DNA from: Trichococcus alkaliphilus
GTDB lineage: Bacteria; Bacillota; Bacilli; Lactobacillales; Aerococcaceae
DNA length: 48,627 nucleotides
NCBI RefSeq assembly: GCF_003008695.1
Contig: NZ_PXZT01000019.1
Span: 1 to 48,627 of the forward strand
Reading direction: 5' to 3'
In this document: piece after piece, positions 1-48,627 of the stretch
Layout: every line of letters starts with the position of its first letter
Position numbering within the stretch: position 1 is the first letter of the stretch
Program-made: the position numbers and the translations under genes
The notes under the pieces: generated by a model
What the model was told of the DNA's origin: nothing
Databases searched by the model: none
The model's input: the letters and a program-made list of their open reading frames with translations, nothing else

Positions 1-11
1 CCAAAATACAA

Positions 12-39
12 AAAAAGCCAGATTTTTATCTGACTTTTT
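12..39. terminator. Small hairpin terminator at left edge
   Basis: An A-rich arm (12-23) and a complementary T-rich arm (28-39) form a 12-bp stem with one mismatch and a TTTT loop. It probably ends a gene lying left of the window. Confidence 0.55.
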
Positions 40-77
40 CAGCAGCCTCAAGCCACTTTGGCGGGGAATTACACCGC

Positions 78-131
78 TAAACTGCAAACAAGGGCTACCC
101 CATTTTTCGGGGCAGCCCTTGTTTGCGGTTA
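78..131 (-). terminator. Intrinsic terminator of the glycogen operon
   Basis: A long inverted repeat has GCAAACAAGGGCT at 84-96 and its complement at 114-126. CCCC/GGGG pairs inside, and further pairing outside reaches 78 and 131. It lies directly after the glgP stop on the minus strand. Confidence 0.8.
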
Positions 132-139
132 ATGTTCGG

Positions 140-2539
140 TTATGCCTGTGGTTTGATCTTCCAGATTTCATCCGCGTAACGCAGAATCGTGTAATCCGAT
201 GAAAACGGGCCTGAGCTTGCGATATTCATCAGTGCCATGCGGTTCCATCTGTCTCTGTCAGAAAAGGCCACATCCGCCTCATATTGCGCTTGCAGGTATC
301 CGTCAAAGTCCTTCAGCAGGAAATACTCATCGTTGTACATGACCAACGAATCGAAGATATCCCGGCCTTCCGTCTCGACACCTGGAATCGTGCCATCAAT
401 TAGCAGATTCAGGATACGTTTCAAACGCGGATTCTTGTCGTAGATATCTCTTGAATTGTAAACACCATTGCGATAGTACTCTTGCACTTCATCACTCTTC
501 AGGCCAAAGATGAAGATATTGTCTTCACCGACATTATCCCTGATTTCAACATTGGCACCGTCCAACGTGGCCATCGTGATGGCACCATTCGACATCAGCT
601 TCATGTTGCTGGTACCGGAAGCTTCCTTGCCGGCAAGGGAGATCTGTTCGCTGATATCGGCTGCCGGGATGATCAACTCTGCCAACGAGACACCATAGTT
701 CTCAACGAAAACAATCTTGATTTTATCATTGATGGAAGGGTCATTGTTGATCAGATAAGCAACCGAATTGATCAATTTGATGATTTGTTTTGCGTAATAA
801 TAGCTGGGCGCAGCCTTCGCGCCGAAAATGAAGACGCGCTTCTGAAGGTTAACCTTGGGATTATCCTTCAGTTGCAGATATCTGTCCAAGATGTGCAGAA
901 TGTTCAACAATTGGCGTTTATAAGCATGCAATCGTTTGATCTGCACGTCGAACAATGCAGTCGGATCGATTTCAATGCCCATCTCTTGCTGGGCATATGC
1001 CGCAAAACGTTTTTTGTTTGACAGCTTGACTTGTTCCAGCTTATCCAGGACATTTTTATTGTCGCGGTGCGCCTTCAGGATTTTTATTTCTTCCGGATTG
1101 CTTTTCCACTCCGTACCGATAGTTTCATCAAGCATCGCGGTCAGATTTTCATTTGCGATCTGGACCCAACGTCGTTGCGTGATCCCGTTCGTTTTGTTGT
1201 TGAATTTTTGCGGATACATCACGTAGAAGTCATTCAGCGTATCAGCCATCAGGATATCTGTATGCAATCTAGCGACGCCATTGACGCTATGGCTGCCGAT
1301 GATGGCAAGGTTGGCCATCTTGATCTGGCCATTGGCAATGATGGCAGTGCGCTGGGATAATTCTTCCCCATATAAAGGCGTTTTTTTGTCGATATGACGG
1401 CGGTTGATTTCCTGAATGATTTGGTAGATACGCGGCAACAGATCCGAAATCATCGTTTCTGGCCAACGCTCCATCGCTTCCTGGAGAATTGTGTGGTTGG
1501 TATAGCTGACTGTTTTCTTCGTGATTTCCCACGCTTGGTCCCAAGTCAACCCTTCCTCATCCATCAGGATCCGCATCAATTCAGGGATTGCCAAAGTTGG
1601 GTGCGTATCGTTGATGTGGATCGCGATTTTATCAGGGAAAAGGCTCCACTCAAGTTTCAGTCGTTTGAAATAGCGGACGATGCTTTGGATGCCGGCAGAG
1701 GAGAAAAAGTATTCCTGCTGGACTCGCAAGAGACGTCCTTCGTAATTGGAATCATCCGGATACAATACTTCGGTGATGCGTTTGACTTCTTCGCGTTGTT
1801 CTTCTGTCGAAAATCGCGCCTCATCCCCGTAAGGAATTTCCGCAGACCAAAGCCGCAGATTATTGACGACGCCGTTATGGTAGCCGACTTGGGCCGTATC
1901 GTAAGGAACCGCAAGGATATCACGGGTATTTTCGTGACGCACACGCAATCTGCCGTCCCCATCCTCCTGCGTAAAGCTGACATCCCCGCCGAAGCGGACG
2001 ATGACGGCTTTGTTCTCTTTCCTGACTTCCCATACGTTCCGGTTGCGGAGCCAATTCTCGGGCAATTCAATCTGATAGCCGTTGATGAATTTTTGTTTGA
2101 AAAGACCATAACGGTAGCGGATGCCGTTGCCGTTGCCGGCAAGACCGGTCGAGGCGATCGAATCCATGAAACAGGAAGCCAGTCTGCCGAGTCCACCGTT
2201 CCCTAAGGCCGGATCGACTTCGGCACGCGCTACTTCATCCAAGTCCAGTCCGAGCTCATCCATGCCTTGTTTGACGCAGTCCAGTATTCCCATATTCAGG
2301 AGATTGCTTTTCAGCATCCTTCCGGGCAGGAACTCCATCGAAAAGTAATAGACTTGCTTTTCCTTTTTCTTGTTGTACTCCATGATTGTTTGAATCCAAT
2401 CTTCGGAGTAGAGTCCGCGGACCAAGTCCCCTAAAGCAATGTACTGTTCCGTTTTCGAACCAGCCTCATAACCGTAAGCGAACAATTCCTCGAATTTCTT
2501 TTGGTATTCTTTTTTGAACTCTTGAACGTCAAATGCCAT
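140..2539 (-). CDS. glgP: Glycogen phosphorylase
   Basis: PLP-dependent GT35 phosphorylase that removes glucose-1-phosphate from the non-reducing ends of cytoplasmic glycogen. About 799 residues, the normal bacterial length. The N-terminal part shows PALGNGGLGRLASCFMDS. The C-terminal part carries the PLP-lysine region EASGTSNMKLMSNGA and the following TLDGANVEI. The frame extends upstream to a TTG at 2551, but that codon touches the AAGGAG ribosome site; the ATG at 2539 is 12 nt from it and is preferred. Last gene of glgB-C-D-A-P, 18 nt after glgA, so the degrading enzyme is co-transcribed with the synthetic enzymes, as in Bacillus. Nothing odd in the sequence. Confidence 0.96.
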   Translation of the reverse strand: MAFDVQEFKKEYQKKFEELFAYGYEAGSKTEQYIALGDLVRGLYSEDWIQTIMEYNKKKEKQVYYFSMEFLPGRMLKSNLLNMGILDCVKQGMDELGLDLDEVARAEVDPALGNGGLGRLASCFMDSIASTGLAGNGNGIRYRYGLFKQKFINGYQIELPENWLRNRNVWEVRKENKAVIVRFGGDVSFTQEDGDGRLRVRHENTRDILAVPYDTAQVGYHNGVVNNLRLWSAEIPYGDEARFSTEEQREEVKRITEVLYPDDSNYEGRLLRVQQEYFFSSAGIQSIVRYFKRLKLEWSLFPDKIAIHINDTHPTLAIPELMRILMDEEGLTWDQAWEITKKTVSYTNHTILQEAMERWPETMISDLLPRIYQIIQEINRRHIDKKTPLYGEELSQRTAIIANGQIKMANLAIIGSHSVNGVARLHTDILMADTLNDFYVMYPQKFNNKTNGITQRRWVQIANENLTAMLDETIGTEWKSNPEEIKILKAHRDNKNVLDKLEQVKLSNKKRFAAYAQQEMGIEIDPTALFDVQIKRLHAYKRQLLNILHILDRYLQLKDNPKVNLQKRVFIFGAKAAPSYYYAKQIIKLINSVAYLINNDPSINDKIKIVFVENYGVSLAELIIPAADISEQISLAGKEASGTSNMKLMSNGAITMATLDGANVEIRDNVGEDNIFIFGLKSDEVQEYYRNGVYNSRDIYDKNPRLKRILNLLIDGTIPGVETEGRDIFDSLVMYNDEYFLLKDFDGYLQAQYEADVAFSDRDRWNRMALMNIASSGPFSSDYTILRYADEIWKIKPQA

Positions 2540-2557
2540 ATACGCTTTCAACTCCTT

Positions 2558-3997
2558 TTATTCGTTGACTAATGACTGATAGACGTCCAGATAATCCTTG
2601 GCCGGTTCTTTCCAGCTGAAATCGCTGCTCATCGCTTCGCGCACCATCTCTGCCCAGGCTTTCGGTTGGTTTTCATATACATCAAGTGCACGATAGATGG
2701 TTCCGAGCAGTGCATATCCACTGAAATCAATGAATGTGAACCCGGTGCCTTCACCCGTGTAGGAGTTGTAAGGGACTACTGTATCTTTCAAGCCGCCCGT
2801 TTCATGCACAATCGGCAAAGTGCCGTAGCGCAAGGAAATCATTTGCGACAAGCCACATGGTTCGAATGCGGAAGGCATCAGGAACATATCCGCGCCTGCG
2901 TACATCTGCTGTGCCAAGGTGATGTCAAAATCGATGACCGCCGCAAAGCGATCAGGGTATTTTGCGGCAAAGTAACGGAATGAGTTCTCGTATTCCGCTT
3001 CGCCCGTACCGAGGATTGCAATCTGTACATCACGGGCATTCAATAATTCCTCGGTTTTTTCCTGCACAAGTTGGTAGCCTTTCTGATCAGTCAAGCGTCC
3101 AACGCTTGTGATCAAGGGGATGTCAGGATTCACTTCCAATCCCAACCGCTCCTGAAGGGCCGCTTTATTTGCCGCTTTACCGGTCAAATCGTCGGCAGAG
3201 AAATGGAATTCCAGTTTCGGATCGGTTTCAGGATCATTGACATCGTAATCGATTCCGTTGATGATGCCTCTGATTTTCCAGCTGTTGTATCCCAACGTTC
3301 CTTCCAAGCCTTCACCGAATTCTTGTGTTTGGATTTCATTCGCATAGGATGGACTGACCGTCGTGACGACATCAGAGAAATTGATGCCGCCTTTCATGAA
3401 ATTGACGTTATCATAATACTTAACGCCAGCTTCATGATAGATGTTCATGCCTGTCCCGAAGATACTGGTCAGAATGGAAGGATCATAGACGCCTTGGAAA
3501 CGGATGTTGTGGATTGTGATGACTTTGCGGATGCCTTGATACGCTTCGACCCAATGGTATTTATCCACAAGCAGGACCGGAACCATAGCCGTATGCCAAT
3601 CGTTCACATGGACGACATCCGGAATGAAATCAATTTTTTCCATCATTTCGCAGATCGCCAAAGAGAAGAAACCGAATCTTTCGGCATCATCCATTTGACC
3701 GTACAGGGAGGGACGATTGAAATAGGCTTGATTATCGATGAAATAATAAGTCACGCCTTCCAATTCCAATGTTTTCACACCGCAGTACATGCTTTTCCAA
3801 CCGACTTGTACGCGGAAATGCAACAATTCTTTGATGTCTTCTTTGTATTTTGCAGGCATGGTTGAATAATAAGGAAGGACAACCCTGATATCCACGCCTT
3901 GTTTTACTAACTCCTTCGGCAATGCGTACGCGACATCACCGAGGCCACCTGTTTTAAAGAAGGGAGCAGCCTCACTTGCGGCAAATAAAATTTTCAT
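2558..3997 (-). CDS. glgA: Glycogen synthase (ADP-glucose type)
   Basis: GT5 glycosyltransferase that adds glucose from ADP-glucose to alpha-1,4-glucan in the cytoplasm. About 479 residues, typical. Visible motifs are the N-terminal KTGGLGDVAYALP loop (KxGGL, nucleotide-sugar binding), HNIRFQG, and C-terminal PSAFEPCGLSQM with the catalytic/donor-binding Glu, followed by GTLPIVHETGGLKDTV. An earlier ATG exists at 4006, but it abuts the GAAGG ribosome site. The ATG at 3997 has 9-nt spacing and gives MKILFAASEAAPF, the usual N-terminus. It sits 17 nt downstream of glgD in the same operon. Confidence 0.96.
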   Translation of the reverse strand: MKILFAASEAAPFFKTGGLGDVAYALPKELVKQGVDIRVVLPYYSTMPAKYKEDIKELLHFRVQVGWKSMYCGVKTLELEGVTYYFIDNQAYFNRPSLYGQMDDAERFGFFSLAICEMMEKIDFIPDVVHVNDWHTAMVPVLLVDKYHWVEAYQGIRKVITIHNIRFQGVYDPSILTSIFGTGMNIYHEAGVKYYDNVNFMKGGINFSDVVTTVSPSYANEIQTQEFGEGLEGTLGYNSWKIRGIINGIDYDVNDPETDPKLEFHFSADDLTGKAANKAALQERLGLEVNPDIPLITSVGRLTDQKGYQLVQEKTEELLNARDVQIAILGTGEAEYENSFRYFAAKYPDRFAAVIDFDITLAQQMYAGADMFLMPSAFEPCGLSQMISLRYGTLPIVHETGGLKDTVVPYNSYTGEGTGFTFIDFSGYALLGTIYRALDVYENQPKAWAEMVREAMSSDFSWKEPAKDYLDVYQSLVNE

Positions 3998-4014
3998 CGT
4001 GCGCATCCTTCTCT

Positions 4015-5160
4015 CTAAACAGTAATTGTTTTATTTTTTTCGATAACCACAAGATTATCTTTGGTGCCTTTCAAAGTCACGCCGGGTCCGATAGTCACAT
4101 TCTTGTCCAGGATGCAATACTCAATGACTGCACCTTCGCCGATCTTCGACCCTTGCATAACCATACTATTGCGTACTTCGGCATCTTTACCGATGGACAC
4201 TTTCCGGAAGACCAACGAATCTTGCACTGTACCTTCAATGACGCAACCCGTAGCGAATTGGGCATTTTTTACATGTGCCTCTTTCGAGTAATAGGTCGGT
4301 GCCCCGTTCTTCACCTTCGTGATGACGCTTTGGCTGCCGTGGAACAAGGCTGAGAACTTATTCTTTTCCAACATTTCCATATTTGCGTTGAAGTAGGCTG
4401 GGATAGAATCGATATTGGCCATATAGCCTGTGTATTCATAGGTATTGACTTGGTATTCCGGCAAGTAGTGTTCGATCAACTTGTCCGAATCGAGTTGGAC
4501 GCCTTCCATTTCGGCACGCTGGATCAATTCCAGCATTTTTTCAGCTCTCATGAAATACATGTTCATGCTCATCGCGGTGCGCTCGATATCGGAAGGCGCA
4601 TCCTGGAAGTCGGTCAGATGCAGCAAATATTCATCTCGGTCGATTTTGAGCACTTTTTCATGCTGGCGATTTTCCAGAAAGGATTTAGGCACACTCTTAT
4701 AGACTACAGTGATGTCGCCTTCCTTAGCCAAATGGTGCTGCATAATGGCTTTAATGTCAACATTGGCCAAGATTTTGCTGCCCATGACGATGACATATTC
4801 GCCTTGGGAACGGTTGATGAACTCTTTATGGTTCATGTAAAAGTCCGGAGCATCACCATTTTTCTCTTGGACCGCTTTCAACACCTGTTGCGAGTAGGTG
4901 AAGATTCCACCGGTCAGTCCGGATTCAAGATTCCAAACGGACCCGCTGCGGATATGATCATAGATCGAACGGCCGCTTCCGGCGATGAACATGCCTACTG
5001 ATTTGATTCCGGCATGGCTGATGCTTGAAAGATTGAAGTCAATCAAGCGATAGCGACTTGCAAATGGTAATGAAGCAATCGGGCGGATATGCGTCAAAGG
5101 TTTCAACGCTGTCTCGTCCTCGGTCAAGTTTAAAATGGCACAAATTCTATTCATCTTCAT
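4015..5160 (-). CDS. glgD: Glucose-1-phosphate adenylyltransferase regulatory subunit GlgD
   Basis: Homologue of GlgC that in Firmicutes forms a heteromeric ADP-glucose pyrophosphorylase with it. About 381 residues. The sugar-nucleotide transferase fold is recognisable ([16 protein letters not shown], then left-handed beta-helix hexapeptide repeats near the C-terminus). The N-terminal GGxGTRL phosphate-binding loop of GlgC is replaced by [14 protein letters not shown]. The protein is therefore probably non-catalytic or regulatory. The ATG at 5160 has GGAGG 8 nt upstream. The start overlaps the glgC stop by 14 nt, which suggests translational coupling. Confidence 0.94.
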
Positions 5161-6295
5161 CTTTCAGTCCTCCTATAACTTCAGCATATCCGACAACTTC
5201 GATTTCACCGTTCTTACCGATGACATTCGCGTTATCGGCGATTTTTGCATTTTCTCCGATGATGGCATGCTCGATTGTGACATTCTCTCCGATTGTTACA
5301 TTCGCCATGATCAAGCTATCGCGTACGACTGAACCATTGCCGACCCGAACGTTCTGGGAAAGGATCGAATGGGTAATTTCACCAGCCACATAGCAACCGT
5401 CAACAATCATGGAATCCGTCACATCGGATGTCTCTGTCAAGAATTGCGGAGGGGATACCGGATTTTTGGAATAAATACGCCATTCTTCATCCCTGATGTT
5501 CAGGACATGATTGGGATCAAGGAATTCCATGTTTGCTTCCCAAAGGCTTTCGATGGTACCGACATCTTTCCAATACCCATCAAACGCATAAGCAAAGCAG
5601 TTTTCGCCGTTTTCCAGATAGGTCGGGATGACGTTTTTACCGAAATCTTCCATTTCGCGTTGCTTCGCTTGATCCTCAACCAAATATTTACGCAGTACTT
5701 GCCAATTGAAGATGTAAATCCCCATGGATGCCAGATTGCTTTTCGGTTCTTTAGGTTTTTCATCGAATTCGATGATGCGGTTGGTCTGATCCGTATTCAT
5801 GATCCCGAAGCGCGGTGCTTCTTCCATCGGAACAGGGATAACACCGACTGTCAAACTGGCATTGTGCGCAATATGGAATTCCAACATGTGGGAGTAGTCC
5901 ATTTTATAAATATGGTCGCCGGACAGTACCAAAACGTATTCCGGATTGTATCTGTCGATATAGGCGATATTTTGATAGATGGCATGTGCGGTACCCTTGA
6001 ACCACTTTTCGCCATCTGCACTTGAATAAGGCTGCAGGATAGTAGCTCCGCCATCTCCTCCGTTCAGTCCCCAGGGTTCACCGTTTCCGATGTGTTCATT
6101 CAATTCCAAAGGTTGGTATTGTGTCACAACCCCGACTTTATTGATGCCTGAATTAGCGCAGTTGCTTAAAGCAAAGTCGATAATTCGATATTTCCCGCCG
6201 AACGGAACTGCCGGTTTGGCTGTTTCGCGTGTTAATTTCCCTAGCCGTGTGCCTTGCCCTCCGGCTAATATCATTGCTACCATTTGATTTTTCAT
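5147..6295 (-). CDS. glgC: Glucose-1-phosphate adenylyltransferase catalytic subunit
   Basis: Makes ADP-glucose from glucose-1-phosphate and ATP, the committed step of glycogen synthesis. It contains [15 protein letters not shown] (nucleotide loop), [27 protein letters not shown] and C-terminal hexapeptide repeats. The frame is open upstream to 6370, which would overlap glgB, but homologues begin MK(N/K)Q-VAM, matching the ATG at 6295 (382 residues). That start has no well-spaced ribosome site: AAGGAGG lies about 27 nt upstream and a weaker GGAAGAGG about 15 nt upstream. The exact start is therefore uncertain. Second gene of the operon, 58 nt after glgB. Confidence 0.94.
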
Positions 6296-6353
6296 AGTAT
6301 CAGGAAGAATGCCTCTTCCTTTCCCCTCCTTCTCATCATAACTATCTGTAGAT

Positions 6354-8264
6354 CTATTTATTAACACCAAAAACGCGTTTTGGTTTGATGAACAAAACTC
6401 CTAATGCGGGCAACGTAAATTCGATCGAGAAAGGTTGGTTATTCATGCCGTCGAGGCTGGTGACCATTTCAGGCAGATTTTCCGTCCAAGTACCGCCGAA
6501 TTCCTGCATTTCCGTATTCAGCAATACTTCGTAGTGGCCCTCATACGGCACACCCACTCGGAATTTACGACGCTCTACAGGTGTGAAGTTACAAACGACA
6601 ATCAGGAAGTCGCGCGGTTTATCACCTGTTCTTATGAAGGAAAGGACTGACTCCAAGTTATTGTCCGCGTCCAAAAGCTCTAAACCGGTATTTGCATCAT
6701 CGACTTCATGCAAGGCTTTCGTCTCTTTGTATAGATGATTCAATGTTTTGATGTAATGCTGGAACTCCGGATTGAACTCGTTGTTCAAGACACCCCATTC
6801 GATCTGATCGTAGAAGCGCCATTCCAGGAATTGTCCGATTTCATTACCCATGAAATTCAACTTTTTCCCTGGGTGAGCCATCATATAGGCTTGCAGCGTC
6901 CTTAAGCCCGCAAATTGTTTATAGCGGTCACCGGGCATTTTGGCCAAAAGGGACTGTTTCCCGTGGACCACTTCATCATGGGATATCGGCAAAATAAAGT
7001 TCTCATTGAAAGCATACATAAATGAGAAGGTGATCAGGTTGAAATTGTCTTTTCGGAACAACGGATCCATTTCGAAGAAACGCAACGTATCATTCATCCA
7101 GCCCATATTCCATTTATAGTTGAAGCCCAAGCCGCCCATCTCGATAGGTTTCGTGACGTTCGCCCAGGCAGTGCTTTCTTCCGCGATCATGTAAGTATCC
7201 GGTTGGCGCTCGAAGACTTTCGTGTTCATTTTCTTCAGGAATTCGATTCCTTGGCGATTATCATTGCCACCGTCTTCATTCGGTGTCCAAGGGCCTTCAT
7301 CATAATCAAGATAAAGCATATTCGAAACGGCATCGACACGAATTCCGTCAAAATGGAACTCTTGCAGCCAGAAAATGGCGTTCGAAATCAGGAAACTGTG
7401 CACTTGCGCTTTACCCAAGTCAAAATTCAATGTTCCCCAGCGGTTGTTGATGGCGCGATTCGGATCGGCATATTCAAAAGTCGGTGTGCCATCGAAATTG
7501 GCTAACGCATAGTCATTTTTGCAGAAATGTCCGGGAACCCAGTCCATGATGACCCCGACCCCTTCTTTATGCGCTTCTTCCACGAAATCCCGTAATTCGA
7601 GTAAATTGCCGTAACGGGCAGCCACCGCGAAGTATCCGGTGATTTGATAGCCCCAAGAAGCTTCCAGCGGATGTTCCATCAATGGCATGAATTCGATGTG
7701 CGTGTAGCCCATTTCCTTCACATATGGAATCAACGTTTCAGCAAGGTCCTTGAAGGAATACCAGCTGCCATCATCATGTTTTTTCCAGGAACTGAAATGC
7801 ACTTCATAAATGTTAAGCGGTTTTTGATAGATGGACTTTCTTTTTTTGTTTGCGGACCATCTACCGTCTTTCCATTTCTTATCGGGCATATCAAACACGA
7901 CAGAGGCGTCTTTCGGCGGAACTTCATACGCGAAAGAATAAGGATCGATTTTGTATTTCTTTTTGCCGTTTTTGTCCTCGATATAATACTTGTAACAGTC
8001 CCCTTGTGCCGCATCCTCCGTAAAGAGTGACCAGCCACCGGTTTTGCCGATTTTTTGCATTTCTACGGGTTTCCATTCAGTAAAGTCCCCAACCACCGAA
8101 ACGTTTTTTGCATTGGGCGCCCAAACGGTAAAACGCCAGCCTTCAATCCCATTTTCGGTCCGTTGTTTACTTCCTAAAAAGCGATAGCTTTCAAGATGCT
8201 CCCCGATGTTGAACAAATACATCTCTTTTTCCAACTCTTTAAGTATGTTCATTTTTGCACTCAT
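6354..8264 (-). CDS. glgB: 1,4-alpha-glucan branching enzyme
   Basis: GH13 enzyme that introduces alpha-1,6 branches into glycogen. 636 residues, normal length. An N-terminal CBM48-like domain ([17 protein letters not shown]) precedes the barrel. The four GH13 regions are visible: [19 protein letters not shown] (nucleophile Asp), IAEESTAW (acid/base Glu) and [10 protein letters not shown]. The start ATG at 8264 has AAGGGAAG 7 nt upstream. It is the first gene of the operon, so the promoter must lie in the AT-rich region to its right. Confidence 0.96.
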
Positions 8265-8282
8265 TCAGACACTTCCCTTACA

Positions 8283-8310
8283 ATTATATTGCTGTAACAA
8301 AACGATCCAA
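8283..8310 (-). promoter_or_regulatory. Candidate promoter for the glg operon
   Basis: On the minus strand TTGGAT, 16 nt and a perfect TATAAT stand just upstream of glgB. Transcription would begin about 12 nt before the ATG, leaving only the ribosome site as leader. Other promoters further right are possible, for example an extended -10 near 8590-8600. Confidence 0.4.
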
Positions 8311-8474
8311 TAATGATTTATTTAATCATGCCAGGTCCTTTCATTAATATATATCCATAATACCATTTTAAAGATGATTTTGCCATAATTCATGATAAAT
8401 ATATTGAAACCCTTTTTCCTTCTTAATAGTAATAATGTATCATCATTAATAGTTTTTTTACATAAAAACAACAT

Positions 8475-8488
8475 TGTAAACGCTAATC
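8475..8488 (+). promoter_or_regulatory. Candidate cre (CcpA) site 1
   Basis: TGTAAACGCTAATC matches the 14-nt cre consensus TGWAARCGYTWNCW at 13 positions. It lies in the AT-rich leader upstream of glgB, and carbon catabolite control of glycogen genes is plausible. The region 8265-8780 otherwise holds no gene that I can support. Confidence 0.4.
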
Positions 8489-8689
8489 AAAACTAAACCA
8501 CGAATATCACTATATAGAAACCATCCAAGTCATAAAAATGAATTTATAATTAGAAATCGATGAAAACCGATTCTACCAAGCTTACTGTTATAACATTTTG
8601 TTGGCATTCACTTACAAATATGAACATGGAAATACACAGATAGATTTAGTTAATTATTTCACAATTCGAGCATTCCACCACATCGTAAA

Positions 8690-8703
8690 TGTTGACGCTT
8701 ACA
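8690..8703 (-). promoter_or_regulatory. Candidate cre (CcpA) site 2
   Basis: Read on the minus strand, TGTAAGCGTCAACA matches the cre consensus at 13 of 14 positions. It lies about 200 nt upstream of cre site 1 and just below the 3' end of the Nudix gene. Confidence 0.38.
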
Positions 8704-8718
8704 TTTATATAGTAAGAA

Positions 8719-8765
8719 AATCCTGATTTGCAAAGATTGTGGCATAATTTTTACAATTCAGGATT
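8719..8765 (-). terminator. Candidate terminator after the Nudix gene
   Basis: AATCCTGA (8719-8726) pairs with TCAGGATT (8758-8765), and ATTGT/ACAAT pairs inside. On the minus strand the hairpin is followed by TTTTC, a weak U-tract. Confidence 0.4.
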
Positions 8766-8780
8766 ATTTTTACTTGGTAT

Positions 8781-9164
8781 TTACAATCGTTGTATCAGCA
8801 GCTCCACGGTAGGGATATCTGCCGGCGCCCACTCCAACTCGGGCAATTCTGAAACGTTCACCCAACGCATTTCCGTGTGCTCCGACAATCGCGGTTCACC
8901 CTCGTACAATTCACAGAGAAGCGTCGTCAACTCCACGGTTCCGAAATCATATGGATATTTGATCGTGAGAAGCTTATCTTTGACCAGTATCCGGCAGGAA
9001 AACTCCTCCTCCATCTCACGGACAAGCGCCTCTTCCGCCGTCTCAGCGTCCTCAAGCTTGCCTCCAGGAAATTCCCAGAGGCCGGCTAAAGCCTTACCCG
9101 GACCTCTTTTGGCACAAAAAATGCTGCCCTCTTTTTCTATTACAGCTCCCACTACTTTGATCAT
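8781..9164 (-). CDS. Nudix hydrolase, MutT-like
   Basis: A 127-residue protein that probably hydrolyses (oxidised) nucleoside triphosphates. The Nudix box is easily seen: GG-KLEDA-E, seven residues, then REMEEEF. The usual Gly of the EExGU ending is Ser here (EEFSC), so the box is slightly non-canonical. The start PAGC-like KVVGAVIEKEG and the EFPGGK segment agree with the 8-oxo-dGTPase/CTP pyrophosphohydrolase branch. It follows the phosphodiesterase gene after 21 nt, so the two are probably co-transcribed. GGAGGA lies about 12 nt before the ATG. The substrate cannot be read from sequence. Confidence 0.88.
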   Translation of the reverse strand: MIKVVGAVIEKEGSIFCAKRGPGKALAGLWEFPGGKLEDAETAEEALVREMEEEFSCRILVKDKLLTIKYPYDFGTVELTTLLCELYEGEPRLSEHTEMRWVNVSELPELEWAPADIPTVELLIQRL

Positions 9165-9185
9165 GCGTCGATTAAATCCTCCTGA

Positions 9186-10469
9186 TTACAAAAATATTTT
9201 GTTGATGACCCTTCCATCCGTGGCTTCCGGAAATTTCAGACCGATTGCATGCAGGAAAGTCGGTCCTTCGTCTATCAACCTGCCCTTTTCGACAACAGCG
9301 TCTTTGTCGATTCCGGGTCCGGAAACCATCAGCATCGTGGCATATTTTTTCTTTTTCGGACTGAAGCCGTGCGTTGCGCTATGCAATCTTCGGTCAGGAA
9401 GGTTTTTGGCGGTGCTTTCCATGAAAGGATACAGCACGTCACTCTCAAAATAATAACCCGCCTTCGCTTCCAGAATGAAGAGGCAATTCTCATCCGCTCC
9501 CATTTTTCTGGCTTCTGCAGCCGAATGGATGGTTTCAACCCGGTCTTCAATCCCTTTCAATGCATCCAATATCATTTTATTAGTGATGCTGACATCTTTA
9601 CGGTAAATATAACAAGCACCATCCGCGGCTTTTGCCAGCACTTTCCAGTCCTTGATGTTCCTTTTGCGATCCAAAGTCTGCCACCCTTTGTCCAAAAACA
9701 GGTGGTTCGGGCGGATGACCGTATGCGTATCGATCTGATAATGATCTCCCAGTACAGCCAACACGGTATCCTCATAGATATCCATTTCTTTCATCGCGTC
9801 GATGATTTGGCCGAGATGGCGATCCATCCGGACGATGGCTTCTTTCGCTTGATCGCTCAAGACGCCAAATTGATGACGCATGCTGTCCAGATCGACCAGA
9901 TGCACAGCCAGCAGATCTGGCTGTTTCGTTTTGATCGTGTCGACCGCAATCGCCGTGACAAATTCATCCAACTCCGGTTGGGCAATGCCGTTCCGCAACG
10001 AACTGTATTTTTTGTTCATCTCCAGCGCATATTTTGTGCTGGAGGCAAACGCTGAAACCATCACTTGATTTTGCCAAGGTCTGTTCGGAAAAATTTCCAC
10101 AAGGTTATAGTCGATGGACGGACTTTTCCCTGTCACTGGCCAAAGCAAAGCGCAGGTTGTATAACCAGCCTTCTTTGCGACATCAAACAATGTCGCCTTC
10201 TTTATTTCTTTCGCATACCAATACCAGTCCGGAGACTGTCTTTCCGGTTGCCGATGTGTATTGTGGATGATACCGTGGCGATTCGGATTCATCCCGGTTG
10301 CGATTGAAGTATGGGCTACGTATGTCAAAGAAGGATAAACCGATTCCACCTCTTTGACGAGTGCACTTCTGTTCAATATTTCCTGGAGATGGGGCAGCGT
10401 CTTGGCAAATTCTAAGTCACTGGCACCAAATGCATCTAATGAAATGATATACAGTTTTCTTTTTACCAT
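9186..10469 (-). CDS. Alkaline phosphatase superfamily phosphodiesterase/nucleotide pyrophosphatase
   Basis: A 427-residue AlkP-superfamily metalloenzyme of the type I phosphodiesterase/nucleotide pyrophosphatase group. Metal-binding and nucleophile landmarks are IISLDAFG near the N-terminus, YPSLTYVAHTSIATG (nucleophile Thr), AVHLVDLDSMRHQFG and VLGDHYQIDTHT in the middle, and SATHGFSP near the C-terminus. No signal peptide or membrane segment is visible, so it should be cytoplasmic. GGAGGG lies 7 nt before the ATG. It is followed by the Nudix gene after 21 nt; both act on phosphate-ester bonds of nucleotides or similar compounds. Confidence 0.88.
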   Translation of the reverse strand: MVKRKLYIISLDAFGASDLEFAKTLPHLQEILNRSALVKEVESVYPSLTYVAHTSIATGMNPNRHGIIHNTHRQPERQSPDWYWYAKEIKKATLFDVAKKAGYTTCALLWPVTGKSPSIDYNLVEIFPNRPWQNQVMVSAFASSTKYALEMNKKYSSLRNGIAQPELDEFVTAIAVDTIKTKQPDLLAVHLVDLDSMRHQFGVLSDQAKEAIVRMDRHLGQIIDAMKEMDIYEDTVLAVLGDHYQIDTHTVIRPNHLFLDKGWQTLDRKRNIKDWKVLAKAADGACYIYRKDVSITNKMILDALKGIEDRVETIHSAAEARKMGADENCLFILEAKAGYYFESDVLYPFMESTAKNLPDRRLHSATHGFSPKKKKYATMLMVSGPGIDKDAVVEKGRLIDEGPTFLHAIGLKFPEATDGRVINKIFL

Positions 10470-10556
10470 AATAACACCCTCCTATCCTGCTATTTTACCA
10501 TATATTGGGAGCCGCATGGATACAGCAAAGTATTTAATTTCAACATTCTTTTGACA

Positions 10557-10578
10557 GTGACGGAGCAGCTTACGTCAC
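10557..10578. repeat. Palindrome in the pit upstream region
   Basis: GTGACG (10557-10562) and CGTCAC (10573-10578) form a perfect inverted repeat with a 10-nt centre. The 340-nt gap 10470-10810 also holds a second imperfect repeat (GTTTC/GGAAAC, 10581-10598). It could be an operator or an RNA hairpin; there is no evidence for either. Confidence 0.3.
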
Positions 10579-10643
10579 CGGTTTCTAAAATCGGAAACAA
10601 CAGTTTTCCGTCCGTTCCGTTTCCTTCAAAAAGCTATTCTATT

Positions 10644-10672
10644 TTGGAACAGGTAGGAGTAAAATAGATAAT
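10644..10672 (+). promoter_or_regulatory. Candidate promoter of the pit operon
   Basis: TTGGAA, 17 nt and GATAAT on the plus strand, about 140 nt before the transporter start. Confidence 0.35.
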
Positions 10673-10810
10673 GTGCAATATCTAACAATACAATAGCGAA
10701 ATCATCTTATATGCCGACCTCTGCCCTACTGGAAGCACACCGTTTCCATTCAGCAGTTATGAAAAATAAGGCAAGCGGTTACATTATTTGAGCACGTTAT
10801 TCAAGAAAGT

Positions 10811-11878
10811 GTGGAAATGCAAACTATGACAATCACATTCACGGATTTTCTCGACAGTATTCAGACAAACCCCATCCTCCTGATCATTGTGATATTGACT
10901 CTGGGTGTCATTTTGGTGAACGGCTGGACCGATGCTCCGAACGCAATCGCAACTTGTGTATCCACCAGGTCCATTGCTCCTCAAAAAGCCATTCTGATGG
11001 CAGCCGTCTTTAACTTTCTGGGCGTCTTCGTGATGACATCCATCAACGCGACCGTAGCACAGACAATCGCGAACATGGTCGATTTCGGCAACGATCCGAA
11101 GCTGTCGATCATCGCACTCTGCGCCGCACTTTTCGCGATTGTTCTGTGGGCAACGGCAGCATGGTACTTCGGAATTCCGACAAGCGAGAGCCACGCCTTG
11201 ATTGCGGGCATTTCAGGAGCGGCGATTGCACTTCAAGGAGGATTCGGGGCCATCAACGGTTCAGAGTGGATCAAAGTCATCTACGGCCTGATCCTCTCCA
11301 CTATCTTGGGCTTCGGCTTCGGTTTTGGGGTATCGAAAATCACAACGACCATCTGCAGAAATAAGGAGCGGCAAAAAACGGGACCGTTTTTCCAGATCGG
11401 CCAAGTACTTGGCGGAGCGGCGATGGCCTTTATGCACGGAGCCCAAGACGGCCAAAAGTTCATGGGAATCTTTATGTTGGGAATTTTTCTGGGTCAAGGG
11501 AACAGCAATACGACCCAGTTCATCATCCCACTTTGGATGATGATCCTCTGCTCATTCGTAATGGCACTCGGCACCTCGATTGGCGGATACAAAATCATCA
11601 AAACAGTTGGTATGAACATGGTCAAGCTGGAAGGCTATCAGGGCTTCAGCGCGGACGTAGGGGCAGCTGCGTGCCTATTGCTCTCATCCATCTGGGGTTT
11701 GCCGGTAAGTACCACACATACAAAAACGACTGCCATCATGGGAGTTGGTGCCGCAAAACGGCTGTCTTCCGTAAATTGGATCACCGTCAAAGAAATGGTT
11801 TGGGCTTGGGTTCTTACGTTTCCGGGCTGCGGTCTGGTCGGTTACCTGATGGCGCTTATTTTCATGAATATATTCTGA
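10811..11878 (+). CDS. pit: Inorganic phosphate transporter, PiT family
   Basis: A polytopic membrane protein of about 355 residues, importing metal-phosphate with protons. PiT signatures are visible near the N-terminus (GWTDAPNAIATCVSTRSI) and C-terminus (GLPVSTTHTKTTAIMG), the two inverted-repeat GANDxxNxxG-like motifs of the family. Several hydrophobic helices are evident, with a cytoplasmic loop around residues 175-195 (KERQKTG). The frame opens at a GTG (10811); ATGs at 10817 and 10826 are alternatives and no ribosome site clearly decides. The PhoU-like partner follows after 13 nt. Confidence 0.92.
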   Translation: MEMQTMTITFTDFLDSIQTNPILLIIVILTLGVILVNGWTDAPNAIATCVSTRSIAPQKAILMAAVFNFLGVFVMTSINATVAQTIANMVDFGNDPKLSIIALCAALFAIVLWATAAWYFGIPTSESHALIAGISGAAIALQGGFGAINGSEWIKVIYGLILSTILGFGFGFGVSKITTTICRNKERQKTGPFFQIGQVLGGAAMAFMHGAQDGQKFMGIFMLGIFLGQGNSNTTQFIIPLWMMILCSFVMALGTSIGGYKIIKTVGMNMVKLEGYQGFSADVGAAACLLLSSIWGLPVSTTHTKTTAIMGVGAAKRLSSVNWITVKEMVWAWVLTFPGCGLVGYLMALIFMNIF

Positions 11879-11891
11879 GAAGATTGCAACC

Positions 11892-12524
11892 ATGCTGATG
11901 AGAAAAAAAACAAAAGAATACAGCTACTATCAAGAATTCATTGAAGTTTCTGCAATGGCCGTTTCCGCAGCCCAATTGATGAACAGCATTTTGGCTGATT
12001 ACAATTTGGAGACTCTGGAAGCCCGACTGAAGGAACTGCATGAAATCGAACATGCAGCGGATCAAAAGAAGCACAAGATGATGAGTTACCTATACAGCGA
12101 TTTTCTGCCTCCGCTCGAACGCGAGGACATCATCGATCTGGCCGGAGAATTGGATACGACCATCGACACCATTGAGGACACGCTCATCCACATCGATATC
12201 TATCAGATCCAAGAAATCACACCGGCAATGTTGAAGTTTATGGAGATAATCGAAAAGAGCGCGTTAAGCCTGGATGAAGCCATCAATGATCTGAAGAATT
12301 TCAAGAAATCAAAAATCATCAAAGAAGCCATCATCACCATCAATCGCCTTGAAAAACAAGGTGACGCTCTGTACACCCGTTCGGTCAAAAAATTGTTTGT
12401 AGAACAGAAGGATGCGCTGACGACAATGGCTACGACGAACATCTACGACCGGTTCGAACGGGCCACCGATTCCTTTGAAGCGGCAGCCGATGTCATCGAA
12501 ATGATCGTTTTGAAAAATTCGTAG
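11892..12524 (+). CDS. DUF47/PhoU-like phosphate transport regulator
   Basis: A 210-residue, almost fully helical cytoplasmic protein of the DUF47 (TIGR00153) family, distantly related to PhoU. It is commonly paired with PiT transporters and thought to modulate them. Acidic helix pairs with metal-coordination potential are visible (LDTTIDTIEDTLIHID; FERATDSFEAAADVIE). It lies 13 nt after pit in the same operon, ahead of a strong terminator. This order (transporter first) is the reverse of many genomes. The start may be the first or third codon. Confidence 0.9.
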   Translation: MLMRKKTKEYSYYQEFIEVSAMAVSAAQLMNSILADYNLETLEARLKELHEIEHAADQKKHKMMSYLYSDFLPPLEREDIIDLAGELDTTIDTIEDTLIHIDIYQIQEITPAMLKFMEIIEKSALSLDEAINDLKNFKKSKIIKEAIITINRLEKQGDALYTRSVKKLFVEQKDALTTMATTNIYDRFERATDSFEAAADVIEMIVLKNS

Positions 12525-12561
12525 CATGTTCCGGTACCGTGCATTCCATAACTGAAAAACA

Positions 12562-12605
12562 AAGAAGCAGCCACCGAATCCGCTGAGATTCGGTGGCTGC
12601 TTCTT
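12562..12605. terminator. Bidirectional intrinsic terminator
   Basis: A perfect 18-bp stem (AAGAAGCAGCCACCGAAT and its complement) has an 8-nt loop. It lies between the convergent pit operon and the DUF4349 gene and can serve both. Confidence 0.9.
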
Positions 12606-12631
12606 AATTGTTCCAGATTTATTTCTTAAGC

Positions 12632-13765
12632 TTACGGTTCCAATGGATCTTCCTTGTTGCCTGCCTCAGGGGTGGTTTCCTTTTCTTCATCACTTTTCGC
12701 GACTGGCGTTTCCGGCACGGTTGTTGCAGTAGTTTTTGTTGGCACTGGCGGTGTTGCGGTCGGTTTCGTTGCTACTATGGTTGTTCCTCCCGTTTTTCTT
12801 GGGTGGGTCCGTTCAAACCGTTCTTTCCGGCGCTCTTCGATCTGTTTTCTTTCCAAGAGTTGCTTTTCAGCTCTTTGCTTGCCCCAAACCGTTTTGCCGA
12901 ACAGTTTTTTGATCGCCCACAACAGCAGTAACAGCAACAGGACGGCTACGAAGAACGGCAGTGCGTAGATGAACCAGATAGCGGCATCCTGCAGCCAATA
13001 GTAGAAGGAATAAAGCGAATCGGTGAAAGCATCCTTGACGCGACCCCAGAAAGGCGCTGATCCGCCTTGGTTGTTCGAGATGCGCGAACGTTCGGAAACA
13101 GTCAGATACAAAGCCGTATAGTCGATCAGATCGTCGATGTTATCCAATTCGGACTGCAGCACTTCCCTTTCGGCTATGGCCGCACTGAGACTGTCTTCGA
13201 TGGTAAGAATCTCTTCGACCGTCTCCGCCTGCTCAAGCAGCGTCAACAGGCGCTCTTCCTTGCTTTGCAGCACGCTGATGCGCGTGGCTGTGTCCTCGTA
13301 ATATTGCGTAACATCTTCGTTGCCTTGCTGCTCGCTTACTTTTGTGCCCAGCCCACCCTCCAGATCATCCAGGAAGGCTGTCACTGAATCTTTCGGAATC
13401 CGGATCGTGTAGCTGCCTTGGCGATAGTTTTGGGTCAATGAAGAAGTCGTATAGAACATGTCGCCGCCGCTTGATTCATAGGAATACTCCACATAGGCTC
13501 CGTATTTTCCGACTATCTCCTTCAGATAGGCGATGGAATCATCATATTTCAACGTTTCATAGGAAAGGTGGACAGTGGTCACTACCTTTTCGCCGATCAG
13601 CAATCCCGAACCGACCGCCCCATCTGATTTGGCTATTTCGGTCGTCACGTTGTCTACTCCAGCAGCGTCTTGTTGCGAAACACTCGTTTCCTCCGGCGTT
13701 AAGAATGAACAGCCCACCAGTGAGAATGACAGCAGCGAAAGGATCAATAATTTCAATTTTTTCAA
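12632..13765 (-). CDS. DUF4349 lipoprotein with C-terminal membrane anchor
   Basis: About 377 residues. The N-terminus MKKLKLLILSLLSFSLVGC is a lipoprotein signal with an LVGC lipobox. The DUF4349 region (about residues 55-240) ends in a long coiled coil (SKEERLLTLLEQAETVEEIL). A transmembrane helix (FIYALPFFVAVLLLLLLL) follows, then a basic stretch and an acidic Pro/Thr/Val-rich tail (TATPPVPTKTTATTVPETP). The frame is open to 13780, but GGAGG lies inside those extra codons and sits 8 nt before the TTG at 13765, so that TTG is the preferred start. The function of DUF4349 proteins is unknown. It is probably anchored at both ends on the outer membrane face, with the basic part inside. Confidence 0.87.
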   Translation of the reverse strand: MKKLKLLILSLLSFSLVGCSFLTPEETSVSQQDAAGVDNVTTEIAKSDGAVGSGLLIGEKVVTTVHLSYETLKYDDSIAYLKEIVGKYGAYVEYSYESSGGDMFYTTSSLTQNYRQGSYTIRIPKDSVTAFLDDLEGGLGTKVSEQQGNEDVTQYYEDTATRISVLQSKEERLLTLLEQAETVEEILTIEDSLSAAIAEREVLQSELDNIDDLIDYTALYLTVSERSRISNNQGGSAPFWGRVKDAFTDSLYSFYYWLQDAAIWFIYALPFFVAVLLLLLLLWAIKKLFGKTVWGKQRAEKQLLERKQIEERRKERFERTHPRKTGGTTIVATKPTATPPVPTKTTATTVPETPVAKSDEEKETTPEAGNKEDPLEP

Positions 13766-13854
13766 TTGAGGCGCCTCCAATCTTTCCTAAGTTTCCTACT
13801 TAGATTATACCGCATGGCGGCCGCTGCGCCTAATAAAGCCCTTACATATTCAAA

Positions 13855-14037
13855 CTCCGGCTGTGGCGGGGTTGGCTTGGCCGGAGAACAACCGCGAAAA
13901 CTAGCCGCTTCTCCGGTGAAGCGGCCCTCGTCGGAGTTGACACGGCTTTAGCGCACTCTCCTCCTGCGAAGCAATCCTCGCAGGAGAAGATGTGTCTTTG
14001 GCGGCCGGCAGCTCCGGCGAACCGCCCCTCACCGGAG
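13855..14037. repeat. Tandem array of diverged hairpin repeats
   Basis: Three 26-bp units of pattern CTCCxGyGAA(G/C)C...CCTCryCxGGAG start at 13911, 13961 and 14012, spaced 50 and 51 bp. A more diverged fourth hairpin (CTCCGGC...GCCGGAG) lies at 13855-13886. In units 2 and 3 the arms change together and keep pairing (CTCCTGCGA/TCGCAGGAG; CTCCGG/CCGGAG). The spacers are also related (ACACGGCTTTAGCGC-like). The stretch 13766-14066 has no credible gene. Confidence 0.7.
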
Positions 14038-14066
14038 CTGCCGATCCCATTCATTCCAACACAAAA

Positions 14067-14119
14067 AGAAAGGGCCGGAAAGGTAAACACCTAAGTGTTC
14101 ATCTTTCCGACCCTTTCTT
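14067..14119 (-). terminator. Strong terminator ending the structured RNA
   Basis: On the minus strand AAGAAAGGG-CGGAAAG pairs with CTTTCCG-CCCTTTCTT and runs into TTTTTG. A small palindrome (ACACCTAAGTGT-like) fills the loop. Confidence 0.85.
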
Positions 14120-14287
14120 CTGATACGGCATGGGTAAACCCATGGATGGGACTGTTCACAGCAGTCACCATCAAACATCCACATCCTGTGGTTGTGCAAG
14201 CACGTATGTCCCGTTTGATTTGCAATCACTTCGCCGCTTGCGCGGAATGGGCGAACCCACCTGATTGCTCGTCGCCTCATCGCATGT
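14067..14287 (-). ncRNA. Structured non-coding RNA of about 220 nt, family not identified
   Basis: The minus-strand sequence folds into consecutive perfect stems. GCAATCA (14268-14262) pairs with TGATTGC (14228-14222) and encloses two hairpins, TGGG-TTCG-CCCA and CCGC-GCAA-GCGG, capped by UUCG and GNRA tetraloops. ATCAAAC (14219-14213) pairs with GTTTGAT (14176-14170) and encloses GTG-CTTG-CAC and CCACA-GGA-TGTGG. GACTG/CAGTC (14166-14150) and CATGGG-TTTA-CCCATG (14144-14129) follow, then a strong terminator. It has its own extended -10 promoter. No convincing reading frame spans it. It does not look like 6S, tmRNA, SRP or RNase P RNA. A family such as the raiA motif should be tested; I cannot assign one. 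Confidence 0.7.
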
Positions 14288-14292
14288 AAAAC

Positions 14293-14321
14293 ATCTTATC
14301 ATGCAGAAACCGAAAAAGCAA
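14293..14321 (-). promoter_or_regulatory. Promoter of the structured RNA
   Basis: On the minus strand TTGCTT (14321-14316), 17 nt and TAAGAT (14298-14293) preceded by TGA (extended -10). The predicted start is near 14286, about 70 nt past the SGNH hydrolase stop. Confidence 0.55.
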
Positions 14322-14359
14322 GACTTTTCAGCACGATTCTTTTTTTTACGCAATGACCT

Positions 14360-15007
14360 TTATTTTATGCCACTCTCGTCAAATTGCTTCAGCCAAGCAT
14401 CGGCGATGAGCTGGTGGCCTTTTTTGGTCGGATGGACACCGTCATTCGATAAAGTTTCATAACCATCGACAGCACCGATTCCATTCAGATAAGCATCCAG
14501 CCCGATCCAATCGGCATCGAACTCTTCGGCAAGGCGTTTGACGATTTCCTGTTTCGGATCCAAATCAACCCGCCAAGTTTTGCGGTCTTCCGGATACGGG
14601 AAGACGAACGGCTCCATCAGAATGAGCCTTGCATCCGATTTTTTCCGCAAAGAGGCCAACAAATGGCGGTAATGCATTTCGAACTGTTCAGCGCCCGCTT
14701 CGGTCGCGAACACCGTTTCATCGCCGACATTATGCCACGTATCATTGATGCCGATCAACATAGTTACGACATCAGGTTCGAGCGAAACGCAATCGGCGTG
14801 CCATCTTTCCGCTATATCATGGATTCGGTTGCCGCTGATGCCGCGGTTGATCAGCTGGTAGTGTTCGGAATCGCCTCTATCCGCAAGAGCCTTCGCTATT
14901 ATTGCCACATAGCCTTTCCCCAGCGAATCGGGGTTGTTGCGGTTGCGGCCGACATCCGTGATGCTGTCGCCGATGAAAAGCAATTTGCGCTTGGTCGTTT
15001 TCTCCAT
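14360..15007 (-). CDS. SGNH/GDSL-family hydrolase
   Basis: A 215-residue esterase/lipase-like protein. Block I is FIGDSITDVGRNR (nucleophile Ser), block II GISGNRI (oxyanion Gly), block III IGINDTWHN (Asn) and block V DGVHPTKKGH (Asp and His), so the whole Ser-Asp-His machinery is present. No signal peptide is visible, so it should be cytoplasmic; substrates could be acyl or acetyl esters of sugars or lipids. It starts 9 nt after the glyoxalase stop, implying one transcript. The ribosome site (GGGCGGACCT) is weak, which fits translational coupling. Confidence 0.9.
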   Translation of the reverse strand: MEKTTKRKLLFIGDSITDVGRNRNNPDSLGKGYVAIIAKALADRGDSEHYQLINRGISGNRIHDIAERWHADCVSLEPDVVTMLIGINDTWHNVGDETVFATEAGAEQFEMHYRHLLASLRKKSDARLILMEPFVFPYPEDRKTWRVDLDPKQEIVKRLAEEFDADWIGLDAYLNGIGAVDGYETLSNDGVHPTKKGHQLIADAWLKQFDESGIK

Positions 15008-15016
15008 AGGTCCGCC

Positions 15017-15391
15017 CTATCTGTTCTGGATGACTTCAACCTTGTAGCCATCCGGATCGGTGATGAAGTAGTATCTTACGGAAGAATCAGGCAAACCTTT
15101 ATAGTCGGTCACGTTGAATCCGGCAGCTACCTGTTTGTCATGGAGTGCTTCAAATTCATCCACTCCGATGGCGATATGGCCATAACCGTCACCGATGTTA
15201 TAAGGCTCATGGTCGTAATTGTAAGTCAATTCCAACTCATAGTCATCGCCTTTCAAACCTAAGTAGACGATTGAAAACTTGTGCTCAGGGTAATCCAACT
15301 TCTTTTTCTCTTGGAAATCAAACGCCTCTTTGTAGAACGCAATCGATTTATCCAAGTGCTGCACGCGGATGCAAGTGTGTAACATTTTCAT
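15017..15391 (-). CDS. gloA: Lactoylglutathione lyase (glyoxalase I), VOC family
   Basis: A protein of about 124 residues converting the methylglyoxal hemithioacetal to the S-lactoyl thiol. It has the paired beta-alpha-beta-beta-beta modules of VOC enzymes. Metal-ligand positions are visible: MLHTCIRV (His5), LELTYN (Glu), GYGHIAIGV (His) and GYKVEVIQ (Glu). The frame is open further upstream to 15448, but homologues start at MKMLHTxxRV, matching the ATG at 15391, with GAGAGG about 12 nt upstream. First gene of a two-gene unit with the SGNH hydrolase. Confidence 0.92.
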   Translation of the reverse strand: MKMLHTCIRVQHLDKSIAFYKEAFDFQEKKKLDYPEHKFSIVYLGLKGDDYELELTYNYDHEPYNIGDGYGHIAIGVDEFEALHDKQVAAGFNVTDYKGLPDSSVRYYFITDPDGYKVEVIQNR

Positions 15392-15538
15392 TGAGTCATC
15401 ATTCCTCTCATTTATGCTGTCCTTATCATACCGAATTATCGGTTCCATTACAAAAAGTTTGTCGCAAAAATAACCTTGCTATATCCCACAAACTGAATTA
15501 TTCTAGAGGTTAGTTACCAGCGAGAAGGAGAAAACTCA

Positions 15539-16387
15539 ATGAAGATATGTATCTATTGCCATAACCGCATCCCGAAAGAAGCTTTGATCTGCCCGATGTG
15601 CGGGTCGGATGTTTCCGGTTCGGATGCGATCCACCAAGATGATTTTTATCAATCCACTTTATTCGAGGATAATACGGAAAAATTTGTCGACCTTACGGAG
15701 GATGAGGAAGAAGAAGCGGCTGAAGCGGCTTCGCGTGCTGATAAGCAAGCCTTCTCTTTCAATGAAGCAAAGAATAAATTCATCCGCTACATGCGTTTTT
15801 TGTGGAAAAAAATGAAAGACCCCGCGGAGACCAGAAAATCGCGCAGAGAAAGCCACAACCTTTACGGCTACTTTACCTTCGTCCTTTCAGCGCTGCTTTC
15901 AGCCGGATTGGTGACGCGGATTGCGGTCGCATTGGCTAATCAATATGATTTGCTTTCGCAGATTTCATTGCTGCCGACCGTCACTTTCCAGGTAGAACCG
16001 GTTGTTTGGTTCATGAAGAGTTTTCTGTTGTTCCTAGCGTTCTACTATCTGTACCCATTTTTGGCGTACCTCATCAAAACATTCTTTTTGCACAGACGCC
16101 ATGCCTTCCATAACTGGATGACGCAGTATGCGGGAATGAACGCTTTCGGCCTGTTGTTGTTGGGTGCCGCCTTTGTGACCAGCCTCATCGCCCCGATCCT
16201 GATGGCTGTCCCGGTGCTGTTGTTGTTCTTGGTCCATCTGTCCAGCTATCTGGTGACGTTCATCGCCAGCCTGTACCAGACGATCAATGAAACGAAGCGG
16301 GATACGCTCTACCTTTGCCTCGGCGGCATCAGTGCACATTTGTTGTTGATGATGACGATTGCCTATGTATTATTCCTGAAAATGTAG
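15539..16387 (+). CDS. Zinc-ribbon membrane protein of unknown function
   Basis: 282 residues. The N-terminus is a zinc ribbon (CIYCHNRIPKEALICPMCG, Cys pairs at residues 4/7 and 18/21). An acidic linker (DLTEDEEEEAAEAA) and a basic stretch (KKMKDPAETRKSRRE) follow. About five hydrophobic helices make up residues 105-280 (FTFVLSALLSAGLV; SFLLFLAFYYLYPFLAYLI; FGLLLLGAAFVTSLIAPILM; VLLLFLVHLSSYLVTF; LLLMMTIAYVLFL). GAAGGAG lies about 8 nt before the ATG. A lone gene ended by a strong terminator. I do not recognise a named family beyond 'zinc ribbon domain-containing protein'. Confidence 0.85.
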   Translation: MKICIYCHNRIPKEALICPMCGSDVSGSDAIHQDDFYQSTLFEDNTEKFVDLTEDEEEEAAEAASRADKQAFSFNEAKNKFIRYMRFLWKKMKDPAETRKSRRESHNLYGYFTFVLSALLSAGLVTRIAVALANQYDLLSQISLLPTVTFQVEPVVWFMKSFLLFLAFYYLYPFLAYLIKTFFLHRRHAFHNWMTQYAGMNAFGLLLLGAAFVTSLIAPILMAVPVLLLFLVHLSSYLVTFIASLYQTINETKRDTLYLCLGGISAHLLLMMTIAYVLFLKM

Positions 16388-16390
16388 CAT

Positions 16391-16437
16391 AAAAACAACT
16401 GCGGCCCACCTCTGATTGGTGGGCCGCAGTTGTTTTT
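16391..16437. terminator. Bidirectional intrinsic terminator
   Basis: A 20-bp perfect stem (AAAAACAACTGCGGCCCACC and its complement) with a 7-nt loop lies between the convergent zinc-ribbon and cdd genes. Confidence 0.92.
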
Positions 16438-16836
16438 TTACATATCCAAATCGGTAAAGGCATAGGGAACCAACTCTTTGATTGTCAGCTCCATGATTTT
16501 CCCGTGCTTGTCGGAAAGGTAGACAGGCGTTTCGTACCCGCATAATTCCACCATCACCTGGCGGCAGATGCTGCACGGCGGAAGGAAAGTTTCCGTGTCG
16601 CCGGCGATGGCGATGGCTACGACGTCGTCTTTGCGGTAGCCTCTCGTAACTCCGGTGAACAAGGCGGTCCGCTCAGCGCAGTTTGTCGCGCCGAAGGAAA
16701 CATTTTCCACGTTCACGCCTTCGATCACTTCGCCGTCCTTATAGAGGACTGCTGCCCCAACCGGAAAATGGGAATACGGGCTGTATGCATGTTGCATGGC
16801 CGCTCTTGCTCTGGAGACTAATTCTTCACTGTTCAT
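16438..16836 (-). CDS. cdd: Cytidine deaminase
   Basis: Small tetrameric-type zinc enzyme that deaminates cytidine and deoxycytidine for pyrimidine salvage. 132 residues from the ATG at 16836. The zinc site is complete: Cys53 and catalytic Glu55 in TNCAERTA, Cys88 and Cys91 in PPCSICRQ. The frame reaches a TTG at 16857, but GAGGG within that extension is 7 nt before the ATG and sets the start. It abuts the terminator shared with the preceding convergent gene. Confidence 0.95.
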   Translation of the reverse strand: MNSEELVSRARAAMQHAYSPYSHFPVGAAVLYKDGEVIEGVNVENVSFGATNCAERTALFTGVTRGYRKDDVVAIAIAGDTETFLPPCSICRQVMVELCGYETPVYLSDKHGKIMELTIKELVPYAFTDLDM

Positions 16837-16984
16837 CGATGATCCCTCGCTTATCAAGAATGGGTATTTTTTCTGATCGGTAAATGTTCGTGTTTACAGT
16901 ATACCGATTATTCCAGATTTTGCCAAACCGGAAAGGTCATCGGTCAGCGTTGCTTAGCTCCTGCTCAAGCTTTAATCGTTCGGA

Positions 16985-18097
16985 TCAGAGTTCCGGCAAA
17001 TTCGCCATGTACTCCTCGAGCGCCTGGATCGCTTCCGCCATCAACTCGGCAGTGACTTCGTAAGGCAGTCCGTGCGCCGGTGCTTCAGGCTTGGTCGACA
17101 GACGGGCGATTTCCATGATGCCTTCCGCGTCCAGCCTGTCCAGATGCAGATCGTGGAGGCTCTTCGGAATGTCGAGATGTTCATAGAACGGGATCAGGTT
17201 GTCGATCTCCGCCCATTTCTTCTCATAGGCCAATTGGACCATGATTCCATAGGCTACTTTGTGCCCATGCAGGAAATGATGCGACTCAGGGAAATTGGTG
17301 ATGGCATCATGGATTTCATGGGCGATGGTCGTCCGCGCAAATGCGTCCCCCATCCCGCCGACCATGCCGCTGATGGAAGTGATGACCTCCGTCAGTTTCA
17401 CAAAAGCTTCGGTCACTTCCCCCGCTTCCAGGCTGGCGATCGCCAACTCGGCGTGATCGAGGATGCTCTGTCTGCAGATGTACGCAGCTTGGCGCGACAT
17501 CATCAGCATCGGTTGTTGGGCATTCTCAGGCAGCGAAAGGATTTCATCCGATTCGTACCATTTGGCCAGCGTATCCGCCAATCCGGCCACAAAGAAATCC
17601 TTCGGTGAATCGATGATCAAGCGCGGTTCCAACAACAAGAGTGAGGCTTGTTGCTGCAGGAAATCATAGCGGATGAACACGCCATCCTCGGTATACATGA
17701 CACTCAGCGGCGTCCATGGTGCGCAATTGCTCGCTAATGTCGGCACCATTACGTTCAATATTCCCTCTGCTTTAGCTGCTGCATATTTCACTGCATCCAT
17801 GATTTTCCCGCCGCCGACGCCGATGATTGCATCGCTTTCGTGCTCTGCGGCCAAACTGACGATGCGGTCGACTTCTTCATAGCTGCATTCACCCGAAAAA
17901 GCAACTTCGGTGATCGAAAAACCGGCTTGATAAAGCTCTTCAAGGTAGGGACGGGCTTTTTGCCAAGATACTGTCCCGTGCACAATCAAAATATTTTTGA
18001 CGAAGCGCTCTTGCAATCGTTTCGGTAAAGTTGACAGGACGCCTTCTCTGCATTCGTATTCTTGCGGACCAGTTCTTACGATCAATTCTTTCGTCAT
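16985..18097 (-). CDS. Iron-containing alcohol dehydrogenase family (glycerol dehydrogenase-like)
   Basis: About 370 residues. The NAD-binding GVGGGKIMDAVKYAA motif sits near residue 95, followed by PTLASNCAPWTPLSV. Metal ligands are likely Asp in GLADTLAKWYE and two His in HEIHDAITNFPESHHFLHGHKVAYG, so it should be an active metal-dependent dehydrogenase. It resembles glycerol dehydrogenase/EgsA-like and hydroxycarboxylate dehydrogenase proteins; the substrate is unknown. The ATG at 18097 lies 9 nt after GGGAGGA; an ATG at 18106 is too close to that site. It follows luxS by 23 nt, so it is probably co-transcribed with it. Confidence 0.88.
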   Translation of the reverse strand: MTKELIVRTGPQEYECREGVLSTLPKRLQERFVKNILIVHGTVSWQKARPYLEELYQAGFSITEVAFSGECSYEEVDRIVSLAAEHESDAIIGVGGGKIMDAVKYAAAKAEGILNVMVPTLASNCAPWTPLSVMYTEDGVFIRYDFLQQQASLLLLEPRLIIDSPKDFFVAGLADTLAKWYESDEILSLPENAQQPMLMMSRQAAYICRQSILDHAELAIASLEAGEVTEAFVKLTEVITSISGMVGGMGDAFARTTIAHEIHDAITNFPESHHFLHGHKVAYGIMVQLAYEKKWAEIDNLIPFYEHLDIPKSLHDLHLDRLDAEGIMEIARLSTKPEAPAHGLPYEVTAELMAEAIQALEEYMANLPEL

Positions 18098-18120
18098 AAA
18101 CGTCATTCCTCCCTGAATTT

Positions 18121-18582
18121 CTAGACCGTGCGCGTGAATGGATCGCGGCTGATGCCGGCCGCCAACACTTGCTTAGCGTATTCTTGTGCGCCGAACAAGG
18201 AATGGTCGCGGTAATTCCCACATTCCTTCGCGGTCGTTGCCGGAACTACGGTCGTTTCCAATACAATCTGCAACACTTTTTCCAAAGCAGAAGCGATTTC
18301 TTCCGGAGTGTGTTCACCCCAACAGATCATGTAAAAACCGGTGCGGCACCCCATCGGCGACAAGTCAATGACGCCATCCACATAATCGCGGATGTTGATC
18401 GCTAAAAGGTGTTCCAGCGTGTGCATAGCCCCTGTCGGCAACGCATCCTGGTTGGGCTGCACAAAACGCAGATCAAATTTTGTGACGACAGCCCCCGTTT
18501 CGTGCACTTCATAGCCTGCTTGGCGGACATACGGAGCCTTCACCAAATCGTGATCCAATTCAAAACTTTCTACTCTAGCCAT
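18121..18582 (-). CDS. luxS: S-ribosylhomocysteine lyase, AI-2 synthase
   Basis: Cleaves S-ribosylhomocysteine to homocysteine and DPD, the precursor of AI-2, in the activated methyl cycle. 153 residues, normal length. Metal ligands are His54 and His58 (HTLEH) and Cys121 (KECGNY); the conserved Cys79 is in MGCRTGFY. GGAG is 7 nt before the ATG. Upstream on the minus strand a TATAAT lies near 18643-18648. The iron-type dehydrogenase follows directly. Confidence 0.97.
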   Translation of the reverse strand: MARVESFELDHDLVKAPYVRQAGYEVHETGAVVTKFDLRFVQPNQDALPTGAMHTLEHLLAINIRDYVDGVIDLSPMGCRTGFYMICWGEHTPEEIASALEKVLQIVLETTVVPATTAKECGNYRDHSLFGAQEYAKQVLAAGISRDPFTRTV

Positions 18583-18757
18583 CTATATTCTCCATTCTTC
18601 AGCTGAGGTGCTGTTGTTTGTTTTATTATGTATACCAATTCATTATACTAGACATTTATGAGATTTTCCTTAAAATTATATCACGTGGTGTGTTATCATG
18701 TTAGGAACAGAAAAAACTGAATCAGGCTTTCATTCATGAAAGGAGTGCCGCACCACT

Positions 18758-19669
18758 TTGATAAGCATCGTTTTCCAACAGCTGTTGACCATGTTCACTA
18801 TCATGTTCTTTGGTTTTATTCTGATCCGTGCGAATGTCATCACCAGCGAGGGTACGCGTCAGATATCGACCATCCTCTCCTTGTTCGTGATGCCCGCGAC
18901 CATGATCACATCGTTCAATGCCGATTTTGATGCGCAACGCTTGAAGTTGTTGTTATGGGCTACTTTGGCGGCTTTTCTGACGATTTCCATACGCGCGTTC
19001 ATCGTCCATGTCCTGCTGAAAAAAGAGGACCGCATCGATAAATATGCCACCATTTTCCCGAATGCCGGTTTTGTCGGCATCCCCTTGGTCCTTGCGACCG
19101 TGGGCTATGAGGGCGTCTTTTTCATGTCCGGTTACATCATGGCAAACAACGTAACCCAGTGGACTTACGGCCAATATCTGATTTCGGGCGACAAAAAAGC
19201 GATGACCTTGCGGCAAACCCTTATCAATCCCGGAATGATCGGGGCTGCCATCGGTTTGTCCATCTACATCAGTCGCCTACCTGTCCCAGATTTTCTCTGG
19301 AAGTCCGTCGACAGTTTGGCAGCGTTGAATACGCCACTGGCCATGATCATCCTCGGCAGCTACATCGCCAACAGCAATTTTTCGGAATTGTTGGCTTTCC
19401 CGAAAGCGTATTGGACCACTTTCCTGCGTTTGATCGTCACTGCCCTCATTTCGATCGGCGTCATCTATTTGTTGCCGATCGATGACTATATGGTGGAAAT
19501 CGTCCTGACCATCGCTTCCTGTGCGCCGGCTGCAACGAACACCGCCATCCTTGGCCGTTTGTTCGGCGGCGACTACGAATACGGCGCACGTCTTGTGGTC
19601 CTGACCACTCTGTTGTCCTTATTTACAATCCCGATCATCGTGCAATTTGCACAACTGTTGTTCGGATAA
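18758..19669 (+). CDS. AEC family transporter (auxin efflux carrier type)
   Basis: 303 residues with about 8-10 hydrophobic helices, beginning with FTIMFFGFILIRANVITSEG and ending with LLSLFTIPIIVQFAQLLF. It shows the typical FPNAGFVGIPL and TIASCAPAATNTAILG segments of the AEC superfamily (N- and C-terminal halves). Such carriers export organic acids, for example malate or lactate; the substrate is not predictable here. The start is a TTG at 18758, 12 nt after AAGGAG. It lies divergently from luxS and 24 nt upstream of the carbonic anhydrase gene, so the two may share a transcript. Confidence 0.88.
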   Translation: MISIVFQQLLTMFTIMFFGFILIRANVITSEGTRQISTILSLFVMPATMITSFNADFDAQRLKLLLWATLAAFLTISIRAFIVHVLLKKEDRIDKYATIFPNAGFVGIPLVLATVGYEGVFFMSGYIMANNVTQWTYGQYLISGDKKAMTLRQTLINPGMIGAAIGLSIYISRLPVPDFLWKSVDSLAALNTPLAMIILGSYIANSNFSELLAFPKAYWTTFLRLIVTALISIGVIYLLPIDDYMVEIVLTIASCAPAATNTAILGRLFGGDYEYGARLVVLTTLLSLFTIPIIVQFAQLLFG

Positions 19670-19693
19670 TCATTTCAGAAAGAAGGTATGAGC

Positions 19694-20320
19694 ATGGAAA
19701 AGTTATTAGAAGGTATCGTCAATTTCAGAAGAGGGGATTTTGAATCTCATCGTGAGCTTTTCAAAGGTTTGAAAGCTTCCCAGAAGCCTCATACGCTCTT
19801 TATTTCCTGTTCTGATTCACGTATCGATCCAAATATGATCACCGGAACGTTACCAGGCGAATTGTTCATCGTGCGTAACATCGCCAATATCGTGCCGCCT
19901 TATCGGATGACTACTGAATACGTGGCAACGACATCCGCCATCGAGTATGCCGTGCTCGCGCTCGGCGTAGAGAACATCATCATCTGTGGCCATTCCAACT
20001 GCGGCGGCTGTGCTGCTTGCCTGCATCCCGAAGGCAAACTGGAGGAGTTGCCGCACACCCGCAAATGGCTGGAACTGATCCATCCGGTCCGCGACCGCGT
20101 CCTGAAGGAAATCCCGGAATCCGAACCCGAAGCACGGGCTTGGATGATGGAGCAAGGCAATGTCGTGGAGCAGCTGAAGCATTTGATAACTTTCCCCTAC
20201 ATTGCCGAAAAAATGAGGGAAGGCAAGCTGAAAATAAGCGGGTGGCACTACATCATCGAGACCGGTGAAGTTTTCATCTACGACCGCGATAAAGGCGAAT
20301 TTTTGTTGGGCAACGGTTGA
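19694..20320 (+). CDS. Beta-class carbonic anhydrase
   Basis: Interconverts CO2 and bicarbonate, supplying bicarbonate for carboxylations. 208 residues. Zinc ligands are Cys39 (SCSDSR), His100 and Cys103 (GHSNCGGC), with the Asp41/Arg43 dyad present. AAAGAAGG lies 7 nt before the ATG at 19694; an ATG at 19688 is too close. It is followed by a strong terminator, so the AEC transporter plus this gene look like a two-gene unit. Confidence 0.94.
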   Translation: MEKLLEGIVNFRRGDFESHRELFKGLKASQKPHTLFISCSDSRIDPNMITGTLPGELFIVRNIANIVPPYRMTTEYVATTSAIEYAVLALGVENIIICGHSNCGGCAACLHPEGKLEELPHTRKWLELIHPVRDRVLKEIPESEPEARAWMMEQGNVVEQLKHLITFPYIAEKMREGKLKISGWHYIIETGEVFIYDRDKGEFLLGNG

Positions 20321-20350
20321 GCAAATTCGAAGAATGAATGGTACACACAG

Positions 20351-20393
20351 AAAAAGGACGCATCCCGCAATGAAAGCCGGGATACGTCCTTTT
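20351..20393. terminator. Bidirectional intrinsic terminator
   Basis: AAAAGGACG-ATCCCG pairs with CGGGAT-CGTCCTTTT between the convergent carbonic anhydrase and niaX genes. Confidence 0.85.
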
Positions 20394-20413
20394 CATTTGA
20401 TTCGTTTTCCGAT

Positions 20414-20971
20414 CTACACAGAACGTAGAGGCAGAGCTTTTTTGCCGACTGTTTTCCAGACGATTTGGGCCAACCAGTAATCGACCATGCTGTGGATGAC
20501 TGTTCCTACGCCGACCAGCAGCATGACGGAAGAAATCAGACCTTTATCGTAATAGGCTGTCGTAAGGTTGCCTGCAAAGTAGAACAGGCTCACGACGATG
20601 ACTTCGCAGCCGGCATGCAACACGCCAAGGACCAGGCTGAACAACAACGATTTTTTGAAATCGTGCGCCATCTCCGGGTGCTTTTGGATGTATTTCGCAC
20701 CGACATAAGAAAAAATCATGTGCGTCGCCGCACGCAGGACTACGACCAATGGAAAGCCGCCAAGCATAAAGCCGACTGCCGTCCCAAAGGCAACCGCAAC
20801 AGCGATGCCGGGTGAAAGGAACATGGCGATCATCGTCGCCACATGGCTAGCCAACGTAAAGGATGCCGGTTCAAGAATTATTTTCAAAGGGGAGATCATC
20901 GGTATCAGAATCCCTATCGCAATCAGTAGAGCAGCTATCGTAATGTGTTTCGTTTGTGTACGTGTATTCAT
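20414..20971 (-). CDS. niaX: ECF transporter S component, probable niacin (NiaX)
   Basis: A 185-residue membrane protein with about six hydrophobic helices (ITIAALLIAIGILIPM; ATMIAMFLSPGIAVAVAFG; FSLVLGVLHAGCEVIVVSLF), matching an ECF substrate-binding subunit. It would bind niacin and dock with a shared EcfA1A2T module encoded elsewhere. Assignment to NiaX rests on its neighbour NiaR and on the palindromic operator over its promoter. GGAGGG is 9 nt before the ATG. Confidence 0.82.
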   Translation of the reverse strand: MNTRTQTKHITIAALLIAIGILIPMISPLKIILEPASFTLASHVATMIAMFLSPGIAVAVAFGTAVGFMLGGFPLVVVLRAATHMIFSYVGAKYIQKHPEMAHDFKKSLLFSLVLGVLHAGCEVIVVSLFYFAGNLTTAYYDKGLISSVMLLVGVGTVIHSMVDYWLAQIVWKTVGKKALPLRSV

Positions 20972-20994
20972 TTCGCCAATCCCTCCAAAGATGT

Positions 20995-21018
20995 TTACAA
21001 CTGTCTTGACAGTTGTAA
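20995..21018. promoter_or_regulatory. Probable NiaR operator
   Basis: A perfect 11+2+11 palindrome (arms TTACAACTGTC and GACAGTTGTAA). It begins three bases after the niaX -10 box and so covers the transcription start. Binding would block transcription of niaX. Confidence 0.75.
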
Positions 21019-21021
21019 TAT

Positions 21022-21049
21022 ATTATATAATCTTTTCAGGAGTTGTCAA
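21022..21049 (-). promoter_or_regulatory. niaX promoter
   Basis: Consensus TTGACA (21049-21044), 16 nt and TATAAT (21027-21022) on the minus strand. A strong core promoter with the operator immediately downstream. Confidence 0.85.
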
Positions 21050-21067
21050 GCATATTTTCATGGATTT

Positions 21068-21592
21068 TCACCCGGAATAGAGGATGCCCGCTTCCTGCAA
21101 TTCCTTTTTGATGCGCAGGAATGTTTCTTCATCCTTGCAGGCAAGCGTATGAAGATGCACGCCGCCGGTCAGCGAAGACAACATCGCCGCTTCATTTGAT
21201 GCGATTTTCGACATAAAGTCGATGACATCATGGCGCGAACGGATATGCAATTCACCGGTCAAGGTTCCGTAGACCGGATGCTCAACCTGGACATCCACGA
21301 CCTCGCCGCCATTGTCAACGATGATGTTCAGTTCCGTCACCGTCTCGGCCCGCGTATGCTGGCAGGCAATTTTGCCTGTGAACAGACTGCCTTCGCCCTT
21401 GAATGCATTCGCGGAAAGATAGCCCCGTGGCGTTGCCAGGATTTCAATCCCTTTAGCACGGATCAATGCGATATCGCCCACGATGACCTGACGGCTGACC
21501 GATAATAGTTCAGCCAGTTGGGTGGCGTTCACCGGTTGGTCTGTGGCCTCCAATAATTTGATGATTTCATTTCGTCTCTCTGCTGCTTTCAC
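21068..21592 (-). CDS. niaR: Niacin-responsive transcriptional repressor NiaR
   Basis: An HTH_11 DNA-binding domain (residues 1-60; ATQLAELLSVSRQVIVGDIALIRAKG) is followed by a 3H domain named for three conserved His (TRSR-H, GGVHLHT region). It binds niacin and represses niacin transport or NAD biosynthesis genes. 174 residues from the GTG at 21592, which has AAGG 9 nt upstream. The frame runs on to 21796 without a better start and would overlap pheA. It lies 96 nt upstream of niaX in the same direction, with the operator between them. Confidence 0.92.
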   Translation of the reverse strand: MKAAERRNEIIKLLEATDQPVNATQLAELLSVSRQVIVGDIALIRAKGIEILATPRGYLSANAFKGEGSLFTGKIACQHTRAETVTELNIIVDNGGEVVDVQVEHPVYGTLTGELHIRSRHDVIDFMSKIASNEAAMLSSLTGGVHLHTLACKDEETFLRIKKELQEAGILYSG

Positions 21593-21668
21593 AACACTCA
21601 CCCTTCCGTAACGCGTTCTCTCCCTAATAGTACCCATTTTTGCCCCGGACTGCAAGAATCGTAAATCA

Positions 21669-21712
21669 AAAAGCCAGCAACGCACCGCACGAAGCGGTTG
21701 TTGCTGACTTTT
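21669..21712 (-). terminator. Terminator of the aromatic operon
   Basis: AAAAG-CAGCAAC pairs with GTTGCTG-CTTTT and CCGC with GCGG inside. On the minus strand it is followed by TTTTTGATTT, just after the pheA stop. Confidence 0.85.
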
Positions 21713-21713
21713 C

Positions 21714-22859
21714 TTATTTGTTTTCGATAGCGGCCTTATAGCAGCCCAAGAGCCTGAAATAGACGCTGCTCCGGTGGATGAAGCGCAGGGCTTCATGGAC
21801 GTTTTCGTCGGCGATGTTGCCTTCGAAATCCAGGTACAGCAAGTACTCCCATTTTTCCCCTTCGACGGGGCGGGATTCGATTTTGATCAGGTTGATGTGG
21901 TACCTTGCGAAATGACGCAGCAGCTTGAACAGGGTTCCGGCTTGGTTGTCAAGGGAGAACACCACACTGACTTTATTGCAGCGCGGATTCGACTCGAGAT
22001 CCTTGCCGACGATGATGAAGCGGGTCGTGTTTTCGCTCTGATTCTGGATGCTCTCCGCCAAGATGGCGAGGCCATGGATCTGTGCGGCCCTTCTGCTGGC
22101 GATGGCGCCTTTATGCGCATCACCGGAGTCCTTCACCATTTTCGCGCTGTCGGATGTGCTGTGGAACGGAATCTGACGCCACTGCTCGTGGTCCTTGAAA
22201 TAATCGGTGGATTGCTGGAAACCTTGCGGGTGCGAATAGACTTCCTCGATCTGATCCAGACCGGTCCCTTCCAGGCCGATCAGATGCTGCTCGATTTTGA
22301 TGTATTGCTCTCCCACGATGGATAGGCCGTATTTGTACAACAGATCAAGCACTTGTGAAATCGCACCAGTGGAAGAGTTTTCCACTGGCAGAACGCCATA
22401 ATCGATTTCCCCACTCTGGATACCCAGGAACAGCGATTCAAAGGTATGGTAGTTTTTCGGATCGCGGGGGGCTTCCTTGAAATAGGCCAACATCGCTTCT
22501 TCGCAGAACGAGCCCGTTTCCCCAAAATAACCGATCTGCGCGTGCTCTTTTGGATCGTAGATCGCAAAAATCTGTTCATAATCATTCGAAGCCGCCCGGA
22601 CATCCTTTTGGACTTCCTTCGAAAGATCCATGATCGTATCCAAGAAATGATGGGTCTGCACCGCAAACTCTTCACTCTTCAGATGGGTAAGATTCTTTTC
22701 CACGACGCGTTGCTCACGGCCTTCGTCAAAGATGGGCAAATCATGCACCAGCTTATAATTGCCGATGGCTTGGGAAATGTGCATCCGTTTTTCGAACAAA
22801 GCCACAAGCTCCTGATCAATAGCATCCAACTCTTTGCGATAGTCTTCTAAATCCGTCAT
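21714..22859 (-). CDS. pheA: Bifunctional chorismate mutase / prephenate dehydratase (P-protein)
   Basis: Converts chorismate to prephenate and on to phenylpyruvate, the Phe branch. 381 residues in three parts. An AroQ-type chorismate mutase spans about 1-90 (YRKELDAIDQELVALFEKRMHISQAIGNYK). The prephenate dehydratase core spans about 105-280 (GETGSFCEEAM, VLPVENSSTGAI, NTTRFIIV). A C-terminal ACT domain has the ESRP Phe-binding motif. Many Firmicutes keep the two enzymes separate, so the fusion is worth noting. It lies 20 nt after aroC, last in the operon, ahead of a terminator. Allosteric inhibition by Phe through the ACT domain is expected. Confidence 0.94.
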   Translation of the reverse strand: MTDLEDYRKELDAIDQELVALFEKRMHISQAIGNYKLVHDLPIFDEGREQRVVEKNLTHLKSEEFAVQTHHFLDTIMDLSKEVQKDVRAASNDYEQIFAIYDPKEHAQIGYFGETGSFCEEAMLAYFKEAPRDPKNYHTFESLFLGIQSGEIDYGVLPVENSSTGAISQVLDLLYKYGLSIVGEQYIKIEQHLIGLEGTGLDQIEEVYSHPQGFQQSTDYFKDHEQWRQIPFHSTSDSAKMVKDSGDAHKGAIASRRAAQIHGLAILAESIQNQSENTTRFIIVGKDLESNPRCNKVSVVFSLDNQAGTLFKLLRHFARYHINLIKIESRPVEGEKWEYLLYLDFEGNIADENVHEALRFIHRSSVYFRLLGCYKAAIENK

Positions 22860-22879
22860 ACTCGCCTTCCACTCCGTTC

Positions 22880-23977
22880 TCAGTCGTATTTATAGAATTT
22901 GGAATCCAACAGCAGATCCAGGATCGCGATCGCCGTCACGGCTTCCAATACAGGAATGGCGCGCGGTACGATGATCGGATCGTGTCTGCCTTCAACCGAT
23001 AATTCCGCATCCGTCTTGTCTTCGATGTTGATGGTTTGCTGCAGCTTCGTGATGGATGCTGGCGGCTTGATCGCCACTTTGTAGATGATCGGCATGCCAT
23101 CCGTGATGCCACCCAAAATACCGCCGTTATGGTTCGTGCGGGTCTTGATCTGGTCGCCGTCATAATAATAGGAATCATTCGCTTCCGATCCAAGCATTTC
23201 TGCGATGCCGAAGCCGCTTCCGAATTCCAAACCTTTGATGGCAGGCACAGAGAAAAGAATATGCGCCAGAACGGACTCAACGGAATCAAAAAACGGATTG
23301 CCGACTCCTGCTGGGATGCCCAATACACAAATTTCCGCGGTTCCACCAACGGAATCACCGCTGGCTTTTGCTTCGCGGATCAGATTGCGCATTTCCTCTT
23401 CAAGCGACTCGTTCAACAACGGAAGTTCTTTACTTGCAAAGCTTTTCAGCATTTCCGGTGTGACTTCCGTGTTCAGAAAGCTGTCATCCTGGATTTTGGC
23501 TACGCTCTTCACGTGGCCACCGATTGTGATACCTTGTTTTTCAAGCAATTGCTTCGCGATCGCACCAGCAAACACTAACGGTGCCGTGATCCGGCCGGAG
23601 AAATGGCCGCTGCCGCGGTAATCATTGAAGCCGTCGTAACGGACATAGCCTGGGTAATCGGCCTGGCCGGGACGCATCAATTTTTTCATCTGGCCGTAGT
23701 CTTTGGAACGCGTATCGCTGTTGCGGATGATCGCCGCAAGCGGGCTGCCTGTCGTCATGTCGTTGAAGTAACCGCTCAAGATTTCAGGCTGATCTTTTTC
23801 TTTCCTTGGCGTCGTCAATGCCCCTTGGCCTGGCGCTCTCCGTTTCATTTCCTCCAGAACTTTATCCATATCGATTTTATGGCCTGGCGGCAAACCGTCG
23901 ATGGTGACGCCGATTGCGGAACCATGTGATTCGCCGAAGATGGATACCTTTAATTTATTCCCAAATACACCGCTCAT
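22880..23977 (-). CDS. aroC: Chorismate synthase
   Basis: FMN-dependent enzyme making chorismate from EPSP. 365 residues. Conserved segments are FGESHGSAIGVTIDGLPPG at the N-terminus, RRAPGQGALTTPRKEKD, the DYRGSGHFSGRIT region and TNHNGGILGGITDG. The start overlaps the aroA stop by 4 nt, and GGAGG sits 9 nt before the ATG. Confidence 0.97.
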   Translation of the reverse strand: MSGVFGNKLKVSIFGESHGSAIGVTIDGLPPGHKIDMDKVLEEMKRRAPGQGALTTPRKEKDQPEILSGYFNDMTTGSPLAAIIRNSDTRSKDYGQMKKLMRPGQADYPGYVRYDGFNDYRGSGHFSGRITAPLVFAGAIAKQLLEKQGITIGGHVKSVAKIQDDSFLNTEVTPEMLKSFASKELPLLNESLEEEMRNLIREAKASGDSVGGTAEICVLGIPAGVGNPFFDSVESVLAHILFSVPAIKGLEFGSGFGIAEMLGSEANDSYYYDGDQIKTRTNHNGGILGGITDGMPIIYKVAIKPPASITKLQQTINIEDKTDAELSVEGRHDPIIVPRAIPVLEAVTAIAILDLLLDSKFYKYD

Positions 23978-25269
23978 TGTATCTTGCCTCCTATAGCTTT
24001 ATAGTCTTCCCAAAAATTCGGATACGATTTTGAAACGCATTCGGCATCCGTAACCGTGATCGGCTGTTCACAGACTGTCGCAGCGATTGCCAGCATCATG
24101 GCGATGCGGTGGTCTTTGTAGCTCCAGACGGTCTCTCCGCCCTTCAGTGATTTGACGCCATGGATCAACAGGCCTTCCGGAAGTTCTTCGATGTCAGCGC
24201 CCAGTTTCTTCAATTCGCTGGCCGTCGCTTGCAGACGATCGCATTCTTTGATGCGCAGTCTGCCGGCGTTGATGATTTCCGTTCTGCCTTCGCTCAGGCA
24301 AGCCGTCAACGCGACGACCGGAATGATGTCCGGGCATTGCGCCGCATCGATCAGCGTGCCGTGCAATCCGGCTGTTGCCGTGCCAATCAAACCGTTGCCC
24401 TGTTGTTCAAAAGTGACGCCCATCGCTTCCAAAATGGAAACGACAGCGCGGTCACCCTGTAGCGAATCCATCGAGAGATCGTCCACCAACAGATCGTTCC
24501 CTAATGCGTCTGCGCAAAGGAAGAAGGCTGCTTGGGAATAATCCCCTTCGACCCGGTAATCCGTCGCTTTGTAGGATTGACCACCCTTAATCCGGAAGAG
24601 TTGATGGTCTTCGTTTTCGATGGTGACACCGAAAGCGCTCATGACATCCAACGTCAAATCGATATAGCCGATTGATTCAAGTGGCGTCGTGATTGTGATG
24701 ACCGAGTCCCCGTCCAACAATGGCAAAGTGAACAAAAGGCCCGTGATGAATTGTGAGCTGACATTTCCGGGAAATGAGAAGTGACCCGGTTTCAGGTTCC
24801 CATCCACGACCAAATCGAGCTCGCCTTCAGTCGGTTTGTAAGAGATGCCTTGTTCCTCGAAAATATCGTAGAAGATGGTCAATGGACGTTTGCCCAGATT
24901 CCCTCTTCCGATGAAGCGGCTCGCGCCTTGGAAAAGCGTCGAAATCGGAACGACAAAACGCAAGGTCGAACCGGATTCATTGCAGTCGATCAGGTGCTCA
25001 GCGGTCGTTGCGTCCCCAGCTGCTTTTGCTTCTGTAACGTATTGGCCAGCGCCGGTGATCGTCAAAGTGCTGCCGTCCTGCTCGATGATTGCTCCGAATG
25101 CCTTCATGGCCTCTGTAGTTGCGATGATGTCATCCGAGAGTGCGATGTTATCGATCTTGCAGGTGCCGTCGGAAAGCGCGGCACAAATGACCGCACGGTG
25201 CGCCAAACTCTTTGAAGGCGGGACAGTCACTGTTCCCGATAGCTTATGTGGCTGTATCGTCAAATCCAT
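23974..25269 (-). CDS. aroA: 3-phosphoshikimate 1-carboxyvinyltransferase (EPSP synthase)
   Basis: Transfers enolpyruvate from PEP to shikimate-3-phosphate. 431 residues with the two-domain repeat. Visible motifs are VPPSKSLAHRAV near the N-terminus, NESGSTLRFVVPIS, GDYSQAAFFLCADAL and RIKECDRLQATASEL near the C-terminus. GGAGG is 6 nt before the ATG. It lies 59 nt after aroB and overlaps aroC by 4 nt. Confidence 0.97.
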   Translation of the reverse strand: MDLTIQPHKLSGTVTVPPSKSLAHRAVICAALSDGTCKIDNIALSDDIIATTEAMKAFGAIIEQDGSTLTITGAGQYVTEAKAAGDATTAEHLIDCNESGSTLRFVVPISTLFQGASRFIGRGNLGKRPLTIFYDIFEEQGISYKPTEGELDLVVDGNLKPGHFSFPGNVSSQFITGLLFTLPLLDGDSVITITTPLESIGYIDLTLDVMSAFGVTIENEDHQLFRIKGGQSYKATDYRVEGDYSQAAFFLCADALGNDLLVDDLSMDSLQGDRAVVSILEAMGVTFEQQGNGLIGTATAGLHGTLIDAAQCPDIIPVVALTACLSEGRTEIINAGRLRIKECDRLQATASELKKLGADIEELPEGLLIHGVKSLKGGETVWSYKDHRIAMMLAIAATVCEQPITVTDAECVSKSYPNFWEDYKAIGGKIQ

Positions 25270-25328
25270 TGTAATCCTCCTGTTTGTTTCTTCGATTTTA
25301 TTTCTTCTGTTTCTTCTATAGTATAGTT

Positions 25329-26402
25329 CTACATGTTCTCCAAATCGTCAAAGAAGGCGATAGTTTCATCCTGAACGTAGCTGATGCCGATTTCCTTCAA
25401 CAGGATAACTTTCAGATGGTCGTCCAAATTCTTTTTGTCCAACGTCATGATCGCCAGCAAACTGTCCAAATCAACTTCTTCGATATGCAGTTCTGTAGGC
25501 AAGCCGACTTGTTTAGCCAATGCTTCGATCGCCGCTGCAGTACCAAGTTTTGTGAAGCCTTTTTTCTCGGAAAGGCGTGTGATCGCGACCATCCCGATCG
25601 CCACCGCTTCACCGTGCGAATATTTTGCATAATTGGTGTATGTCTCCAAAGCATGAGCGATCGTGTGCCCAAAGTTCAGCAGCATCCGTTCGCCGGTGTC
25701 CTTCTCATCCTCTTCCACGACTCTGCGCTTAATGTCGCAGCACGTATAGAGGATCTTTTCGATGTGCGCCATCATCTCTTCGCGGGTATGCAGCGTCTGC
25801 AGGAAGCTGAAGAATTCGGCGTCCTTGATGCAGCCGTATTTGATGACTTCCCCGAGACCGTCGCGGAAAAAGTGGTCCGACAACGTGTTCAGCATTTCCG
25901 GGTCGATGAATACTTTCTTCGGTTGGTTGAAAGCCCCGACCAGATTCTTCCCTCTTGCCAGATCGACGCCGACCTTGCCGCCGATGCTGCTGTCGACTTG
26001 GGCCAACAAGGAAGTCGGGATTTGGATGAAAGGCACGCCGCGCAGGAAGCTGGCAGCCGCAAAGCCTGCGAGGTCCCCGATGACGCCGCCCCCCAAGGCA
26101 ATGATCAATTCACTGCGGTTCAGTTGGAAATCCAACAATTGGTCGTAAATCTGCGGCAGCATCTGGAAATCTTTCGTCTGTTCGCCGGCCGGCAAGGCAA
26201 CCACAAGCGTCTCGTACCCTGCAGCCTGCAGACCAGCCTCCAACTGGGAACCGTAATGCGCATTGACGTTGTGGTCCGTGATGATGGCAATCTTCTTGCC
26301 GCTGTAGATTTTTTTGATTTCTTCCGGAAGACGGTGGCGCAAGCCATTTTCGATCAGGATCGTATAACTGTTTTTGCCGAGCCCTACATGTAATTCAGCC
26401 AT
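25329..26402 (-). CDS. aroB: 3-dehydroquinate synthase
   Basis: NAD- and metal-dependent cyclisation of DAHP to 3-dehydroquinate. 357 residues. It shows ALGGGVIGDLAGFAAASFLRG (NAD loop), PTSLLAQVDSSIGGKVGVD, and the metal-binding HGEAVAIGM and LNFGHTIAHALE regions. The frame reaches 26417, but GAGGAG is 7 nt before the ATG at 26402 and that start gives MAELHVGLG. It follows DAHP synthase by 61 nt. Confidence 0.97.
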   Translation of the reverse strand: MAELHVGLGKNSYTILIENGLRHRLPEEIKKIYSGKKIAIITDHNVNAHYGSQLEAGLQAAGYETLVVALPAGEQTKDFQMLPQIYDQLLDFQLNRSELIIALGGGVIGDLAGFAAASFLRGVPFIQIPTSLLAQVDSSIGGKVGVDLARGKNLVGAFNQPKKVFIDPEMLNTLSDHFFRDGLGEVIKYGCIKDAEFFSFLQTLHTREEMMAHIEKILYTCCDIKRRVVEEDEKDTGERMLLNFGHTIAHALETYTNYAKYSHGEAVAIGMVAITRLSEKKGFTKLGTAAAIEALAKQVGLPTELHIEEVDLDSLLAIMTLDKKNLDDHLKVILLKEIGISYVQDETIAFFDDLENM

Positions 26403-26463
26403 TGTTTCACTCCTCATTCAGATTTCATTCAGATTTCGTTTTTTATCAAGGAAAGTTCTTCCT

Positions 26464-27489
26464 TTATTTTACCGCATCCAAATGCTTTCCTTCAATGGCA
26501 ATCAACTGTTTTACGACAGCCATCAACTCATCGAACTCATTCGGGTTCAGGCACTGTTGGCCATCGCTCCATGCGTTCTCAGGATCGTGGTGGATTTCGA
26601 CCATCAGACCGTTCGCGCCGGACATGACTGCGGATTTGGACATGGATGGCACCAGGTAAGCAGAACCGCCGGCATGACTTGGGTCGATGATGATCGGCAA
26701 GTGGGATAATTTTTGGATGACCGGAACGGCTTGGATATCCAAGGTATTGCGTGTTTCCGTTTCGAATGTGCGGATGCCGCGTTCGCAAAGGATGACGTTT
26801 TCGTTCCCTTCGGACATGATGTATTCAGCAGACATCAACCATTCTTCGTAAGTTGCGGACAGACCGCGCTTCAATAGGACTGGCGTCTTTGTTTTGCCGA
26901 CTTCCTTCAGCAGATCGAAATTCTGCATGTTGCGTGCTCCGATTTGGATCATATCGACATCCGCCTCGAACTCATCAACGAATTTCGTGGACATCAATTC
27001 GGTTACGATCGGCAAGCCAGTCGCTTCCTTCGCCAATTTCAGCAAGCGCAAGCCTTCCAATTCCAAACCTTGGAAGCTGTATGGGGATGTGCGCGGTTTG
27101 AAAGCTCCACCGCGGAGGAAGTTAGCGCCTGCGGCTTTTGCGCGTTGCGCGATGCTGATGATCTGTTCTTCGCCTTCAACGGAACAAGGACCTGCGATCA
27201 CGCCGAAGTAGCCGTTACCGATGCGTTGGCCATCGATTTCGACAACCGTATCGTCCGGATGGAATTTGCGGTTGGCCTTTTTGTAAGGCTCCTGAACTTT
27301 CAATACGCGTTCAACGATATGATGTTGCTGAATAGTGTCCATCGATACTTTCGAAGTATCCCCTACCAAGCCCAAAATAGTCATTGTTTCGCCGATTACC
27401 GGGCTCACGATGACCCCTTTATCCGTTAAGCGTTTTGTCAGTTCGTCGATTTCCTCTTTTTTAGCCGTTTTCTTCAAAATGATGATCAT
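26464..27489 (-). CDS. aroF: 3-deoxy-7-phosphoheptulonate (DAHP) synthase, type I-beta
   Basis: Condenses PEP and erythrose-4-phosphate, the first step of aromatic biosynthesis. 341 residues. A ferredoxin-like N-terminal domain (about 1-70) of the kind used for Tyr/Phe feedback in Thermotoga-type enzymes precedes the barrel. Barrel motifs are GPCSVEGEEQI, LRGGAFKPRTSPYSFQG and IIDPSHAGGS. AGGAGG is 9 nt before the ATG. It is the first gene of the minus-strand operon, directly behind a leader-peptide attenuator (27522-27762). Both feedback inhibition and attenuation probably limit flux here. The symbol is by family; aroG/aroA(G) names are also used. Confidence 0.95.
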   Translation of the reverse strand: MIIILKKTAKKEEIDELTKRLTDKGVIVSPVIGETMTILGLVGDTSKVSMDTIQQHHIVERVLKVQEPYKKANRKFHPDDTVVEIDGQRIGNGYFGVIAGPCSVEGEEQIISIAQRAKAAGANFLRGGAFKPRTSPYSFQGLELEGLRLLKLAKEATGLPIVTELMSTKFVDEFEADVDMIQIGARNMQNFDLLKEVGKTKTPVLLKRGLSATYEEWLMSAEYIMSEGNENVILCERGIRTFETETRNTLDIQAVPVIQKLSHLPIIIDPSHAGGSAYLVPSMSKSAVMSGANGLMVEIHHDPENAWSDGQQCLNPNEFDELMAVVKQLIAIEGKHLDAVK

Positions 27490-27521
27490 GTCTTGTTCCT
27501 CCTAAGTATGTTTTTGCTTTT

Positions 27522-27561
27522 AAAAAAATAAAAAGCGGTGCCCATGTTATATGAGCACCGC
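27522..27561 (-). terminator. Attenuator terminator before DAHP synthase
   Basis: On the minus strand GCGGTGCTCAT (27561-27551) pairs with ATGGGCACCGC (27545-27535), an 11-bp stem with one G-U and a 5-nt loop, followed by TTTTTATTTTTTT. It stands 33 nt before the DAHP synthase ATG, between promoter and gene, so it must be conditional. Confidence 0.85.
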
Positions 27562-27644
27562 GTTAAGCTTCGTTATCCAAAAATGCTGTTGCCTGACGAG
27601 CCGTCCTGCAACCTATTTCTCGCATCCTCTGATGTTTCTCATAT
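27549..27644 (-). promoter_or_regulatory. Candidate antiterminator pairing of the aromatic attenuator
   Basis: ATATGAG (27644-27638), inside leader codons 40-42, is exactly complementary to CTCATAT (27555-27549), the distal part of the terminator 5' arm and loop. Between them a separate hairpin directly follows the leader stop (GTTGC 27612-27608 with GCAAC 27592-27588; GACG/CGTC inside). A ribosome stalled on the aromatic run leaves ATATGAG free; one that reaches the stop codon covers it. The 7-bp pairing is a proposal. Confidence 0.45.
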
Positions 27645-27762
27645 TCGCTCTATGCAATTTTTTCCAAACAAAATATCCAGCGCTAAAATAGAAGCCCCAG
27701 AATGTAAAGTATGTAAAGTAAAAGTTTGTTTGTAAAAGATTGATAGCATGCGTGGAACCCAT
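27613..27762 (-). CDS. Aromatic leader peptide of the DAHP synthase operon attenuator
   Basis: A 49-residue frame from ATG 27762 to TAG 27613. AGAGG is 7 nt before the ATG, and a promoter lies about 70 nt upstream. Residues 14-33 contain 13 aromatic residues (FYFTYFTFWGFYF then YFVW): seven Phe, four Tyr, two Trp. The rest is ordinary and basic at the end. Its position between promoter and attenuator terminator of the aromatic operon is that of a leader peptide whose translation senses charged tRNA-Phe, -Tyr and -Trp. The 'protein' probably has no function of its own. No T-box sequence is present in this leader. Confidence 0.85.
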   Translation of the reverse strand: MGSTHAINLLQTNFYFTYFTFWGFYFSAGYFVWKKLHRANMRNIRGCEK

Positions 27763-27830
27763 CGGATGACCTCTTCTCTTGTGTATCATTTAATCAGCTG
27801 AACTCATAATGAAAACGTCTGATTTCAATC

Positions 27831-27858
27831 ATTATAACAAACGCTCTAATCATTGCAA
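27831..27858 (-). promoter_or_regulatory. Promoter of the aromatic leader and operon
   Basis: TTGCAA (27858-27853), 16 nt and a perfect TATAAT (27836-27831) on the minus strand. The predicted start near 27824 gives an approximately 335-nt leader before DAHP synthase. Confidence 0.7.
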
Positions 27859-27893
27859 TAGTTTTTTAATTTTTTTTTAATTTAATCTGGGTA

Positions 27894-27922
27894 TTGAAAT
27901 TTGCATGGCAATAATCTACACT
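27894..27922 (+). promoter_or_regulatory. Candidate aroE promoter
   Basis: TTGAAA, 17 nt and TACACT on the plus strand, giving a short leader (about 15 nt) before aroE. This arm therefore carries no attenuator. Confidence 0.5.
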
Positions 27923-27944
27923 TTCCTAAAAGGAGTGAAACTTA

Positions 27945-28754
27945 ATGCAATTTTTCGGCTTATTCGGCGAACATCTCAGCCACAGTTATTCAGAAAGAAT
28001 CCATTCGACTTTTTTCGATCTGATCGGAATGAATGCCGGTTATAAACATATTGAATTGCCCTTTGAAGAGTTGGAAGCGGCGATTGAAGGGATCCGCGTG
28101 CTTCAGTTTGTCGGCGTCAACGTGACGATTCCCTACAAACAGACGGTGATGGCTTACTTGGACGAAATCACACCGGAAGCGACGCGCATCGGTGCTGTCA
28201 ACACAATCAAGGTAAAAAACGGTAAACTGTACGGCGCCAATACCGATTATTACGGATTCGGAACCATGTTGGCTTCACACGACATTGCGGTAGAAAACAA
28301 AACAGCCATGGTTTTGGGCTTCGGCGGTTCCGCAAAAGCAGTCGTTTTATATTTGCTTGATAACGGCATCAATAAGATTATCATCGTTTCACGGAAAAAA
28401 GGCTCCCTGACTGATATTCCGGAGGATCCTCGCATCTCCTTGATGAGTTATGATGAGATAACGAACATCTCAGGCGATCTGATCATCAATACGACACCGC
28501 TCGGCATGTTCCCTGACAACATCGGCATCAGCGCGGTGCCAGTCGAAGTGATCCGTCAATTCAGCGCAGCCGTGGACCTGATCTACAACCCGCAGGAAAC
28601 GGAATTCCTTCGCTTAGCGAAAACAGCAGGCCTGAAAACCTGCAACGGATTGGAAATGTTGGTGCATCAAGGCATCAAATCCCAGGAAATCTGGCTGGAA
28701 CGGCCATTCGAACTTGCATTGAACCAAGAAATCTATGAAAAAATAACATCATAA
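27945..28754 (+). CDS. aroE: Shikimate dehydrogenase
   Basis: NADPH-dependent reduction of 3-dehydroshikimate. 269 residues. Conserved sites are SHSYSERIHS near residue 12 (substrate Ser pair), NVTIPYK (catalytic Lys about 65), GAVNTI, NTDYYGF (catalytic Asp about 103), the GFGGSAKAVV nucleotide loop and GLEMLVHQG at the end. AAGGAG is about 9 nt before the ATG. First gene of the plus-strand aromatic arm, divergent from the DAHP synthase operon. Confidence 0.95.
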   Translation: MQFFGLFGEHLSHSYSERIHSTFFDLIGMNAGYKHIELPFEELEAAIEGIRVLQFVGVNVTIPYKQTVMAYLDEITPEATRIGAVNTIKVKNGKLYGANTDYYGFGTMLASHDIAVENKTAMVLGFGGSAKAVVLYLLDNGINKIIIVSRKKGSLTDIPEDPRISLMSYDEITNISGDLIINTTPLGMFPDNIGISAVPVEVIRQFSAAVDLIYNPQETEFLRLAKTAGLKTCNGLEMLVHQGIKSQEIWLERPFELALNQEIYEKITS

Positions 28755-28763
28755 CGGAAATAG

Positions 28764-29303
28764 GTGAAGGATTTGGGAAAAAATATCATCCTGATCGGAC
28801 TGCCCGGTGCAGGCAAGACGACTTTAGGAAAATTATTGAGCAATATAATCGGTTACCGTTTCATCGATTCGGATGCCTTCATTGAGGAGAAGACCGGTAA
28901 AAGTATCACTGACCTCTTCCAAATTGGGGAGGACTATTTCCGCAACATCGAGTCGGATGCCTATAAGGAAATTGCCGATTTTGAGGATACGATCGTGAGC
29001 ACTGGCGGCGGTGTCGTCAAACGCAATGAAAACATAGTGGCCTTAAAAAAGAACGGTACAGTCTACTACATCGACCGAGCAGTCGAAGACATCACGCACG
29101 ACATCGAAGTTTCCCACCGCCCGTTGCTGAAGGACGGTTTGGAACGGATCTATGCGCTGAAGGCCGAACGCGAAACCCTTTATCAGGACGCTGCGGATTT
29201 CATCGTCAAGAACGATAAGCCATTGGAAGAGCTCGCTGCTGAAATCATCGCGCGCCACACTGGATCAGGAAAGGTAGGCGACGCCCATGACAATCCCCAA
29301 TAA
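28764..29303 (+). CDS. aroK: Shikimate kinase
   Basis: Phosphorylates shikimate at O3. About 179 residues. Walker A GLPGAGKTTLGK, DSDAFIEE (Asp), YFRNIES (shikimate-binding Arg), STGGGVV (GGG loop) and SHRPLL (lid Arg) are present. The frame opens at GTG 28764; a TTG at 28773 is an alternative, and the ribosome site (AGGTGAAGG) does not decide. The 3' end overlaps tyrA by 17 nt. The C-terminal tail beyond about residue 170 is poorly conserved. Confidence 0.94.
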   Translation: MKDLGKNIILIGLPGAGKTTLGKLLSNIIGYRFIDSDAFIEEKTGKSITDLFQIGEDYFRNIESDAYKEIADFEDTIVSTGGGVVKRNENIVALKKNGTVYYIDRAVEDITHDIEVSHRPLLKDGLERIYALKAERETLYQDAADFIVKNDKPLEELAAEIIARHTGSGKVGDAHDNPQ

Positions 29304-30147
29304 AGAGCTTAACATCATAATCGTCGGCTTGGGTGTAATCGGCGGATCCTTCGCGATGGCCCTTCACGATGCCGGCTACCGCAATCTTTACGGCATCGAC
29401 ATCGACCAGGCGACGCTGGACAAAGCCAAAGCGCAACAGCTCATCAAGGAGGGCTATCAGGATGGGAAAGACATCCTGCCGCAATCCGATTTGGTTATCT
29501 TTTCGCTCTATCCCCGTCTGGTGCACGATTTCATCGTCACCCATAAGCAGCATTTCAAGCCGGGCTCGATTCTGACGGATGCGACGGGTGTCAAAAAGTT
29601 CTTCATCGAAGATATCCTGTCGGTTTTGCCTGCCTCGATCGACTTCGTCTTCGGTCATCCGATGGCCGGGCGCGAGAAAAAAGGCATCGATTTCGCCAGC
29701 AGTTCCGTCTACAAAAATGCGAATTACATCCTCACTCCGCTCCCTTCCAACAAAGAGGAGAACCTTGCTTTCATGGAAGCTTTGATCATGGAGATGGGCT
29801 TCGGGAGGATCACGCGCATCTCTGCCGATTACCATGACGAAATGATAGCTTTCACCAGCCAGTTGCCGCACGCGATCGCCGTGGCTTTGGTCAACAGCGA
29901 TGTTGAAGGCCGCGAAACGGAAAAATTCACCGGTGACAGTTACCGCGAGTTGACCCGGATCGCCAAGATCAATGAGGACCTGTGGAGCGAACTTTTCCTG
30001 GAGAACAAAGAGTATTTGCTGAAGAGCATCCAGACGTTCGAGGATCAGCTCGACCTGATCAAAGCGGCCATCAAGAACGACGACAGTATTGCGTTAAAAC
30101 AGCTTTTCATCAAGTCCACCAAGCGTCGGGAAAAGTTCGACAGATAA
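29287..30147 (+). CDS. tyrA: Prephenate dehydrogenase
   Basis: NAD(P)-dependent oxidative decarboxylation of prephenate to 4-hydroxyphenylpyruvate, the Tyr branch. 286 residues. It shows GLGVIGGSFAMAL (Rossmann loop), TDATGVK, the substrate-binding GHPMAGREKKG and SQLPHAIAVAL. It ends soon after the helical dimerisation domain and has no C-terminal ACT domain, unlike Bacillus TyrA, so direct ACT-type feedback is not evident. Its start lies inside the end of aroK. Confidence 0.94.
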   Translation: MTIPNKELNIIIVGLGVIGGSFAMALHDAGYRNLYGIDIDQATLDKAKAQQLIKEGYQDGKDILPQSDLVIFSLYPRLVHDFIVTHKQHFKPGSILTDATGVKKFFIEDILSVLPASIDFVFGHPMAGREKKGIDFASSSVYKNANYILTPLPSNKEENLAFMEALIMEMGFGRITRISADYHDEMIAFTSQLPHAIAVALVNSDVEGRETEKFTGDSYRELTRIAKINEDLWSELFLENKEYLLKSIQTFEDQLDLIKAAIKNDDSIALKQLFIKSTKRREKFDR

Positions 30148-30174
30148 GCAGCGATTTTGTTTACGATCACCGCC

Positions 30175-30206
30175 AAAAAAAGGATGCCTTTATGGCATCC
30201 TTTTTT
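30175..30206 (+). terminator. Terminator after tyrA
   Basis: AAAAAAAGGATGCC-TTTAT-GGCATCCTTTTTT, a classic U-tailed hairpin. Confidence 0.9.
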
Positions 30207-30307
30207 GCGGCATAAAGAGGCCTGACAAGTTGCGAATCACGCTGAAGTCGACTAAAATGAGAGTAGATCATACATGTGCTGAATAAATGAAAGAAGGCTG
30301 AAGAACC

Positions 30308-31018
30308 ATGCGTGAAACGCTGAAAAAATTCAGTTACGCTGTTGTCCTGTTCATCTTTGCGAGCTTCATCCTGATTACCGGCTATGAATTTGTGCGGTTC
30401 GTCCAAACGAGAGGCACTGAGAAGCAAGCTGAGCATTTCCTGAGGCTTGTTCAAGTCGGCTTCGGGCTGGTTGCCTTGCTCTTCCCTTCGCTCCTGCGGA
30501 AACATACGCGGATCCTTTTGCCTCAAAGAATCACTTTTATCTATGCTGTGTTTCTCTATTTGGCTCTCTTGTTGGGCAGTCTTGGCGGGTTCTATGACAC
30601 GGTTGCCGAATGGGATACAATCCAACATGCCTTGAGTTCCGCTTTATTCGGGGTGCTCGGATTTTCCGTCATCGCCAATCTGCAGGAGGGAGGCGTCCAA
30701 AGATTGAACCTGACACCGGTTTTATCTTCGCTTTTTTCTTTCTGTCTGGCAACTACGATCGGTGTGCTCTGGGAATTTTATGAGTTTTTCGCCGACAGCG
30801 TCATGGGCCAGAATACGCAACGGACCGCTACAATCGAAGGCGTTCCGCTGATCGGGCAGTCAGCCTTATTGGATACGATGGGTGACCTGATCGTGAACTG
30901 CACCGCCGCAGCGATTGTAGCTATCGTGGGCTATTTCGCCTTGAAGAGCAGCGGCAATTGGCTTGAGGCTTACCTCATCACCTTCGATACGGAAACCCAA
31001 AATAATGAAACGGACTAG
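30308..31018 (+). CDS. YjdF/DUF2238-like membrane protein
   Basis: 236 residues with about five to six hydrophobic helices. Polar motifs within the membrane region are characteristic of the DUF2238/YjdF family: YDTVAEWDTIQHALSSALFG (Asp/His), GVLWEFYEFFADS and DTMGDLIVNCTAA. The function is unknown; the Asp/His/Glu set could bind a metal. It begins a three-gene run (with the GNAT-like protein 9 nt downstream and a 74-residue protein) that ends at a terminator. Confidence 0.8.
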   Translation: MRETLKKFSYAVVLFIFASFILITGYEFVRFVQTRGTEKQAEHFLRLVQVGFGLVALLFPSLLRKHTRILLPQRITFIYAVFLYLALLLGSLGGFYDTVAEWDTIQHALSSALFGVLGFSVIANLQEGGVQRLNLTPVLSSLFSFCLATTIGVLWEFYEFFADSVMGQNTQRTATIEGVPLIGQSALLDTMGDLIVNCTAAAIVAIVGYFALKSSGNWLEAYLITFDTETQNNETD

Positions 31019-31027
31019 GGGTAAAAA

Positions 31028-31471
31028 ATGATTACAATACGTAACCTTTCACAAGACAATATCGAGGCCGCGCTTGCGTTGAGCGTCGATGATTGGCAGC
31101 GCAAATACATCCGCCCGAATGCGGAAATGATTGCGCTCGCCTATGTTCAACCGCAAGAATTTTTCCCTGTCGCCCTTTATGCAGAGGAAGAACTGGTCGG
31201 CTTGGCGTTCGTCAAAAAAGAGCAGAAGACAGCGATCATGACGCTCGAACAGTTCATGGTCGGCCAGCCCTTCCAATCCAAAAGTTTCGGTTCCGAAAGC
31301 GTAAGGGAGATTGCGAAATGGATCGAGACGCAATTCGACTGCACGCTGCTGCAGGCATCCATCCAGATCGGCAACCAATGGGGACGGGAAACGCTTGAAA
31401 ACGCCGGCTTCATGAAGCGCGGCACCGATCTTGAAAAACGCGAAATCGAAATGATTTATATCACGAAATAA
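31028..31471 (+). CDS. GNAT-like N-acetyltransferase
   Basis: 147 residues with the outline of a GNAT fold: MITIRNLSQDNIEAALAL at the start, a central beta strand with ALYAEEELVGLAFV, and a C-terminal NQWGRETLENAGFMKRG segment typical of the region after the acetyl-CoA helix. The acetyl-CoA pyrophosphate loop (Q/RxxGxG/A) is not well conserved (SKSFGSESVREI). It resembles spermidine/diamine acetyltransferase-like proteins, but the substrate is open. It lies 9 nt after the membrane protein gene. Confidence 0.75.
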   Translation: MITIRNLSQDNIEAALALSVDDWQRKYIRPNAEMIALAYVQPQEFFPVALYAEEELVGLAFVKKEQKTAIMTLEQFMVGQPFQSKSFGSESVREIAKWIETQFDCTLLQASIQIGNQWGRETLENAGFMKRGTDLEKREIEMIYITK

Positions 31472-31490
31472 AGAAAAGTGAGGAAACAAT

Positions 31491-31715
31491 ATGAAACCTG
31501 GACAATACGAAGCATACATCAAATGGCGCAACAATATGATCGATTTATCGGAGGATCTCGATGAGGACGAGGCGGCGCACACACTCATCTGGGATGCCAC
31601 CGATTCGGAAGCCCGCGACGATTTCAACCTGTTGTTAGCTTTCATGACGCTCGACCAAGTGAGTCAAAATGAAATGAAACAGTTGGAAAAGCAATACGAC
31701 AGCGAATTCATCTGA
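31491..31715 (+). CDS. Small acidic protein of unknown function
   Basis: 74 residues, strongly acidic in the middle (LSEDLDEDEAAHTL). No membrane segment, cysteine pattern or known motif. A GAGGAA ribosome site lies about 8 nt before the ATG. It sits 19 nt after the GNAT-like gene and 25 nt before a terminator, so it is the last gene of the unit. I do not recognise it. Confidence 0.65.
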   Translation: MKPGQYEAYIKWRNNMIDLSEDLDEDEAAHTLIWDATDSEARDDFNLLLAFMTLDQVSQNEMKQLEKQYDSEFI

Positions 31716-31740
31716 TGAGCTCACCACGGCACAGCCGACA

Positions 31741-31784
31741 AAAAAGGCAAGCATTCGGTTTATTGACCGAAAGCTTGCCTTTTT
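31741..31784. terminator. Bidirectional terminator
   Basis: AAAAAGGCAAGC-TTCGGT pairs with ACCGAA-GCTTGCCTTTTT between the convergent 74-residue gene and kdgK. Confidence 0.88.
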
Positions 31785-31797
31785 GATATGCATTATC

Positions 31798-32802
31798 TTA
31801 TCGTTTGATTGCACCGGACTCGGAATTCATGAAGTCTTCCACTTCTTCGGCGGAAAACTGGTTGCAGTCGCCATGGATCGTGTGCTTCATGCTGGAAGCG
31901 GCGATCGCGAAATCGACAGTATGCTCCGCTGTATACTCGGAGAGGATACCGTGCAGGATTCCGGCTGCATAGGCATCCCCGCCGCCGACGCGGTCAACGA
32001 TCGGTGTGATCGTATGCACGTTCGAGAAGGTCGTTTCCCCTTTGCGCCACATCGTCCCTTGGAGCACATTGTGGCTGGCGGAATGCACCTGACGGATGGT
32101 GGAATAGAAGACTTCGATGTTCGGATATTTTTCCGCCATCTTCTCGTAATAATAAGTCACGTCTTCCTGCTCGCTCGTATTTTCCGGAATCCCCATCAGA
32201 TACAAGGCATCCAATTTGCCCGCAGAAAGATAATCGGTCAACGGCAAGACTTGCTGCAGGAAAGCCCCGCATTCAGCCTGCGTCCAAAGTTTGGCGCGGT
32301 AGTTGATATCGAAACTGACTTTGATTCCGCGTCTTTTCGCTTCCCGCACCAAATCGACCGACCATGCGGCCCAATCCTTTGTGAGTGCAGCAGTGACGCC
32401 GGAAATATGGAACAGGTTCACATCCTCGAACAGCTCGTCGAAATCCCATTCCAAGGCTTCCATACTCGAGAAACTTGAATGGGCACGGTCATAGACAACG
32501 GATGCCGCACGTTCCCCAACGCCGCTTTCCAAATAGTAGGTGCCCAGGCGCTCCCCACCTTTTCGAAGCAAGGCTGTACAAATTCCATAACTCTTCAGAT
32601 GTTTGCGGACCGCAACACCAAGCGGATTGGCCGGCACTTTGCTTGCGAAAGCCACTTCATGGCCAAAATTCGCCAGACTGATGCCGACGTTCGCTTCCCC
32701 GCCGCCGTAATGCCCGGTGAAATTTGTGGAATAGGTCATCAATGTTCCTGGATCTGTAGATAGGCGTAACATGATTTCGCCCAACGTCAAAATTTTACTC
32801 AT
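31798..32802 (-). CDS. kdgK: 2-keto-3-deoxygluconate kinase (PfkB family)
   Basis: Phosphorylates KDG to KDPG in hexuronate/pectin catabolism. 334 residues. The N-terminal GGGEANVGISLANFG and C-terminal DRVGGGDAYAAGILHG (catalytic Asp) are the PfkB signatures. FDINYRAKLW and ESGVGERAASVVYDR are typical of KDG kinases. Assignment to KDG rather than another sugar is supported by the neighbouring IclR regulator and shared palindromes. A KDPG aldolase gene is not in the window. Confidence 0.87.
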   Translation of the reverse strand: MSKILTLGEIMLRLSTDPGTLMTYSTNFTGHYGGGEANVGISLANFGHEVAFASKVPANPLGVAVRKHLKSYGICTALLRKGGERLGTYYLESGVGERAASVVYDRAHSSFSSMEALEWDFDELFEDVNLFHISGVTAALTKDWAAWSVDLVREAKRRGIKVSFDINYRAKLWTQAECGAFLQQVLPLTDYLSAGKLDALYLMGIPENTSEQEDVTYYYEKMAEKYPNIEVFYSTIRQVHSASHNVLQGTMWRKGETTFSNVHTITPIVDRVGGGDAYAAGILHGILSEYTAEHTVDFAIAASSMKHTIHGDCNQFSAEEVEDFMNSESGAIKR

Positions 32803-32840
32803 CTTCTCGCACGCTCCCGATTATATTAATATGTTTTCCC

Positions 32841-32854
32841 TGAACGCGGTTACA
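32841..32854. promoter_or_regulatory. Possible cre site near kdgK
   Basis: TGAACGCGGTTACA agrees with the cre consensus at 12 of 14 positions, between the promoter and start of kdgK. Weak evidence. Confidence 0.3.
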
Positions 32855-32910
32855 TTTTTCTTACTGGCATGACGCAACCGACGTGAAATGCATGATATAA
32901 AACTTACGTG

Positions 32911-32927
32911 ATTTCCAAATAGGAAAT
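32911..32927. promoter_or_regulatory. KdgR-like operator O1
   Basis: ATTTCC-AAATA-GGAAAT, a perfect 6+5+6 palindrome of the kind bound by IclR-family regulators, in the leader of kdgK. Confidence 0.6.
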
Positions 32928-32930
32928 CCT

Positions 32931-32947
32931 GTTTTCTTTTAGGAAAT
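32931..32947. promoter_or_regulatory. KdgR-like operator O2
   Basis: GTTTTC-TTTTA-GGAAAT, the same layout with a weaker left arm, exactly 20 bp from O1 and just past the kdgK promoter. Confidence 0.45.
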
Positions 32948-32958
32948 ACTTTGGTTTC

Positions 32959-32987
32959 ATTATACGGTTTCCTTTTGGTTATTTCAA
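32959..32987 (-). promoter_or_regulatory. kdgK promoter
   Basis: TTGAAA (32987-32982), 17 nt and TATAAT (32964-32959) on the minus strand; both operators lie just downstream, a blocking arrangement. Nothing coding is evident in 32803-33101. Confidence 0.75.
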
Positions 32988-33101
32988 CACCTATGTGAGC
33001 GAATTCCTCTTTTACTGACATTTATCCAACAGTCTGTCACTTAACATTCTCAATTTCCCAGAGATTTAGGGCTTTGGGACATTGGGATATGAATTACCGC
33101 G

Positions 33102-33134
33102 CAAAAATAACCCGCCAAACCCATTTTGGCGGGG
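33102..33134 (-). terminator. Terminator of kdgR
   Basis: CCCGCCAAA pairs with TTTGGCGGG; on the minus strand it is followed by TTATTTTTG. Confidence 0.75.
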
Positions 33135-33180
33135 AGACCCGGTCAAATCCAAACGCGCAAACTCGAACCAGAATACCAAA

Positions 33181-33957
33181 TCAACTAATAAACGTGTTCG
33201 TCCTGCTCAATTCGGCCAACAGATTCTTTTTCGTTTCCAGCACCTTTTCGATGGTCTTCTCGCGCTCGAAACGGTACTTCGGCGTGCTGACGCTGAATGC
33301 GCCATGGATTTTGTTGTCGATCACGAGCGCCGCCCCGATGCAGATGACATCCAGGTCGTTCTCTTCGTCATCGGTGGCAAAACCCGACTCTTTGACTTTT
33401 TTCACTTCTTCCTTCAGAACATCCCGATCCGTTATCGTGTTCGGAGTGTCCGCGACTAGTTCGACCCGATCCAGATACGCTGTCAACTCTTCATCGCTGA
33501 AGGCGGCCAGCATCGCCTTGCCCATCGCGGAACTGTAGAGATGGTTGGTGTTGCCGATGCGGGAATTGATATTGGCGATCGCTTTCTGCGTCTCCAGCTT
33601 GTTGACGTAGAGGACCTCATCCTTATCTAGAATGCCCAAATGGACCGTTTCGTCCAAGCCCGCCTGCAGATTGCGCAAGTACGGATCGGTGATTTTGATG
33701 ATGTCCAGATTCGCCAGACGGTTGTTCGCATAGCGGATCAGCGCGCTGCCCAAGGTGAAACGCTTGGTCTGTTCATCCTTTTCGACATATCCGATCAAAA
33801 GCAGCGTGTCCAGGATCTTCAGTGCCGTCGGGCTGGACAGACCCGTGTTGGCTGCGATGGCGGCCAGACTCTGGGCCTCCTTGCTGTTGGATAAATGATC
33901 GATGATTTTTGCGGCTTTCAGCAGGACCGTTCCGTAAGGTTTTTTCTCTTCTTCCAT
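33181..33957 (-). CDS. kdgR: IclR-family transcriptional regulator, probable KdgR
   Basis: 258 residues. An N-terminal winged helix (about 8-75; LAAIAANTGLSSPTALKILDTLLLIGYVEK) precedes the IclR effector domain (DETVHLGILDKDEVLYVNKLE, SSAMGKAMLAAFSDEELTAYL). The frame opens at GTG 33966, but GAGGGG is 8 nt from the ATG at 33957. It lies directly upstream of kdgK in the same direction, yet with its own terminator, so it is a separate unit. Palindromes of one type occur at kdgK and before kdgR, suggesting it represses both and is relieved by KDG or KDPG. Confidence 0.88.
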   Translation of the reverse strand: MEEEKKPYGTVLLKAAKIIDHLSNSKEAQSLAAIAANTGLSSPTALKILDTLLLIGYVEKDEQTKRFTLGSALIRYANNRLANLDIIKITDPYLRNLQAGLDETVHLGILDKDEVLYVNKLETQKAIANINSRIGNTNHLYSSAMGKAMLAAFSDEELTAYLDRVELVADTPNTITDRDVLKEEVKKVKESGFATDDEENDLDVICIGAALVIDNKIHGAFSVSTPKYRFEREKTIEKVLETKKNLLAELSRTNTFIS

Positions 33958-33975
33958 TTTTGACACCCCTCAACT

Positions 33976-33992
33976 GTTTCCTATTTAGAAAT
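33976..33992. promoter_or_regulatory. KdgR-like operator O3 (autoregulatory)
   Basis: GTTTCC-TATTT-AGAAAT has the same 6+5+6 layout as O1, just upstream of the kdgR start. A further half-match (ATTTCCAAATA) begins at 34027. Confidence 0.4.
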
Positions 33993-34044
33993 AGTTTACC
34001 CCAAAACGAGCATTCCGTACAGAAACATTTCCAAATAAGCAACG

Positions 34045-34078
34045 CAAAAAAAGACGCCCATTTGATGAGGAGCGCCTT
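34045..34078 (-). terminator. Terminator after the DUF1510 gene
   Basis: On the minus strand AAGGCGCTC pairs with GGGCGTCTT (two G-U) and runs into TTTTTTT. Confidence 0.75.
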
Positions 34079-34088
34079 GCTGTGTTGA

Positions 34089-34742
34089 TCAGTTGTTCGG
34101 TATCTCGTTCAATTCTTCCACAAGCGTGACTTGCCAGCCTTCGCCGTCGACCCAGTCGAGCTGGACGCGCGCAATCGTCTCTTTCTGTGTATCGGAGACT
34201 GTGGCGGTGACTTGCTGATCGCCGGCATTGCCGATCCACCATTCAATCATGTTATCGCTACTGATGCCTGTCACGGCAGCAATGGCCTCTTTGATTTCGT
34301 TGCGGTCGGCGGAGCCGTCGCTGTAATCCGTAACATGTTCCCCGGTTTGGGTCGTGCCGATCGGTTCCCAGTCGCCGGTATAGGCCTTTGTTACGTTCTC
34401 ATCGGTCGACGGTACTTCTTCCGTATCCGTATCTTCATCCGATTCTTCCTCCGACTCTTCTTTGGCGCTATCTTTATCTTTATCTTTATCTTCACTCGAA
34501 GATTCCTCTGCTGAAGAGGACGTTTCGCTGGAGTCATCCGATTCGGTGATGATCATGCTTTGTGAGTTTGTTTGATTACCTGCCGCGATAGATGGTTCTT
34601 CATCATTCCCGTAAAAGATATTATAAAGGAGCACGAGCCCCAAAAATGCGGCGACGATGATGCCCAAAACTACAAGCAGGTTATTGCGTTTATGATTTCC
34701 GTGTAATTCTTGTCTGGTCGGTTTTTGATTGTTCTCGGACAT
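34089..34742 (-). CDS. YrrS/DUF1510-family membrane-anchored protein
   Basis: 217 residues. A short basic N-terminus (ELHGNHKRNN) precedes one transmembrane helix (LLVVLGIIVAAFLGLVLLYNIFY). A long Ser/Glu/Asp-rich linker follows (SSAEESSSEDKDKDKDS), then a C-terminal DUF1510 domain with YTGDWEPIGTTQTGEH and DWVDGEGWQVTLV. The linker encodes a short tandem DNA repeat (tctttatctttatcttta, 34467-34484). The frame opens at 34778, but AGAAGGGGG decides the ATG at 34742. In Bacillus, yrrS lies beside a penicillin-binding protein gene; none is adjacent here. Role unknown, probably cell envelope. Confidence 0.82.
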   Translation of the reverse strand: MSENNQKPTRQELHGNHKRNNLLVVLGIIVAAFLGLVLLYNIFYGNDEEPSIAAGNQTNSQSMIITESDDSSETSSSAEESSSEDKDKDKDSAKEESEEESDEDTDTEEVPSTDENVTKAYTGDWEPIGTTQTGEHVTDYSDGSADRNEIKEAIAAVTGISSDNMIEWWIGNAGDQQVTATVSDTQKETIARVQLDWVDGEGWQVTLVEELNEIPNN

Positions 34743-34830
34743 GCGGTAGCCCCCTTCTGAATGATACAAGTTTAGCATATTTGCGATACGGCTACGTTAA
34801 ATCCAGTTTACAACTCTGTGTCACAGGCTG

Positions 34831-35295
34831 CTATTTAGCTTGGCTTTTCTTTTGTTTTGAAGCCTTTATCCTGGCCATAAGCCCGAAGAGACTATCCACA
34901 ATGAAAATTGCCAGCGCAATGGCGCCCGATATCTGTAGCGTCAGGACCAGATGCTGCTGCGCGACTGCATACTCTTTGTTGATGAAGGAATAGACCGATT
35001 GATAAACGCCTGCTCCGGGAACCAGGGCAATGAAGGCAGGGATGAAATAAATCGTCACTGGCGTCTTCAGATGACGCGCGAACAGATGCGCAATCCAAGC
35101 GATGAACAGGCTCGCCAGAAAAGTGGCCCCGACGATGTCCAAAAACGACAGTGCGACAAGGTAGACTCCCCATCCCAAAGCCCCGCCAGATGCTCCATAC
35201 CGCAAAGTCCGTTTCGGAGCTTCCAAAGTGATGGCAATGAAGTAGACAGCAACAAAAGCGACGACCATTTCCAAAACGATATTAAACAGGGTCAT
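34831..35295 (-). CDS. Threonine/serine exporter, ThrE C-terminal-type subunit (YjjB-like)
   Basis: 154 residues with about four to five hydrophobic helices, equal to the ThrE_2/DUF3815 half of the ThrE exporter. It contains FIPAFIALVPGAGVYQSVYSFI, the conserved P-G segment. Its start overlaps the end of the partner gene by 4 nt, so the two halves are made together. It probably exports small amino or organic acids. Confidence 0.85.
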   Translation of the reverse strand: MTLFNIVLEMVVAFVAVYFIAITLEAPKRTLRYGASGGALGWGVYLVALSFLDIVGATFLASLFIAWIAHLFARHLKTPVTIYFIPAFIALVPGAGVYQSVYSFINKEYAVAQQHLVLTLQISGAIALAIFIVDSLFGLMARIKASKQKKSQAK

Positions 35296-36077
35296 CGGAT
35301 CACCTCCCCGCCGACGATCAAACCGGCACCTATGCCAATCGCGATGAATACGGCGATCACAAAGGCCTCCAATATTTTGGCTGCTCCCGACATGTAATCA
35401 GCGCGGAAAGTGTCACGGATGCCGTTCGTCAGTACGGTACCCGGCAACAAGGGCATGATGGCACTAATGATGATCGTATCCGGCTGGATCGGAAACGTTA
35501 ATAGCTCGGACAAAATGGCCGTCAACACGGCGATCACAAAACTGGAGACCATGTTCTGGATGAACGGGCGGATCTTCCATTTGGCCGCGATGTGCAAAAC
35601 AAAAGAAACTGCGGCGCTGACCGGAATCATCGCCAAAAAGTCATAGAAAGTCCCGCCCATCAAAAAGATGAACAATTGGATAAAGCCGATCAGCGCAAAA
35701 CTCTTTTGGCGTCTGCTGTATTGGATTTCGTCGATGTTCTGCAGCGCATCGTAAGCCTCTTGGATCGTCAATCTGTCTTCGACGAAATTCCGCGAAACGG
35801 CATTGACACGGGACACTCGGTTCAAGTTCGTCGTGCGTTCTGTGATTCGTTTGACGACTGTGATCGCGTGCATATTCGGACTGTCGAGCGTGGCGACGAG
35901 CCCAGTGGTCAAAGCCAACGCTTCGGTCATCTGCAGCCCGGTCTTCTTCAGGATGCGCGTCACCGTATCCTCGACACGGTAAGTTTCCGCGTTGCTTTCC
36001 AGCATGATTTGCCCGGCCAGGACCGCTGTATCCATGTATAATTCAAAATCCATTTCCGGATTAGGTGTAACTGTCAT
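35292..36077 (-). CDS. Threonine/serine exporter, ThrE N-terminal-type subunit (YjjP-like)
   Basis: 261 residues. A soluble N-terminal part has SNAETYRVEDTVTRILKKTG, the DUF1212 hallmark. It is followed by about five hydrophobic helices, including IMPLLPGTVLTNGIRDTFRADYMSGAAKILEA. Together with the 154-residue partner it reconstitutes full ThrE. GGGGG sits 6-7 nt before the ATG at 36077. Confidence 0.87.
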   Translation of the reverse strand: MTVTPNPEMDFELYMDTAVLAGQIMLESNAETYRVEDTVTRILKKTGLQMTEALALTTGLVATLDSPNMHAITVVKRITERTTNLNRVSRVNAVSRNFVEDRLTIQEAYDALQNIDEIQYSRRQKSFALIGFIQLFIFLMGGTFYDFLAMIPVSAAVSFVLHIAAKWKIRPFIQNMVSSFVIAVLTAILSELLTFPIQPDTIIISAIMPLLPGTVLTNGIRDTFRADYMSGAAKILEAFVIAVFIAIGIGAGLIVGGEVIR

Positions 36078-36158
36078 CCAAATCCCCCTTCCTTCTCAAA
36101 ACATTATTGGCTTGTGCGCAGCCTGCTAGCGGCCCACGCCCAATCATTACAGCAAGCT

Positions 36159-39100
36159 CTATATTTCCAGCAGCTGCATCAATTCTTCCTTCGACAAGGA
36201 GGTGACCGATTGGCCGCCTGCCTGGATGACGGAATCGATCATTTCGCGTTTCTGTTCCTGCAATTCGTTGATCCGTTCCTCGATCGTGCCGGTCGCGATC
36301 AGGCGGACGACCTGCACGACCTTTTTCTGGCCGAAACGGTGCACACGGTCGGTCGCTTGGCTTTCGACGGCCGGGTTCCACCAGGAGTCATAGAGAATGA
36401 CCGTATCCCCACCGGTCAAGTTCAAACCGGTCCCGCCTGCTTTCAGGGAAATCAGAAAAAGATCCTTCTCGCCTTCGTTGAAGCGGGTCGTCAGGGTCAA
36501 GCGGTCCTGGTTCGGCGTCTGCCCATCGAGGTAAAAATAGGCTTCGCCGGCCGCATCCAGTTTTTTGCGGATGATGGCCAGCATTTGTGTGAACTGGGAG
36601 AACAACACGACGCGTCTGCCGTTCTCTTTGGCTTCGGCCAAATACTCCATCAGCCTGTCCAATTTGCCGGAACCGCCGTTGTAGTCGGCCATGACCAAGG
36701 CCGGATCGCAACAGATTTGGCGCAAGCGCGTAAGACCTGCCAAGATCTTGATCCGGTTTTCGTTCAGCGTGTCCGCGTCCAGCATCTCTTTTGTTTCCTG
36801 CCGCATCAATTGCAGCTGCGACAAGTACACGGTCTTCTGTTTTTCGGTCATTTCGATGTAGGAGATCGATTCGATCTTCGGCGGCAGATCCTTCAGCACG
36901 TCCGCTTTCAGTCTGCGCAGGATGAACGGTTTGACTTTTTTGGCTATCTGCGCCGGTTCCATCTGTTTGAAATTCGTTCTCGTTCCGAAAAGGCCTGGCT
37001 GCGCGATGCTGAAAATGGTGTACAATTCGGACAACGCATTTTCGATCGGTGTCCCGCTCAAAGCGATTTTGTTGTTGGCTTGGAGCGCGGAAGCCGCCTT
37101 TGTCGTCTTCGCCGTGGCGTTCTTGACGCTTTGGGCTTCATCCAGGATGACGGTCCGGAAGGCTTTCCCTTCATACAGATCCTCATCGCGCTGCAGCAGC
37201 GGATAGGAGGTGATCCAAACCGGAATATTTTCGGCGATTGCAGCCGTTACGCAGTCGCTCCTTTCGCTCTTCGTGCCGGTGATGAGCTGTGTTTGGATGC
37301 CGGGCGCAAACTGTTTGAATTCCTTCTGCCAATTGTAGAGCACGCTGGAAGGACAGATGACCAAATAAGGTTTGCCGTCTCCCTCACTGAGCGAACCGGC
37401 GATGAAGCTGATGACCTGCAGCGTCTTTCCGAGTCCCATGTCGTCCGCAAGGATGCCGCCGAAGCCGTAGTGATCAAGCCCCTTCAGCCATTTGTAACCC
37501 GTTTCCTGGTAAGGGCGCAAGGTAGCATTCAAATCCTCAGGCAAGTCGAAATCGATCTTTTCGGGTTTCTCCATCCGATTGATGAGCGTCATAAATTCCT
37601 CATCCTGATGGACGATCCCCGCATCGGTATCCAACCCAAAGGCTTTATAGAGCGGCAAGGACATCTCTGTTTTCAGATCCTTCAAAGGCACATCCAGCTG
37701 CACGACCGCATCGGTCAGCTCCTTGATTTCTTTCTGGCGCAAGTTGACGATCTTGCCGTTGGACAGGCGGTGATACGACTTATTCGCCGCAATTTGCCTG
37801 ACCATCTGTTTCAGGTCATCCATGCTGATTTCGTCGGTGCTGAAGGTCACATCCAACAACCGAGACTGATTGTTCAGCTCGATGGCGACTTTCGGCAGCC
37901 TGACCGGTTGGTAAAGTAGGTTCTCGACAGCCGCCGTCGTGAATATTTCGCAGTGGGGGGCCAGTTTATCCAGTCCTTCGTAAAGGAAGGCGCTGATTTG
38001 GTCCACATCCTGCAGGAAAAGCGTATCCTCAAAGAGGTAGGCGTGTTTTCCTGCGTCCATGAACTTTTTGGCGATGACTCTTTCGGCAACCCGATCCCGG
38101 ATGACCGATTCCGGCGTCAAATCTATGCGCTCCATGGATTCTTTTGCGACATCGATTTTCGCCTCGCCGTAGTTGAAGAACACCTCCAGAATCAAACGCT
38201 CCTTTTGCCAATCCAGATAAAGCTCAGTCTTCAACGGGAAGCTTTGATATTTCCCTTGCACCTCATCGGTCAGCAGCACTCCGACAATTTTCCGCAGTGC
38301 CGGAACGGCAATCGCCAGGAAATCGGCTGACTTGTCCGGCGGAATACGCATGCCTTCCTTAGCTGAACGGACAAGCATAGCGTTGACAGTCGCCAAGCGT
38401 TCCAACGTACTTTGGTTCAGGAAGTAGATTGTTTCGTCAACCAACAGCAATCCGCTATCACCAAAAAGCAGCACCGTTTTCTCAAAATCCTTTATTTCCG
38501 AAAAGAGGAGCCCCCCGTCCGGCAATTCACTGACAGCGAAACTGAGCGGCAGCTTTTTGAATTCCGTCACAAATTGTTCCGGGCGCAGCTTCATCTCCTG
38601 CTTCTGGTACTGATTCGTTTTCAGCGACACATTCGCATTTTCGGCTAATTTCAGCAGTATTTCCTTCATCATGCTGTTCGGGATAATGATTTCCTTGCGG
38701 TCCTCAACAGTGCGGAGGTCACGTCCCGAAGTACGTGCGGCCTCGGCGATCTGCTTCAGCAGCACAAAAACGGCATGGTCCGCCTCGGTCAGTTCATGTT
38801 GTTCCGGCGTATAGATGAACTTTTTCCCGAAAGGAAGTTGGTTGCCGTTCAGAATATCATTGACCACCGACTCGCAATCTTTCACCTGGTACAGGTGGTC
38901 GAGCCCTACCTTCATCCGCAGACTGAAATTGTGATTGTCCTGGTAAGGTTGGTATGTCAGCATATATTCCACCTGCAAGGGCACGCGCTCGTAAAAATCA
39001 TTTTCATCCATCAATTCGTACTGGAGGAATCCCAAAAGACGGTTTGTTTCTGCGACATTGTAGTATTTGTCTTGTTGAACAGTTGGGTGCGTCTGATTCC

Positions 39101-39443
39101 GAGTTAGTGGTGTTAATGCAGCAGTCTTCTGCCTATATTCCGCAGCAAGGTGCAGCACCGCCAACATAAGGGCGACCAGATGATAGCAAGGCACTTCTGG
39201 ATTGCTTTGGAAATACTCACATGAGCATTCGTAATCATCAATCTTACCAAACTTGTCCAGTTTTAATTTTCCTGTGTAAGTTGCTTTGTCGTGGATTTTG
39301 GAAACGACAACCGTCTCAGATTCGCCAATGGTGACTTCTTTTACGGCTCCACTTTTATACAGACGTCCCCCTTTCTCAAAGGTCATATAGTTGTTCGTCA
39401 GATTTTTGATTTCCCGCTTATTGTATGTCGCATTAATCATCAT
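36159..39443 (-). CDS. SNF2-family helicase with SWIM zinc finger
   Basis: 1094 residues. A SWIM finger (CSCEYFQSNPEVPCYHL, about residue 75) and a long SNF2-associated region (about 100-620) precede the motor. Motor motifs are DDMGLGKTLQVISF (Walker A), SYPLLQRD, LDEAQSVKNATAKTTKA (DEAQ Walker B), LSGTPIENAL, and in the second lobe VVLFSQFTQMLAII and QATDRVHRFGQKKVVQVVRLI. It probably remodels protein-DNA or nucleic acid complexes as an ATP-driven translocase; the role in bacteria is unclear. GAGGG is 9 nt before the ATG. It appears to be a single-gene unit. Confidence 0.93.
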   Translation of the reverse strand: MMINATYNKREIKNLTNNYMTFEKGGRLYKSGAVKEVTIGESETVVVSKIHDKATYTGKLKLDKFGKIDDYECSCEYFQSNPEVPCYHLVALMLAVLHLAAEYRQKTAALTPLTRNQTHPTVQQDKYYNVAETNRLLGFLQYELMDENDFYERVPLQVEYMLTYQPYQDNHNFSLRMKVGLDHLYQVKDCESVVNDILNGNQLPFGKKFIYTPEQHELTEADHAVFVLLKQIAEAARTSGRDLRTVEDRKEIIIPNSMMKEILLKLAENANVSLKTNQYQKQEMKLRPEQFVTEFKKLPLSFAVSELPDGGLLFSEIKDFEKTVLLFGDSGLLLVDETIYFLNQSTLERLATVNAMLVRSAKEGMRIPPDKSADFLAIAVPALRKIVGVLLTDEVQGKYQSFPLKTELYLDWQKERLILEVFFNYGEAKIDVAKESMERIDLTPESVIRDRVAERVIAKKFMDAGKHAYLFEDTLFLQDVDQISAFLYEGLDKLAPHCEIFTTAAVENLLYQPVRLPKVAIELNNQSRLLDVTFSTDEISMDDLKQMVRQIAANKSYHRLSNGKIVNLRQKEIKELTDAVVQLDVPLKDLKTEMSLPLYKAFGLDTDAGIVHQDEEFMTLINRMEKPEKIDFDLPEDLNATLRPYQETGYKWLKGLDHYGFGGILADDMGLGKTLQVISFIAGSLSEGDGKPYLVICPSSVLYNWQKEFKQFAPGIQTQLITGTKSERSDCVTAAIAENIPVWITSYPLLQRDEDLYEGKAFRTVILDEAQSVKNATAKTTKAASALQANNKIALSGTPIENALSELYTIFSIAQPGLFGTRTNFKQMEPAQIAKKVKPFILRRLKADVLKDLPPKIESISYIEMTEKQKTVYLSQLQLMRQETKEMLDADTLNENRIKILAGLTRLRQICCDPALVMADYNGGSGKLDRLMEYLAEAKENGRRVVLFSQFTQMLAIIRKKLDAAGEAYFYLDGQTPNQDRLTLTTRFNEGEKDLFLISLKAGGTGLNLTGGDTVILYDSWWNPAVESQATDRVHRFGQKKVVQVVRLIATGTIEERINELQEQKREMIDSVIQAGGQSVTSLSKEELMQLLEI

Positions 39444-39499
39444 TGGTTCACACCCTCACACATATAGTCTCTGCTATTTTACCATAGAGGAAGGTGCAG

Positions 39500-39660
39500 C
39501 ATGCTACAAAAATGGCGCTGGGTTTGTTGGATGCGACTGATTGCCCGGGGCCGGTGGGTCATATTCGCGAATAGCCATCCTCCAATCGGGAATTGCCCCC
39601 TCCACAGCGCTGTTTCCGTTACCTTCGGCCCTACCGTTCACAGCATTGGAAACATTTCCT
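39500..39660. other. GC-rich intergenic segment without a supported gene
   Basis: It is noticeably richer in GC than the flanks, with a perfect TATTCGCGAATA palindrome (39569-39580), CCCGGGGCC, and AGCGCC/GGCGCT-type ends near 39513 and 39618. A 66-codon minus-strand frame covers it but lacks a ribosome site and family resemblance. It may be a dispersed repeat. Confidence 0.35.
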
Positions 39661-39680
39661 AAAAAAGATGTCACTTTGTG

Positions 39681-39709
39681 TTGACAACGTGTCCAATGTG
39701 ACATACTAT
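39681..39709 (+). promoter_or_regulatory. ccpN operon promoter
   Basis: Consensus TTGACA (39681-39686), 17 nt and TACTAT (39704-39709), about 40 nt before ccpN. Confidence 0.75.
39697..39707 (+). promoter_or_regulatory. Probable CcpN binding site
   Basis: TGTGACATACT fits the Bacillus CcpN consensus TRTGHYATAYW (as I recall it) at every position and overlaps the -10 box. A second, two-mismatch site lies on the minus strand at 39665-39675. Confidence 0.55.
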
Positions 39710-39749
39710 ATATTCATTAACACATCACATTAAGAATTGAGGTGGAAAA

Positions 39750-40385
39750 ATGGAACTTACCGATAGGCAAAAACAGATCATCGAAATCGTCAAGAAGCAG
39801 CAGCCGATTTCCGGTGAAAAGATTGCCTCCATATTAGGATTTGCGCGGGCGACGCTGCGCCCTGACTTTTCGCTGCTGACGATGAGCGGCATCCTTCAAG
39901 CCAAACCGAAAGTCGGTTATCTGATCAACGAGGAGCACACCAACTCCGTGCTGGTCGAACAGATCGCCAAACAAAAAGTCGAAAAGGTGATGGCCATCTC
40001 GGTCAACCTCACCAAAGAAACGAGCATCCAGGATGCCATCATCCAGCTTTTCCTGGAGGATTGCGGTTCCCTTTATGTTACAGACAACCGGGAAATACTG
40101 GGGATCGTTTCGCGCAAGGATCTGCTCAAGAGCGCGTTGGGCGATTCCGATCTGAATGCCATCCCGGTCGGAATGGTCATGACGAAGATGCCAAATCTGT
40201 ATACCGTCTTCAGCGACACGTTCGTTGTCGATGCCACCAAATTGCTCGTTACCCATCGCGTCGACAGTTTACCAGTCCTTTCCCGTTCCGTGTATGAAGA
40301 AACCGGGAAAAAAGAGGTCATCGGAAAATTTTCGAAATCGACCGCCAGCAGATTGTTGCTTGATATATTCAACAAAGACCTTTAG
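39750..40385 (+). CDS. ccpN: CcpN-type transcriptional repressor with CBS domains
   Basis: 211 residues. An N-terminal HTH_11 domain (about 1-60; QPISGEKIASILGFARATLRPDFSLLTMSGIL) precedes two CBS repeats (about 80-200), which in CcpN sense ATP/ADP. CcpN represses gluconeogenic genes in the presence of glycolytic substrates. Operon ccpN-ppsR-ppdK, with ppsR 9 nt downstream, parallels yqzB(ccpN)-yqfL in Bacillus. A CcpN box over its own promoter suggests autorepression. Confidence 0.9.
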   Translation: MELTDRQKQIIEIVKKQQPISGEKIASILGFARATLRPDFSLLTMSGILQAKPKVGYLINEEHTNSVLVEQIAKQKVEKVMAISVNLTKETSIQDAIIQLFLEDCGSLYVTDNREILGIVSRKDLLKSALGDSDLNAIPVGMVMTKMPNLYTVFSDTFVVDATKLLVTHRVDSLPVLSRSVYEETGKKEVIGKFSKSTASRLLLDIFNKDL

Positions 40386-40400
40386 GAGGAAAGTGTGCAA

Positions 40401-41228
40401 ATGGACCTTAATGCGATTTACTTAGTATCCGATTCCATCGGTGAGACAGCCGATGTGGTGATCCGTTCCGCCCTCTACCAATTCGAGACGGAAAATTACC
40501 AACTGAAGAAATATTCCTACGTGCAGACGACCGAGGAAATCGACGACATCTGCGCGAAAGCAACCGAAGATGAAAAGGCGATGATCTTCTATACCTTCGT
40601 GAAAAAGGAAATGGCCGATTACATGAAGGAGCGGATCGAACAATCCAATCTGATCGGTGTCGACATCTACAGTCCGATTCTGACCGGTTTGGGGCAACTG
40701 TTCCAGCTTCCGGCCAAGGAGAAACCGGGCATGAACCGTCAGCTCAACGAGGACTATTTCAACCGCGTCGAGGCCATCGAGTTTTCCGTCAAATACGACG
40801 ACGGACGCGATCCGCGCGGCATCGAAAAGGCGGATATCGTACTGGTCGGCGTGTCCCGCACATCCAAAACGCCGCTGTCGATCTATCTTGCGAACAAGAA
40901 CGTGAAAGTCGCAAACATCCCGCTCTTTCCGGAATCGAAGCCGCCGAAAGAAATCTTCACGATTGCCCCGGAGCGGATCATCGGCCTGGTGAATTCGCCG
41001 AAAAAGCTCAATGAAGTCCGTAAAGAACGCCTGAAGACACTGGGACTGCCACCCTCAGCCAGCTACGCCGGCATGGAACGCATCCTGGAGGAACTCGAAT
41101 ATGCAGACCAGATCATGAAACAGATTGGCTGCGAAATCGTCGATGTTTCGAACAAAGCGATCGAAGAAACCGCCGACCACATCCTGCACTACATGGATGT
41201 CATGAACATCAGCCGCAAGCAACTATAG
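40401..41228 (+). CDS. ppsR: Pyruvate, phosphate dikinase regulatory protein (PDRP)
   Basis: Bifunctional kinase/phosphotransferase that inactivates PPDK by ADP-dependent phosphorylation of an active-site Thr and reactivates it by Pi-dependent removal. About 275 residues. It shows YLVSDSIGETADVV at the N-terminus, the LVGVSRTSKTPLSIYLAN P-loop-like motif in the middle and GLVNSPKKLNEVRKERL. The start may be GTG 40395 or ATG 40401; GGAGG serves either (5 or 11 nt). It stands directly before its target gene. Confidence 0.93.
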   Translation: MDLNAIYLVSDSIGETADVVIRSALYQFETENYQLKKYSYVQTTEEIDDICAKATEDEKAMIFYTFVKKEMADYMKERIEQSNLIGVDIYSPILTGLGQLFQLPAKEKPGMNRQLNEDYFNRVEAIEFSVKYDDGRDPRGIEKADIVLVGVSRTSKTPLSIYLANKNVKVANIPLFPESKPPKEIFTIAPERIIGLVNSPKKLNEVRKERLKTLGLPPSASYAGMERILEELEYADQIMKQIGCEIVDVSNKAIEETADHILHYMDVMNISRKQL

Positions 41229-41252
41229 ACCACTCACAAGGAGGAAAAGTAT

Positions 41253-43925
41253 ATGACGAAGCAATGGGTTTACCGTTTTTCAGAAGGCAAAAAAGAACAA
41301 AAGATGTTATTGGGAGGCAAAGGCGCCAACCTCGCCGAGATGACCAATCTCGGCCTGCCCATCCCTCCAGGATTCACGATCACGACGGAATCCTGCATCC
41401 ATTATTTCGATGAAGGCCGTACGCTTTGGACTGCAATCCAGCAGCAGATTGATTCCGCCCTCATCGACCTGGAAAACGCGGTCGGGAAATCGTTCCACGA
41501 CCCTGCCAACCCGTTGTTGGTGTCGGTCCGTTCCGGTGCTGCCTTCTCGATGCCCGGCATGATGGACACGATCCTGAATTTGGGGCTGAACGATGCTTCA
41601 GTCGCCGGCCTTGCCGAACAGACTCAGAATCCGACCTTCGCTTTCGACAGCTACCGCCGTTTCATCCAGATGTTCGCCGATGTCGTGAAATCCGTTCCGC
41701 GCATCCATTTCGAATCGATTCTGGATACAGTCAAAAATGAGAACGGTTACCAGTTCGACAACCAATTGACTTTGGAAGACCTGACCGAGCTGGTCGCGCA
41801 ATACAAAGCCGTCTACCAACGCGAAACCGGCGAAACTTTCCCGCAGGAACCGTTGGATCAATTGCATCAAGCCGTCCAAGCCGTCTTCTCTTCATGGAAC
41901 AATGAAAGGGCTATCCTTTACCGCGAGATCCACAACATTTCGCATAACCTGGGCACAGCCGTCACCGTCCAAAGCATGGTGTTCGGGAACCGCGGCAACG
42001 ATTCGGGAACCGGCGTGGCCTTCACGCGCAATCCGGCGACCGGCGAGAAAAAACTCTTCGGCGAATTCCTGATGAATGCGCAAGGCGAAGATGTCGTCGC
42101 CGGCATCCGCACGCCATTGAACATCGACACCCTGGAAGAAGTGATGCCTGCCGTCTACAGCGAATTCAAGGCTATCGCTGAAAAATTGGAGGACCACTAC
42201 GCCGATATGCAGGACATTGAGTTCACGATTGAAAAAGGCAAATTGTACCTGCTGCAGACTCGCAACGGGAAACGCACAGCAGCCGCAGCCGTCGCAGTGG
42301 CCGTTGATTTGGCGGACGAAGGTCTGATCACGAGAGAAGAAGCCGTGATGCGCATCGAAACCGGCCAGTTGGACAAATTGCTCCACCCTACATTCGACAC
42401 GAAAGCACTGGATGAAGCAGCTTTGTTGGCGACCGGTCTGGGCGCTTCGCCTGGAGCGGCTTCCGGACATATCTACTTCTCAACAGCTGATGCCGAAGCG
42501 GCCCAAAAGGACGGCCTGCCGGTCATCCTGGTCCGCCGCGAAACATCACCGGAAGATTTGGCCGGCATGATGAGTTCGGAAGGCATCCTGACGGCGCGCG
42601 GCGGCATGACTTCGCACGCGGCAGTCGTCGCCCGCGGTTTGGGCAAATGTTGTGTGGCAGGCTGCACGGCAGCGGTAATCGACGAAGAAAATAAAACCGT
42701 CGTGATCGATGATGTCACGCTTCACCAAGGCGACCTGCTTTCAATTGACGGCGCAACCGGCAGAGTCTACGCCGGCACCATCGCCAAGCAGAACCCGACT
42801 TTGGGGGGCAAATTCAGCACCTTCATGGAATGGGTCAATGAAATGAAAGTACTGCAAGTCAAAGCCAATGCGGACTCCCCGACCGATGTCAAACAAGCAT
42901 TATCCTTGGGCGCGGAAGGCGTCGGCTTGTGCCGTACTGAGCACATGTTCTTCCATAAAGACAGGATTCCGGTTGTCCGTCAGATGATCCTTTCCCGCAC
43001 GTTGGACGAACGCAAAAAATACTTGGTTGAATTGTTGGAAATGCAGCGCCAAGATTTCCAGGAAATGTTCGCTTTGTTGCAGGATCGTCCGATGACCGTC
43101 CGTCTGTTGGACCCGCCGTTGCATGAATTCCTGCCGACAGCGCATGCGGATAAAGTTGCACTGGCGGAAGCGATGGGAGGCACTTTGGCTGGACTTGAGG
43201 CGCATATCGATTCCTTGCATGAAGTCAATCCTATGCTCGGTCACCGCGGCTGCCGTTTGGCCGTCACTTACCCGGAAATCTACCGGATGCAGGCGCGCGC
43301 CATCATCGAAGGCGCCATCGCCGCTTCCGTTGAAACCGGCAGTACGATCACACCGGAAATCATGATTCCATTGGTCTGCGATGTCGATGAGCTGCGCTAC
43401 GTCAAAGCGGAAATCGTGGCAGAGATCCAGGAAGTATTCTCTGAAAAAACTACGACCATCCCTTACCTGATCGGAACGATGATCGAGATTCCGCGCGCTG
43501 CCGTCACTTCCGACGAAATCGCACTGGAGGCCGACTTCTTCAGCTTCGGCACGAACGACATGACGCAGATGGGCTTCGGTTTCTCCCGCGACGACGCCGG
43601 CAAGTTCCTCCAGGAATACGAAGAAAAAGGCTTGCTGAAGCCGAATCCGTTCCACTCATTGGATGTCAAAGGCATCGGCAAACTCGTCAAATTGTCCGCC
43701 AAATTGGGCCGTGAAACTAATCCTGGCTTGGTGCTGGGCGTCTGCGGCGAACACGGCGGCGATCCCGAATCCATCGCTTTCTTCTCAAGCATTGGCTTGG
43801 ATTACGTTTCCTGCTCGCCGTACCGCGTGCCGATCGCCCGCTTGGCTTCCGCGCAAGTAGCAATCAAGGAGAACAAAGCAAAAATGTCTGTTCAGAAAGA
43901 TGTTGTGTTGAATAGCAGTATCTGA
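41253..43925 (+). CDS. ppdK: Pyruvate, phosphate dikinase
   Basis: Reversible conversion of pyruvate, ATP and Pi to PEP, AMP and PPi. 890 residues, normal length. An N-terminal ATP-grasp domain (GGKGANLAEMTNLGLPIPPGF; SVRSGAAFSMPGMMDTIL) precedes a central swivelling domain with the phospho-His loop GGMTSHAAVVARGLGK; its Thr is the PDRP target. The C-terminal PEP-binding barrel has LRTE-like LCRTEHMFF, MIEIPRAAVT, SFGTNDMTQ and GVCGEHGGDPES with the catalytic Cys. AAGGAGG stands 7-8 nt before the ATG. It provides PEP for gluconeogenesis and so, indirectly, for the glycogen and aromatic genes seen in the window. Confidence 0.97.
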   Translation: MTKQWVYRFSEGKKEQKMLLGGKGANLAEMTNLGLPIPPGFTITTESCIHYFDEGRTLWTAIQQQIDSALIDLENAVGKSFHDPANPLLVSVRSGAAFSMPGMMDTILNLGLNDASVAGLAEQTQNPTFAFDSYRRFIQMFADVVKSVPRIHFESILDTVKNENGYQFDNQLTLEDLTELVAQYKAVYQRETGETFPQEPLDQLHQAVQAVFSSWNNERAILYREIHNISHNLGTAVTVQSMVFGNRGNDSGTGVAFTRNPATGEKKLFGEFLMNAQGEDVVAGIRTPLNIDTLEEVMPAVYSEFKAIAEKLEDHYADMQDIEFTIEKGKLYLLQTRNGKRTAAAAVAVAVDLADEGLITREEAVMRIETGQLDKLLHPTFDTKALDEAALLATGLGASPGAASGHIYFSTADAEAAQKDGLPVILVRRETSPEDLAGMMSSEGILTARGGMTSHAAVVARGLGKCCVAGCTAAVIDEENKTVVIDDVTLHQGDLLSIDGATGRVYAGTIAKQNPTLGGKFSTFMEWVNEMKVLQVKANADSPTDVKQALSLGAEGVGLCRTEHMFFHKDRIPVVRQMILSRTLDERKKYLVELLEMQRQDFQEMFALLQDRPMTVRLLDPPLHEFLPTAHADKVALAEAMGGTLAGLEAHIDSLHEVNPMLGHRGCRLAVTYPEIYRMQARAIIEGAIAASVETGSTITPEIMIPLVCDVDELRYVKAEIVAEIQEVFSEKTTTIPYLIGTMIEIPRAAVTSDEIALEADFFSFGTNDMTQMGFGFSRDDAGKFLQEYEEKGLLKPNPFHSLDVKGIGKLVKLSAKLGRETNPGLVLGVCGEHGGDPESIAFFSSIGLDYVSCSPYRVPIARLASAQVAIKENKAKMSVQKDVVLNSSI

Positions 43926-43938
43926 TGAGATAATAAAT

Positions 43939-43982
43939 ACCGTCCAGCTATCAACTTTGTGTTGTTGGCTGGGCGGTTTTTG
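43939..43982 (+). terminator. Terminator after ppdK
   Basis: ACCGTCCAGC pairs with GCTGGGCGGT (one G-U), followed by TTTTTG. The sequence 43983-44179 holds no other supported element. Confidence 0.85.
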
Positions 43983-44179
43983 TGGAATCTAATATTCCCG
44001 AATTTGTCTTTCAAACATTCTTGCTCTTTCTGCTTATTGGTTATTATTCTTATATTGTCCGGATTCTATTGTCAACAAGGCGAAAATGTGGCAGTATATA
44101 AGCATCTTCCGCCTTGTAAAATGGGACGGAAATGAAAAGTCAGAAGACAGTATTTCAGAATAATGGAGGAATAAAAATC

Positions 44180-44521
44180 ATGATGGAATTACCTAATTGC
44201 CCGAAATGCGGCTCCGCTTACACTTACGAAGACGGCGCAATGCTGGTCTGCCCCGAGTGCGCGCACGAATGGAGCGCGGATGCTGCTGATGCAGCAAACG
44301 AAGATCAATTGATCGTCAAGGACGCGAACGGCAACCTACTTCAGGACGGCGACACTGTTACGGTCATCAAAGACCTGAAAGTCAAAGGCAGCTCGAGTGC
44401 CTTGAAAGTCGGAACAAAAGTCAAAGGCATCCGCTTAGTGGAAGGCGACCACAACATCGACTGTAAAATCGACGGCTTCGGCGCTATGAAACTGAAATCC
44501 GAGTTCGTAAAAAAAGCATAA
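44180..44521 (+). CDS. PhnA-like zinc-ribbon protein
   Basis: 113 residues of the PhnA/YjdM family. An N-terminal zinc ribbon ([25 protein letters not shown]; two CxxC pairs) and a C-terminal SH3-like beta domain ([33 protein letters not shown]) are seen. Despite the historical name, no role in phosphonate breakdown is established for this family. The frame is open from 44132, but GGAGG 10 nt before the ATG at 44180 sets the start. Confidence 0.9.
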
Positions 44522-44533
44522 TAGCGATTCTAC

Positions 44534-44579
44534 AAAAAACTGGCGAGGCACCCCGAAAGGGAACCTCGCCAGTTTTTTT
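44534..44579 (+). terminator. Terminator after the PhnA-like gene
   Basis: AAAAAACTGGCGAGG pairs with CCTCGCCAGTTTTTT, followed by U residues. Confidence 0.9.
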
Positions 44580-44646
44580 ATTTTTACATTGAATTGGGTG
44601 ATACGTTACCATTCTATCCGGCCTCACGCCTTTCATCTGTACGATG

Positions 44647-44664
44647 GCTGTCACCCCTGACAGC
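44647..44664. repeat. Short perfect hairpin
   Basis: GCTGTCA-CCCC-TGACAGC. It sits in the 650-nt gap between the PhnA-like gene and the epimerase. No credible intact gene lies in 44580-45077. Confidence 0.4.
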
Positions 44665-44834
44665 TAGGAGATATGCGTCGGATCACCGTTCCTTTCCGTT
44701 GTGTCTTGTTGTTAGAAAGATTAATGGTCATCACCCCCGTTTAATGCTTATGTTCATGATGATAAACCTGGCTGATTCGGTTGAGAATCAACAAAAAAAC
44801 ACATGCGAAAGCACGTGTTCTGTCGGGCAAAAGA

Positions 44835-44894
44835 ATGAATGGGAAGATTGTTGCACAACAGATCCGCACTGACCTTGAGAAGCGCGCATTTGCA
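44835..44894 (+). pseudogene. Possible remnant of a folD 5' end
   Basis: Translation from ATG 44835 gives MNGKIVAQQIRTDLEKRAFA, which resembles the N-terminus of FolD (xxGKxIAxxIRxxLKxxV). The similarity stops after about 17 codons and no FolD motif follows. It could be a truncated leftover or a chance match. Confidence 0.25.
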
Positions 44895-45077
44895 AATTCA
44901 ACAAGTCCATCCTACTCACTCCCTCGTTTTCGATTGAAAAGTATCTTGCCCTTGCCTATCATCTTACCCCTATTATACTAGGATAATCCCCGCAGCTCAA
45001 TTAATTTACCTATTCCTTACAGAAATATTACAATCCCCTTTTACTTGCCCATTCATTGCCTTTGTAAGTGCTATCCT

Positions 45078-45106
45078 TTGACATTTTCCGGTGGCTTGCA
45101 TACAGT
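45078..45106 (+). promoter_or_regulatory. Promoter of the epimerase gene
   Basis: TTGACA, 17 nt and TACAGT, about 60 nt before the ribosome site AAGGAGG. Confidence 0.65.
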
Positions 45107-45173
45107 TAAAGCAAAGCCACTCACGAGCATAACAGCAACGTTTGTCGCATAGAAACAAGGAGGTTGACCCCTA

Positions 45174-45962
45174 ATGACTACAATCATGATCACAGGCGCA
45201 AGCGGTAATATAGGAAGAGTTTTGGTGGATCATCTGAAGAAGAGCTACGAACTGACTTTGGTTGATATCCATTTCCATGACGTCGACCCTACCCTTTTGG
45301 AGGGAACCATCGTAAAGGAACTGGACCTGACTGTCGTCGGCAACTGGGATGGCCTGCTGGAAGGGATCGATTACGTCATCCATCTGGCCGCAAACCCTTC
45401 GCCCTATGCTGCTTTCGACGATTCGCTTATTAGTTTGAACTACAAAATGCCCTACTACCTGTTCAAGGAATCATCCAAATACGAGAACTTCGTCAAGCGC
45501 ATCATCTTTGCGAGCTCCTTCCATACTGTCAGCGCCTACCCGAAAAATGTGCAGATTCCCGTCGATGCCCCAGTCCGTCCGGGTGACCTTTACGGCGTCT
45601 CAAAAGCCTATTTGGAGAGCTTGGCCAGCCATTTCGCCTTTACCGAAGGCCAAGAATCGATCGGCCTCCGCATCGGCAACTTCGATGAAAACCTCGACAA
45701 TCCATTCATCAATGAAGCAGACTTGGCCGAATACGTGTCGCCCCGGGACCTTTGTCATCTCATCGATTGCGCTCTCAACGCCACGCTGGTTGAGCCGTTC
45801 CTGTTGGTGAACGGACTGTCGGACAATCGATTCCCGCGCCTGGACATCTCGCAGGCACGCACAGCCATCGGTTATCGGCCACTCGACGATGCCTTTGTGA
45901 TGAAGGGCTTCTTTAAGGATGACAACGGTGATCCTGTCGAAATTTCCAATAACGAGCATTGA
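45174..45962 (+). CDS. NAD-dependent epimerase/dehydratase, uronate dehydrogenase-like
   Basis: An extended SDR protein of 262 residues. The GASGNIGRVL nucleotide loop is at the N-terminus, VIHLAANPSP about residue 65, FASSFHTVSAYP about 110 and the catalytic YGVSK about 145. The order FASS-x-HT...YP...P-RP-x-LYGVSK matches uronate dehydrogenases, which oxidise uronic acids to aldarolactones; the usual Asn after SS is Phe here. It is a single gene with AAGGAGG 10 nt before the ATG. A role in sugar acid metabolism is plausible in view of kdgK elsewhere in the window, but no operon link exists. Confidence 0.8.
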   Translation: MTTIMITGASGNIGRVLVDHLKKSYELTLVDIHFHDVDPTLLEGTIVKELDLTVVGNWDGLLEGIDYVIHLAANPSPYAAFDDSLISLNYKMPYYLFKESSKYENFVKRIIFASSFHTVSAYPKNVQIPVDAPVRPGDLYGVSKAYLESLASHFAFTEGQESIGLRIGNFDENLDNPFINEADLAEYVSPRDLCHLIDCALNATLVEPFLLVNGLSDNRFPRLDISQARTAIGYRPLDDAFVMKGFFKDDNGDPVEISNNEH

Positions 45963-46028
45963 TCCGCCGATTTTATTGATATTTTCCCGTTTTTGTACGA
46001 TTTCGCCCACATCCACCACCAAAGGCTA

Positions 46029-46057
46029 TTGAAGAGCCAGAATCGAACTGATATGAT
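46029..46057 (+). promoter_or_regulatory. Promoter of the 105-residue membrane protein gene
   Basis: TTGAAG, 17 nt and TATGAT, 50 nt before the ATG. Confidence 0.55.
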
Positions 46058-46107
46058 GTTCAGTGGAGACAAAAGATGTTTCAGATAGACGGAAGGATGT
46101 ACAATAA

Positions 46108-46425
46108 ATGGCGAAAAAGAACAACGGCAACCAAATCCAACGCAGAAATGTGACCCCAAAAGTACCGGAACTGCATAAAAATAAGCAAGCAGCAGCAAAG
46201 AAAAATCTGCCGGTGGATGAAGATCCAACACTGCAGAATTCCTTTAATCTCACGATGTACGGTATGCTGATAGGCGCTTCAATCGGCTACTTCGCAGGCA
46301 ACCTGACGCTCGGTTTCGGCATCGGTACGCTGATCGGCGGCATAATCGATTCCTACCTGAATACCCAGAAGAAAAAGAAACGCGAAGCCATCCTGAAGAC
46401 ACAGGCTGAACAAGAACAGAAATAG
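46108..46425 (+). CDS. Small membrane protein with glycine-zipper-like helices, unknown function
   Basis: 105 residues. The N-terminal half is basic and hydrophilic (MAKKNNGNQIQRRN). One helical hairpin or a long helix with small-residue spacing follows (YGMLIGASIGYFAGNLTLGFGIGTLIGGII). The C-terminus is basic and polar (NTQKKKKREAILKTQ). GAAGG precedes the ATG by about 12 nt. No named family recognised. It stands alone, with a promoter and a possible downstream hairpin. Confidence 0.72.
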   Translation: MAKKNNGNQIQRRNVTPKVPELHKNKQAAAKKNLPVDEDPTLQNSFNLTMYGMLIGASIGYFAGNLTLGFGIGTLIGGIIDSYLNTQKKKKREAILKTQAEQEQK

Positions 46426-46432
46426 GTTCTTT

Positions 46433-46483
46433 TGCACAAAAGATTGTTCAGACCGCCGTTTTATTCGGATTTGCTTTTGTGCA
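46433..46483. repeat. Inverted repeat downstream of the small membrane protein
   Basis: TGCACAAAAG pairs exactly with CTTTTGTGCA across a 31-nt loop. It lacks a U-tail, so its role as terminator is doubtful. Confidence 0.4.
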
Positions 46484-46492
46484 GCGTGTTCC

Positions 46493-46521
46493 TTGCATAA
46501 CGAAATAAACTGTAGTAAAGT
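46493..46521 (+). promoter_or_regulatory. Candidate thiT promoter
   Basis: TTGCAT, 17 nt and TAAAGT, just upstream of the TPP riboswitch. Confidence 0.4.
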
Positions 46522-46544
46522 TAGCTATAACTAAATAGACCGTT

Positions 46545-46630
46545 TCACAAAGGGGTGCCTTCATGGCTGAGATTGAACATAGATTCTGACCCTTCGAACC
46601 TGTTCGTTAACACGAGCGTAGGGATTGTGA
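46545..46630 (+). promoter_or_regulatory. TPP riboswitch
   Basis: Contains the THI-box hallmarks in order: GGGGTGCC, GGCTGAGA, ACCCTTCGAACCTG and GTAGGGA. P1 is TCACAA (46545-46550) with TTGTGA (46625-46630). It controls thiT directly downstream. Confidence 0.95.
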
Positions 46631-46649
46631 TTGAGAAATGAAATTCATT

Positions 46650-46698
46650 CTCCTCCTTTGTTGATGGTGTATTATGCCCAAAAAGGAGGAGTTTTTTT
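46650..46698 (+). terminator. Riboswitch expression platform: terminator overlapping the thiT ribosome site
   Basis: CTCCTCCTTT (46650-46659) pairs with AAAGGAGGAG (46682-46691), followed by seven T and then the thiT ATG. The 3' arm is itself the Shine-Dalgarno sequence, so the hairpin can both terminate transcription and hide the ribosome site. Confidence 0.85.
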
Positions 46699-47274
46699 AT
46701 GTCTAAAAATCTGAATATCTGGATTGAAGGAACCATCATCGCTGCTTTAGCGACCGTGTTGTCCTTGATTCCTTTCAATATCGGCCCTAGTTTTTCAGTT
46801 ACGGTTGGTGCGCCGGTCATGATGCTTTACTGCCTGCGCCGCGGCCTGATTCCCGGGTTCTTCGCCAGTTTCCTTTGGGGTGTGCTGCACATCCTGATCG
46901 GGACGGCTTACATCCTCACCCCGCTGCAAGGATTCATCGAGTACTTCATCGCCTTCGGTTTCACCGGTTTGGCCGGTCTGTTCACGCCGAAAGTCCAACA
47001 AGCGATCGCTGATCAAAACCAAAAGGCATTGGTGTGGCAAGTCATTTTGGGCACTATCGTCGGGACTGTCGGCCGTTACTTCTGGCACACGATCGCCGGC
47101 TACTATTTCTGGGGATCCTACGCACCCGAAGGCTGGAGCGCATGGTTCTACTCCATCACCCTGAACGGCGCCAGCGCCTTGGCGACCGGCGCATTCACCA
47201 TCATGGTTCTGGCGGTCATCGCGAAGACGAACCCGCAATTGTTCGTACCGAAAAAATCCGTCCGCGGGTACTGA
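46699..47274 (+). CDS. thiT: ECF transporter S component for thiamine
   Basis: 191 residues with about six membrane helices. ThiT features are the Gly/Pro-rich VTVGAPVMMLYCLRRGLIPGFFASFLWGVLHIL, the aromatic substrate pocket region GTVGRYFWHTIAGYYFWGSYAPEGW, and YSITLNGASALATG. It binds thiamine with high affinity and uses the shared energising module EcfA1A2T, not encoded here. It is under the TPP riboswitch immediately upstream. Confidence 0.95.
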   Translation: MSKNLNIWIEGTIIAALATVLSLIPFNIGPSFSVTVGAPVMMLYCLRRGLIPGFFASFLWGVLHILIGTAYILTPLQGFIEYFIAFGFTGLAGLFTPKVQQAIADQNQKALVWQVILGTIVGTVGRYFWHTIAGYYFWGSYAPEGWSAWFYSITLNGASALATGAFTIMVLAVIAKTNPQLFVPKKSVRGY

Positions 47275-47310
47275 GTGACTGCCTAATAAGTGGTTGTTAA
47301 CGCGGGCTAC

Positions 47311-47459
47311 GTCGGCTGTTAGCGCAGGAAGACAGATAGAACAGCTGACCTGACGCCTACGGGGAGTTGTTGACTGTTCATGCTGACGCGCAGTCAGAAC
47401 AGTTGATGCCTCCGCTGTTTGTCGACTGTTCGCGCTCGCAGTCTGACGAAACTGTCGAC
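47311..47459. repeat. Second array of three related hairpins
   Basis: Units at 47311-47349, 47370-47406 and 47421-47459 share the pattern (G)TCGACTGTT...GCGC..GCAGTC..GA-AACAGTCGAC, each an imperfect 37-39-nt inverted repeat, 52-59 bp apart. It lies between thiT and its distal terminator; no gene is present in 47275-47538. Confidence 0.6.
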
Positions 47460-47488
47460 GAACAAACTTTAGTCATGTGATAAAAACC

Positions 47489-47535
47489 AATAAAGCAGAA
47501 GCAGCCTCCATTTTCGGGGCTGCCTCTGCTTTATT
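47489..47535. terminator. Bidirectional terminator between thiT and yitT
   Basis: AATAAAGCAG-AGCAGCC pairs with GGCTGC-CTGCTTTATT. Confidence 0.85.
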
Positions 47536-47538
47536 TTG

Positions 47539-48405
47539 TTATTCGACGAGCCCAGACTGGCGTTCCAGCGTGAAGCCCTTCCCTGCGACCTCATGGACCT
47601 GTCCGATGATCACGAAAGCAAATGGATCGATATCGTTGACCAAGGCATTGATGGCGGACAGTTTACGCTGCTCGATGACGCAAAGCACCGCTTGTTGCTG
47701 TACCCCTTCAAAAGCCGTTTCAATATTCACCAATGTCAGCCCGACATCCTGCACAAACAACAACGCCTCTTTGATTTCCTCAAACTTTTTGGAAATGATG
47801 AAAAGCTGCATCTTGTTTGTTCCGGTGACCATGACTTTGTTTATGACGATGGACGTCAGGAACACCATGATGAGCCCGTAAAGGATCTGTTCCATGCTGG
47901 AAAAGAACGCTTGGACCAGCAGGAAAATGACGTCGAACGCATACATCCCCACTGCTACCGGAATGCGGAAATGCTTGTTCAGGAGCAATGGCGGAATATC
48001 CATCCCGCCCGTGGAAGCGCCAACCTTGAACACCAGCCCCACACCCAATCCGCACAGGATCCCCGCGTAGATTGCCGAAAGCAGGATATCATCGGTCATG
48101 TCCTGCAAAGCAGGCACTGTCCGGAAAAAAGTTAAAAAAGTCGGAAAAATGATCGTGCTCAGGATCGTCGTCAAAGCGAACTTCTTGCCCAACAAGGCTG
48201 CCCCGACAAAAAACATGAACCCGTTGAAAACCAACACAACAAAAGAGATGTTCAATCCAAAAAAATGATTCAAAATAATGGCAAGACCCGTCGTTCCTCC
48301 AGCGATAAGATTTTTCGGCAAAATAAATGCTGCAATCGCAAATGCGACGATGATATTCCCTGCGATGACCGCCGATATTGGTTTTAAAGTATGCAGCAGT
48401 TTCAA
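47539..48405 (-). CDS. YitT family membrane protein (DUF161/DUF2179)
   Basis: About 288 residues. Five to six membrane helices (ISAVIAGNIIVAFAIAAFILP; GGTTGLAIILNHFFG; ILSTIIFPTFLTFF; AIYAGILCGLGVGLVFKVGASTGGMDI) are followed by a cytoplasmic DUF2179 domain (about 205-285; NKMQLFIISKKFEEIKEALL). Function unknown in the family. The frame opens at GTG 48414, but GGGAG is 8 nt before the TTG at 48405 and overlaps the GTG, so TTG is preferred. Confidence 0.87.
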   Translation of the reverse strand: MKLLHTLKPISAVIAGNIIVAFAIAAFILPKNLIAGGTTGLAIILNHFFGLNISFVVLVFNGFMFFVGAALLGKKFALTTILSTIIFPTFLTFFRTVPALQDMTDDILLSAIYAGILCGLGVGLVFKVGASTGGMDIPPLLLNKHFRIPVAVGMYAFDVIFLLVQAFFSSMEQILYGLIMVFLTSIVINKVMVTGTNKMQLFIISKKFEEIKEALLFVQDVGLTLVNIETAFEGVQQQAVLCVIEQRKLSAINALVNDIDPFAFVIIGQVHEVAGKGFTLERQSGLVE

Positions 48406-48471
48406 ATGTGTCACTCCCTTTTCTGAGATTTAAAGTAGTTGGATACCTTACAGGAAATAGATATCCACGCC

Positions 48472-48480
48472 ATTATAACA
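48472..48480 (-). promoter_or_regulatory. Extended -10 promoter of yitT
   Basis: TGTTATAAT on the minus strand (extended -10). No good -35 is visible. Confidence 0.5.
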
Positions 48481-48532
48481 GATAATTTGGAGATGGGAAG
48501 TGTGCATAAGCAACTAAGAAAAGTGTTTAAAA

Positions 48533-48575
48533 AAATAGAGTTCCCGACATCAACACGATGAAGGGAACCCTATTT
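48533..48575. terminator. Hairpin at right edge
   Basis: AAATAG-GTTCCC pairs with GGGAAC-CTATTT, followed by ATTTT. It could end a gene, or belong to a mobile element, to the right. Confidence 0.55.
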
Positions 48576-48595
48576 ATTTTGGTTCTATAATAAAT

Positions 48596-48625
48596 GGTGT
48601 TGATGAAGTAAATTTCATCAACGCC
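48596..48625. repeat. Inverted repeat at the window edge
   Basis: GGTGTTGATGAA and TTCATCAACGCC pair over 12 bp (one G-U) with a 6-nt loop. Similar hairpins occur near ends of some ISL3-type insertion sequences as I recall them, but no transposase is in view. Confidence 0.4.
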
Positions 48626-48627
48626 TT

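Follow-up and report, generated by a model that had tools for sequence, protein, structure and literature searches.

A putative ribosome-mediated attenuator with a Phe-, Tyr- and Trp-rich leader peptide upstream of aroF in Trichococcus alkaliphilus

The region upstream of the DAHP synthase gene aroF of Trichococcus alkaliphilus very probably contains a ribosome-mediated transcription attenuator. The element was found in a stretch of 48,627 nt (contig NZ_PXZT01000019.1), referred to as the window in the following, and all of its features lie on the minus strand (Table 1). A preliminary description of the window had proposed this mechanism. The proposal is supported by the conservation of the element within the genus, by the preservation of the aromatic run next to drifting flanks and by covarying pairing in homologous leaders of other families, all of which can be read from the sequences. 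The promoter, the ribosome binding site, the 49-codon frame with its stop codon, the post-stop hairpin and the U-tailed terminator were all found where the preliminary description had placed them.

Table 1. Features of the aroF leader region and of the genes downstream (window coordinates)
Feature	Position	Strand	Basis or remark
-35 element TTGCAA	27853..27858	-	sequence and alignment of congeners
-10 element TATAAT	27831..27836	-	sequence; TG ahead of the hexamer
Shine-Dalgarno sequence AAGAGG of the leader frame	27770..27775	-	sequence
Leader peptide frame, 49 codons and stop	27613..27762	-	ATG at 27762, TAG ending at 27613; kept in 11 of 11 genus genomes with DAHP synthase, own genome counted
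Aromatic run, control codons 14-33	27664..27723	-	7 Phe, 4 Tyr, 2 Trp
Small conserved hairpin in the aromatic codons, UCUGG.GCU-loop-AGC.CUGGA	27676..27701	-	pairing across 10 rows
Long hairpin, 5' arm	27725..27745	-	predicted
Long hairpin, 3' arm	27651..27673	-	predicted
Putative antiterminator strand AUAUGAG, leader codons 40-42	27638..27644	-	weak alone; homologues support it
CUCAUAU within terminator 5' arm and loop, putative partner of AUAUGAG	27549..27555	-	pairing analysis
Post-stop hairpin	27589..27611	-	predicted
Intrinsic terminator stem-loop, 11 pairs	27535..27561	-	kept in congeners including L019
Terminator U tract, TTTTTATTTTTTT	27522..27534	-	sequence
aroF, DAHP synthase (PF00793, TIGR01361), first controlled gene	26464..27489	-	domain matches
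aroB, aroA, aroC, pheA (chorismate mutase/prephenate dehydratase)	21714..26417	-	presumed one transcript with aroF

The two promoter elements are separated by 16 nt and match the consensus in 10 of 12 positions. Within 27450-28000 four promoter-like sites were counted on both strands, compared with a mean of 1.5 in shuffled sequences. Transcription probably starts a few nucleotides past the -10 element, near 27824. An upstream ATG in frame with the leader at 27789 would give a 58-codon alternative, but this codon is missing in the congener locus L017 and is out of frame in L019, and the 49-codon start is therefore preferred. The codon count bore out the 13 aromatic codons previously claimed for codons 14-33, and the 49-codon leader contains no further ones; the two Trp codons are numbers 22 and 33. 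In the absence of a ribosome the long hairpin is predicted to close over the aromatic codons. One intrinsic terminator was found (shuffle mean 0.2).

When the 455-nt intergenic region was shuffled 3000 times with its dinucleotides preserved, a run of 13 aromatic codons in 20 never arose, the maximum being 10. The window has 475 ATG frames with a length of 15-100 codons, and the leader ranks first among them, the runner-up having nine aromatic codons. As is typical of ribosome-mediated attenuators, many codons of the leader frame specify the regulated amino acids, a terminator is situated between the leader and the first structural gene, and the element precedes genes for the synthesis of the amino acids that are read. 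It lies between the aroF set and a divergent set consisting of aroE, aroK and the prephenate dehydrogenase gene. Directly after pheA, and overlapping its end in the list of open reading frames, a regulator with HTH_11 and 3H domains is encoded (21068-21796, minus strand), which may be part of the aroF-pheA transcript. Elsewhere in the window a TPP riboswitch (46541-46641, plus strand) precedes a predicted membrane protein of 191 amino acids, which we take to be a thiamine transporter, and a match to RF02840 (Ref68, Lacto-3 RNA; an Enterococcus small RNA family) is located at 14151-14284 on the minus strand.

In the mechanism that we infer from this arrangement, RNA polymerase would start near 27824 and a ribosome would translate the 49-codon leader. 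When charged tRNA-Phe, tRNA-Tyr or tRNA-Trp is scarce, the ribosome would stall within codons 14-33. Its front edge would then remain short of codons 40-42, leaving AUAUGAG free to pair with CUCAUAU, and once this pairing had formed transcription would continue into aroF-aroB-aroA-aroC-pheA. With plentiful aromatic amino acids the ribosome would traverse codons 34-49 and the pairing would be lost, allowing the terminator (27561-27535) to form and the transcript to end near 27522. Transcription may pause at the hairpin within the aromatic codons, which would keep the polymerase in step with the ribosome.

Within the genus, 11 of 13 genomes (the own genome counted) contain DAHP synthase; the other two are about 63% and about 51% complete. 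All 11 genomes carry the leader frame with its aromatic run. Seven of the 10 other peptides are identical to the 49-residue peptide of the window and two are 98% identical, so that most congeners individually say little. The remaining one, L019, is the most divergent congener (71% peptide identity), and its aroF is 86% identical in nucleotides. In L019, 65 of 69 nt and 21 of 23 residues are unchanged over codons 11-33, whereas the flanks have drifted, with 14 of 27 nt unchanged in codons 2-10 and 29 of 48 nt in codons 34-49. Two residues of the run differ, Tyr25 being replaced by Phe and Trp33 by Cys; L018 likewise has Cys at position 33. The terminator and both pairing strands are kept at all 11 loci, and in L019 the stem is kept with altered letters, one pair being changed on both sides. 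The conservation in related genomes anticipated by the preliminary description was thus found. When the 49-residue leader was searched in 395 genomes of the order, 41 genomes matched at E values up to 0.1. Eleven of these are the genus itself; the scores of the remaining 30 (best E 0.003) suggest chance matches.

The complementarity of ATATGAG and CTCATAT had been pointed out before; it is present and recurs in homologues, but the window copy by itself is not beyond chance (367 of 2000 shuffles as good, 427 of 500 for the duplex energy; p = 0.163). Since this match is unremarkable against shuffles, the window alone does not prove an antiterminator. The pairing was reached by 80 of 2000 shuffles in L019 and by 98 of 2000 in L170. 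For eight of the 11 genus loci, the window's own among them, the RNA downstream of a ribosome stalled at codon 33 was folded. With the RNA ending at CUCAUAU, the predicted pairing probability was 0.46-0.55 in seven loci and 0.94 in L019; with the RNA ending 7 nt further, it was 0.73-0.78 in seven of the eight loci and 0.97 in L019. Without the ribosome it was 0.02-0.08 in seven loci, but 0.86-0.94 in L019. When the whole leader was folded, the free-energy minimum contained the terminator even behind a stalled ribosome, and the attenuator model consequently depends on co-transcriptional kinetics. The stop codon lies about 22 nt past the end of codons 40-42, and a ribosome paused at it would leave these codons uncovered; termination must therefore depend on moving ribosomes or on upstream hairpins. 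Other strands of the window are also able to pair near the terminator, namely AGCGCTG (codons 27-29) with CGGTGCT and GGGCTTC (codons 22-24) with GAAGCTT immediately 5' of the terminator. In L170 no counterpart of the AGCGCTG:CGGTGCT pairing was seen by eye.

Outside the genus, leaders sharing the motif G-[FY]-[FY]-F-S-[AV]-G, or nearly so, were found before DAHP synthase at L170 (an f2 genome) and in records titled Pelosinus MAG, Clostridium MAG, Clostridium ganghwense, Provencibacterium MAG, Lachnospiraceae MAG and Clostridia MAG. In seven of nine representatives of this FSAG branch the best-pairing strand is located 30-35 nt after FSAG, the distance in the window leader being 31 nt. The core ATGAG/CTCAT occurs at six of the nine loci with covarying flanks: L009 (the window's own locus) and L019 have ATATGAG/CTCATAT, other loci of the branch the variants TGATGAGT/GCTCATTA, AAATGAGT/ACTCATTT, AATGAGTTT/GGGCTCATT and TAATGAGT/ACTCATTA. 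Singly, the pairing was significant in L170 (p = 0.036), L070 (0.015), L071 (0.004), L072 (0.010) and L084 (0.017) and not significant in L009, L019 (0.064), L086 (0.239) and L108 (0.808). Fisher's combination over the nine loci gave p = 1e-5; the near copies L017 and L018 were computed only and left out of it.

A profile of eight FSAG-type leaders was run over 398 genomes of the phylum and matched 15 of them, the own genome counted, which makes the branch a patchy one; 13 of the other 14 have DAHP synthase downstream. After the near copies L333 and L337 (of L332 and L334) had been dropped, a terminator could be placed at 10 of 11 loci of this later set, none being found at L336. One rule was applied to all loci, and the motif and the terminator arm were chosen by hand. 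The combined pairing p over the 10 loci was 4.9e-7, five of them lying below 0.02. The other five (L328, L334, L335, L338, L340; p 0.18 to 0.57) were not significant. The strand lies 30-38 nt after FSAG at seven of the 10 loci, two of these seven not being significant, and L332 pairs AGTGAGGTTT/GAATCTCACT, a change within the core (AGTGAG/CTCACT). The later loci are not fully independent of the earlier nine, since part of the leader tail went into the profile and there are relatives among the loci (L327 resembles L072). Taken from these sequence comparisons, an antiterminator appears supported for the FSAG branch, with weak support for the window copy.

The small hairpin within the control codons has the form UCUGG.GCU-(8 nt)-AGC.CUGGA. 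All of the 11 tested 27-nt segments fold around its core, the details differing notably in L072, L086 and L095. In an alignment of 10 rows, from which L086 with a loop one codon longer was omitted, 93.8% of the 80 cells pair compared with 25-44% in slid-partner controls. The covariation score was reached in nine of 500 shuffles; two pairs are changed on both sides, a count that was reached in 218 of 500. The Ser codon is AGC in every listed FS[AVL]G, and in L095 a Thr codon, ACC, is found instead. The letters required by the hairpin would explain this choice of Ser codon. The structure is possibly a pause hairpin.

In the family of the window organism DAHP synthase was matched in 32 of 76 genomes. 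By eye an aromatic-rich frame was counted directly upstream of it at 26 of the 30 loci fetched, and was not seen at L020, L021, L023 and L029. Among 80 named, mostly clostridial loci, 53 have an upstream small frame with at least five aromatic residues in nine codons. Mononucleotide shuffles, 100 each, were applied to these 53 frames only: 39 frames exceed every shuffle, 11 were reached by one to four and three (L080, L085, L097) by six to 11. Trp codons are present in the branch leaders L070, L071, L072, L328, L330 and L334 but not in L170 and L331, and the leaders of other branches mostly contain Phe and Tyr codons only. The claim that one leader reads all three aromatic amino acids is hence true for the window, but Trp33 is Cys in two of the 11 genus genomes, and L170, L331 and most of the leaders compared from other branches have no Trp codon. 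Since the Trp codons vary among the relatives, Trp sensing seems to be optional.

Forty further regions were taken, mostly upstream of the gene ahead of aroF, which by eye is aroE in many of them. In 21 of the 40 a leader ends in or near QLNNYYFSYFR; 23 regions were checked by pattern and the other 17 by their two best small frames, among which none was seen. The Rfam family RF02863 (sRNA_2410) overlies the leader end and the following region, on the strand of the leader, at six of 20 scanned loci, namely L278 (1180-1369), L269, L272, L273, L279 and L283. It had no match in the window or at L019. As it overlies the leader region of the operon, sRNA_2410 probably is a terminated leader. An alignment of 17 of the 21 loci (16 distinct rows, without L295-L298) was scored for three helices. 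The share of cells that pair is 98.9% for the leader codons CUUUAGCUAUUUUAGAUA and a strand further downstream (1:2), 95.8% for this strand and the terminator 5' arm (2:3) and 96.5% for the two arms of the terminator (3:4), the slid-partner controls giving 25-50%. Column shuffles back only the 3:4 terminator, which was reached by 0-2 of 500 on four measures and by 151 on a fifth. The 2:3 helix is no better than the shuffles (reached by 103-122 of 500), and the 1:2 helix, reached by all of them, hardly varies and so cannot be judged in this way. In many of the loci L269-L285 a second intrinsic terminator, its 5' arm CACTGTAGAT-like and resembling that of the first, was seen by eye downstream of the first one and ahead of the gene that follows, possibly forming a double attenuator. 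By eye, an ABC transporter ATPase gene is situated just 5' of the leader at several of the loci L273-L284.

Pairing between the leader tail and the terminator arm was assessed at 27 loci with arms set by hand or by script, the arm of L038 being doubtful. At 17 of them (L024-L028, L030-L032, L034, L036, L037, L218, L269, L278, L295-L297) the pairing was matched by at most 12 of 500 shuffles and at four (L022, L035, L283, L298) by 29-54; at six (L009, L017, L019, L033, L038, L170) it was not significant. The conserved SDFCC/GDFVV tails of L028, L030-L032 and L034-L038 were considered as a peptide signal, and this was rejected: at seven of the nine loci the tail codons are able to pair with the 5' arm of the terminator, which no more than 11 of 500 shuffles equalled, so that RNA pairing explains their conservation. 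A KSDFCC-type leader profile matched 20 of 395 genomes, eight of them at DAHP loci; the remaining 12 matches (E 2.6e-4 to 0.009) were put down to chance on inspection by eye. On balance, we lean towards the view that an old and widespread family of aromatic-codon attenuators guards the entry into the shikimate pathway in Bacillota. In the FSAG branch, comprising the window's genus, an f2 genus, records titled Clostridium and Pelosinus and other clostridia, the frame would also encode a pause-type hairpin within the control codons and an antiterminator strand at an almost constant distance of 30-38 nt after FSAG. Members of the family would then have entered the record as an sRNA of Enterococcus and possibly as riboswitches of Streptococcus.

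We considered other mechanisms for the element. A metabolite-binding riboswitch for an aromatic compound, with an incidental small frame, would fit the strong RNA conservation in the sRNA_2410-type relatives, and the possibly related gbs2033 and gbs1262 of Streptococcus agalactiae have been read in this way (PMC4448216). An aptamer, however, would preserve a fold and not codons, and the in-frame aromatic run with start and stop recurs across families amid different RNA folds. Moreover, no Rfam family reached its gathering score in the window element, the five sub-threshold matches (E 1.4 to 9.4) looking like chance. A riboswitch is accordingly improbable. We give similarly little credence to a nascent-chain arrest peptide that would respond, in the exit tunnel, to a free aromatic amino acid and not to starvation at the codons. 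The FS[AV]G motif shared by the window's genus, an f2 genus and clostridial leaders speaks for it, yet the encoded hairpin (GCU...AGC, CUGG), with AGC as the Ser codon throughout the listed motifs, accounts for much of this motif, and the peptides of other relatives differ, sharing mainly their aromatic density. Besides, a biosynthetic operon needs induction upon shortage, and codon stalling supplies this directly.

That the aromatic run is the transmembrane helix of a small membrane protein, separated from aroF by the terminator, is very unlikely. The run consists of 20 largely hydrophobic residues followed by KK, but L019 shows no exchanges of Phe or Tyr for Leu, Ile or Val, some relatives have short and mostly polar leaders such as MKNTRQPKLNNYYFSYFR, and in many of them the tail encodes an RNA pairing strand. 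Control by a T-box or by TRAP hardly comes into question. T-boxes are common in this genome of 2.96 Mb (26 matches to RF00230, 14 of them over the cut-off), and the genes behind them include, from their translations, pheS, tyrS and trpD as well as a second DAHP synthase of the AroFGH type (NCBIfam; L309, contig C21, 62800-64600). The specifiers, with the register read by eye, are UUC for pheS, UAC for tyrS, UGG for trpD and UUC (Phe) for the second DAHP synthase; the pheS T-box scores below the gathering score. However, a single T-box reads one tRNA, and the covariance-model search gave no match in the window (contig C10), confirming the claim that no T-box is present at the leader. The coexistence of these T-boxes with the aroF leader means that the same genome combines single-tRNA T-boxes with a leader capable of reading three tRNAs.

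The attenuator reading places the element in a known kind. The trpL, pheL and ilv leaders of enterobacteria represent classical ribosome-mediated attenuation, and the aroF leader resembles them in its richness in the regulated amino acids, in the alternative of antiterminator and terminator and in the U-tailed terminator before the operon. It differs in the combination of Phe, Tyr and Trp codons before a common pathway, in the Gram-positive host, in the putative antiterminator strand inside the leader frame and in the small hairpin that lies within the control codons. Amino-acid control in Firmicutes usually relies on T-boxes and TRAP, and Panina and colleagues reportedly published a paper on aromatic regulation in Gram-positives in 2003. 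The preliminary description had assigned classical attenuators to proteobacteria and mostly T-boxes or TRAP to Gram-positives. There is indeed no T-box here, but leader-peptide attenuators of Gram-positives have already been shown for the branched-chain amino acids.

Experimentally supported examples are Rli60 of Listeria monocytogenes, earlier predicted as a riboswitch or sRNA (PMC5864092), and the ilv-leu leader of Staphylococcus aureus (PMC5794164). Ribosome-mediated attenuation of branched-chain synthesis is reported for these two species (PMC6123439, PMC5864092, PMC5794164), and the two systems differ from the window element in the amino acids concerned and in additional CodY control (PMC5864092, PMC5794164). 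Comparative prediction has also yielded leader-peptide attenuators in Firmicutes, in this case for histidine operons with three to five consecutive His codons, in the Bacillus cereus group, Peptostreptococcaceae and Erysipelotrichales (PMC9413887, available in part). Closer in function is uORFC-13-1, a predicted upstream frame with a Phe codon and a terminator before Acholeplasma aroF; the available part of PMC8632094 gives 24 representatives, in Acholeplasma and environmental sequences only, and notes at least one Phe codon. The leader of our Acholeplasmataceae-titled locus L140 is MFQTFAYYYYYQM. sRNA_2410 of Enterococcus faecium is listed with 195 nt and was detected by RNA-seq and, as two transcripts, by Northern blot, which is as expected of a terminated leader; it is catalogued as an sRNA, and the accessible part of PMC5593968 gives no attenuator reading. 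Similarly, gbs2033 and gbs1262 are described as prematurely terminated leaders that possibly sense aromatic amino acids or their precursors and are conserved in Lactobacillales, one of them preceding aroFBC-tyrA of E. faecium (PMC4448216); they may be related to the present leaders. The available part of PMC4833913 contained nothing on the window element. The preliminary description knew of no described example in the group. In the full-text literature outside subscription journals we recognised no description of the leader itself or of the whole family, but leaders of the wider kind are on record under other names.

A leader that may read three tRNAs before a common-pathway operon represents a logic beyond that of a single T-box. 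Should the breadth suggested by the survey be real, the family would fill a gap in the control of the shikimate pathway in Bacillota and would give a role to sRNA_2410, a catalogued RNA of unknown function. The element also makes it testable whether the coupling of transcription and translation in these bacteria is tight enough for classical attenuation. Its broader interest lies in the apparent size of a little recognised family and in the re-reading of a catalogued RNA.
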